From the NCBI GenBank assembly GCA_028696185.1, contig JAQVHL010000021.1, positions 1 to 40,062 of the forward strand: a DNA stretch of 40,062 nt, written 5' to 3'. Below are positions 1 through 40,062 of the stretch, in pieces. The first letter of the stretch is position 1, and each line of letters starts with the position of its first letter. The notes beneath the pieces were generated by a model that made no database searches, was not told the origin of the DNA, and saw only the letters and a list, made by a program, of their open reading frames with translations. Source of the stretch: Halothiobacillaceae bacterium (GTDB lineage Bacteria > Pseudomonadota > Gammaproteobacteria > Halothiobacillales > Halothiobacillaceae). Position numbers and translations under genes: made by a program.

Positions 1-1124
1 TCCCGCGCTGTAACGCGTTCGCCATCGACGCGCACAGCCCCTTCGGCCATTTTGCGGAAGCCTTCGGTCGTACTCGGGACCAGCCCCGCCTGCTTGAGAA
101 GGTGCACAAGGGGCACCCCTTCCGCCGGACCACTCAGACGCACTTCTTCAAGATCTTCGGGCACCAATCCTTTCTGGAAGCGCTCGATGAAGGCATCGCG
201 CGCTTTCGCGCCCGCGCCGGCGCCGTGGAAGCGCTCGACAATTTCCATGCCCAGCTCGAATTTCACATCCCGCGGATTGCGCCCAGCCTCCACCGCCTGG
301 CGCAGATGGGCAATCTCATGCCCGGGCCGGAAGCTGAGAAGCTCAAAATAGCGCCACATCAGATCATCGGAGATGGACATCAGCTTGCCGAACATGTCGT
401 TGGCCGGCTCATGGATACCGATGTAGTTACCCAGGGACTTGGACATTTTCTGCACACCATCCAGCCCTTCAAGAATAGGCATGGTGACGGTGATCTGTGG
501 GGCCTGCCCGTAGTGTTTCTGCAGCTCGCGCCCCACGAGGAGATTGAACTTTTGATCTGTACCACCGAGCTCGACATCGGCCTTGAGAGCCACGGAGTCG
601 TACCCCTGGATCAACGGATAGAGGAATTCGTGAATCGCGATGGGCTGATTACCCTGGTAACGCTTATGGAAATCATCCCGTTCAAGCATGCGCGCCACGG
701 TGTGTTTGGCGGCCAGCTGGATCAGATCGGCAGCGGACATGCCGCCCATCCACGAGGAGTTGAAGACCACCAGCGTCTTCTCCGGGTCGAGGATATGAAA
801 AATCTGCTGTTCGTAGGTACGCGCGTTTTCGAGCACCTGGTCGCGGGTCAAGGGCGGACGGGTAGCGCTCTTGCCCGTGGGGTCGCCGATCATCCCGGTA
901 AAGTCACCGATCAGAAACAGCACCTCGTGCCCAAGATCCTGAAAATGACGCAGCTTGTTGATAAGTACGGTGTGCCCCAGGTGCAGATCAGGCGCTGTGG
1001 GATCGAACCCTGCCTTGATGCGCAAGGGGCGCCCCAGCTTGAGCTTCTCGACCAGTTCGGCCTCCACCAGGACTTCTTCAGTGCCACGCCGGATGATTTC
1101 CAGCGCTTCATCGATAGGATTCAT
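1..1124 (-). CDS. tyrS: Tyrosyl-tRNA synthetase, 3' end beyond the window
   Basis: Charges tRNA-Tyr with tyrosine in the cytoplasm. Read on the minus strand from the ATG at 1124-1122, the protein starts [14 protein letters not shown] and stays open to base 1, so the C-terminus is missing. The class I signature appears as HLGH near residue 48 (in DLHLGHTVL) and the second signature KMSKS lies at about 430-450 on the plus-strand coordinate. The anticodon-binding region and the start of the S4-like RNA-binding tail ([11 protein letters not shown]) reach the window edge. The KMSKS spacing and overall look fit the TyrZ-like TyrRS of Pseudomonas. The divergent M23 peptidase gene is the same neighbour as in Pseudomonas. 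Identity is secure; only the end is unknown. Confidence 0.96.
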
Positions 1125-1166
1125 CCCTTTCGTTTCTCCGCCCGAACGCGATGTCGGATTTACTGG

Positions 1167-1195
1167 TTGATTCGTTGATTAAGGCTGGGTATTTT
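1167..1195 (+). promoter_or_regulatory. Candidate sigma-70 promoter of the M23 peptidase gene
   Basis: TTGATT at 1167-1172 and TATTTT at 1190-1195 are separated by exactly 17 bases, and lie about 50 bases before the ATG at 1247. Each hexamer matches four of six consensus bases. It sits in the divergent tyrS/M23 gap and points to the peptidase gene. This is a pattern match only. Confidence 0.45.
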
Positions 1196-1246
1196 AGCCG
1201 TTTCGACGTACCGGCAACAGCCGACACACGGAAGAGGTAAGCTCCC

Positions 1247-2722
1247 ATGCGTAATCGCCCGGCTCCCAAGCGTCACACTCTCCTGCGAATGAGCCTTCTG
1301 GCCGCTGGCCTGGCCTCGCTAGGGGTCGTGATTGGCAAAGTGGCGGAGCCTCCGCGGGACCCAGCGCTGGACGCACGCTTGGGTGAACGCATGATGAGCG
1401 AAGTCTTCCCCGTCCGGGAGCCGCACGAAACCGTACTTTCCGCGCTGCCGGCTGATGCCGCATCCTCTATGGCTGCCCCGTCAGCGCTGGAGGAATCGGC
1501 ACCGCGGGACTACCTGCTCGACGCCGTTGAAAAGGCGCCCGCTACCGCGGAGGCGGACGAAGTTACGCCGAGCACCGACTGGCGGGTCATGGAAGTAGCC
1601 GTCGAGAAAGGTGACAACCTCTCCGCCATCTTTTCCCGCATGGGACTGTCCTCCCGCCAGCTCGCTGCCATCATGGAGCTGGGCAAGGACGTACACCCGC
1701 TGACCCGCATCCGTCCCGGTGACACCCTGCAATTCCGCCTCTCCCCCGACAACGACGTGCTCGGTCTGAGTTACGGGGTGGATAAGGCAACCACGCTGAA
1801 TGTGGAGAAAGCAGGCGACAGCTTCCAGGCATCCCAGGAAGTCCACCCGCTTGAAACCCGACTTTCCTATGCCGAAGGGATCATCGAGTCCTCGCTTTAC
1901 AAGTCGGCACGCCAGGTCGGTCTGCCGGCGGATATGGTCCTTGAGCTGGCAGAAATCTTTGGCTGGAAGATCAACTTCCTCACCGATGTGCAGCAGGGTG
2001 ACGAATTCAAGTTGCTCTACGAGAACATCTACAAGGATGGGGAGTGGGTCTCTACCGGCAAGATTCTTGCTGCCGAATTCAATAACAACGGGCAGACTCA
2101 TCGCGCCGTGCGCTACACCGCTCCGGATGGACAAAGCACCTTTTATACCCCGGAAGGCAAGAGCCTGAAACGCGGTTTCCTGCGTTATCCGGTCGATTTC
2201 AAACGCATCAGCTCCAATTTCAACCCCAGACGCCTGCACCCCATCCACAGGGAAGTCCGCCCGCACAATGGCGTGGATTTCGCCGCCCCCACCGGCACAC
2301 CGATCAAGGCCGCCGCCGACGGTAAAATCACCTTTGCTGGCTGGAAGCGCGGCTATGGCAAGGTCATCATCATCCAGCACGACGGCACCTACAGCACTCT
2401 TTACGGGCATCTTTCGCGCTTCAACGACAAATTGAGCCAGGGCTCCACCGTACGCCAGGAGCAATTGATCGGTTATGTAGGCGCTACCGGTGATGCCACC
2501 GGCCCGCATCTGCACTATGAATTCCGCATCAACGGCGTGCATAAGGATCCGCTGAAGGTGGCCCTGCCTGAGGCCGCGCCGATCACGCCCAAGTTGCGTC
2601 AGGATTTCCTCGCCCAAACCGGACAGCTCATGATGCAGCTTGGACTGATGGCCAAGCAGCGCGCGGCTGAAGTCGCCAGTGCCAGCGAAGTCGGCACGGC
2701 AACGGACAGCGCCCCCCACTGA
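1247..2722 (+). CDS. M23 family zinc metalloendopeptidase (MepM-like) with LysM/OapA-like domain
   Basis: Predicted murein DD-endopeptidase that cuts peptide cross-links so the wall can grow; periplasmic and membrane anchored. The 491-residue protein has a basic N-terminus and one hydrophobic segment (about residues 14-29). An OapA/LysM-like stretch follows (about 110-185, KGDNLSAIFSRMGLSS). A middle domain leads to the M23 catalytic domain (about 335-450). Zinc-site motifs are HNGVDF (near 340), LYGH (near 386) and GPHLHYEF (near 420). AGAGGTAAG lies about 8 bases before the ATG. The anmK gene starts 13 bases after its stop, which suggests co-transcription and a shared cell-wall role: one enzyme trims murein, the other recycles its anhydro sugar. 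It resembles MepM/YebA, but the exact bond specificity cannot be read from sequence. Confidence 0.93.
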   Translation: MRNRPAPKRHTLLRMSLLAAGLASLGVVIGKVAEPPRDPALDARLGERMMSEVFPVREPHETVLSALPADAASSMAAPSALEESAPRDYLLDAVEKAPATAEADEVTPSTDWRVMEVAVEKGDNLSAIFSRMGLSSRQLAAIMELGKDVHPLTRIRPGDTLQFRLSPDNDVLGLSYGVDKATTLNVEKAGDSFQASQEVHPLETRLSYAEGIIESSLYKSARQVGLPADMVLELAEIFGWKINFLTDVQQGDEFKLLYENIYKDGEWVSTGKILAAEFNNNGQTHRAVRYTAPDGQSTFYTPEGKSLKRGFLRYPVDFKRISSNFNPRRLHPIHREVRPHNGVDFAAPTGTPIKAAADGKITFAGWKRGYGKVIIIQHDGTYSTLYGHLSRFNDKLSQGSTVRQEQLIGYVGATGDATGPHLHYEFRINGVHKDPLKVALPEAAPITPKLRQDFLAQTGQLMMQLGLMAKQRAAEVASASEVGTATDSAPH

Positions 2723-2735
2723 ACCGGGGCCGCTA

Positions 2736-3890
2736 ATGCCCTTTGATGCGCCTTTGAAAAGCGCCCGCCCCTCAGGGCCGGAATGCTATGTAGGCGTGCT
2801 GTCCGGCACCAGCATCGACGGCCTGAGCCTGTGCCTTGTGGATCTTTCCCAGCCGGCCCCGCTGCTGATCCATGCCCTCTGCCTGCCCTTCCCCGGTCCG
2901 CTGCAAACGCAATTGCGCTCGCTTGCCTCAGGCGGTGAAGACAATGAGTTGCACCGCTGCGCCCTGGCGGAAGGTGCACTGGGCGAATTCATTGGTGAGT
3001 CGGTTCTGAAATTGCTCAACGAAGCCGGTACGACGCCCGCCCAGGTGCGCGCGATTGGCTCACATGGACAAACGATTCGACATTCACCTCCGGGGCGGGA
3101 AACACTCGGCTACAGCGTGCAGATCGGCGATCCCAACCGCATCGCCGAACGTACCGGCATCACCGTGGTGGCCGATTTCCGACGCCGCGACATGGCGGCG
3201 GGCGGCCAGGGGGCGCCTCTCGTACCGGCGTTTCACGCTGCGGTTTTCAGCTCTCAGGGCGAAACACGCGCAGTACTCAATCTTGGCGGCATTGCCAATC
3301 TCACCCTGCTCCCCCGCGGCGGCGTGGTCAGCGGCTTTGATACCGGCCCCGCCAACACGCTGCTTGATCGCTGGTGTGAACGCCATACGGGCCGGGCTTT
3401 CGACGCCAGCGGCGCCTGGGCCCGAGAAGGCAAAATCGACGTTCCCCTGCTGGAACGGCTGTTGAACGACGCCTATTTCAGCCACCCCGCACCCAAAAGC
3501 ACAGGACCGGAGTATTTCAATCTTCATTGGCTGCAGGAACGGGGTGGAGAACAGATAGACGGCCTTCCTGCGCAGGATGTGCAGGCGACACTGACGGCCC
3601 TGAGCGCCCTCAGCGTCGCCAACGCGCTGCAGCAGGCTCAGCCCGGAACGCAACGCCTGCTGGCCTGCGGTGGCGGGGTACTCAACACCTTCTTGATGGA
3701 AATACTGCAGGAAAAACTACCGGGCATTACGCTGGAAACCACCGATGCTCACGGTGTTCCAGCCCCCTGGGTTGAGGCCCTGGCCTTTGCCTGGCTGGCA
3801 CAACAGACCCTGAACGGGCGACCCGGCAACCTGCCAGCCGTCACAGGCGCAGCGCGCCCCGTCGTCTTGGGTGGGATTTACCCGGCATGA
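2736..3890 (+). CDS. anmK: Anhydro-N-acetylmuramic acid kinase
   Basis: Phosphorylates and opens 1,6-anhydro-MurNAc to MurNAc-6-phosphate with ATP, a step of murein recycling in the cytoplasm. The chosen ATG gives 384 residues, near the E. coli length (369). An in-frame ATG at 2679 lies inside the M23 gene and would add an unrelated tail. The phosphate-binding motif SGTSIDG is at residues 23-29. GGIANLT and GFDTGPANTLLDRW, typical of the AnmK/sugar-kinase fold, lie further on, and a GGGVLN glycine motif is near residue 310. It sits 13 bases after the M23 gene on the same strand. Citrate synthase ends head-on 65 bases downstream. Confidence 0.95.
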   Translation: MPFDAPLKSARPSGPECYVGVLSGTSIDGLSLCLVDLSQPAPLLIHALCLPFPGPLQTQLRSLASGGEDNELHRCALAEGALGEFIGESVLKLLNEAGTTPAQVRAIGSHGQTIRHSPPGRETLGYSVQIGDPNRIAERTGITVVADFRRRDMAAGGQGAPLVPAFHAAVFSSQGETRAVLNLGGIANLTLLPRGGVVSGFDTGPANTLLDRWCERHTGRAFDASGAWAREGKIDVPLLERLLNDAYFSHPAPKSTGPEYFNLHWLQERGGEQIDGLPAQDVQATLTALSALSVANALQQAQPGTQRLLACGGGVLNTFLMEILQEKLPGITLETTDAHGVPAPWVEALAFAWLAQQTLNGRPGNLPAVTGAARPVVLGGIYPA

Positions 3891-3955
3891 AGCCCCTGCA
3901 CGAGCCGTTCGCGTAAGGCTCAGCTCAACGTCGCGCCGGTGGTGGCAGGAAGGTC

Positions 3956-5110
3956 TTACCCGCGCTGCGTCATCGGCACGTAGCTGCGTACTTCGGGGCC
4001 GGTATATTCCTGCGTTGGACGATAGATCCGGTTGTTGGCGAGCTGTTCCTTCCAGTGCGCCAGCCAACCCGCCGTCCGCGAGATGGCAAAAATGGGTGTG
4101 AACTGATCGCGCGGGATCCCCAACTCCTCGTAAAGCAGACCGGAATAGAAATCCACATTGGGGTACACACCCTTGGGGGCAAGACGAGCTTCCGCCGCCG
4201 CCTCCAGGGCCTTGGCGATATCATAAAGCGGGCTGAGCTGCCCGCGATGCTCGCGCAGCTCCTCAAGCAAACCCTGCAGGATGTCGGCGCGCGGATCCTT
4301 CACCTTGTATTCGCGGTGCCCGAAACCCCAGACGACCTGCTTGGTCGCCAGACGCTGCTCCAGCCAGGCATCGACCCTATCCACCGAACCGATGCCTTCC
4401 AGCATTTCCAGCACGCGCTGGTTGGCCCCACCATGGAGCGGACCGGCCAGCGTACCGATGGCGGAAGCCACGACCAGATTCGGCGCGGCCAGCGTCGATC
4501 CACATACCAGCGCGGCAAAGGTGGAGGCGTTGATGGTGTGCTCGGCATGCAGCACGAGACAGGCGTCCATGATGCGCGTTTCCAGCGGATCGGGCTCCCG
4601 CTCGTTCATCATATACAGGAAGTTTTCCGCATACCCCAGGTCCGCTCGCGGCGGCACCGGGTCATCTCCCCGGCGAATGTGCTCCCACATGGCCACCAGG
4701 GTAGCCATGCTGGAAAGGATCTTCACCGCCGTGCTGTTGACGAAATCTGCCGTCGGCCCGGCGCCGTCGGCCGTCATGCGCTCGCTGCCGGGATAGAACA
4801 TCCCCAGGCTGGCAACGCAGGTCTGCAGCATTTCCATCGGATGCCCGTCAATGGGCAGGAAGGTCATGATGTCGCGTACGTTGTATTTCACACGCCGGTT
4901 GCGGCGCAACTCGCCGTCGAAGTCTGCCAGCTCGCGCACGCCCGGCAATTCACCGTTGAGCAGCAGATAGGCGCTTTCCTCGAAGGTACTGCGCCGTGCC
5001 AGCTCGACGATGGGGTATCCACGGTAGGTCAGGATGCCGCGCTGTCCATCCAGATAGGAAATGCTGGAGCGCGTCGCGGGGACGCCCTGCAAACCAGGAA
5101 TATAGTCCAT
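3956..5110 (-). CDS. gltA: Citrate synthase, short form
   Basis: Condenses acetyl-CoA and oxaloacetate to citrate, the entry step of the TCA cycle. At 384 residues it is of the shorter class (about 370-390), lacking the N-terminal extension of the long allosteric NADH-inhibited enzyme of enteric bacteria. Catalytic residues are visible: His in LHGGAN (near 225), His in GFGHREYKVKDPRA (near 262) and Asp in NVDFYSG (near 317). A further conserved segment is HAEHTINAS. It follows erpA on the same strand with a 64-base gap, so read-through transcription is possible. It converges on anmK. In Pseudomonas the corresponding position between anmK and erpA has no citrate synthase, so this gene looks inserted into an otherwise conserved order. 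Confidence 0.95.
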   Translation of the reverse strand: MDYIPGLQGVPATRSSISYLDGQRGILTYRGYPIVELARRSTFEESAYLLLNGELPGVRELADFDGELRRNRRVKYNVRDIMTFLPIDGHPMEMLQTCVASLGMFYPGSERMTADGAGPTADFVNSTAVKILSSMATLVAMWEHIRRGDDPVPPRADLGYAENFLYMMNEREPDPLETRIMDACLVLHAEHTINASTFAALVCGSTLAAPNLVVASAIGTLAGPLHGGANQRVLEMLEGIGSVDRVDAWLEQRLATKQVVWGFGHREYKVKDPRADILQGLLEELREHRGQLSPLYDIAKALEAAAEARLAPKGVYPNVDFYSGLLYEELGIPRDQFTPIFAISRTAGWLAHWKEQLANNRIYRPTQEYTGPEVRSYVPMTQRG

Positions 5111-5174
5111 CGATCACCAAGCCCTAGAAATCATGCCAAGAGAGCCGCGCCACAGGCGAGCGGCAAAACCATCG

Positions 5175-5540
5175 TCAAACGGAAAACGAGGAGCCACAAC
5201 CACAGGTTGTGGTCGCATTGGGGTTGCGGATGACGAACTGCGCACCTTCCAGACCCTCGGTATAGTCGATTTCCGCCCCCATCAGGTACTGGATGCTCAT
5301 CGGATCGACAAGCAGGGTGACACCCGCCTTGTCGATGCGCGTGTCACCGTCCTGCTCGCTTTCCTCGAAGGTGAATCCGTACTGAAAACCCGAGCATCCG
5401 CCACCGGAGATGAACACGCGCAGCTTGAGGTCGGGGTTACCCTCTTCCTCGATCAGTTGGCGCACCTTGTTCGCGGCGCTGTCGGTGAAGATCAGCGGAG
5501 CATCCTCCGCTGCGTTCATGCTTGTATCTACGTTGCTCAT
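5175..5540 (-). CDS. erpA: Iron-sulfur cluster insertion protein ErpA (A-type carrier)
   Basis: Carries and transfers [2Fe-2S] or [4Fe-4S] clusters to apo-proteins such as those of isoprenoid synthesis and respiration. The ATG at 5540 gives 121 residues starting MSNVDTSMN, with GGGAG about 11 bases upstream; a second ATG at 5519 is also possible. The open frame runs on to 5759, but that extension is arginine-rich and unlike the family. The three cluster ligands are Cys49 ([10 protein letters not shown]), Cys113 and Cys115 (CGCGSSFSV). The body matches E. coli ErpA closely, including [14 protein letters not shown] and [10 protein letters not shown] second A-type carrier, of nif type, lies at 39323-39646, so housekeeping and nitrogenase maturation appear to use separate carriers. 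Confidence 0.96.
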
Positions 5541-5587
5541 GCTGCTCGCAGCTCCCGTAATGCGTTGTCCGGTGATACCGGCACGAT

Positions 5588-5611
5588 GGGAAAGCGCGCC
5601 CTTGCGGGCGC
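5588..5611 (-). terminator. Possible terminator after argC
   Basis: On the minus strand GCGCCC, a four-base loop and GGGCGC form a hairpin (plus-strand 5596-5611). It is followed downstream by GCTTTCCC, a short T run. It lies between the argC stop and the erpA start, where a terminator would separate the two genes. The T tract is short, so it may be weak. Confidence 0.4.
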
Positions 5612-5736
5612 CGTTTAATCGCAGAAGAGTAAGGTCAGAAACCCCGGCCACGCAAGAACAACGCGGCACACGGACCGCCACCGCTCTCCGTCGGCGCCAG
5701 AACAAATTCAGCCAATCAACTGAAATAACATGAAAA

Positions 5737-6768
5737 TCAGGGCAGAAGACCGATAACATCCAGGCCGGCGTCTTCCGGCAGACCGAACATGATATTCATG
5801 TTCTGCACCGCCTGACCCGCCGCGCCTTTTACCAGATTGTCGATCACCGACAGCACCACCGCCGTCTCGCCGTCCTGCGGCCGGTGGATCGCCAACCGGC
5901 AGAAGTTCGAGCCGCGCACGCTGCGCGTCTCCGGCAGGCTGCCCTTGGGCATTACGTCCACGAACGGCTCGCCGGCGTAGAAGTCCTCGAACAGCGCCTG
6001 CAAATCCCCAGCCGCCGTATTGAGGCGCGCGTACATCGTCGCCTCGATGCCGCGCACCATCGGCACCAGATGCGGCACGAAGGTCAGGCCGACCGCGCGA
6101 CCGGAATGCCCTTCCAGTACCTGACGTATTTCCGGCTGGTGGCGATGCCCGGCCACCGCGTAGGCACGGAAGCTCTCACCGGCCTCGGCCATCAGCGTGT
6201 GTACTTCTGCCTTGCGCCCGGCGCCGCTGACGCCGGATTTGGAATCCGCGATGATGTTCGTGGTGTCGATCCAGCCACTGCGCACCAGCGGCAGCAACCC
6301 CAGGGTGACGGCGGTGACATGACAACCGGGATTGGCAACCAGACGCGCACCGGCAATCGCAGCGCGATTGATCTCCGGCAGACCGTACACCGCCTCGGCC
6401 ACGAGATCCGGGCTCGCGTGAGTCATGCCGTACCACCTTTCCCACAGCGCGATGTCCCTGATGCGGAAATCGGCAGCCAGATCGACCACCCGCACCCCAG
6501 CCTCCAGCAGCTCGCGGGCGCCGTTCATGGCAATGCCATTGGGGGTGGCGAAAAACACCACGTCGCAACCGGCCAGTGCCTCCGGGTCCGGCTCGGTGAA
6601 AGCAAGGTCCACGCAACCACGCAGGTTGGGGAACATCTCGTCCACACGCTGACCGTTCGCCCCGCGCGAGGTGATAACGGACAGGCTCACCTGCGGATGA
6701 CGCGCCAAAAGGCGCAACAGCTCGACGCCTGTATACCCGGTTCCCCCGACGATTCCGACCTTAATCAT
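5737..6768 (-). CDS. argC: N-acetyl-gamma-glutamyl-phosphate reductase
   Basis: Third step of arginine synthesis: NADPH-dependent reduction of N-acetylglutamyl phosphate to the semialdehyde. The ATG at 6768 ([14 protein letters not shown]) gives 343 residues and has a strong AAAGGGGG ribosome site 4 bases upstream. The longer open frame to 6873 adds a non-homologous leader. The NAD(P)-binding GGTGYTG is at residues 8-14 and the catalytic cysteine is Cys149 in VANPGCH. It follows the Pseudomonas gene order upstream of erpA. The chloride channel gene is divergent, leaving a 143-base shared control region. That region holds a 6-base inverted repeat (6858-6874) with no assigned regulator. Confidence 0.96.
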
Positions 6769-6911
6769 GCAACCCCCTTTCATTGCGTGTCTTTCACATG
6801 CCCGATCCTGCGTGCACCCGTTATTTTTCGGCGGCACGAACGCGTGCTCTGTAGCAAAATGATCGCTCATCATTGTGAATTTTCGAATGATACCCTGAAC
6901 GGGAGATCTAG

Positions 6912-8687
6912 GTGAGCAACTGGAAAGGCCGGTTCCGCGATTATCTCGCCCAACGCCTGCATGAAAGCATGGACCGTCTGCGCCTGCGGCTCGCGCGCCC
7001 GGACGCCCTTCTGCAGCTCTCGCTGCTGGGCCTGTTGGCCGGCGTGCTCGCCAGCGGACTCATCATCGTGTTCCGCCTGCTCATCGACTTTCTCCAGCGG
7101 CAGGGCTTCGGCCTTTCACACGAGGAAGCCTTCGAGGAGCTGCCGCTTGAGATCCGCGTCCTGTTACCGATTATCGGCGGGCTATTGCTGGGTGCGATAT
7201 TTCATTTCCTGCCCGCCCATTTGCGTCAGGTGGGCGTCGCGCACGTCATCCTGCGCGTCGACCGTCATCATTCGGCCATGCCGACCGGCAATGCCATAGT
7301 GCAGTTTGTCGGCGCGGGCCTGGCCTTGCTGTTTGGGCAATCCGTGGGACGAGAGGGACCGGGCATCCACCTGGGAGCCTGGGGCGGCAGCGCGCTGGGC
7401 CGACTGATGGGACTGGCGCACAACAGCCAACGCACGCTGCTGGCCTGCGGCGCGGCGGCCGCCATCTCCGCCTCGTTCAACACACCGCTGGCCGGGGTGA
7501 TCTTCGCCATGGAGGTCATCCTGCTCGAATACACGCTCACCAGCTTCATCCCGGTCATTCTCGCTGCCTCGTCCGGCGCCTTTCTCTCCACGCTCGTCTT
7601 TGGGCCGGACCCCGCCTTCCGCGTTCAGGCCCAGCACATCACCTCGCCCTGGGAGCTGCCGCTGATCGCCCTGATGGGCATAGGCATCGGCATTCTGGCG
7701 GCCCTGTTCATCCAGGGGCTGCAGCTCACCGTGCGTCACACCCGACACCTGCCGGTCATGACCCGCTTCACCCTCGCCGGCCTTATCGTCGGCCTTATCG
7801 GTGCCCTGGTGCCCGAGGCGATGGGCATCGGCTATGACAGCGCCTCCAGCGCTGCGCAAGGCAAGATCGTGCTCAGCCTGCTGGCCATCATTCTACTGGC
7901 CAAGCTCCTGGCCAGCGTCGCCTGTCTCGGACTGGGCATGCCGGGCGGCGTCATCGGCCCGACCATCGTGTTGGGCGCCTTGGCTGGCGGCGCCATGGGC
8001 AGCCTCATCGGCGCATTCATGCCAGCCAGCTTCGCCGCCAACGGCTTCTACGCCATCCTCGGCATGGGCGCGATGATGGGAGCCACGCTTCAAGCCCCGC
8101 TCGCCGCCCTCACCGCCGTGCTGGAACTGACTTCCAACCCCAACGCCATCATGCCCGCGATGATCGCCATCGTCACCGCCAGCCTGACCAGCAAGGTCGT
8201 GTTCGGCAAGGACTCGGTCTTCATCACCCTGCTCCTGGCCAGCGGCATCGAAACCCGGCGTACCCGCCTTTGGCATTCCGGAAACGATATTGGCCTGGCC
8301 AGCGTCATGGACCGCGACATCGCGGAATTGCCCGCCCACGCCCAACGTTCGCCTTGCCAGAGCCTCATCGACCGCCCGACACGCTGGGTGCTGTTATGGG
8401 GAGACGATGGGCAGGCGCTGGGCCTGCATGCCGGGCCAGGCTTCATCGAGCGTTTGCAGCAGACCCTGGCTCAGGCCCCGGAACAGGAAAAATTCGACCT
8501 ATCCACCCTCAACGGCACGGGTCTGAGCGTTGCGCCCGCCGATCTGGTCATGACCCTGCGCGAGGCCGAACTGGCCCTGCGGCGCGCAGGCGCCCACGCA
8601 TTGTATGTGCGACGCGTCACCCAGCGCGACGAGCGCCGGGCCTTCGGTGTGCTGACCCGCGAGATGATCGACGCCACCGGCAGCTGA
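6912..8687 (+). CDS. ClC-family chloride channel/transporter
   Basis: Integral membrane chloride channel or H+/Cl- exchanger. The start is GTG (MSNWKGRF), preceded by GGGAG about 6 bases away. The 591-residue protein has a ClC membrane core at about 35-445. The gating-glutamate motif GREGP is at 146-150, so the glutamate sits at 148. The second anion motif is [11 protein letters not shown] (about 340-350), a variant of GxFxP. The first motif GSGIP of E. coli ClcA is not kept (the region reads VGVAHVI), so this is a divergent subfamily. The C-terminal 130 residues contain no clear paired CBS domains; they may be a degenerate regulatory domain. Neighbours are argC, divergent, and a thioredoxin-like lipoprotein gene 67 bases downstream. 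Transport mode (channel or exchanger) is not decided by the sequence. Confidence 0.92.
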
Positions 8688-8754
8688 ATTCATGAAACCG
8701 CGCGCCTCGCACGCGGTCACACTCCACATCCTTTTGAACGAGACGAGAAACCGC

Positions 8755-9258
8755 ATGCATCGACGCACCTTCCTGCGACTGACCGGACAGGCCGCCCTGG
8801 CGGGCAGCCTGGGCGCCACACTGGCGGCCTGCGCGCCCAAGAACGATTTTGCCGGCATCAAGCTCACCCGGCTCGATGGCCAGAGCCTGCCCCTGAGCGA
8901 ACTGCTCGGCCGCCCGCTTCTGGTCACGTTCTGGGCCACCACCTGCCCCGGCTGCGTGGAAGAAATCCCGCTGCTCAGTCAGTTGCATCAGCGCTTCACG
9001 GGCAAGGGACTCACGGTGCTTGGTGTAGCCATGGATTACGACCCACCCGCCCAGGTCCGCGCCCTGACGGAAAAACGCGCCATCCCCTATACCATCGCCC
9101 TGGACAGCGGTGGCGCGGCCGCACGCGCCTTTGGCAATGTCCGCCTGACACCGACCAGCTTCCTGCTCGACGCCAAGGGACAGATTGCTTATCAGAAAAT
9201 CGGCATCATTGACGCCACGCGGGTAGAAGAGCTCCTCAAGGGCATGCTCGGCGCGTGA
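8755..9258 (+). CDS. Thioredoxin-like (TlpA/ResA-type) lipoprotein with Tat-like signal
   Basis: Probable periplasm-facing thiol-disulfide protein. From the ATG at 8755 it has 167 residues beginning MHRRTFLRLTGQAALAG. The RRTFLRL motif resembles a twin-arginine signal, and LAAC puts a lipid-modified cysteine at residue 26, so a Tat-exported lipoprotein is inferred. The redox motif is CPGC at 64-67 within FWATTCPGC. The fold continues through LTPTSFLLDAKG, with the cis-proline of TPT. An in-frame ATG at 8692 would add 21 residues before the signal and seems less likely. Its substrate is unknown. Downstream is a palindromic repeat and the convergent feoB gene. Confidence 0.88.
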   Translation: MHRRTFLRLTGQAALAGSLGATLAACAPKNDFAGIKLTRLDGQSLPLSELLGRPLLVTFWATTCPGCVEEIPLLSQLHQRFTGKGLTVLGVAMDYDPPAQVRALTEKRAIPYTIALDSGGAAARAFGNVRLTPTSFLLDAKGQIAYQKIGIIDATRVEELLKGMLGA

Positions 9259-9339
9259 AGCGAGCGCCGATCAAGCGAAACAGGGGGTTCCGCTGGCGCT
9301 CAGAATTTCAGCCGCTTTCCGAGAGGACGCTTAAAAAGG

Positions 9340-9512
9340 GAAGGTTTGTTGGACAATTCAGCGTCGGACGAAGGATTCCCAGCCCCCGTGGAGCCCCCAT
9401 GGACGGGGTTGTGGAGACCGGCTCAGTCGGAGCGGCCCCGGCCATGGCGGTCCCAAGGGGGCCTTCCCTTCCGACTACTTTCGTCCAACAAACCTTCGTT
9501 TATCAAACACCC
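9340..9512 (+). repeat. Palindromic repeat element, copy A
   Basis: Member of the dispersed family described under findings. A perfect 15-base inverted repeat, GAAGGTTTGTTGGAC at 9340-9354 against its complement at 9483-9497, encloses the element. The right arm continues outward to CAAACACCC at 9504-9512; the left outer arm is degenerate. Inside are two CCATGG sites (9397-9402 and 9442-9447) flanked by GGGG/CCCC that can pair. A small ATG frame (MDGVVETG) starts at 9399. It fills most of the 260-base gap between convergent tlpA-like and feoB genes, where it could also act as a terminator. Confidence 0.85.
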
Positions 9513-9518
9513 AGGCAC

Positions 9519-11309
9519 TCAAGCGCCCAGCCAGCGGGCTGTCTGATAGAAGAGAAAGCTGACGCTCCAGGCCAGCAACAACGACCACAGGGTGACCCCC
9601 ACCGTGAAACGCAGGCTGCGCGCTTCGGCACGCAGAGTAGCGAGGGTGGACACGCAAGGGGTGTACAGCAGCAGGAACAACATGAAGCTGTAAGCCTGCA
9701 CCCAATCCACCTGTGCTGCGATGGCGGTGCCCAGCCCGTCTTCCTGTACCGCGTAAATCACGGCCAGACCGCCCAGCACCACTTCCTTGGCTACAAAACC
9801 AAACAGCAGGGCCACCGACAAGGCCGGATCGATGCCGATCGGCTCCATCACCGGAGCCAGCAGCACCCCCAGTTGCCCCGCCCAGCTTTCCGGGCCCGCC
9901 ACTTCGACACCGGCCGGGTAGTGGGTGAGCATCCAGATCAGCATCACCCCGAGCACGATGAACACGCTGGCCCGTGCCAGAAAATGCCGCACCTCGATCC
10001 AGCCACGCATCAGCACGTTACGCACCGCAGGCAGACGGTACGGGGGCAACTCCAGCACCAGTGGCTCCCAGCCTTGCAGACGTCCGCGGAAGATCAGGGC
10101 TGTCAGGAACGCGGCAAGCAAGCTGACCAGATACAGGCTGAACAGCACCAGACCGGCGGTGGCCGGCATGAACAAGGCAGCGATGAAAAACAGGAAAACC
10201 TGCAGGCGTGCCGCACACAGCGAGAAAGGAATCAGCATCATGGTCAGCAGGCGCAAACCGCGTGAACGGATCACACGCGTTCCCATCAACGCGGGCACAT
10301 TGCACCCCAAACCCATGAGCATCAGCACAAACCCGCGCCCGTCCAGCCCCATGCGCGCCATCAGCCCGTCCATGAGAAAGGCAATGCGCGACAAATAGCC
10401 GCTGTCCTCGATCATACCCATGAACAGGAAGAACAGAATCACGATGGGCACAAAGGTGACAACCGTCCCCACCCCATCGAACACGCCCTCAACCAAAAGG
10501 CCGTAAGCAAAAGCGGGCAACACGCCCTGCAGGGGTTCCAGCAACCCGCCACGGACGAATTCGAGCAACTGCTCCAGGGCATCCTGCAAGGGTGCGCCGA
10601 GCGCAAACACCAGTTGGTAGCCCAGGAGCATCACCAGAAGAAACAGCGGAATACCCGCCCAGGGATGCAGAAGGAAACGATCCAGCCGCTCGCTCATCCG
10701 GTCGGAGAACTCCACCGGCTGAGATACCGCCTCGGCCACCAGCGCCGCCACGGAAGTTTCGATACCCGGCGGCGTCTGCCCCAGACGTTCACGGATCATC
10801 GCCGGATCCGGTGCACGCGTCTCACGCAGGGTAGTCACCAAGGCGCGCTTTACCTCGCCCAGCCCACTTCCCTTGCGTGCATTGACCGCGATGACCGGCA
10901 CACCCAGTGCAGAGGACAGGCGCTCACGATCGATGCGCACCCCAAAACGCTCGGCTTCGTCACTCATGTTCAGCAGCACGACCATGGGCAAACCAAGCGC
11001 GTGCACGCTCAAAACCAGGGGAAGCTGACGTTCGATCTGGGTCGCGTTGACCACCACCAGAGCCACGTCGACGGGCAAGGTTTCCAGCACCTGCCGCGAG
11101 ACACGCTCGTCCTCGGAGGCGCCGGAAAGATCATGGATACCGGGCAGATCGGCTACCTCGACCATATCTGCTCCCAGCAAAAGGCGTGCGCTGAGAATGT
11201 CCACGGTCATGCCGGGCCAGTTGGCGACCCGGGCGCTGGCGCCGGTCAGGCGATTGAAAAGGGAGGATTTCCCCGTATTGGGCATGCCGATGAGGGCGAC
11301 ACGCCTCAT
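9519..11309 (-). CDS. feoB: Ferrous iron transport protein B, short form
   Basis: GTP-dependent Fe(II) uptake across the inner membrane. The N-terminal G domain shows GMPNTGKSS (8-16), DLPG (54-57) and NMSD (114-117). A linker and the polytopic membrane domain follow (from about residue 215), with the gate motif GLGCNVPALMGTRVI. At 596 residues it is clearly shorter than E. coli FeoB (773), so the C-terminal part is reduced, as in several other bacteria. Its ATG overlaps the feoA stop in an ATGA arrangement, which implies translational coupling. The operon promoter with its Fur box lies upstream of feoA. A repeat element follows the stop. Confidence 0.96.
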   Translation of the reverse strand: MRRVALIGMPNTGKSSLFNRLTGASARVANWPGMTVDILSARLLLGADMVEVADLPGIHDLSGASEDERVSRQVLETLPVDVALVVVNATQIERQLPLVLSVHALGLPMVVLLNMSDEAERFGVRIDRERLSSALGVPVIAVNARKGSGLGEVKRALVTTLRETRAPDPAMIRERLGQTPPGIETSVAALVAEAVSQPVEFSDRMSERLDRFLLHPWAGIPLFLLVMLLGYQLVFALGAPLQDALEQLLEFVRGGLLEPLQGVLPAFAYGLLVEGVFDGVGTVVTFVPIVILFFLFMGMIEDSGYLSRIAFLMDGLMARMGLDGRGFVLMLMGLGCNVPALMGTRVIRSRGLRLLTMMLIPFSLCAARLQVFLFFIAALFMPATAGLVLFSLYLVSLLAAFLTALIFRGRLQGWEPLVLELPPYRLPAVRNVLMRGWIEVRHFLARASVFIVLGVMLIWMLTHYPAGVEVAGPESWAGQLGVLLAPVMEPIGIDPALSVALLFGFVAKEVVLGGLAVIYAVQEDGLGTAIAAQVDWVQAYSFMLFLLLYTPCVSTLATLRAEARSLRFTVGVTLWSLLLAWSVSFLFYQTARWLGA

Positions 11310-11533
11310 CCGCTACGGCTCACTTCGATAGCGGCAGCATCGCGCTGACGGAGAAAAAACTCGGTATTGCCGACCCGCAGCTGCAGGGGACCGCCCAGTG
11401 CAGCACGACGCACCAGCCTTACGGTCTTTCCCAGGGCCACTCCCATGGCGGACAGACGCTGACTCAAGGCTTGGTCGGCAGGCAGTCCGGTCACGGCGGC
11501 CAGTTCACCACAACGCAGGCTGGACAGGTTCAT
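11306..11533 (-). CDS. feoA: Ferrous iron transport protein A
   Basis: Small cytosolic SH3-like partner of FeoB. The 75 residues include LPADQALSQRLSAMGVALGKTVRLVRRA and GGPLQLRVGNTEFFLR, the usual FeoA pattern of an early hydrophobic turn followed by beta strands. GAGGAG lies 7 bases before the ATG. It overlaps feoB by 4 bases and lies directly behind a Fur-controlled promoter. No FeoC gene is seen. Confidence 0.94.
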   Translation of the reverse strand: MNLSSLRCGELAAVTGLPADQALSQRLSAMGVALGKTVRLVRRAALGGPLQLRVGNTEFFLRQRDAAAIEVSRSG

Positions 11534-11586
11534 GGCAATCTCCTCGATACGACAACGACGCTATACCCGCCGATGTTACGCAAAAA

Positions 11587-11615
11587 ATGATAATGATTCC
11601 CAAATCGCTTTGCAA
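11587..11615 (-). promoter_or_regulatory. feoAB promoter
   Basis: On the minus strand a -35 hexamer TTGCAA (11610-11615) and a -10 hexamer TATCAT (11587-11592) are spaced by exactly 17 bases. They lie about 55 bases upstream of the feoA start. The Fur box overlaps the -10, so binding would block RNA polymerase. Confidence 0.65.
11588..11602 (-). promoter_or_regulatory. Fur box upstream of feoAB
   Basis: The minus strand reads TGGGAATCATTATCA, matching 13 of 15 positions of the 7-1-7 Fur consensus TGATAATnATTATCA. Its position over the -10 element of the feoAB promoter is the expected one for iron repression. Confidence 0.82.
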
Positions 11616-11703
11616 CGAAAATGCAATCCGCATCAGGGATACGCAATTACCGGACCAGGAGAAAAACACGATAAAGCCGGCATGTTGATGCGCAAATCGG
11701 CAG

Positions 11704-11744
11704 GAAAACCCCGCTCCCTGTCGTAAAACCGACAAAACAGGGGC
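11704..11744 (-). terminator. Possible terminator after ptsP
   Basis: On the minus strand, CCCTGT pairs with ACAGGG and an inner GTCG pairs with CGAC. The stem is followed by AGCGGGGTTTTCC. The position, 10-50 bases after the ptsP stop and before the feo promoter, is right for a terminator. The stem is imperfect and the T run has only four bases. Confidence 0.4.
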
Positions 11745-11753
11745 GATAAAAAC

Positions 11754-14039
11754 TTAACGCCCAGCACGCACCAACCCGCCCAGACCGAAAGACTCCAGTG
11801 CATCGAAAATCAGGGCACGCACCTCCAGCGGCTCCTCGCAGGACAGGGCCTGATCAAGCAGGCGACGGGCGCGCGCATGCGGAACGCTGCGAATGACCCA
11901 TTTGATACGCGGCAAGCTGCCTGCACTCATGCTCAGCGAATGGATGCCCATGCCCAAAAGCAGCAAGGCGCCCATCGGGTCCCCCGCCAGCTCGCCGCAG
12001 ACACTCACGGGCTTGCCCTGCCGCGCCCCGCCTTCGGCAATGGCACGAATGGCGGAAAGTACGGCAGGATGCAGCGCGTCATACAAGCTGGCCACACGCT
12101 CATTGTTGCGATCCACTGCCAGAAGGTACTGGGTCAGGTCGTTGGTCCCCACGGACAGGAAATCCACCCGCCGGGCAATGGCGTCAATCTGATAGACCGC
12201 CGAAGGCACCTCGATCATCACCCCCACCGGCGGCCGGGCCACTGCCCAGCCTTCCTCCGCCAGCTCCGTGAGCGCCTGGTGCACATAGGTCAGGGCCAGA
12301 TCCAGCTCCGTCACCCCGCTGATCATTGGCAGCAGGATGCTCAGATTCCCCAGACCGATATTGGCCTTGAGCATGGCGCGCAACTGAGTAAGGAAGATTT
12401 CCGGGTGGTCGAGCACCAGACGGATGCCGCGCCAGCCCAGGAAGGGGTTGTCCTCCTCGATGGGAAAATAGGACAGCGGTTTGTCGCCTCCCACGTCGAG
12501 GGTGCGCAGGATGACCGGATACGGAGCAAAAGCGTCCAGGGCCTCACGATAGATACGCCGCTGGTCCTCCTCGCCGGGGAACTGATGACGAATCTGGAAG
12601 GGAATCTCGGTACGGTACAGGCCGATGCCTTCCGCCCCCACATTGCGCGACGGCGCCATGTCGGCCAGCAGACCGATATTGACAAGCATGCTGACGCGCA
12701 CGCCGTCCGGCGTCTGCGCCGGCAGATCGCGCAAGCCTTTCAAATCCTGGGAAAGCTGGGCTTCTTCGCGCGCAAGGCGCAACAGCTCTTCGCGCAAGGC
12801 GCCGGTCGGCCGGACGAAGACCGCACCACGGTAACCGTCCAGGGCGATTTCCTGATCGTCGACCTGCCCCACCGGCAGCTCGGTCGCTCCCATGACAGCG
12901 GGAATGCCCAGGGCGCGCGCCAGGATGGCCAGGTGCGACGAACCCGAGCCCCGGGTGGACACGATACCCACCAGACGGTCCGTGGGCACCTCGGCCAGAT
13001 GCGAGGCCGACAGCTCGCGCCCGACCAGGATGATGCGCTCGGCAAACCGCCGCTCGATGGGCGTCGCCGATTGCAGCTTGCTCAAAATCCTCGCGCCCAG
13101 ATCGCGCACGTCCTCGGCGCGCTCGCGCAGATAGTCGTCCTGCATGCCTTCAAACACGGCGGCATGTTCACGGATCGTGTCGCGCAGGGCGGCGGGCGCC
13201 CAGGAGCCGGCCCGGATGCGCTGGATCACGCCGTCCATGAGGCTGTCGCCGGAGAGCATCATCACGAACGCATCGAACAGCGCCTGCTCCTCACCGGGCA
13301 ACAGGCGTGAAAGATCGGCCTTGAGCTGGCGAAACTCCAGCTTGACCGCTTCCACAGCCTGACGCAGGGCGGCAACTTCGGTTTCGGCATCCTCGACCTC
13401 CCGGTCCGGGACGGCCTCCAGACTCGCCGCATCGTAGACCACGAGAGCGCTACCGAACACCACCCCCGGAGAGCCGGGCAGGCCAAGGGTCTGAAACGAA
13501 GCAGGTGTCAGTTCCGCATTGCCACGCAAGCGGAACACCTCACCGCTGGCCTCGGCCTGCCGGATTGCGCCGGCCAGCTGGGCGGCGAGCGTAACCAGAA
13601 AGGATTCCTGCTCGTCCGAGAAGCGCCGGTTCTCGCGCGACTGCACCACCAGCACGCCAAGCATGTCGCCACGCTGGACGATGGGCACGCCCAGGAAGGC
13701 GTAGTACGGCTCCTCACCGATGTCGCGGATGAACTTGTAGCGCGGATGCGAGGGCGCATCTTGCAGGTTGATCGGCTCGGCGCGTGTCGCTACCAGTCCG
13801 ACCAAGCCTTCGTCATAGCCCAGCGAAACATGCCCCACCCCGGATGCATGCAGCCCCTCCGTGGCCTGCAGCGCCAGGCAATCCAGCGCCTCGCCGCCAC
13901 TATCGCGCGCCACGAGGTACACCGAGCAGACATCCACCGCCAGACTATCGCGCACACGCCGCACGATGACGTCCAGCGCGCGCTTGAGATCGGGCGAGGT
14001 GCCGACTTCCGTAACGATGTGGCGCAGCTGGTCAAGCAT
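11754..14039 (-). CDS. ptsP: Nitrogen-PTS enzyme I (PEP-protein phosphotransferase)
   Basis: Takes phosphate from PEP and passes it to NPr in the nitrogen-related PTS, a regulatory chain tied to nitrogen, potassium and carbon status. The 761-residue protein has an N-terminal GAF domain (about 1-165; [17 protein letters not shown]-like segment, LGVPIVQRG). Next come the enzyme I N domain, the phospho-histidine site His369 in [16 protein letters not shown], and the PEP-binding barrel. The barrel carries [26 protein letters not shown] and the acid-base cysteine in [10 protein letters not shown]. Its start overlaps the rppH end by 8 bases, the same rppH-ptsP pairing as in E. coli and Pseudomonas. 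In a nitrogen fixer a role in sensing glutamine through the GAF domain is plausible but inferred. Confidence 0.96.
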
Positions 14040-14559
14040 CAGGAGACTCCGCGTCGATGCTCATCACCAACGCCTCGCGCCCGGACGCACCGAACAGCAA
14101 GGGCGCCAGCTGGTCCAGCGCGCTTTGATACACCTGACGTTTGAAGTACACCACCTCTCGCATCGGCAACCAGTACTCCACCCAGCGCCAGTCGTCGAAC
14201 TCGGGCCGTGGATTGCTGTCGAGCGAGAACGCGCTCTCCGAACCGACCAGGCGCAAGAGAAACCATTTCTGCTTCTGACCGATACAGACCGGTCGTGAAT
14301 GACGGCGCACCAGCGAGGAAGGCAGCTTGTAGCGCAACCAGCCTTCCGTGCAGCCGATGAGCTGCACATGCTCGGCACGCAGACCGGTTTCCTCATGCAG
14401 TTCGCGGTACATGGCCTGCACAGGCGCCTCGTTGCGCCGTATCCCGCCCTGGGGAAATTGCCACGAATCCTGGCCGGCACGGCGCCCCCAGAAGACCTGA
14501 CGGTCCTGGTTGCACAGAATGATGCCCACATTGGGGCGATAACCGTCCGAGTCGATCAC
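14032..14559 (-). CDS. rppH: RNA pyrophosphohydrolase (Nudix)
   Basis: Removes pyrophosphate from the 5' triphosphate end of mRNAs, starting their decay. The 175 residues open with [15 protein letters not shown], as in other RppH proteins. The Nudix box spans residues 38-60 (GGIRRNEAP...RELHEETGL) with the catalytic REL-EE residues intact. The family segments WLRYKLPSS and [11 protein letters not shown] are present. Translationally coupled to ptsP by an 8-base overlap. The HAD phosphatase gene is divergent, the same neighbour as in Pseudomonas. Confidence 0.96.
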
Positions 14560-14659
14560 GTCGAACCTCGCCGCCCTGAATCACGTTAGAATGTCTGTAT
14601 TGTTTCACAACCGAAAACAGCCCCACAACCCGGCAAATCGTCCATCGACGGAGCTTTTC

Positions 14660-15316
14660 ATGTCCCTTGCGATTTTCGACCTCGACAACACCCTGCTGGC
14701 CGGCGACAGCGACTACCTCTGGGGCCAGTTTCTGGTCGATACCGGCGTGGTGGACCGCGACCGCTACGAAGAGGCCAACCGCACATTCTATGAGGCTTAC
14801 AAGGCAGGCACGCTGGACATCGACGCCTTCCTGCGCTTCTCGCTACGCCCCTTGAGCGAGCACGAACCGGACGTGCTGTGGCGCTGGCGGGAGCAATTCG
14901 TGCGCGAGAAGATCGAACCGATCATCCTGCCGCAGGCGCAGCAACTGGTGGAATCCCACCGCGCCCGCGGTCACACCCTGCTTATCATCACGGCCACCAA
15001 CCACTTCGTGACCGAGCCTATTGCCGCGCGCTTCGGCGTCGATGAGCTGCTCGCCACCCGACCGGCCATGCGCGACGGACGCTACACCGGCGACTATCTA
15101 GGAATACCGACCTTTCAGGAAGGCAAGGTGCGCGCCCTGCACGCCTGGCTGGCGCAAAGCGGGTGTGAGGCAGAAGAAACCTGGTTTTACAGCGATTCGC
15201 GCAACGACATCCCGCTACTGGAACAGGTCACGCACCCCGTGGCGGTGGACCCCGACGAAATCCTGACCCACCATGCCCACCGTCAGGGCTGGCCGGTCAT
15301 CTCCTTGCGCGACTGA
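14660..15316 (+). CDS. HAD-IB family phosphatase (possible histidinol-phosphatase)
   Basis: Cytosolic haloacid-dehalogenase phosphatase of 218 residues from the ATG at 14660. An earlier in-frame ATG at 14591 adds a non-homologous leader. Motif I is FDLDNTLLAGDS (Asp7 and Asp9), motif II is IITATN (Thr of the ITAT type), and motif III is YSDSRNDIPLL. It is SerB-like but lacks the ACT-type regulatory regions. A gene in the same position beside rppH-ptsP in Pseudomonas aeruginosa (PA0335) has been described as a histidinol-phosphate phosphatase. That function is inferred here from family and context, and a general phosphatase role remains possible. Confidence 0.85.
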   Translation: MSLAIFDLDNTLLAGDSDYLWGQFLVDTGVVDRDRYEEANRTFYEAYKAGTLDIDAFLRFSLRPLSEHEPDVLWRWREQFVREKIEPIILPQAQQLVESHRARGHTLLIITATNHFVTEPIAARFGVDELLATRPAMRDGRYTGDYLGIPTFQEGKVRALHAWLAQSGCEAEETWFYSDSRNDIPLLEQVTHPVAVDPDEILTHHAHRQGWPVISLRD

Positions 15317-15368
15317 CGATGAACCCGCGCACGGACAACACGCACCGGATGCTCTAAAAATACCGGCG

Positions 15369-15935
15369 TCAGGTGCGCGGCAGGGTCACGCCCTGCTGCC
15401 TCTGGTACTTCCCTCCGCGATCGGCGTAAGACGTCTCGCAGATCTCGTCGGATTCCAGGAACAGCATCTGCGCCACCCCTTCGTTGGCGTAGATCTTGGC
15501 GGGCAACGGCGTGGTATTGGAAAACTCCAGGGTCACATGCCCCTCCCACTCCGGCTCCAGCGGCGTGACATTGACAATAATGCCGCAGCGTGCATACGTG
15601 GACTTGCCCAGGCAGATGGTCAGCACGCTGCGCGGAATGCGGAAGTACTCCACCGTGCGTGCCAGCGCGAAGGAGTTCGGCGGGATAATGCAGACATCGG
15701 ACTTGATGTCCACGAAACTGCGCTCATCGAAAGCCTTGGGATCGACAATCGTGCTGTTGATGTTGGTGAACACCTTGAACTCATCCGCGCAACGCACGTC
15801 ATACCCGTAACTCGACGTACCGTAGGACACGATACTCTGTCCCCCGACCTGACGGATCTGGCCGGCCTCGAAGGGCTCGATCATGCCGTGGGACTGCGCC
15901 ATACGGCGTATCCAGCGATCCGACTTGATGCTCAT
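15369..15935 (-). CDS. dcd: dCTP deaminase
   Basis: Deaminates dCTP to dUTP, feeding dTMP synthesis. The ATG at 15935 gives 188 residues ([13 protein letters not shown]) and has AGGAGG 9 bases upstream; the longer open frame to 15962 lacks a site. Conserved segments are [22 protein letters not shown] and [16 protein letters not shown], which holds the catalytic glutamate. The C-terminal [10 protein letters not shown] caps the active site in the trimer. It converges on the HAD gene and is divergent from the DUF1134 gene. Confidence 0.97.
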
Positions 15936-16064
15936 GCGACCCGACCTCCTGCAGTACGACACACAACAAACGCGCGACTATTTCCCGATACGCGCCGGCT
16001 GTCAAGCAACGCCCCAGCCGTTATGCTAGATTTTTGAGTCAACGCAAGCCCTACACGGACGACC

Positions 16065-16694
16065 ATGAACCTCTCTCTACCTACCAAGACCCTGATCGCT
16101 TTCCTGTTTACCCTGGGCGCCGGCGGCTGCGCCACTGCACCCGCCACCGACAGCACACAGGCCCAAACGGCACCGGCAACGAACCTGCCGGTCACCGAGC
16201 AAGCCACGCATGACACCTACGACAAGGACGCGAGCGCCCGTGCCGCCGCCGACTTTCTGGGCACCAGTGCCGAAAAGGTCGCCGAACTGATCGACCGCGC
16301 CTTCAAGGACCATGGCCGCCCCAATGCCTTCATCCGGGGCGAGGAAGGTGGCGGTGCGCTGGCCGTGGGCGTGCGCTACGGTCACGGCGAACTCATCACC
16401 AAAAGCGGCGAATCGCGGCGTATCTACTGGCAGGGGCCGAGCCTGGGCCTGGATGCCGGCGCCAATGCCGGCAAGGTCTTCATGCTCATCTACAACCTGC
16501 AGGATCCGGACCTCATCTACCAGCGCTTCCCCGGCGTGGCCGGCAGCGCCTACTTCGTCGGCGGCATGGGCATGAGCTACAACAGCACCCAGAAGATCAC
16601 CATCGCCCCGATCCGCGTCGGCGTGGGCATCCGTCTGGGAGCCAACGTCGGTTACATGCATTTCACCCGCGATCCGTCCTGGATTCCGTTCTAA
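16065..16694 (+). CDS. DUF1134 protein, EipA-like envelope protein, putative lipoprotein
   Basis: The 209-residue protein has a hydrophobic signal (about 5-20) ending LGAGGC, so it may be a lipoprotein, although the lipobox is not typical. A low-complexity Thr/Ala linker (22-48) follows. The mature domain matches the DUF1134 pattern: YDKDASARAAADFLG, GRPNAFIRGEEGGGALAVG, IYWQGPSLGLDAG, FPGVAGSAYFVGG and IRLGANVGYMHF up to WIPF. In Brucella this family (EipA) is needed for cell-envelope integrity, but its biochemical activity is unknown. The family is best known from alphaproteobacteria. Downstream lies a GC-run leader and the DUF3365 gene. Confidence 0.85.
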   Translation: MNLSLPTKTLIAFLFTLGAGGCATAPATDSTQAQTAPATNLPVTEQATHDTYDKDASARAAADFLGTSAEKVAELIDRAFKDHGRPNAFIRGEEGGGALAVGVRYGHGELITKSGESRRIYWQGPSLGLDAGANAGKVFMLIYNLQDPDLIYQRFPGVAGSAYFVGGMGMSYNSTQKITIAPIRVGVGIRLGANVGYMHFTRDPSWIPF

Positions 16695-16711
16695 GCTGAA
16701 TTTCAGCGCTT

Positions 16712-16761
16712 CCCCCCCCTTCTGGCGGAGCCGTTCGCCGCGGAGGGGGGGCTGCCCCCCC
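16712..16761 (+). other. C8 / G7 / C7 tracts able to form alternative hairpins
   Basis: A run of eight C (16712-16719), a run of seven G (16745-16751) and a run of seven C (16755-16761) lie in the 87-base gap before the DUF3365 gene. The G run can pair with either C run, not both. The upstream hairpin is extended by an inner GGCG/CGCC pairing. The downstream one has a loop of three bases and ends just before CAAAAAACCGAGGAG, which carries the ribosome site. A regulatory role is inferred only. Confidence 0.4.
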
Positions 16762-16781
16762 AAAAAACCGAGGAGAACCCC

Positions 16782-17351
16782 ATGAACCGTAGTTTGCTCG
16801 CCCTTGCCCTGTCCCTCGCCATGGGACTGCCCGCTGTCCAGGCGGCCGACGAGGCGACCATCAACGCCCGTGTGGCCGAACACCGCGCTGTGGTCAAGGA
16901 ATTCGGCGGCACCCTGCGCCAGGAGCTTCAGGCCGCGATGAAAGAGGGTGGCCCGGTCAACGCCATCGACATCTGCCACAAGCGCGCCCCTGAAATTGCC
17001 GCCGACCTGTCCGGCAAAACCGGTTGGGATGTGCATCGCACCAGCCTGAAGCCGCGCGCCAAAGCCCCCGATGCGTGGGAAAGCACCGTTCTGGCGAAAT
17101 TTGACGAACAACGTGCCGCCGGCAAATCCCCGGATGAAATGGAGTTTTACGAAGTGGTGGAAAACAACGGCAAATCCCAGCTGCGGTATATGAAGGCACT
17201 GGGCACCGCCGCGCTGTGCCTCAACTGCCACGGCAGCGAAGTCAAGCCGGAGGTCAAGGCCAAGATTGACGCCCTCTACCCGAACGATCAGGCCATCGGC
17301 TACCAGGAAGGCCAGATCCGCGGCGCCGTTTCCATCAGCTCACCGCTGTAA
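16782..17351 (+). CDS. Periplasmic DUF3365 (Tll0287-like) haem-binding protein
   Basis: The 189-residue protein has a clear Sec signal (residues 1-21, cleavage after VQA). Its mature domain is of the DUF3365/Tll0287-like type: a helical N-terminal half with AIDICHKRAPEIAADLS, then ESTVLAKFDE and a single c-type haem motif CLNCH at 146-150, followed by DQAIGYQEGQIRGAVSIS. Such domains bind haem and often act as redox or ligand sensors, or as monohaem cytochromes; the partner here is unknown. GAGGAGA lies about 6 bases before the ATG. It is probably transcribed with or just after the DUF1134 gene and ends at a strong hairpin terminator. Confidence 0.88.
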   Translation: MNRSLLALALSLAMGLPAVQAADEATINARVAEHRAVVKEFGGTLRQELQAAMKEGGPVNAIDICHKRAPEIAADLSGKTGWDVHRTSLKPRAKAPDAWESTVLAKFDEQRAAGKSPDEMEFYEVVENNGKSQLRYMKALGTAALCLNCHGSEVKPEVKAKIDALYPNDQAIGYQEGQIRGAVSISSPL

Positions 17352-17367
17352 CAGAACAGGAAGAGTG

Positions 17368-17391
17368 AAAAAGGGCCGGAAGGCCCTTTTT
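17368..17391. terminator. Bidirectional rho-independent terminator
   Basis: AAAAAGGGCC (17368-17377), a GGAA loop and GGCCCTTTTT (17382-17391) form a perfect 10-base stem. It has a T run on both strands. It lies between the convergent DUF3365 and asparaginase-like genes and can serve both. Confidence 0.88.
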
Positions 17392-17444
17392 CAACTCGGC
17401 ACATCCTGCCTCATCCAGCCGCTTCGGCAAGACTCACGAAAGCC

Positions 17445-17942
17445 TCAGCACGCCCGGAAAACGCCCGCCATCCGGTCCTTGCTTATCTGCCCATGCGGCC
17501 TCACCAAGCCATGCAGGCCGATGAAAACGCCCGGCGCCCTGTCCGCCATCAGAAATCCATAACTCATCGCGAAATTCATCATGGCATCGCTGTCAGCGAA
17601 AGCCGCCGGCCGCATCGCCCCAGTCAGTACAATGCGCCGCCCTGGACACTGCGCCTCCAGAAAGGCAGCACTTTGGTGCAAGGTGTCCGTCCCGTGCACC
17701 ACCAGAATCCGCGCGTGCGCCTCCTCATTGATCCGCCGGGCCAGCAGGGCACGGTCGGCCTCTTTCATTTCCAGGCTATCCTTGTGGATCAGGCCGATGA
17801 GGCGGTAATCCACGTTGCCGCGAAAATGTACAAGCATACCCTCCAGCGCCAGCTCATCCGCCGGTACGGCCAGATCCCCCTCGATCTCCCGGTAACGCTT
17901 GTTGAATGTACCGCCGGTATTGACGATCAGCAGCTCGCTCAT
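17445..17942 (-). CDS. Single-domain asparaginase-like protein
   Basis: The 165-residue protein corresponds only to the N-terminal domain of type I/II L-asparaginases (full enzymes have about 320-350 residues). The first threonine site is present in NTGGTFNKR (8-16, Thr12) and the second in VVHGTDTLHQ (82-90). IVLTGAMRPA follows. The second domain is absent, and the ORF ends cleanly at FRAC, so this looks like a short family rather than a break. Whether it hydrolyses asparagine is not established. Its ATG overlaps the stop of the upstream hydrolase-thioredoxin gene by 4 bases, so the two are translationally coupled. Confidence 0.85.
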   Translation of the reverse strand: MSELLIVNTGGTFNKRYREIEGDLAVPADELALEGMLVHFRGNVDYRLIGLIHKDSLEMKEADRALLARRINEEAHARILVVHGTDTLHQSAAFLEAQCPGRRIVLTGAMRPAAFADSDAMMNFAMSYGFLMADRAPGVFIGLHGLVRPHGQISKDRMAGVFRAC

Positions 17943-19288
17943 TGCGCCTCCTTCAGCAAGCCATCGACCACACTCAGCACCTGGGGCTCATCCCACTCAA
18001 TCCCCCCCGCCACCGCGTAGCGGATATGCCCCTCATGATCGAGCAGGTACGTGGTGGGAAAGGCAAACACATTCCAGCGTCGAGCGGATGCCTTGTCCGG
18101 ATCCAGCCAGATCGGGAAGCCTACGTTCACCTTCTGGATAAAGGCACGGATACGCTCGGGCGACTCGCCCAGATTGACCGCCACGATGGCGAAGGGACGC
18201 TCGCCCGCATGGGCGGCCAGCCGCTCCATCGAGGGCATTTCATGCAGGCAGGGCGGACACCAGCTGGCCCAGAAATTAAGCAGCACGACCTTGCCGCGCA
18301 AGGCGCTCAGGTCATGCTCCACACCCTCGGCATCACGCAAGCGCAGGGCGGGCGGACTCATCGCATCCTTGCCGGCATAGGGCGCCAGCCCCCGGCGCCG
18401 CTCCGCGCTGACCGGCGCATCCACGTCGACCAGGGGCGCCGCCTCCGCCGCCAGGGATTCGTGTTCGAGCAAGCCGACGAGCTGACGCAGCTTGTCGGGC
18501 ATCATCCCGGCCACGGCCTGCTCCACCTCGGTCGCATCCGGACGGAAAAAGAAGCGGTCACGCACCTCCGGCAGCCCCATCTGATAAACCCGCGCCCCGC
18601 CCTTTTGCAGGGCCTCGGTCAGGGCAGGCAGACGCAGGTAGGTAGGCGAAAGCTCCGGCTGAATGAGCGCGACAGGGCGGTTGGTGGCCGACGCGATGGG
18701 CAGCAGCACGCCCGACTCGCCCGGATCAGGCGTACGCACGAACAGGTTGGGGGTTATCAGCACGACGCCACGAACCCGCTCGTCGCGCGGGTGAAGCCGC
18801 TGCCATTCACGCAGCGCGGCAAGCAGGGGACCGCTGCCACGATCATGGGACATCAGCAGCACAGGCTTGCCACTGACCGCGACGACCGCATCGATCAGAC
18901 TCGCCAGCTCCGGCACGGGCAGCTCACGCAGGCTCTGGTCGGTCGGCGGCAGCATCCAGCCTGCAAACACATCGGCGATGAGCACCTCCTGGCCTGCTTC
19001 CGCCAGCCCCTGCGCCAGCCGCTTCATTCCACCCTGCACGCCGCGCTCGGAAGGCAGCCACAAAACCACACTCCGACTGTCTGCGGCGAAGCGCTCCACG
19101 GGAACATCGATCCCACCCGGCAAGGGCAGCGAGGTGCTGCCGAACTGCATCAGGGCATAGTGTTCGGGGGATACGCCGGCCTTTGCTGGCGGATCACCGG
19201 CGGCCGTTGCGCGCACCGAAATGAAGCAGGTCAAAAAGAACAACGCCACTACGGCAAAGCGCAGGTGCGCCACCGGGCGAAAAGACAT
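17939..19288 (-). CDS. Exported fusion: alpha/beta-hydrolase-like domain plus TlpA-like thioredoxin domain
   Basis: From the ATG at 19288 the protein has 449 residues; an in-frame TTG at 19309 is an alternative start. Residues 1-30 form a signal peptide or anchor (FAVVALFFLTCFISV). Residues about 45-280 resemble an alpha/beta-hydrolase fold: VVLWLPSERG, VLIADVFAGWMLPP and LLMSHDRGSGP, where the usual GxSxG elbow reads S-H-D-R-G, so normal serine catalysis is doubtful. Residues about 310-449 are a complete thioredoxin-like domain with WCPPC (Cys344, Cys347), IVAVNLGES and the cis-proline in FAFPTTYLL. The likely site is the periplasm. The N-terminal assignment (perhaps DUF3530-like) is tentative; the thioredoxin domain is certain. 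It overlaps the asparaginase-like gene by 4 bases. Confidence 0.85.
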   Translation of the reverse strand: MSFRPVAHLRFAVVALFFLTCFISVRATAAGDPPAKAGVSPEHYALMQFGSTSLPLPGGIDVPVERFAADSRSVVLWLPSERGVQGGMKRLAQGLAEAGQEVLIADVFAGWMLPPTDQSLRELPVPELASLIDAVVAVSGKPVLLMSHDRGSGPLLAALREWQRLHPRDERVRGVVLITPNLFVRTPDPGESGVLLPIASATNRPVALIQPELSPTYLRLPALTEALQKGGARVYQMGLPEVRDRFFFRPDATEVEQAVAGMMPDKLRQLVGLLEHESLAAEAAPLVDVDAPVSAERRRGLAPYAGKDAMSPPALRLRDAEGVEHDLSALRGKVVLLNFWASWCPPCLHEMPSMERLAAHAGERPFAIVAVNLGESPERIRAFIQKVNVGFPIWLDPDKASARRWNVFAFPTTYLLDHEGHIRYAVAGGIEWDEPQVLSVVDGLLKEAQ

Positions 19289-19336
19289 AAAATCCGCGCT
19301 CAATTGCAACTTCCTGACGGCCTTGGCCGATTGACC

Positions 19337-19651
19337 ATGGAAATGGAACAGTCATATCGTTACATCATTGAGAGCGTCACGCAAAGCGGACGACGCTTCC
19401 GCCCCAGCGACTGGATTGATCGCATCTCCAGCTGGGACGCCACCTTCGACCAGCATCGCCTGGTGTATTCCTCGCGGCTGCACCCCGTGATGATCCAGGG
19501 CGAGAAATGCCTGGCCATTGAGCCTGTGCTCAAGACCGAAACCCCCAACCTGTTCGCGCAGGTGCTCGGCTTCGCCCGCGAGAACAATCTCAAGGCCCAT
19601 CGCCAGACTCCGGACGGCGCCCTGACGGAAATCGGTCTCGATGAACTCTGA
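19337..19651 (+). CDS. DUF3579 protein
   Basis: Small cytosolic protein of 104 residues starting [23 protein letters not shown]. The run [12 protein letters not shown]...[20 protein letters not shown] fits the DUF3579 family, found mostly in beta- and gammaproteobacteria, with no known function. Its end overlaps the rimO start by 11 bases, so the two should be translated together; a link to ribosome modification is only a guess from position. It is divergent from the fusion gene. Confidence 0.85.
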
Positions 19652-20981
19652 GCACGCCCCGCGCATCGGCTTTGTTTCGCTGGGCTGCCCCAAAGCCCTG
19701 GTCGATTCCGAGCGCATTCTCACCCAGTTGCGCGCCGAGGGGTATGCCACGGTGGGCGATTACGCCAACGCCGACCTCGTGGTGGTCAACACCTGCGGCT
19801 TCATCGATGAAGCCGTCGAGGAATCGCTTGATGCCATCGGCGAGGCCCTGAACGAAAATGGCAAGGTGATCGTTACCGGCTGCCTGGGCGGGCGCGACGA
19901 CGGACAGCTGGTGCGCGCACGGCATCCGAACGTGCTGGCCGTCACCGGTCCGCATGCCTACGCGGAAGTCATGCATGCCGTGCATCAACACCTGCCCCCG
20001 GCGCATGACCCCTTCGTGGATCTCATCCCGCCGCCGCGCGAAAACGACGTAGGCGTCAAGCTCACACCAGCCCATTACGCGTATCTGAAGATTTCCGAAG
20101 GCTGCAATCACCGCTGCAGTTTCTGCATCATTCCCCAGCTGCGCGGGGATCTCGTCAGCCGGCCCATCGGCGATGTCATGCGCGAGGCCGAAAATCTGGC
20201 CAACGCCGGAGTAAAGGAACTGTTGGTCGTCTCGCAAGACACCAGCGCCTACGGTCTGGACCTGCGCTACAAGCTCGACTTCTGGGGCGGCCGACCGGTA
20301 CGCACCCGCTTCCAGGAGCTCGCAGCGGCGCTGGGCGAATTGGGCCTCTGGGTGCGCATGCACTATGTCTACCCCTACCCGCACGTGGACGATGTCATCC
20401 CGCTGATGGCCGAAGGGCACATCCTTCCCTATCTGGACATCCCCTTCCAGCATGCGAATCAGCGCATCCTCAAGGCCATGAAACGCCCGGCATCGAGCGA
20501 GAACGTACTTGAGCGCCTGAAATCCTGGCGAGCCATGTGTCCGGACATCGCGCTACGCTCCACCTTCATCGTCGGCTTCCCTGGCGAGACCGAGGACGAC
20601 TTCCGCGAGCTGCTGGACTTCCTCGAAGAGGCACAACTGGACCGCGTGGGCTGCTTCAAGTACTCCCCGGTGGAAGGCGCCCCGGCCAACGACCTGCCCG
20701 GCGCGGTTCCCGAAACGCTCAAGCAGGAACGCTGGGAGCGCTTCATGGAAGTGCAGGCACGCATCAGCGCCGCCAAGCTCCAGTCCCGTGTCGGACAGGT
20801 CATGACCGTGCTGGTCGATGAAGTGGACGAGGAAGGCGCCATCGCGCGCAGCCCTTACGACGCCCCGGAAATCGATGGCAATGTTTTCCTGGACGGCGGC
20901 ACCGACCTCCTGCCGGGCGACCTGGTGGAGGTGGAGATCGTCGAAGCCGATGAGCATGACCTGTGGGGCGAACCGGCCTGA
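19641..20981 (+). CDS. rimO: Ribosomal protein S12 methylthiotransferase
   Basis: Radical-SAM enzyme that adds a methylthio group to an aspartate of ribosomal protein S12. The 446-residue protein has the N-terminal UPF0004 domain with cluster ligands Cys16, Cys52 and Cys81 ([22 protein letters not shown]). The radical-SAM cluster motif is C155-x3-C159-x2-C162 (CNHRCSFC), and a C-terminal TRAM domain (about 375-440) binds [13 protein letters not shown] and [12 protein letters not shown] separate it from MiaB. It needs two [4Fe-4S] clusters, so it is a client of Fe-S assembly. Confidence 0.97.
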
Positions 20982-21004
20982 GGCCCGCCGGCAAGGATGA
21001 GCCG

Positions 21005-21265
21005 ATGCCCGAACCAGGCCCGCCCCGCGCCATCGTCGGCTACCATCGTGACGAGGAAAATCACTGGGTGGCGCGTCTGGCCTGCGGGCACAACCAGCAT
21101 GTGCGACACGATCCCCCATGGATACTGCGCCCCTGGGTCACCCATGCCGAAGGACGCCGCGCCATGCTGGGGCACGCCCTGGCCTGCCTCAAGTGCGCAC
21201 GGGGCGAGCCCCCCGATCCACCGCCCGCCCACCCTGAGGAACCGGGCGGGGAACCGGGCGCTTGA
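21005..21265 (+). CDS. DUF3565 protein, possible zinc-binding
   Basis: The ATG at 21005 gives 86 residues and has AAGGATGAG about 5 bases upstream; an earlier in-frame ATG at 20963 overlaps rimO. The conserved core is IVGYHRDEENHWVARLACGHNQHVRHDPPW, then RRAMLGHALACLKC, matching DUF3565. The cysteine and histidine residues (ACGHNQHVRH and CLKC) suggest a small zinc site, which is inference. Function is unknown. It follows rimO by 23 bases on the same strand and ends just before the long repeat copy B. Confidence 0.8.
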   Translation: MPEPGPPRAIVGYHRDEENHWVARLACGHNQHVRHDPPWILRPWVTHAEGRRAMLGHALACLKCARGEPPDPPPAHPEEPGGEPGA

Positions 21266-21297
21266 AATCTGCCATCACACCCGCCCCCCATGCCTGA

Positions 21298-21680
21298 GAG
21301 GGTGTTTACAAAAAAAGTGTTGCGGACAATTCAGCACCAAACGAAGGATTCCCAGCCCCCTTGGAGGCGCCATGGCCGGGGTTGTGGAGACCGGGCCGTC
21401 CCCGGCCATGGCTTGCCCGAAGGGCGCCTCCGTGGAGGTGCCCTTTCTTTGGTACCTTTCTTTGAGCAAGCAAAGAAATGTACTCGCCCGCACGCACTGG
21501 CGCATGTTCGAAAGGCTAAGCCTCAAAGCGGGCGAAAAACCACTTCAACGGTTCCTGAAAGCCGCTTTGAGACAGGATTGCACCCTGTTTCGCCCGCCTC
21601 ATGTAACGCACTTCGAACCACCCGAATTGCAAGCGGGTGCCCACTGTCGCGCAACAAACATTTACTTTGTAAACACCCTC
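21298..21680 (+). repeat. Palindromic repeat element, copy B (longest)
   Basis: GAGGGTGTTTACAAA (21298-21312) is repeated inverted at 21666-21680, a perfect 15-base terminal repeat. The core carries GCCATGGCCGGGG (21369-21381) and its exact complement at 21400-21412. A small ATG frame (MAGVVETG) begins at 21372. CTGAGAG occurs on both sides (21294-21300 and 21680-21686), a candidate target-site duplication that partly overlaps the terminal repeat. Compared with copies A and C it carries about 200 extra bases, including a TTTCTTTG hairpin. It fills the 427-base gap between the DUF3565 gene and moaB. The moaB ribosome site lies at its right edge. Confidence 0.85.
21452..21483 (+). repeat. Hairpin inside repeat copy B
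   Basis: GTACCTTTCTTTG (21452-21464), a six-base loop and CAAAGAAATGTAC (21471-21483) form a 13-base stem with one mismatch. Similar TTTCTTTGG...CAAAGAAA stretches are common in intergenic repeats of many gammaproteobacteria, so this part may come from a separate repeat family. Confidence 0.7.
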
Positions 21681-21692
21681 TGAGAGGACGTC

Positions 21693-22214
21693 ATGAGCAA
21701 CGAACGCGCCTTCATCCCGCTGAACATCGCCGTATTAACCGTCTCCGACACGCGCACGCTGGAGAACGACACCTCCGGGCAGACGCTGGTCGAGCGCCTT
21801 GAGAACACCGGTCACCGCCTCCATGCGCGGCGCATCGTGCGCGACGACATCTACGCGATCCGTGCCGTGGTTTCCGAATGGGTCGCCGATGCGGACGTGC
21901 AGGTCATCATCAGCACGGGAGGCACGGGACTGACGGGGCGCGACGGCACACCTGAAGCCATTCGCCCGCTGCTGGACAAGGAAATCGACGGTTTCGGCGA
22001 AATGTTCCGCTTTCTGTCCTGGGCCGACATCGGCACCTCCACCCTGCAATCACGCGCCACGGCCGGCGTGGCTAACGGCACCTATATCTTCGTGCTGCCC
22101 GGCTCCTCCGGCGCCTGCCGCGACGCCTGGGACCGTCTGATCCAGGGCCAGCTCGACTACCGCACCCGCCCCTGCAATATGGTCGAACTGATGCCGCGTC
22201 TACTGGAACGCTGA
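21693..22214 (+). CDS. moaB: Molybdenum cofactor biosynthesis protein MoaB
   Basis: MoaB/MogA-family protein of 173 residues that binds molybdopterin. The N-terminus (PLNIAVLTVSDTRTLENDTSG), the STGGTGLTGRDGTPEAI loop, FVLPGSSGACRDAW and the ending RPCNMVELMPRL match the MoaB branch. In bacteria with MogA, MoaB has no clear catalytic role; in others it does the adenylylation. AGAGGA lies about 5 bases before the ATG. The upstream gap is repeat copy B. No other molybdopterin gene is in the window; a nitrogenase uses FeMo-co, not molybdopterin, so no direct nif link follows. Confidence 0.93.
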   Translation: MSNERAFIPLNIAVLTVSDTRTLENDTSGQTLVERLENTGHRLHARRIVRDDIYAIRAVVSEWVADADVQVIISTGGTGLTGRDGTPEAIRPLLDKEIDGFGEMFRFLSWADIGTSTLQSRATAGVANGTYIFVLPGSSGACRDAWDRLIQGQLDYRTRPCNMVELMPRLLER

Positions 22215-22329
22215 AGCGGTACCCGAGGCCGCCTTAAGAGCGTACCGCGCACGTGCCGCAACGCCCCCCTCATCCAGCACATCGGCTGAACGACAGCCCT
22301 ACCGAACCTGAGCCGAAGGACGCCTGCCC

Positions 22330-22665
22330 ATGCACATTACCGACGAAACCCTTACCGACGCCCAAGTCGTTCACGTCAGCGGACGCCTGGACAGCACCAC
22401 CTCCCCCCTGCTCGAACAATACCTGCTCAGCGTGGTGGAGTCCCACCCTCGCGTGATCGTCGATTTCACCCGTCTGGACTATATCTCCAGTGCCGGCTTG
22501 CGCGTGCTCCTGATGGCCGCCAAGAAAAGCCGTGCACGCTCGGGCGCCTTCGCCCTGTGTGCCCTCAAACCCGCACTGCGGGAAGTCTTCGAAATCAGTG
22601 GATTCCTGTCGATCATCGCGGTTCACCCGGATGCCGAAAGCGCCCGCCAGGCCTTTTCTTCCTGA
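22330..22665 (+). CDS. STAS-domain anti-sigma-factor antagonist
   Basis: Single STAS domain of 111 residues, of the SpoIIAA/RsbV type. The phospho-acceptor loop is DYISSAGLRVLL with Ser53/Ser54, and the VHVSGRLDSTTSPLLE strand-helix opening is typical. Such proteins are phosphorylated by a partner serine kinase and reactivated by a PP2C phosphatase. It is followed 51 bases later by a Na/Pi-cotransporter-family gene and then a PP2C phosphatase gene on the same strand, so a partner-switch unit is likely. No RsbW-type kinase gene is in the window. Confidence 0.92.
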   Translation: MHITDETLTDAQVVHVSGRLDSTTSPLLEQYLLSVVESHPRVIVDFTRLDYISSAGLRVLLMAAKKSRARSGAFALCALKPALREVFEISGFLSIIAVHPDAESARQAFSS

Positions 22666-22716
22666 ACATGAGCCGTCACCTCTTCCCCCCTTGCCAGCTT
22701 AAGGACGCTGCCTGAG

Positions 22717-24357
22717 ATGCTGGTCGATATCCTCGCCAGCCTGTTCGCGGGCCTGGGCATGTTCTTCATCGGCGTCAAACTGATCGGCGCCCATCTCAAA
22801 CAGATGACCGGCCGGCGTTTTCGCATGCTGGTCATGAAAGGTACGGCACATCCCGCCGCCGCCGCCCTGCTCGGTAGTCTGGCCGGCGCCATCACCCAGT
22901 CGACCAACGCCGTCGCGTTCATCATGATGAACCTGGCTACCGCCGGGCTGATCGAGGCAAGGCGTGCCATGCCTGTGGTTGGCTGGGCTAATGTCGGCAC
23001 CTCGGCGCTGGTCATGGTTGCCACCCTGGACATCCACCTTTTCGTGCTCTACCTGCTCGGCCTGGTGGGCATGGCCTACTATTTCAATATCGACAAATCC
23101 ACCCGCTACCGGCACATCGCCGGCGCGCTGCTGGGCATCAGCGTGCTGTTTTTGGGCCTGGAATTCATCAAAAACGGTGCCGCGCCGCTCAAGAGCATGG
23201 CGGAAGTCCGCGACTTCCTCGCCCTGTCCGGCCAGTCCTACGTGCTGCTGTTCCTTATCGGAGCGGTGCTCACCCTGCTTGCACAATCCTCAGCCACCGT
23301 CTCAGTGGTTGCCGTAGCGATGACCAGTGTCGGCCTGTTTACCATGGATCAGACCCTGATGGTCATCTATGGGGCCGGACTGGGTTCGGCCGCCAGCTTG
23401 TGGCTGCTGACTGCCAACCTGCGCGGCACCCCCAAACAGCTCGCGCTCTACCAGGGGCTGTACAAGCTCGTCGGGGTAGCGGCCATGCTCCTGCTCTTTG
23501 CCCTGGAAAACGGGCTGGACATTCCGCTCATCAAAGCGCTGATCCAGTGGTTATCGAACGACATCAGTGTGCAGGCGGCCTGGGTTTACCTGCTGTTCCA
23601 GCTCGTTTCCACCCTGCTGCTCGGGATCGCGGGGGAACGCGCCACCCGCCTGGTGGAACGTTTGTCGCCCCCCACGCAGGAGGAAACTCTCGCCCGACCC
23701 CAGTTCATCTATGAACAGGCCTTGGATGACCCCGACACCGCGCTCGATCTGGTGCGCAGCGAGCAACAGCGGCAACTCGGACACCTGCCCGACTACCTGG
23801 ACGAAGTTCGCGAGGAGGGTATCCATGCCACGCCCCGGCCCGTGTTGCATGGTGCGCTGATCTCGGTCAACCGCGAAATCGCCACTTTCATTACCGAACT
23901 GCTCGACCGCAACCGTGACCGGGACGACCTCAATCGCGTCATCCGCGCTCAGGCGCGCAACAGCTTGCTGAGCGACCTGCTCGACAGCTTGAATGACTAC
24001 ACCGACGCGCTGCGTTCGCTCACACCGGGAAGCCCCCTTCATGAGCGCGCCGCACGCCTGAGCGAGGCGTTGCACCTGATGCTCGTCACGCTGGCTGAAG
24101 CGCAGGCCAGCGGTGAGTCCACCGACCTGGATCTGCTCCTGGGCCTGACCGGGGACAAGGCAGAACTGATGGAGCGGCTACGGGCCGCCCCGCCTGCGCA
24201 TGAATCCTCCGGTGGGCATGCGATGGCAGCACGCCTTGCCGAACAGGCGGTTTTTTTCCATGCCACCGTTCTGTTCGAGCGCCTGGTCTGGCTCGTACGC
24301 CGCTACGGCCTGCAACTGCGTCCGGACCTGAACGCCACGCCTGAGTCCCGCCCGTGA
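22717..24357 (+). CDS. Na/Pi-cotransporter-family membrane protein with PhoU-like tail
   Basis: The 546-residue protein has an N-terminal membrane half with two inverted repeats marked by QSTNA (61-65) and QSSAT (190-194), the substrate motifs of the NptA/PNaS family. The first motif departs from the common QSSSA. The C-terminal half (about 330-540) is soluble, helical and PhoU-like. The predicted role is sodium-coupled phosphate (or other anion) transport at the inner membrane. Its end overlaps the GTG start of the PP2C gene by 4 bases (GTGA), so coupling is strong. Substrate is not established, and some family members act in signalling. Confidence 0.9.
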   Translation: MLVDILASLFAGLGMFFIGVKLIGAHLKQMTGRRFRMLVMKGTAHPAAAALLGSLAGAITQSTNAVAFIMMNLATAGLIEARRAMPVVGWANVGTSALVMVATLDIHLFVLYLLGLVGMAYYFNIDKSTRYRHIAGALLGISVLFLGLEFIKNGAAPLKSMAEVRDFLALSGQSYVLLFLIGAVLTLLAQSSATVSVVAVAMTSVGLFTMDQTLMVIYGAGLGSAASLWLLTANLRGTPKQLALYQGLYKLVGVAAMLLLFALENGLDIPLIKALIQWLSNDISVQAAWVYLLFQLVSTLLLGIAGERATRLVERLSPPTQEETLARPQFIYEQALDDPDTALDLVRSEQQRQLGHLPDYLDEVREEGIHATPRPVLHGALISVNREIATFITELLDRNRDRDDLNRVIRAQARNSLLSDLLDSLNDYTDALRSLTPGSPLHERAARLSEALHLMLVTLAEAQASGESTDLDLLLGLTGDKAELMERLRAAPPAHESSGGHAMAARLAEQAVFFHATVLFERLVWLVRRYGLQLRPDLNATPESRP

Positions 24358-26387
24358 ACGGCCCTTCGTTGCGCGCAAAATTCGCCGGCACCCATGCCCT
24401 GCTGCTGGCCCTGTCCACCCTGCTCATCACCCTCGTCTCGCAACATCTGGTCGATCGTGAACTGCTGCGCCAGAGCGAGACCGCCACGGCGAACGTGCAC
24501 CATCTAGTCGGCCAGTTCGTGCAAGCGGCCTACGACAAGCTGCAGGATGACCGCCAGACGGCGCTGGATACACGCCGCAACGAGCTGCGCCAGCTCTCGG
24601 GACTCGTGCGCACGACACTGGAAGAATTTCGTCGCCAGGTCGCCTGGGGGCGTCTGACACCCGCCCAGGCGCAGCAAGCCGCACTGGAACTGCTGCGCAA
24701 ACTCCGTTTCGGCAACCATGACTACTTCTTCGCCTACGACCGTGAGCTGACCGCCATCGCCCATCCCGACCCAAGCTTTGAAGGCCGCAACCTGCTCGAT
24801 TACCGGGACCCCGACGGCCGGCCTGTACTGCAGGACATCCGTCGCATCGCACTTGAGGAAGGCGAAGGCTTCCTCGTCTACCGATGGAAACGCCTGCAGG
24901 ACGAAGACGCACGGGAAAAACTCGGTTATGTCTTCCACGACGTTGCCTGGGACTGGATCCTCGGGACCGGCGTTTATATCGACGACATCGAAAAACAGAT
25001 GCACGAACGCCTGGCGCAAATGCGCGAACGCTTGCGCGTCATTCTGGAGGACGTCAGCGCCACCAGCGGCAGTGCCTTCGTTATCCTTGATCTTGCCGGC
25101 GAGCCGCTCATCGCTCCTGCAGCCAGCAAGAATGCCCTGCCGGAGACCGTGCTTCACGCACTGGCCCCCGATCTACTGCTTCATCTGCCCCATGAGGCCA
25201 ACCCACGCCCTCAACGCATCGAGCTGGAAGTTGCCGCCCCCGGTCGCGGGCAGGAACGCTGGCTTTTCCATGTCAGCCGCTTTACCCCGCTGGGCTGGGT
25301 CATCGTTTCCGCCCAACCCCTGGCCGCGCTGGAAGCACCAGGCGACGCTCTCGCCCTGCGCCAATTGCTCACCAACGGCTTGATCCTGCTTGTGGGACTA
25401 CTGCTCGCCTCAGTGCTGGTGCGCTGGATGCTGCGCCCGTTCGTGACGCTGGCCGAGCATGCCCGAGCCCTTCCCGAACATGACTTTGTCCTGCCCGTGG
25501 CACAACAGGACCGCCTGCGCGCACTGCGCGAGCGCTACCGTGACGAAGCCGGCCAACTGGCCGATGCCTTCCTGCGTCTGGAAGAAGCCCTGCAACAACA
25601 CCTGGACAGCCTGACCCGCACCACCGCCGCCAAGGAACGCATCGAGAGCGAGCTGCGCATCGCGCATGAAATCCAGATGGGCATCCTGCCCAAACTGTAT
25701 CCGGCCTTCCCGGACCGGCAGGAATTCGACATCTTTGCCACACTCACGCCAGCGCGCGAGGTGGGCGGCGATCTGTACGATTTTTTCTTCATTGACGAGC
25801 ATCGCTTTTGTTTCGTCATCGGCGATGTCTCGGGAAAAGGCGTGCCAGCGGCTTTCTTCATGGCCGTCACCAAAACCCTGTTCAAGGCCGTGGCCGAAGG
25901 GGAACAAACGCCCGGGCAGTGGCTCACCCGTGTCAACCGCGATCTTGCGACCGACAACGAAGCCTGCATGTTCGTCACCCTGTTCTGCGGTGTCCTCGAC
26001 ACCCGTGATGGTTGCATCGATTACGCCTGCGCGGGGCACAACCCACCGCTGATCCACGGTAAGGACAGCACGCTTCGTTGGGTGGACGTCCCACATCAGC
26101 CGGCCGCCGGCGCTATGGACGGCATCGAATACCAGACATGTCAGCTCCTGCTGGCGCAGGGCGAACGGCTGGTGATGTATACCGACGGCATCACCGAAGC
26201 CATGAATGCCACAGGTGCGCTGTATGGCGAGGCGCGCCTTACCTCTCGGCTCGCGCATACGCCCCCTGGCGACGCACGGGCATTGGCGCTTGCCCTGCTG
26301 GAAGACGTCCATACCCACGAAGCAGGCGCCGAACCCGCCGATGACCTTACCCTGATGGTTCTGTATTACCGCGGCCCCACGGCCTGA
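24354..26387 (+). CDS. Membrane PP2C (SpoIIE-type) serine phosphatase with Cache sensor and HAMP
   Basis: Predicted receptor phosphatase of 677 residues with a GTG start. It has a first membrane segment at about 11-28, then an extracytoplasmic Cache-like region (sCache_2 type, about 60-215, with FGNHDYFFAYD and GYVFHDVAWDWILGTGVY). A second membrane segment (about 337-360) leads to a HAMP domain, a linker coil (about 400-440) and a SpoIIE/PP2C domain (about 440-675). Metal-site motifs are REVGGDLYDFF (near 470), GDVSGKGVPAAFFMA (near 490) and PADDLTLMVLYY at the end. By family it would dephosphorylate a STAS antagonist, here very likely the product of 22330-22665. It overlaps draG tail to tail by 22 bases. 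Confidence 0.93.
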   Translation: MNGPSLRAKFAGTHALLLALSTLLITLVSQHLVDRELLRQSETATANVHHLVGQFVQAAYDKLQDDRQTALDTRRNELRQLSGLVRTTLEEFRRQVAWGRLTPAQAQQAALELLRKLRFGNHDYFFAYDRELTAIAHPDPSFEGRNLLDYRDPDGRPVLQDIRRIALEEGEGFLVYRWKRLQDEDAREKLGYVFHDVAWDWILGTGVYIDDIEKQMHERLAQMRERLRVILEDVSATSGSAFVILDLAGEPLIAPAASKNALPETVLHALAPDLLLHLPHEANPRPQRIELEVAAPGRGQERWLFHVSRFTPLGWVIVSAQPLAALEAPGDALALRQLLTNGLILLVGLLLASVLVRWMLRPFVTLAEHARALPEHDFVLPVAQQDRLRALRERYRDEAGQLADAFLRLEEALQQHLDSLTRTTAAKERIESELRIAHEIQMGILPKLYPAFPDRQEFDIFATLTPAREVGGDLYDFFFIDEHRFCFVIGDVSGKGVPAAFFMAVTKTLFKAVAEGEQTPGQWLTRVNRDLATDNEACMFVTLFCGVLDTRDGCIDYACAGHNPPLIHGKDSTLRWVDVPHQPAAGAMDGIEYQTCQLLLAQGERLVMYTDGITEAMNATGALYGEARLTSRLAHTPPGDARALALALLEDVHTHEAGAEPADDLTLMVLYYRGPTA

Positions 26388-27277
26388 AACTGAGGCGAAT
26401 AGCGCAACAGCGCCCGCGCCTGCTCGGTACAGCGCACCCGTATTTCCCGATCCAGCGAAGCCAGCCAGTTCCCCGGCAAGCCCTCCAATCCATACAAAGC
26501 GCCCGCGACCATCCCCGCGATAGCCCCGGTGGTATCCGCATCGCCCCCCCGATTGACCACATCCACCAGGGAGGACTCGAAGCTGTCGTTATCGAACAGG
26601 GCCTGGAATACCGCGCGCAAGGTATCGACGATATAACCGGACGGGTTTTCCACACGCCGCCCACGAAAAGCGAACACGGGTTGCTCCTCAATCAGCGGAC
26701 GTATCACTTGCGCATGCAGCGGCGCAAGCCCCATCCCGGACAAGGCGCCCTGAACCAGACGGGCCACGGCGAAGCTTCCGGCATCGGAAAGCGGGTTATT
26801 GTGCGTAACCTGCGCCTGAATTCGGCACGCCTCGCGCACATGGGCCTCCTCCTTTCCGAACAGGGCCAGGGCCACCGGCAATACGCGCATACAGGCGCCA
26901 TTGCCAGCGGCCTGCTCATCCATCACGACAACAGCCTGCCCCGTTTGTCGGTAATGCAACACCCCCCGCCGCACCGTGTTGCCGATGTCCACCGGCTTGT
27001 CGCGCATCCAGGCATCAAAAGCCTGCGCAACACTAAGCGCATCGACCTGCCCGCCGCACGCCAGAATGGCTTCCCCCAACGCCAGGGACATCGTGGTGTC
27101 ATCCGTCACCGCCCCGGCGCGCAGCCGCAGCCAGCCGCCACCGACAATCCGCCGATGCACGCCGTACTGCGCCACGATCTCACGCGGGGTCATGAATTCA
27201 AGGGTCGCGCCCAGCGCATCCCCCAGCGCCAGCCCAAGATAGGCAGCCACTGCCCGGCTTTCGATTTCCGAACTCAC
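26366..27277 (-). CDS. draG: ADP-ribosyl-[dinitrogenase reductase] hydrolase
   Basis: Removes ADP-ribose from the nitrogenase iron protein (NifH), restoring activity after ammonium or darkness/energy shut-off. The 303-residue protein, with a GTG start and GGAGGG 6 bases upstream, follows Rhodospirillum DraG closely: LGLALGDALGATLEFMT, YGVHRRIVGGGWLRL, metal site VTDDTTMS (57-64), GNGACMR (125-131), THNNPLSD (158-165) and GGDADTT (244-250). The partner transferase gene draT is not adjacent, unlike in Rhodospirillum. A sigma-54-like promoter lies just upstream. The general ADP-ribosylglycohydrolase family is certain; the DraG subtype is very likely given the nif genes nearby. Confidence 0.92.
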   Translation of the reverse strand: MSSEIESRAVAAYLGLALGDALGATLEFMTPREIVAQYGVHRRIVGGGWLRLRAGAVTDDTTMSLALGEAILACGGQVDALSVAQAFDAWMRDKPVDIGNTVRRGVLHYRQTGQAVVVMDEQAAGNGACMRVLPVALALFGKEEAHVREACRIQAQVTHNNPLSDAGSFAVARLVQGALSGMGLAPLHAQVIRPLIEEQPVFAFRGRRVENPSGYIVDTLRAVFQALFDNDSFESSLVDVVNRGGDADTTGAIAGMVAGALYGLEGLPGNWLASLDREIRVRCTEQARALLRYSPQFQAVGPR

Positions 27278-27312
27278 GCCCGGCCCTCCGACGATTTAAG
27301 CGAGCGGTTTTC

Positions 27313-27328
27313 TGCATGGAGCGTGCCG
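27313..27328 (-). promoter_or_regulatory. Sigma-54-like promoter of draG
   Basis: The minus strand reads CGGCACGCTCCATGCA, with GG and GC in the -24 and -12 positions at the required spacing; it differs from TGGCAC-N5-TTGCA at the first base and in ATGCA. It lies 35 bases before the GTG start of draG. No TGT-N10-ACA site was found upstream, so the activator is unknown. Repeat copy C begins 5 bases farther upstream. Confidence 0.55.
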
Positions 27329-27332
27329 CTAA

Positions 27333-27477
27333 GGGGGTTTGCAAAACAAAGGTTTTCTGGACAATTCAGCGCCGGACGAAGGATTCCCGGATCCCCCTTG
27401 GAGGCACCATGGCGCTCCCAAGAGGGCCATTCCCTACGCCCAAGCTCATCCAGAAAACCTTCGTTTGCTAAACACCC
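27333..27477 (-). repeat. Palindromic repeat element, copy C (simplest)
   Basis: The arm AAGGTTTTCTGGA (27349-27361) is matched by its perfect complement at 27449-27461. Outer arms GGGTTTGCAAAAC and GTTTGCTAAACACCC continue the pairing imperfectly. The core has a single CCATGG (27407-27412) with CTTGGAGG/CTCCCAAG either side, so the element is essentially one long palindrome of about 145 bases. It lies in the 408-base gap between draG and lpxC, right behind the draG promoter. Its orientation is not defined by its symmetry. The rest of that gap, to 27685, holds only the lpxC terminator. Confidence 0.85.
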
Positions 27478-27579
27478 AAGAGCGAACCGTTTTTCAGATC
27501 CTCACAAAGGCACAAAATGCGGGATTGCGGCCTAAAGGGGCCTGCAGAGCCGGGACTCGCGGGCGGCGAGACCTCAAAC

Positions 27580-27611
27580 AAAAAAGCGCGGCATGGTCAG
27601 ACCATCCGCGC
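27580..27611 (-). terminator. Rho-independent terminator after lpxC
   Basis: On the minus strand GCGCGG and ATGGTC pair with GACCAT and CCGCGC (one bulged base), followed by TTTTTT. It lies 75 bases after the lpxC stop and is the strongest terminator on this strand. Confidence 0.85.
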
Positions 27612-27685
27612 ATGTATCGGCGAGAGAGCACGGCTTTCTCCGCCAAACGCTGTGTTTGTGACGGCCCCTCTGGGAGGGGAAACCG

Positions 27686-28600
27686 TCAGTGCGCCGAATA
27701 GACCGGCTTGAGGTAGGAGACTGGCACATCGGCCGTGTCTTCAAAAGTCACTTCTTCCCAGGCCGTACGATCCGCCAGCAACTCGCGCAGCAGGGCATTG
27801 TTGAGGGCATGCCCGGATTTATGGCCGTGGAAGGCGCCGATCAGGCTGTGCCCCAGCAGGTACAGATCGCCGATGGCATCGAGGATCTTGTGTTTGACGA
27901 ACTCATCGCCGTAACGAAGGCCGTCTTCGTTAAGAATGTGATAATCGCCCACCACGATGGCGTTCTCGACACTGCCGCCCAGGGCCAGATTGCGCTTGCG
28001 CATGGCTTCAAGATCACGAATGAAGCCGAAGGTGCGTGCGCGGCTGACCTCCTTGACGAAGGAGGTGGAGGAGAAGTCCACTTCGGCGCGCTGTGCCGTG
28101 CGGTTGAGCACCGGGTGATTGAAGTCGATGGACATGGCGACACGGAAGCCTTCATGCGGCTCGAAACGCACCCAGCGATCTTCATCACGCACCAGGACGG
28201 TGCGCAGGATGCGGATAAAACGCTTGGGTACATTCTGCTCTTCGATACCCGCCGACTGGATCAGGAATACGAAAGGGCTGGCACTGCCGTCCATGATAGG
28301 CATTTCCGGCCCGTCGATGTCCACATGCACATTGTCGATGCCCAACCCAGCCAGCGCGGACATCAGATGCTCCACGGTGGAGATCTTCACGCCGTCACGA
28401 ACCAGGGTAGTGGAAAGCTGGGTCTCGCCTACGTTGAGCGCGTGCCCCGGAATGGTGACCGGCTCCGGCAGATCGATGCGATGAAACAGGATGCCGGTGT
28501 TCGGCGCCGCCGGACGCAGCGTCAGGCGGACCTTTTCACCGGTGTGGAGGCCGATCCCCGTGGCCCGGATGCTGTTTTTAAGCGTTCTCTGACGGATCAA
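27686..28600 (-). CDS. lpxC: UDP-3-O-acyl-N-acetylglucosamine deacetylase, TTG start
   Basis: Zinc enzyme of the committed step of lipid A synthesis. The 304 residues start [21 protein letters not shown], lining up with the E. coli start (MIKQRTLK). The codon there is TTG, with AGAGGA about 8 bases upstream and no better in-frame start. Zinc ligands are His78 (STVEHLMSA), His237 and Asp241 ([10 protein letters not shown]). The catalytic His264 lies in [12 protein letters not shown]. In many gammaproteobacteria lpxC follows ftsZ; here it follows htpG, 98 bases away, and ends the run before draG. A TTG start may keep the level of this tightly controlled enzyme low, which is inference. Confidence 0.97.
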
Positions 28601-28648
28601 GGGGACGTCCTCTTGCTTCTTGGTGGCGGAATTATGACATGAACCGAT

Positions 28649-28677
28649 AGGAGGCTAGCAATAATTTTGAGCCTCCT
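28649..28677. other. Inverted repeat in the htpG-lpxC gap
   Basis: AGGAGGCT (28649-28656) and AGCCTCCT (28670-28677) form an 8-base stem with a 13-base AT-rich loop. On the minus strand it has no T run after it, so a simple terminator is not supported. It lies in the leader of lpxC, and its role is unknown. Confidence 0.4.
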
Positions 28678-28698
28678 TCCGGGTCTTTTTTCCGGTTT

Positions 28699-30549
28699 TC
28701 AACTCATCAACCGGTTCAAACGACGGACGAAACCGGCGGCATCGTCGAGCGCGCCACCTTCGGCCAGTATGGCCTGCTCAAGCAAGAGCCGCGCCCAGTC
28801 GCTGAAACGTGCATCGTCCTCGATGGATTTGAGTCGCGCGACCAGCGGGTGGCTGACGTTCAACTCCAGAATGGGACGCACGGCCGGCGCGCTCTGCCCT
28901 GCTTCCTTCAGCAAACGTTGCAGATGCAGGCTCATGTCGTGCTCGTCGGTTACCACGCAGGAGGGCGAGTCCACCAGGCGGGTGGAGATACGCACATCGC
29001 TGACGCTCTCCCCGAGCGCGGTCTTGAAGCGCTCTATCAAATCGCCAGCCTGCTCCGCCTCGGGATGCTTGTCTTCTTCATCGAGCTTCACATCGGCGCG
29101 GGTGACGGATTTGAGCGGCTTGCCCTCGAACTCGCGCAGATGAGAAACCAGCCACTCATCCACCCGGTCACTGAGCAGCAGCACCTCCAGGCCTTTCTTG
29201 CGGAAAGCCTCCAGATGAGGGCTGTTGAGCGCAGCCGCAAGGGTGTCGGCAATGATGTAGTAAATGGCGTCCTGCCCTTCCTGCATGCGCTCCAGATACG
29301 CCTTGAGCGACATCACCGGACCGGCGGCACTGTCCTGTGTGCTGGCAAAACGCAGCAAGCGGGCAATCTGTTCGCGGTTGGCAAAATCCTCGGCAGGGCC
29401 TTCCTTGAGCACTTGGCCAAACTCTTTCCAGAACGTGGCGTATTTTTCCGCTTCGTTCTCGGCCATCTGCTCAAGCTGCCCCAGGATTTTCTTGACCGAA
29501 CCGGCGCGGATGCTGTCGATCACCGCGCTGGACTGGAGAATTTCGCGCGAGACGTTGAGCGGCAGGTCGTTGGAATCGATCACCCCGCGCACGAAACGCA
29601 GATAACGCGGCATGAGTTTTTCCGCATCGTCCATGATGAACACGCGCTTCACGTAGAGCTTAACGCCGTGCATACGGTCGCGATCCCACAGATCGAAAGG
29701 CGCGCGGGCGGGGATGAACAGCAGCGAGGTGTACTCGTTGCGACCCTCGACACGATTATGGGTCCAGGCCAGCGGCGCCTCCCAGTCGTGCGCGACGTGC
29801 TTGTAGAACTCGGCGTATTCCTCATCGCTGATTTCGGACTTTGCCCGGGCCCACAGCGCCGAAGCACTGTTCACCCGCTCCGTTTCGCCGCCTTCCTCCG
29901 ATTCGCTGCGCATCATCACCGGCAGGGTGATGTGATCGGAATAGCGGCGGATGATCTGACGCAGGCGCCAGCCGTCGAGAAATTCACTGGCGTCGTCCTT
30001 CAGGTGCAGGATGACTTCGGTGCCGCGCGCGGCGCGCTCGATGGTTTCCAGCGTGTACTGACCGCTGCCGTCGGACACCCAGCGCACGCCATGCCCGGCG
30101 GTGAGCCCGGCGCGGCGGGTGAGTAGCTCCACGCGCTCGGCAACGATGAACGAGGAATAAAAGCCGACGCCGAACTGGCCGATCAGGGCGGCATCCTTCG
30201 CCTTGTCCTGCTCCAGCGCCTCAAGGAAAGCCTTGGTCCCCGAACGCGCAATGGTACCCACGTTCTCGATGACTTCCTCGCGGCTCATGCCGATGCCGTT
30301 ATCGCGCACGGTGAGTGTCTTGGTGTCCTTATCAAAGAGCACCTCGATCTGCAGCGCCGGATCGGATTCGTAAAGGCCGGCATCGCCCAGCGCTTCGAAA
30401 CGCAGCTTGTCGCAGGCATCGGACGCGTTGGAAACCAGCTCGCGCAGGAAAATTTCCCGATTGGAATACAGCGAGTGAATCATCAGGCGCAGAAGCTGCT
30501 TGACCTCGGCCTGGAACTCCAGCGTTTCAACCGGCGCATCAACGGACAT
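28699..30549 (-). CDS. htpG: Chaperone HtpG (Hsp90)
   Basis: ATP-dependent Hsp90 chaperone in the cytoplasm. The ATG at 30549 gives 616 residues (E. coli 624) and has GAGGAGGAA 5 bases upstream; the open frame beyond it to 30657 is not homologous. The N-terminal GHKL ATP site shows [39 protein letters not shown] and [12 protein letters not shown]. The middle-domain catalytic loop holds LNVSREILQ. The C-terminal dimerisation domain is complete. A sigma-32-like promoter lies about 70-100 bases upstream, so heat-shock control is expected. Confidence 0.97.
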
Positions 30550-30620
30550 GGGTATTCCTCCTCGTGACATGGAACAGGGCACCGGGCACATTCCAGCCGC
30601 CCCCGGCCCCCGAGCGCAAA

Positions 30621-30649
30621 CGCTGGGGGCGCAACCCTGACATTTCAAG
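30621..30649 (-). promoter_or_regulatory. Sigma-32-like heat-shock promoter of htpG
   Basis: On the minus strand CTTGAAA (30643-30649) is a perfect -35 for RpoH. After 14 bases comes CCCCAGCG (30621-30628), matching the CCCCATnT -10 in its first five positions. It lies 70-100 bases before the htpG ATG. Confidence 0.75.
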
Positions 30650-30678
30650 GGCGACACGTCGGCCAGACGCAGACGAAA

Positions 30679-30714
30679 ACGCCCCGCGTTGACTTGCGTC
30701 AGTACGCGAGGCGT
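30679..30714 (-). terminator. Terminator of the rpsP-rimM-trmD-rplS operon
   Basis: On the minus strand ACGCCTCGCGT pairs with ACGCGGGGCGT over 11 positions (one G-T pair), with a 14-base loop. The stem is followed by TTTTCGTC. It lies about 36 bases after the rplS stop and upstream of the htpG promoter. Confidence 0.8.
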
Positions 30715-30749
30715 CCTTTACGCACCCCAGACAGGGGAGCGGCCCTGAA

Positions 30750-31091
30750 TCAGAGCTTTTCCTTGATGCGCGCAGACTTGCCGGTACGGCCACGCAGGTA
30801 GTAGAGCTTGGCACGGCGCACATCGCCGCGACGCTTGACTTCGATACCGCCAATCGCCGGGCTGTAGGTCTGGAACACACGCTCCACACCTTCGCCATGG
30901 GACATCTTGCGCACGGTGAACGCGGAGTTCAGGCCGCGATTGCGCTTGGCGATGACGACGCCTTCGAAGGCCTGCAGACGCTCACGGTCGCCTTCCTTCA
31001 CCTTGACCTGCACAATCACGGTATCGCCGGGACCGAAGTCCGGAATCTCGCGGTTCATCTGCTCGGCTTCGAGCTGTTGGATGATGTTCAT
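30750..31091 (-). CDS. rplS: 50S ribosomal protein L19
   Basis: Large-subunit protein near the 30S interface. The 113 residues start [12 protein letters not shown] and include [33 protein letters not shown] (shown only as a landmark region, residues about 19-51) and [17 protein letters not shown]. The basic C-terminus is [17 protein letters not shown]. Length and sequence match E. coli L19. It is the last gene of the rpsP operon, 12 bases after trmD. Confidence 0.98.
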
Positions 31092-31103
31092 GTTGTTTCC
31101 CCT

Positions 31104-31859
31104 TCAGGTTCCCCGTAACCCGCCCGACTCGTGTTCAAGGATGAACTCTTCGAGCAGGCGACGCTGTTCTTCATTCAATTCCCGCGCGGCCAGAAGATCC
31201 GGTCGGCGCAACCAGGTTCGCCCCAGCGCCTGCTTCAGACGCCAGCGCGCCACCTGGGCATGGTGCCCCGAAAGCAGGACATCCGGCACGCGCAGACCGT
31301 CGATTTCCTCCGGCCGCGTATAATGCGGGCAGTCCAGCAGGCCCTCCATGAAGGAGTCCTGCCGGGCGGAATCCGCGTGCCCCAGCACGCCGGGCAACTG
31401 CCGGACTACGGCATCCACCACCACCATCGCCGCCAGCTCGCCTCCGGAGAGGACGTAGTCGCCGATGGAAATTTCCTCGTCGACATGCCGGAGGATGACC
31501 CGCTCATCGATGCCCTCGTAGCGCCCGGCCACCAGGATCAACGACGGGCGGCGCGCAAACTCGCACACCCTGGCCTGATCCAGTACGCGCCCCTGCGGGC
31601 TCATATAGACCACCGCCGCGTCTGGCGAGGCAGCCCGCGCCGCGAGGATGGCCTCGCGCAAGGGCTCGACCTTCATGAGCATGCCCGGACCGCCGCCATA
31701 GGGGCGGTCATCCACCGTGCGATGCACATCGTGGGCGTAATCGCGCGGATTCCAGCAGCGAAGCTGCAGCTGCCCACCGGCCACCGCGCGACGGGGCATG
31801 CCATGCCGCGCGACCGAATCCACCAGCTCCGGAAAGAGCGTGACGACCTCGATGCGCAT
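31104..31859 (-). CDS. trmD: tRNA (guanine-37-N1)-methyltransferase
   Basis: SPOUT methyltransferase that methylates G37 of tRNAs reading CNN codons and so prevents frameshifting. The ATG at 31859 gives 251 residues ([13 protein letters not shown]); the longer frame to 31922 overlaps rimM. The trefoil-knot SAM site shows [26 protein letters not shown] and [16 protein letters not shown], and the catalytic aspartate region is [10 protein letters not shown]. It starts 5 bases after the rimM stop with little ribosome site of its own, so translation is probably coupled. Confidence 0.97.
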
Positions 31860-31864
31860 GCGGC

Positions 31865-32377
31865 TCAGAAATCCGCGTCCCAGTCGACCTCGATGCGCCG
31901 CGCCGCGATATCGACCGCGCACACCGCATGCCCCTGCGTGAAGGGAATCAGGCGTTCCCGCTCCCCCAACACGACCAGAACATCGTTGGCGCCGGTTTCG
32001 ACCAAGTGACTGACCGTTCCAAGATCAACACCTTCGGCATTGACCACCCGGCAGCCCACCAGATCACGCCAGTAATACTCGCCGCGCGCCGTGCGCGGCA
32101 GATCGCCCTGGCGCACCGCGATTTCCTGCCCGAGCAGGGCTTGCGCGCCATCCCGGTCATCGACGCCTTCCAGCCGGGCCACGAGTCCGCGCCCGTTGGG
32201 ACGAAAACCGAGCACCTTGCACTCGCGCCACTGCCCCTGACGCCCGAGGAACCAGCGTTTATAGCGCCCGATCGCCTCGACAGGCCGGGTTTCGGAAAAC
32301 ACCTTGACCCAGCCCTGCACGCCGAACACACCGGACACATGCCCGAGCAGGACCATTTCGTCCGCTTCTTGCGTCAT
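31865..32377 (-). CDS. rimM: Ribosome maturation factor RimM
   Basis: Helps 30S head assembly with protein S19. The 170 residues have an N-terminal RimM beta-barrel ([23 protein letters not shown]) and a C-terminal PRC-barrel ([28 protein letters not shown]). It lies between rpsP (24 bases) and trmD (5 bases) in the classic operon order. Confidence 0.97.
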
Positions 32378-32401
32378 GTCCGGTTTCCGCTCGTGCGCCT
32401 A

Positions 32402-32662
32402 TCAGGCAGCAGCGACCGACTTGGCGTAGTTCTTCAGCAGAACCGCAACGCGGTCGGTCGGCTTGGCGCCCTGCTTGAGCCAATGATCGACGCGATCGGC
32501 TTCCAGCTGCAGGCCGGCCTCCTGGCCACGGGCCAGGGGATTGAAGTAACCGACGCGCTCAATGTAGGCGCCGCTGTCGCGGGCCTTACGGCTGTCGGTC
32601 ACGACCAGATGGTAGAAGGGGCGCTTCTTGGCGCCGGCACGAGCCAGACGGATGGTGACCAT
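32402..32662 (-). CDS. rpsP: 30S ribosomal protein S16
   Basis: Small-subunit protein of 86 residues starting [24 protein letters not shown], with RVGYFNPLA and [16 protein letters not shown]. It leads the operon rpsP-rimM-trmD-rplS and matches the usual family length (about 80-90). A likely -10 element lies about 70 bases upstream. It is divergent from thiI. Confidence 0.98.
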
Positions 32663-32728
32663 TCACTTTTCCCCAAAACGGTAACGACTAGGCAGCGGCG
32701 ATCATGACCGCCGCCAAGAAAGCCGGCA

Positions 32729-32734
32729 ATTCTA
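32729..32734 (-). promoter_or_regulatory. Candidate -10 element of the rpsP operon
   Basis: The minus strand reads TAGAAT, five of six matches to TATAAT, about 67 bases before the rpsP start. A convincing -35 at 17 bases (TGTTTA) is lacking, so the call is weak. Confidence 0.35.
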
Positions 32735-32788
32735 CCCGTTTCGCCGGAAAAATAAACAGCTGCGCAACAAAAGTTTTCCAGCACGCCG

Positions 32789-32816
32789 GCGACAGCGGCG
32801 AAGGCTGCGTTACAAT
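32789..32816 (+). promoter_or_regulatory. Candidate promoter of thiI
   Basis: GCGACA (32789-32794) and TACAAT (32811-32816) are spaced by 16 bases, about 58 bases before the thiI ATG. The -10 matches five of six and the -35 four of six positions. It lies back to back with the rpsP promoter region. Confidence 0.45.
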
Positions 32817-32873
32817 GCGCGCCCAACCCGACCGCCGCCCTTGCCGGCCCACACCACTGTGGCCCTCCTGTCC

Positions 32874-34334
32874 ATGAAACTGATTCTCAAGCTGTTCGCC
32901 GAAATCACCATCAAGAGCCCGTCCGTGCGCCGCAAGATGGTACGCACCCTCACAGGCAACATCCAGCGCGCCCTGACGCACGAGGGGCTGACGGCCCGCG
33001 CCATCCGCCGCTGGGATCACATTGAAGTCGATGGGCCGGACGATGAGCGTCACGCCTGCATCCCCCTGCTGACCCGCACGCCGGGGGTGGGGCAGGTGCT
33101 CGATGTCGAGGCTTTCCCGCTGAGCACCTTCGAGGACATCGCCCAGGTGGTGGTTCCCGCCTGGGCGACACGCCTGCCGGGGCGACGCTTCCGGGTCAGC
33201 GTCAAGCGCGCCGGACGACATGCGTTCACCTCCATTGAGCTTGAACGCTGGCTGGGCGCACAACTGCTGGCCGCCGCTCCCGACGCGAAGGTCAGCCTCG
33301 ACCATCCGGAAATCAATGTGCGGGTGGATGTCACCGACGACCGGGTGCTGATGGTCCGCGAACAACACGCCGGTCTGGGCGGTTATCCGCTGGGCGAGGC
33401 CGGCGAGGCGCTGTCGCTGCTTTCCGGCGGTTTCGATTCGGGCGTCGCCAGTTACCTCACCCTGCGACGCGGTATCGTGCCGCATTTCGTTTTTTTCAAC
33501 CTGGGCGGCGTGGCCCATGAGCTGGGTGTCAAACAGCTCGCTCATTATCTATGGGAGCGCTACGGCAGCGGGCGCCCCCTGCTTTTCTACAGCGTCCCCT
33601 TCGATACCGTGGTGAGCGCGCTGCTGCAGCATGTCGAACACGGACTGATGGGCGTGGTGCTCAAGCGCCTGATGCTACGCGCCGCCGACCGCATCGCCGA
33701 ACGGCATGGCATCCCGGCACTGGTGACCGGCGAGAGCGTGTCTCAGGTGTCCAGCCAGACCCTGCACAACCTTGCCGTCATCGAGCAAAGCCCGCACCGT
33801 CTGGTGCTGCGCCCGCTCTCGCTCACCGACAAGGCCGAAATCATCCGCATCGCCCGCGACATCGGCACTGCGGAGTTTGCCGCCAGCATGCCCGAGTACT
33901 GCGGCGTCATTTCCGACCGGCCGAACATAGCCGCGCCGCTGCGCGAGGTGCTCGATGCCGAAGCGGCGCTGCCAGAGGGCCTTCTGGATGAAGCGCTCGC
34001 CCGCGCGCGCTGGCTGCCCGTCAGCCGGCTGCTCGATGACATTCTCGCCGCCCCGCCGTTGCCGCCGGTCGGCCACCCGCAAGAGGGCGACCGGGTCATC
34101 GACATTCGACTCGATGCGGCACGTGCCCGCGCGCCCCTCTCCGTGCCCGAGCTGCCCGTGCAGGACATACTGCACATTCCCTTCCCTGGCCTCGCCGGCC
34201 GGTTCTCCTCGCTGCGCGACGACGGGCACCGCTACCTTCTATACTGCGACCGGGGTGTGCTCAGCCAGTTGCACGGACAGTATCTGCGCGATCAAGGCAT
34301 ATCGAACATCGGGGTCTACCGCCCCGACGCCTGA
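32874..34334 (+). CDS. thiI: tRNA 4-thiouridine synthase / sulfur carrier sulfurtransferase ThiI
   Basis: Makes 4-thiouridine at position 8 of tRNA and supplies sulfur for thiamine thiazole, receiving sulfur from a cysteine desulfurase. The ATG at 32874 gives 486 residues (E. coli 482); the frame opens at 32841 without homology. The domains are an NFLD (about 1-55), THUMP (about 60-165) and a PP-loop ATP pyrophosphatase with SGGFDSG (184-190). A C-terminal rhodanese domain (about 400-486) carries Cys458 in LLYCDRGVLSQ. The second key cysteine is Cys343 in PEYCGVIS. The rhodanese-bearing form is typical of gammaproteobacteria. Confidence 0.96.
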   Translation: MKLILKLFAEITIKSPSVRRKMVRTLTGNIQRALTHEGLTARAIRRWDHIEVDGPDDERHACIPLLTRTPGVGQVLDVEAFPLSTFEDIAQVVVPAWATRLPGRRFRVSVKRAGRHAFTSIELERWLGAQLLAAAPDAKVSLDHPEINVRVDVTDDRVLMVREQHAGLGGYPLGEAGEALSLLSGGFDSGVASYLTLRRGIVPHFVFFNLGGVAHELGVKQLAHYLWERYGSGRPLLFYSVPFDTVVSALLQHVEHGLMGVVLKRLMLRAADRIAERHGIPALVTGESVSQVSSQTLHNLAVIEQSPHRLVLRPLSLTDKAEIIRIARDIGTAEFAASMPEYCGVISDRPNIAAPLREVLDAEAALPEGLLDEALARARWLPVSRLLDDILAAPPLPPVGHPQEGDRVIDIRLDAARARAPLSVPELPVQDILHIPFPGLAGRFSSLRDDGHRYLLYCDRGVLSQLHGQYLRDQGISNIGVYRPDA

Positions 34335-34580
34335 TTTTCTCCACAATAAAAATCAACATTTCACGAGATTCAGCCTAAAATCCCATGACGGGCGCCTGGA
34401 AACACCTCCCGGTGCTTTCGCCTCGCCCTGTGTGTTATTGATCCGGCTTATTGCCGCGCCGAAGCGTCCATGCCTCGAATCATCCCCGCCTGTTTACGGG
34501 CCGGGTTAATAAAGAACGCAGCTCAAGCGCCGCCGTGTGCGGATGCCCGCACGCCAAGGAACAACACGGAACCGACGATC

Positions 34581-36491
34581 ATGCTTAAAAAACTTCGCTT
34601 CGCCGTACTCCTCCCTCTGAGCTTCGCACTCATCCTGGCCGCCCTGATTGCCCTGCTGGTTCCCATCATCAACAGTCAGCTGACGGACATCCAGGCTCGC
34701 GCGGAAACCGAGCGCCTCGAAGGACTGGCCAGAAACTTAAGTGCCGAACTGGACGCCCAGGGGCGCACGGCCGTGGGCATGGCCCTGCTGATCGCCAATC
34801 TGAAAACCCCGCCCCGGCTGATGGCGGAAGGCGACCGGGAAGGGCTGCTCGACATTACCCAGCAGGCCTTCAACGCCGTCAAGGACAAGCTCGGCGTAGA
34901 TCAGTTCCAGTTCCATACGCCCCCCGCCACCTCCTTCCTGCGCGTGCATCAACCGGCCAAGTTCGGTGACGACCTCTCCGGCTTCCGCAAGACAGTAGTG
35001 CAAGTCAACCAGACCCGCGCGCCGATCTATGGCCTGGAGCATGGCGTGGCCGGTCTTGGCATTCGTGGCGTGGTGCCCGTCAGCCATCAGGGGCAGCCTG
35101 TCGGCAGCTTCGAGATCGGCATGAGTTTCGGCCAGCCGTTCTTTGACAACTTCAAGAAGCAGTACGGCGTGGATGTCGCGCTTTACCTGCCCGACGGCGG
35201 CAATTTCAAAACGTTCGCCTCCACCCTCAAAGGCGCCTCCATGCTGGGTCCGGATGCCCTGCGCGAAGCCATGAACGGCAAGCGCGTCTACCACGCGGTA
35301 GAGCAGGACGGCAAAACCTGGTCGGTCTTTGCCCAACTGGTCAAGGACTTTTCCGGTGCCCCGGTGGGGGTCGTGGAGGTCGCTCGCGATGCCAGCGAAT
35401 GGCAAGCCTATATGAACCAGGTCAACCTCCTGTTGCTGGGCATCATGGGCGCCTTCCTGATCTTCGGCATCCTGGCGAGCATCTTCGTCAGCCGTCTGCT
35501 GGTCTGCCCGATCAAGCAGACCGTCAACGCCATGAATGAAATCGCCCACGGCAACGGCGACCTGACCTGCCGCCTGCATGAGGAAGGCAGAAACGAGATG
35601 ACCGACCTGTGCCGTGCGTTCAACGCCTTCGTCAGCAAAACGCATGGCATCATGAACGAAGTGGGTCAGGCCACCCTGATGGTAGCCGCCTCGGCCGAAG
35701 AGATGTCCACCATCACCCACCAGTCCAATCAGGCGGTGCAGCGCCAGAAGCAGGAAAGCGCACAGGTCGCCTCCGCCATGACCGAAATGGCCGCCAGCGT
35801 GCAGGAGGTCTCGGGCAATGCCCGCCATGTGGCCGAAGTCTCCGGAGAGGCCCGCGAGCTGACGCTCTCCGGTCAGCGCGAAGTCCGCGCCGTGGTCGAG
35901 GCCATTCACACGCTGTCCAACGAAATAACCCAGGCCGCAACCGTCATCCGTCGCCTGGAACAGGACAGCGTACAGGTCGGTTCGGTCATCGAGGTGATCC
36001 GCAGCGTGGCCGAACAGACCAACCTGCTCGCACTGAACGCCGCCATCGAAGCCGCCCGCGCGGGTGAACAGGGTCGCGGCTTCGCCGTCGTGGCCGAAGA
36101 AGTGCGCAGTCTGGCCAGCCGCACCCAGCAGTCCACCCAGGAAATCCAGGCGATGATCGAACAGCTGCAGGCCCAGGCCCGCGAGGCGGTCAATGTGATG
36201 GAGCGCAGCAACGACCACACCGAACTGTCGGTCAGCAAGGCCAGCAATGCCGGCGAGGCACTGGACCATATCACCGAAGCCGTTTCCCGGATCGTGGCCA
36301 TGGTGCATGAGATCGCCAATACCACCCAGCAGCAAAGTCAGGTGGCCGAGGAAGTCAGCCGCAATATCGTGACCATCGACAACGAAATCGACCAGATCGC
36401 GGAAAGCTCCTCGCAGACCATGGTGGCTGGCGATGAGCTGTCACGGCTTGCTGCCAAGCTCAATCAGCTGGTCGGACAATTCAAGGTCTGA
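34581..36491 (+). CDS. Methyl-accepting chemotaxis protein with double-Cache sensor
   Basis: Chemoreceptor of 636 residues. A first membrane helix (about 10-30) is followed by a periplasmic sensor (about 35-280) fitting the dCache_3 pattern: [46 protein letters not shown] and [14 protein letters not shown] second membrane helix (about 283-305), HAMP (about 305-360) and a methyl-accepting signalling domain (about 365-636) follow. The hairpin tip is [20 protein letters not shown], then [15 protein letters not shown]. The ATG at 34581 is chosen because the membrane helix follows at once. No che genes are near, so it is an orphan receptor. The ligand is unknown. The 246-base gap before it shows no gene, and I found no convincing promoter there. 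Confidence 0.95.
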
Positions 36492-36527
36492 ACGGGAACA
36501 GCCGCGAGCAACAAACACCGCATGACG

Positions 36528-36550
36528 AAGGGGGCCTGAAGGCCCCCTTT
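36528..36550. terminator. Bidirectional terminator between the chemoreceptor and nif operons
   Basis: AAGGGGGCC (36528-36536), TGAA loop, GGCCCCCTT (36541-36549), then T. It is a perfect 9-base stem 37 bases after the chemoreceptor stop and about 30 bases after the end of the convergent 187-residue gene, so it can stop both. Confidence 0.85.
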
Positions 36551-36578
36551 CATTTGGCACACAGCGGAAGTGGCGAAC

Positions 36579-37142
36579 CTAAACCGCTCCGCGCGCCTCG
36601 TAGCGCACCTCCACTGCGAGGGCCGGGATAGCGGTCGCCTCCACCGTTTCGTATTTCGGCTTGTAGCCCGCCAGTGCGTTGTTGGCCGTCATGACCTTCT
36701 CGCCGGCGCTCTGGCCCTTGAAATCCCCCTTCTCCAGGATCAGCTCGTCGAGCAACTCGTTCCAGACCATGCCCTCGATCAGCGGAATCACGATCAGACG
36801 CGCGCCCCCCACCTGCGCCTGCACCGGCTTGCCCAGGTTGCGCGCATAGAGGATGACGCTGGCGCCTTCGGCGAAATCCGCACCGTACATGCCCAGAAGC
36901 TCGGGCAGATCGGCCACGTCATCCAGAAAGCCGGCCAGAAGGTGCAGCTTTTCGGCATCGGACAGCAGGACAACCTGCTTCAGCACGGCCTGCGGCGGCT
37001 TGCGGCGCCCCTGGGCATCGGCGATTTCCCCCTCGCGGACGACAAGCTCGCCGCGATAGGCATCGAAGCCGGACGCGCCGGCGGATTCGCGGAAGTTCAC
37101 ATTGAACAGCAGGCCGCGGGTTTCATAATCAGATAGCAGCAT
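36579..37142 (-). CDS. Unrecognised protein, last gene of the nif-type Fe-S operon
   Basis: I do not recognise this 187-residue protein. It is acidic and apparently soluble, with no signal peptide or membrane helix. It contains no cysteine at all, so it is unlikely to hold a cluster through thiol ligands. It begins MLLSDYETRGLLFNVNFRES. The middle has alternating hydrophobic stretches (QAVLKQVVLLSDAEKLHLLA, residues about 51-70; GARLIVIPLIEGMVWNELL, about 113-131) and the end IPALAVEVRYEA looks like a beta strand. It starts 27 bases after the nifS stop on the same strand and ends at a terminator, so it is almost certainly co-transcribed with iscA-nifU-nifS. A helper in nitrogenase maturation or stability is possible but unproven. 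Confidence 0.85.
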   Translation of the reverse strand: MLLSDYETRGLLFNVNFRESAGASGFDAYRGELVVREGEIADAQGRRKPPQAVLKQVVLLSDAEKLHLLAGFLDDVADLPELLGMYGADFAEGASVILYARNLGKPVQAQVGGARLIVIPLIEGMVWNELLDELILEKGDFKGQSAGEKVMTANNALAGYKPKYETVEATAIPALAVEVRYEARGAV

Positions 37143-37169
37143 GGAAACGCTCCAGTGGGACAGGGAATT

Positions 37170-38378
37170 TCAGGCATAGACCGGCGCGAAGGCCTGCTCG
37201 GGGTTCTCGATCGGCCCGTTCTCGCCCCAGTACGGCGAGAGCTTGCGCAACTGCGCCACGATCGGCGGCACAGCGGCGATGACGCGATCGATCTCCTCCG
37301 CCGTGTTGTAACGCGACAGCGAGAAGCGCACCGTGCCATGCGCGGCGGTATAGGGAATGCCCATCGCGCGCATGACATGCGAGGGTTCGAGTGAGCCGGA
37401 GGTGCAGGCCGAACCGCTGGAGGCGGCGATGCCCTGCTTGTTGAGCAAGAGCAGGATGGCCTCGCCCTCGATGTATTCGAAGGCGATGTTGCAGGTATTC
37501 GGCAAGCGGTTGTCCGGATCGCCGGTGACGAAGGCGTTCGGCACCTGGGCCAGGATGCCCTGCTCCAGCCGGTCACGTAAGGCACGCACCTCGGTGTTCT
37601 CATACGCCATGTGCGACATGGCCTGCTCGCAGGCCGCGCCGAGCGCCACGATGGAGGCGCTGTTCTCGGTCCCGGCGCGGCGACCGCGCTCCTGATGCCC
37701 GCCGCGCAACAGCGGGCGGAAGCGCGCGCCGCGACGCAGGTAAAGCACGCCGATGCCCTTGGGCGCATGCAGCTTGTGGCCGGAGATGGACAGCATGTCG
37801 ATCTTGCTGGACTTCAGATCGATGGGAACCTTGCCGACCGCCTGCACCGCGTCGGTGTGGAACATCACACCCTTCGCGTTCGCCATCTCGGCCATTTTTT
37901 CGACCGGGAACAGGGTACCGGTCTCGTTGTTGGCCCACATCACGGACACGATGGCGACCTTGTCACTGAGCAATTTCGCGTACTCGTCCAAATCCAGCCG
38001 CCCCTTGCCGTCCACCTTCAGGTAATGGACGGTATAGCCTTCCTTTTCCAGGTGCTGACAGAGGCTGAGGATGGCGGGGTGCTCGACCGTGGTGGTGATG
38101 AGCTCGCGCCGCTCGGGCTGGGCCTTGAGCGCGGAGAGAATCGCGGTGGAGTCGGACTCGGTGCCGCAAGAGGTGAAAATGATCTCCGAATCGTGCTCCG
38201 CGCCAATGAGGGCCTGCACCTGCTGGCGCGCCTTCTTGAGCGCCATGCCGACCTTGTTGCCGAAGCTGTGCAGGGAGGATGGATTGCCGAACTGCTCGGT
38301 GAAATACGGCAGCATGGCCTCCACCACGGACGGATCGACACGGGTGGTGGCGTTATTGTCGAGATAGATCGGGTTCAT
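37170..38378 (-). CDS. nifS: Cysteine desulfurase NifS
   Basis: PLP enzyme that takes sulfur from cysteine to build Fe-S clusters on NifU. The 402 residues equal the Azotobacter NifS length, and the sequence follows it closely (YLDNNATTRVDPSVVEAML, GNPSSLHSFGNKVGMALKK). Lys202 in SGHKLHAPKG should hold PLP. The persulfide cysteine is Cys325 in SGSACTSGSLEPSHV, the same number as in Azotobacter. The nif branch rather than IscS is supported by this resemblance and by the nifU neighbour 3 bases upstream. Confidence 0.96.
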   Translation of the reverse strand: MNPIYLDNNATTRVDPSVVEAMLPYFTEQFGNPSSLHSFGNKVGMALKKARQQVQALIGAEHDSEIIFTSCGTESDSTAILSALKAQPERRELITTTVEHPAILSLCQHLEKEGYTVHYLKVDGKGRLDLDEYAKLLSDKVAIVSVMWANNETGTLFPVEKMAEMANAKGVMFHTDAVQAVGKVPIDLKSSKIDMLSISGHKLHAPKGIGVLYLRRGARFRPLLRGGHQERGRRAGTENSASIVALGAACEQAMSHMAYENTEVRALRDRLEQGILAQVPNAFVTGDPDNRLPNTCNIAFEYIEGEAILLLLNKQGIAASSGSACTSGSLEPSHVMRAMGIPYTAAHGTVRFSLSRYNTAEEIDRVIAAVPPIVAQLRKLSPYWGENGPIENPEQAFAPVYA

Positions 38379-38381
38379 GGC

Positions 38382-39278
38382 TCAAGCCCCCGGGGTTACG
38401 CACGCCCCGGCGGGCGTGGTGGCGCGCACCGGCACCAGTTTCACGAACTCGCCCAGCGCGTCCATCATCTGCTGCTGTACGCCTTGCAAGGTCAGCGCCT
38501 CCATCTGGCAGCCCGCGCAGGCACCTTTCATGCTCACGTAGATGGTCTTGCCGTCGATATCGACCAGTTCGATATCGCCCCGGTCGCGTTGCAGCATCGG
38601 GCGTACCTGTTCGATCACCTGCTGGATGCGCTTGACCCGCTCCAGAGTGGAAAGCTTGCCGCTCGCCGCCACCGGCGAGGTTGCCTGCGCGGGCTTGAAA
38701 GACTCGCCACGCTCGGCCAGCACCTTGGCGAGAATCTCCTCGATGCCCTCGTGACAGGCCGCGCAACCGCCGCCCGCCTTGGTGTAATTGATGACATCCT
38801 GCACCGTGGAGAGATTATTGGCGCGCACGGTGTCCTCGATCATCACCGCGTCGATGGCGAAGCACTTGCAGATCAGCGCACCTTCCTCGTGGTCATCCTT
38901 CCACTCCTCGCCGCGATAGTTGGCGACCGCCGCTTCCAGTGCCTCGCGCCCCATCACCGAGCAATGCATCTTCTCTGGCGGCAGACCATCGAGATAATCG
39001 GCGATGTCCTGGTTGGAGACCTTGAGCGCCTCGTCCAGGGTCATACCCTTGATCATCTCGGTCAGGGCCGAACTGGAGGCAATCGCCGAACCGCAGCCGA
39101 AGGTCTGGAAGCTGGCAGCGACGATACGCTCGGACTCGGGATCGACCTTGAGCATCAGGCGCAGCGCGTCGCCGCAGGAGATCGAGCCCACTTCCCCGAC
39201 CGCGTTCGCTTCATTGAGCGGCCCGGCATTGCGCGGGTTGAAGAAATGTTCCTGGACCTTTTCGGAGTATTCCCACAT
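38382..39278 (-). CDS. nifU: NifU, modular Fe-S cluster scaffold
   Basis: Scaffold that assembles clusters for nitrogenase with NifS. The ATG at 39278 gives 298 residues ([19 protein letters not shown]); the frame stays open to 39881, but that stretch lies across the iscA gene. The N-terminal IscU-like domain has Cys35, Cys62 and Cys106. The central [2Fe-2S] domain has Cys137, Cys139, Cys172 and Cys175 (ICKCF and GGGCAACH). The C-terminal Nfu domain has Cys254 and Cys257 (GACAGC). This three-domain form is specific to NifU. A spacer of about 20 residues (193-212) separates the last two domains. Confidence 0.97.
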
Positions 39279-39322
39279 GGCGTGCCCTCCCGTGGGTTGA
39301 AAACGTGATGAGCGCCCTGCGA

Positions 39323-39646
39323 TCAGGCGGAAAACGACTTGCCACAACCGCAGCTGTTGTTCGCGTTCGGGTTCTCGAACTTGAAGCCCGAGCCCTCCAT
39401 GGAATCGACGAAATCCACCGTCACCCCGGTCAGTAACGGAACACTGAAGCTGTCGACCAGAATGGTCACCCCATCGCAGCTCACCGTGGTATCGCTGGGT
39501 TGAACCTCGCTTTCCAGGCGCATCCCGTATTGAAAACCGGAGCACCCGCCACCGGTCACGGAAATACGCAGGCCCATGACGGGATCGCTCGATCCCTGGA
39601 TGAAACGCTGTACGGCCTTCACGGCGCTGGGGGTCAGGGTAAGCAT
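39323..39646 (-). CDS. Nif-type A-type Fe-S carrier (IscA/HesB family)
   Basis: Cluster carrier of 107 residues with ligands Cys35 ([10 protein letters not shown]), Cys99 and Cys101 (CGCGKSFSA). The first gene of the operon before nifU-nifS, it holds the place of iscA(nif) in Azotobacter, which carries clusters to nitrogenase proteins. GAGGAG lies 7 bases before the ATG. A sigma-54 promoter lies 45 bases upstream. Distinct from ErpA at 5175-5540. Confidence 0.94.
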
Positions 39647-39690
39647 GTCGTGGCTCCTCGCAGGACGAATGAACGGTACGAAGCAGACAC

Positions 39691-39706
39691 AGCACGGCTT
39701 GTGCCA
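39691..39706 (-). promoter_or_regulatory. Sigma-54 promoter of the iscA(nif)-nifU-nifS operon
   Basis: The minus strand reads TGGCACAAGCCGTGCT: TGGCAC at -24 is perfect and GC of the -12 (GTGCT) is at the exact spacing. It lies 45 bases before the iscA(nif) ATG. Confidence 0.88.
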
Positions 39707-39722
39707 GCCCCGAAACCCAACA

Positions 39723-39735
39723 CAACCAATTGATA
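39723..39735 (-). promoter_or_regulatory. IHF-binding site
   Basis: The minus strand reads TATCAATTGGTTG, a complete match to the IHF consensus WATCAAnnnnTTR. It sits in an AT-rich tract (39727-39762) between the sigma-54 promoter and the upstream activator site, where IHF bending is expected. Confidence 0.75.
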
Positions 39736-39799
39736 TAAAAAATAAAAATTACAAAAAAACCGGGCCGGTATTGTTCGCATTTACACCCGGATCCGCTTT

Positions 39800-39815
39800 T
39801 GTAGGATTCGTGACA
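39800..39815. promoter_or_regulatory. NifA-type upstream activator sequence
   Basis: TGT, ten bases, ACA, matching the TGT-N10-ACA site of NifA. It lies about 95-110 bases upstream of the -24 element, the usual distance. With the promoter and IHF site it completes a nif control region. Confidence 0.78.
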
Positions 39816-39858
39816 GACCGGCGACATCACCAAGCCCCCGGCCTTCCGATTCGGCGAC

Positions 39859-39932
39859 CCGGTCTCCACGACCCCGTCCATGGCGCCTCCAAGGGGGATC
39901 TGGGAATCCTTCGTCCGGCGCAGAATTATTGG
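39859..39932 (-). repeat. Palindromic repeat element, piece D1
   Basis: Read on the minus strand it repeats the left half of copies A-C: the GGACAATTC-like end, CCGGACGAAGGATTCCCAG, CTTGGAGGCGCCATGG (CCATGG at 39878-39883) and GGGGTCGTGGAGACCGG. A small ATG frame (MDGVVETG) starts at 39881. The outer terminal arm is missing. It lies 44 bases beyond the NifA-type site. Confidence 0.8.
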
Positions 39933-39940
39933 GCGAGCGT

Positions 39941-40060
39941 GGGTGTAGGAAGGGCCCCCTTGGGACCGCCATGGACTGGCCTGTGGAAGCCGGGTAAATG
40001 GGCCAGGGATGGCCCATTTAGTCCCAGCGCGACAGGACGTCGCGTTGGGACGGCCCGGCT
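39941..40060 (+). repeat. Palindromic repeat element, piece D2, running to the window edge
   Basis: GGGTGT at 39941 starts a second piece in the opposite sense: GGAAGGGCCCCCTTGGGACC and CCATGG (39969-39974) match the right half of copy A read in reverse. It then runs into a long self-complementary loop (39988-40060) not seen in the other copies. Its far arm lies beyond the window, so its full extent is unknown. Confidence 0.75.
39988..40060 (+). other. Sequence able to fold as a three-way junction
   Basis: An outer stem AGCCGGG (39988-39994) / CCCGGCT (40054-40060) encloses two hairpins. The first is TAAATGGGCCA (39995-40005), loop GGGA, TGGCCCATTTA (40010-40020), a perfect 11-base stem. The second is GTCCCAGCGCGAC (40021-40033), loop AGGAC, GTCGCGTTGGGAC (40039-40051), a 13-base stem with one G-T pair. 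No protein frame explains this. Confidence 0.8.
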
Positions 40061-40062
40061 GG

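Follow-up and report, generated by a model that had tools for sequence, protein, structure and literature searches.

Most known partner switches act on sigma factors and diguanylate cyclases. A three-gene cluster in the genome of a Halothiobacillaceae bacterium raises the question of what such a switch would act on where the gene beside it encodes a transporter. The cluster lies in a 40,062-nucleotide stretch of contig JAQVHL010000021.1 (assembly GCA_028696185.1), here called the window, and encodes a STAS protein, a Na/Pi-type transporter (NPT) and a Cache-PP2C receptor phosphatase, together referred to as the trio. We put at about 0.5 the probability that the trio forms half of a partner switch devoted to NPT, an NptA-type transporter whose tail has a PhoU fold. 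Slightly more tentatively, we propose a widespread family of switches in which a STAS protein or kinase binds the PhoU-like tail to control the transporter post-translationally, with several sensors from separate loci (Cache-PP2C, a porin/PstS-like set) converging on it.

The STAS, transporter and phosphatase genes of the window

All three genes lie on the forward strand as intact ORFs (Table 1), and their coordinates agree with a preliminary description of three consecutive same-strand genes, the last two of which, NPT and the PP2C gene with its GTG start, overlap by 4 bases. The trio is flanked on its 5' side by a gene with a molybdopterin-binding domain and on its 3' side by a convergent ADP-ribosylglycohydrolase gene; no sigma-70-like promoters were found near it, which says little where only 0.7 would be expected by chance. 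Among 26 genomes of the same order, none had a relative of NPT or of the window PP2C; the trio is therefore no inherited trait of the family. No relatives of NPT were found on plasmids.

Table 1 Features of the trio, in window positions
Feature	Position	Strand	Details
STAS protein, anti-sigma-factor-antagonist type	22330..22665	+	111 aa
Ser54 codon, predicted phosphorylation site, YISSAGL	22489..22491	+	aligns with SpoIIAA phospho-serine
NptA-type transporter NPT	22717..24357	+	546 aa; Na_Pi_cotrans
NPT cytoplasmic tail, PhoU fold, residues 334-540	23716..24336	+	VIA-align of AlphaFold2 model
Membrane receptor phosphatase, Cache sensor and PP2C (SpoIIE)	24354..26387	+	677 aa
dCache_2/sCache_2 sensor region of the PP2C protein	24465..25316	+	Pfam, NCBIfam
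PP2C/SpoIIE catalytic domain	25794..26366	+	Pfam

The STAS protein matches Pfam STAS (1.8e-19) and scores above the cut-off for NCBIfam ant_ant_sig. Alignment with SpoIIAA-type STAS proteins located Ser54, and a serine occupies this position in all 36 aligned STAS proteins (34 encoded near NPT genes, that of the window and that of a second locus on contig C74, described below), which bears out the earlier reading of a STAS antagonist with a phospho-serine site and gives the protein the conserved phosphorylatable residue of a partner switch. The phosphatase likewise carries the intact catalytic motifs of a partner-switch PP2C (GGDLYD, DVSGKG, DGITEA and ADDLT; Pfam SpoIIE/PP2C, 1.2e-47), together with a Cache sensor region (dCache_2, 2.9e-39; sCache_2, 5.6e-37), and has a full-length ortholog (48%) in the NPT operons of loci L057 and L054. 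Its Cache and PP2C parts stand as first described, but the HAMP domain proposed with them was not detected by Pfam in the window protein; the L057 ortholog has a sub-threshold HAMP match.

The transporter is of the NptA type, with two Na_Pi_cotrans repeats (Pfam, 4.9e-37) that both contain a QS motif, a match to Na_Pi_symport above the NCBIfam cut-off and a weak profile match to solved SLC34. Within the NPT family the motif of the second repeat varies (QSS, HSA), so the substrate is uncertain. An AlphaFold2 model built with 49 homologs (mean pLDDT 91.9) has a helical tail, the best structural match of which is PhoU of Pseudomonas aeruginosa (4q25; Z = 16.5 over 195 residues, VIA-align). The seven top-ranked chains are all PhoU or PhoU-like and are followed by ALMT channels at Z of about 12-13; since Z values below about 13 may carry little meaning for helical bundles, the PhoU match exceeds this value, and the modelled tail clearly has a PhoU fold. 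No Pfam PhoU signature was found in the tail by sequence, so that of the NptA-family protein with a PhoU-like tail first described, the NptA type holds and the tail is PhoU-like by fold but not by Pfam. In Staphylococcus aureus NptA, too, a regulator of PhoU fold follows the Na/Pi transporter domain on the cytoplasmic side, and this PhoU domain modulates PhoPR and possibly import (PMC13170248), which makes the NPT tail a plausible control point; NPT differs in that its tail lacks a Pfam PhoU match and in that it is linked to a serine-phosphorylation switch.

Partner-switch genes near NPT relatives

A profile of four NPT proteins searched against 84,980 species genomes gave 57 loci; with loci from a class search added and duplicates removed, 63 NPT genes, mostly from two phyla, were compared, a survey that, with its four-row profile, favours relatives with two tail motifs and may miss others. 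A gene for a STAS protein, an RsbW-type kinase or a PP2C lay within 3.5 kb of NPT, often overlapping a neighbour, in 32 of the 63. The other 31 (in Thioalkalivibrio, Bordetella, Roseomonas and others) had no partner-switch gene within that distance, showing that the transporter also occurs where no switch is encoded nearby. The sequence up to 1.5 kb from NPT, 183 kb in total, contained 29 STAS genes, 22 kinase genes and 22 PP2C genes, whereas the 455 kb lying beyond 4.5 kb contained 2, 2 and 4, respectively (a STAS density about 36 times higher beside NPT); NPT loci are related by descent, so these counts are not independent events and P values overstate their independence.

In the tree, NPT-linked switch genes occur in Verrucomicrobiota and in alpha-, beta- and gammaproteobacteria, the linked groups including Xanthobacteraceae, Rhodopila, Burkholderiales and several gammaproteobacterial branches, with differing gene orders. 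The order is porin, PstS-like, PP2C/kinase fusion, STAS, NPT in Burkholderiales; STAS, acetolactate decarboxylase, PP2C, NPT, kinase in L054 and L057; kinase, NPT, STAS in L090; STAS, NPT in L041, L089 and L091; and sensor, NPT, STAS, PP2C in L073 and L099. Gene overlaps join PP2C to NPT and NPT to the kinase in L054, NPT to the kinase in L057 and L066, and STAS to NPT in L041. Unlike the window locus, many NPT loci have a kinase, and all parts are adjacent in operons of, for example, Duganella, Paucibacter and Paraburkholderia, which are ready test cases.

Partner-switch genes are thus genetically associated with NPT, and the tie between a partner switch and an NptA-type transporter that had been suspected from the window recurs in many lineages; the opposite pattern, STAS-PP2C pairs that never accompany NptA genes, is not what the survey found. 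The trio belongs to a widespread and apparently undescribed kind of module whose constant partner is the transporter, and no published description of a switch-transporter link was found in the literature searched, which covered few subscription papers. The RsbU/RsbV/RsbW and SpoIIE/SpoIIAA/SpoIIAB systems are built from the same families of PP2C, STAS protein and RsbW-type kinase, whose motifs are conserved, but NPT loci have no sigma factor and their constant neighbour is NPT.

Association need not mean contact, and the switch and the transporter could simply be co-expressed to serve the same nutrient response. Other envelope genes do accompany the module (porin, binding proteins, acetolactate decarboxylase and GPP34); these partners differ by clade, however, whereas NPT with STAS, kinase or PP2C genes recurs in varied gene orders, and we consider co-expression alone very unlikely. 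Information could also flow the other way, with NPT and its PhoU-like tail acting as an input for transport or phosphate status and the output lying elsewhere, for example in a Pho two-component system or another unlinked target. We regard this as distinctly unlikely: the effect of the S. aureus NptA PhoU domain on PhoPR activity (PMC13170248) is in its favour, as are MCP-like sensors without an output domain just upstream of NPT in L042, L046, L073, L080, L095, L099 and others, but no recurring sigma factor, diguanylate cyclase or histidine kinase was present in the neighbourhoods read.

A kinase on a second contig

The window locus has no kinase of the RsbW type, as had been noted at the outset. 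The genome encodes one stand-alone RsbW-type kinase, on contig C74 (family HATPase_c_2, RsbW-like by profile), as well as a kinase-acetyltransferase fusion on C112 and a SiaB-like protein within a SiaABCD-like set on C34. The preliminary description had suggested a search for an orphan kinase of this type, and the orthology of the C74 kinase to kinases of NPT-containing operons supports the accompanying guess that the system may be regulated from elsewhere.

The C74 operon (porin, PstS-like, PP2C, kinase, STAS) has no NPT gene, and its genes are one by one orthologous to those of the Burkholderiales operon in which NPT comes last. Its kinase is 66-75% identical to Burkholderiales NPT-operon kinases or kinase domains, and the corresponding values are 54-63% for STAS, about 50-58% for the PP2C sensor region, mostly 48-58% for the porin and 51-67% for the PstS-like protein. 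In a kinase tree inferred from 139 columns by a quick method, C74 falls among the NPT-linked kinases of Burkholderiales (SH-aLRT 99 for the broader set and 86-89 within it). No close match to the C74 PP2C was found among the 369 genomes of the class sample, and the model of the C74 porin has an ordinary porin fold that indicates no clear substrate. Contamination was considered as a source of C74; a single-copy thiL, 49-60% identical to those of the family, and a similar GC content argue against it, though not decisively.

With C74 lacking a transporter and the window trio lacking a kinase, the genome has pieces of two NPT-type modules, and the system looks split over two loci. The STAS proteins of the window and of C74 are 51% identical across 91 aa, sharing 14 of 18 residues in the region of the phospho-serine helix and 11 of 13 in REVFEISGFL. 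Most simply, the C74 kinase would serve both STAS proteins, with cross-talk between C74 and the window trio; it has a STAS protein and a PP2C of its own, so it may not serve the window STAS. Twenty genomes, in most of which the NPT locus itself has no kinase, were searched by way of their NPT loci; 18 encode a kinase of this type (E <= 1e-8), several at a separate kinase-STAS locus, compared with 34 of the 369 class-sample genomes at a stricter cut-off (E <= 1e-15), a comparison that is rough because cut-offs and taxa differ. Within the class sample, 6 of the 9 NPT genomes have the kinase (P = 2.7e-5, weakening to P = 0.056 once the four source genomes of the query kinases are removed).

The window locus could instead be a decayed copy that has lost its kinase gene and left the STAS protein permanently unphosphorylated, and it does lack both a kinase and the acetolactate decarboxylase gene of L054 and L057. 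Yet none of its three ORFs is disrupted, the catalytic residues are conserved, a PP2C is pointless if its substrate is never phosphorylated and an orthologous kinase exists elsewhere in the genome, all of which makes decay extremely unlikely.

A possible route from sensor to transporter

A mechanism for the trio as half of a dedicated switch can be assembled from the gene content, the conserved association, the catalytic motifs, the invariant serine, the orthology of the C74 operon and the PhoU fold. The Cache-PP2C protein would respond to a ligand in the periplasm, probably some small organic anion, and dephosphorylate Ser54 of the STAS protein, which the RsbW-type kinase would rephosphorylate; this kinase would come in trans from the C74 operon, so that a single transporter may receive input from two sensors. 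Unphosphorylated STAS would then dock on the helical PhoU-like tail and change transport, much as SiaD is activated by unphosphorylated SiaC bound to its helical stalk (PMC8457831). SiaABCD of Pseudomonas aeruginosa (PP2C SiaA, kinase SiaB, STAS-like SiaC and diguanylate cyclase SiaD) resembles the trio in that a membrane-sensor PP2C and a STAS protein are encoded with the output, but the output of the NPT system is a transporter rather than a cyclase and its kinase is of the RsbW type (HATPase_c_2) rather than the SiaB type. A SiaB-type kinase and a diguanylate cyclase are absent at the trio locus, and both are found on C34 in the separate SiaABCD-like set.

STAS domains also act on transporters in MlaB-MlaF, where MlaB is the STAS-only protein of the MlaFEDB ABC transporter (PMC7367683), and in SulP/SLC26 proteins; the window STAS differs from these in having a phosphorylation serine with a phosphatase and kinase, and its transporter belongs to the Na/Pi family. 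By analogy with SiaC-SiaD and MlaB-MlaF, binding of STAS to the tail is plausible. The free kinase might instead bind and inhibit the PhoU-like tail until unphosphorylated STAS sequesters it and frees the transporter, following SpoIIAB/RsbW logic. The kinase is indeed RsbW-like by profile, and in L054, L057 and L066 its gene shares 4-22 bases with NPT, but it is STAS that adjoins NPT, with the kinase elsewhere, in L041, L073, L089, L091, L094, L099 and the window. We consider kinase docking unlikely and infer, from the analogies above, that STAS would be the docking partner. Which way control runs and what NPT carries, whether phosphate or a different anion, are inferred too.

The proposed mechanism that we favour would have the switch control transport directly. 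If it is correct, a conserved, transporter-paired switch would extend partner switching to the direct control of membrane traffic and would connect phosphate-type transport and PhoU-like regulation with serine phosphorylation. The preliminary description envisaged phosphate-dependent phosphorylation, which the analysis does not support: the sensor region of the window PP2C resembles, in sequence, the Cache domains of chemoreceptors (MCP-type) rather than a phosphate sensor, and phosphate is hinted at as an input only by a single PstS-like lobe encoded in the C74 operon. Domains of this sCache_2 sort tend to bind small carboxylates, and the L054 and L057 operons, with their acetolactate decarboxylase gene, would fit, if weakly, a pyruvate-related signal.

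Genes adjoining the NptA-type transporters

At several loci, directly upstream of the NptA-type transporter gene, lies a gene for a small membrane protein that bears the motif FKxQVQEWKNxLLRG and resembles a chemoreceptor sensor without an output domain; it occupies this position even at loci without a nearby partner-switch gene. An alpha-acetolactate decarboxylase gene is found between the STAS and PP2C genes in two transporter operons. At L077, the transporter gene shares 4 bases with the gene for a protein of 788 aa, in which an MFS domain makes up the C-terminal half; an ABC substrate-binding protein gene follows.

Coordinates of the neighbouring and switch-type genes at the loci compared
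Feature	Locus and positions
FKxQVQEWKNxLLRG protein	L046 8318-8995; L042 7549-8265; L080 2384-3067; L073 8305-8970; L099 8305-8970; L095 8224-8973
GPP34 genes	L040 10054-10704; L080 1625-2317; L135 4236-4898; L136 7653-8309
Alpha-acetolactate decarboxylase gene	L057 2144-2962; L054 2019-2777
SiaABCD-like set	C34, L023 1388-4816
RsbW-GNAT fusion	C112, L022 5010-6611
788-aa MFS-domain protein	L077 9601-11967
Solute-binding protein fusion set	L137 576-6665

Switch-type genes in other settings

In the genomes that encode these transporters, kinase-STAS pairs are repeatedly adjoined by GPP34 (Golgi phosphoprotein 3 family) genes, the hosts being a gammaproteobacterium and Verrucomicrobiota. The window's own genome carries, on contig C34, consecutive genes for a diguanylate cyclase, a SiaB-like protein (DUF6272), a STAS-like protein and a PP2C phosphatase, which form a SiaABCD-like set, and, on contig C112, a 533-aa protein in which an RsbW-type ATPase domain is fused to a GNAT acetyltransferase domain. 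In Thioalkalivibrio sp. AKL19, a family 3 solute-binding protein fused to a glycine-transporter domain adjoins an RsbW-type kinase, a STAS protein and a PP2C; this group may be a further partner switch linked to a transporter.
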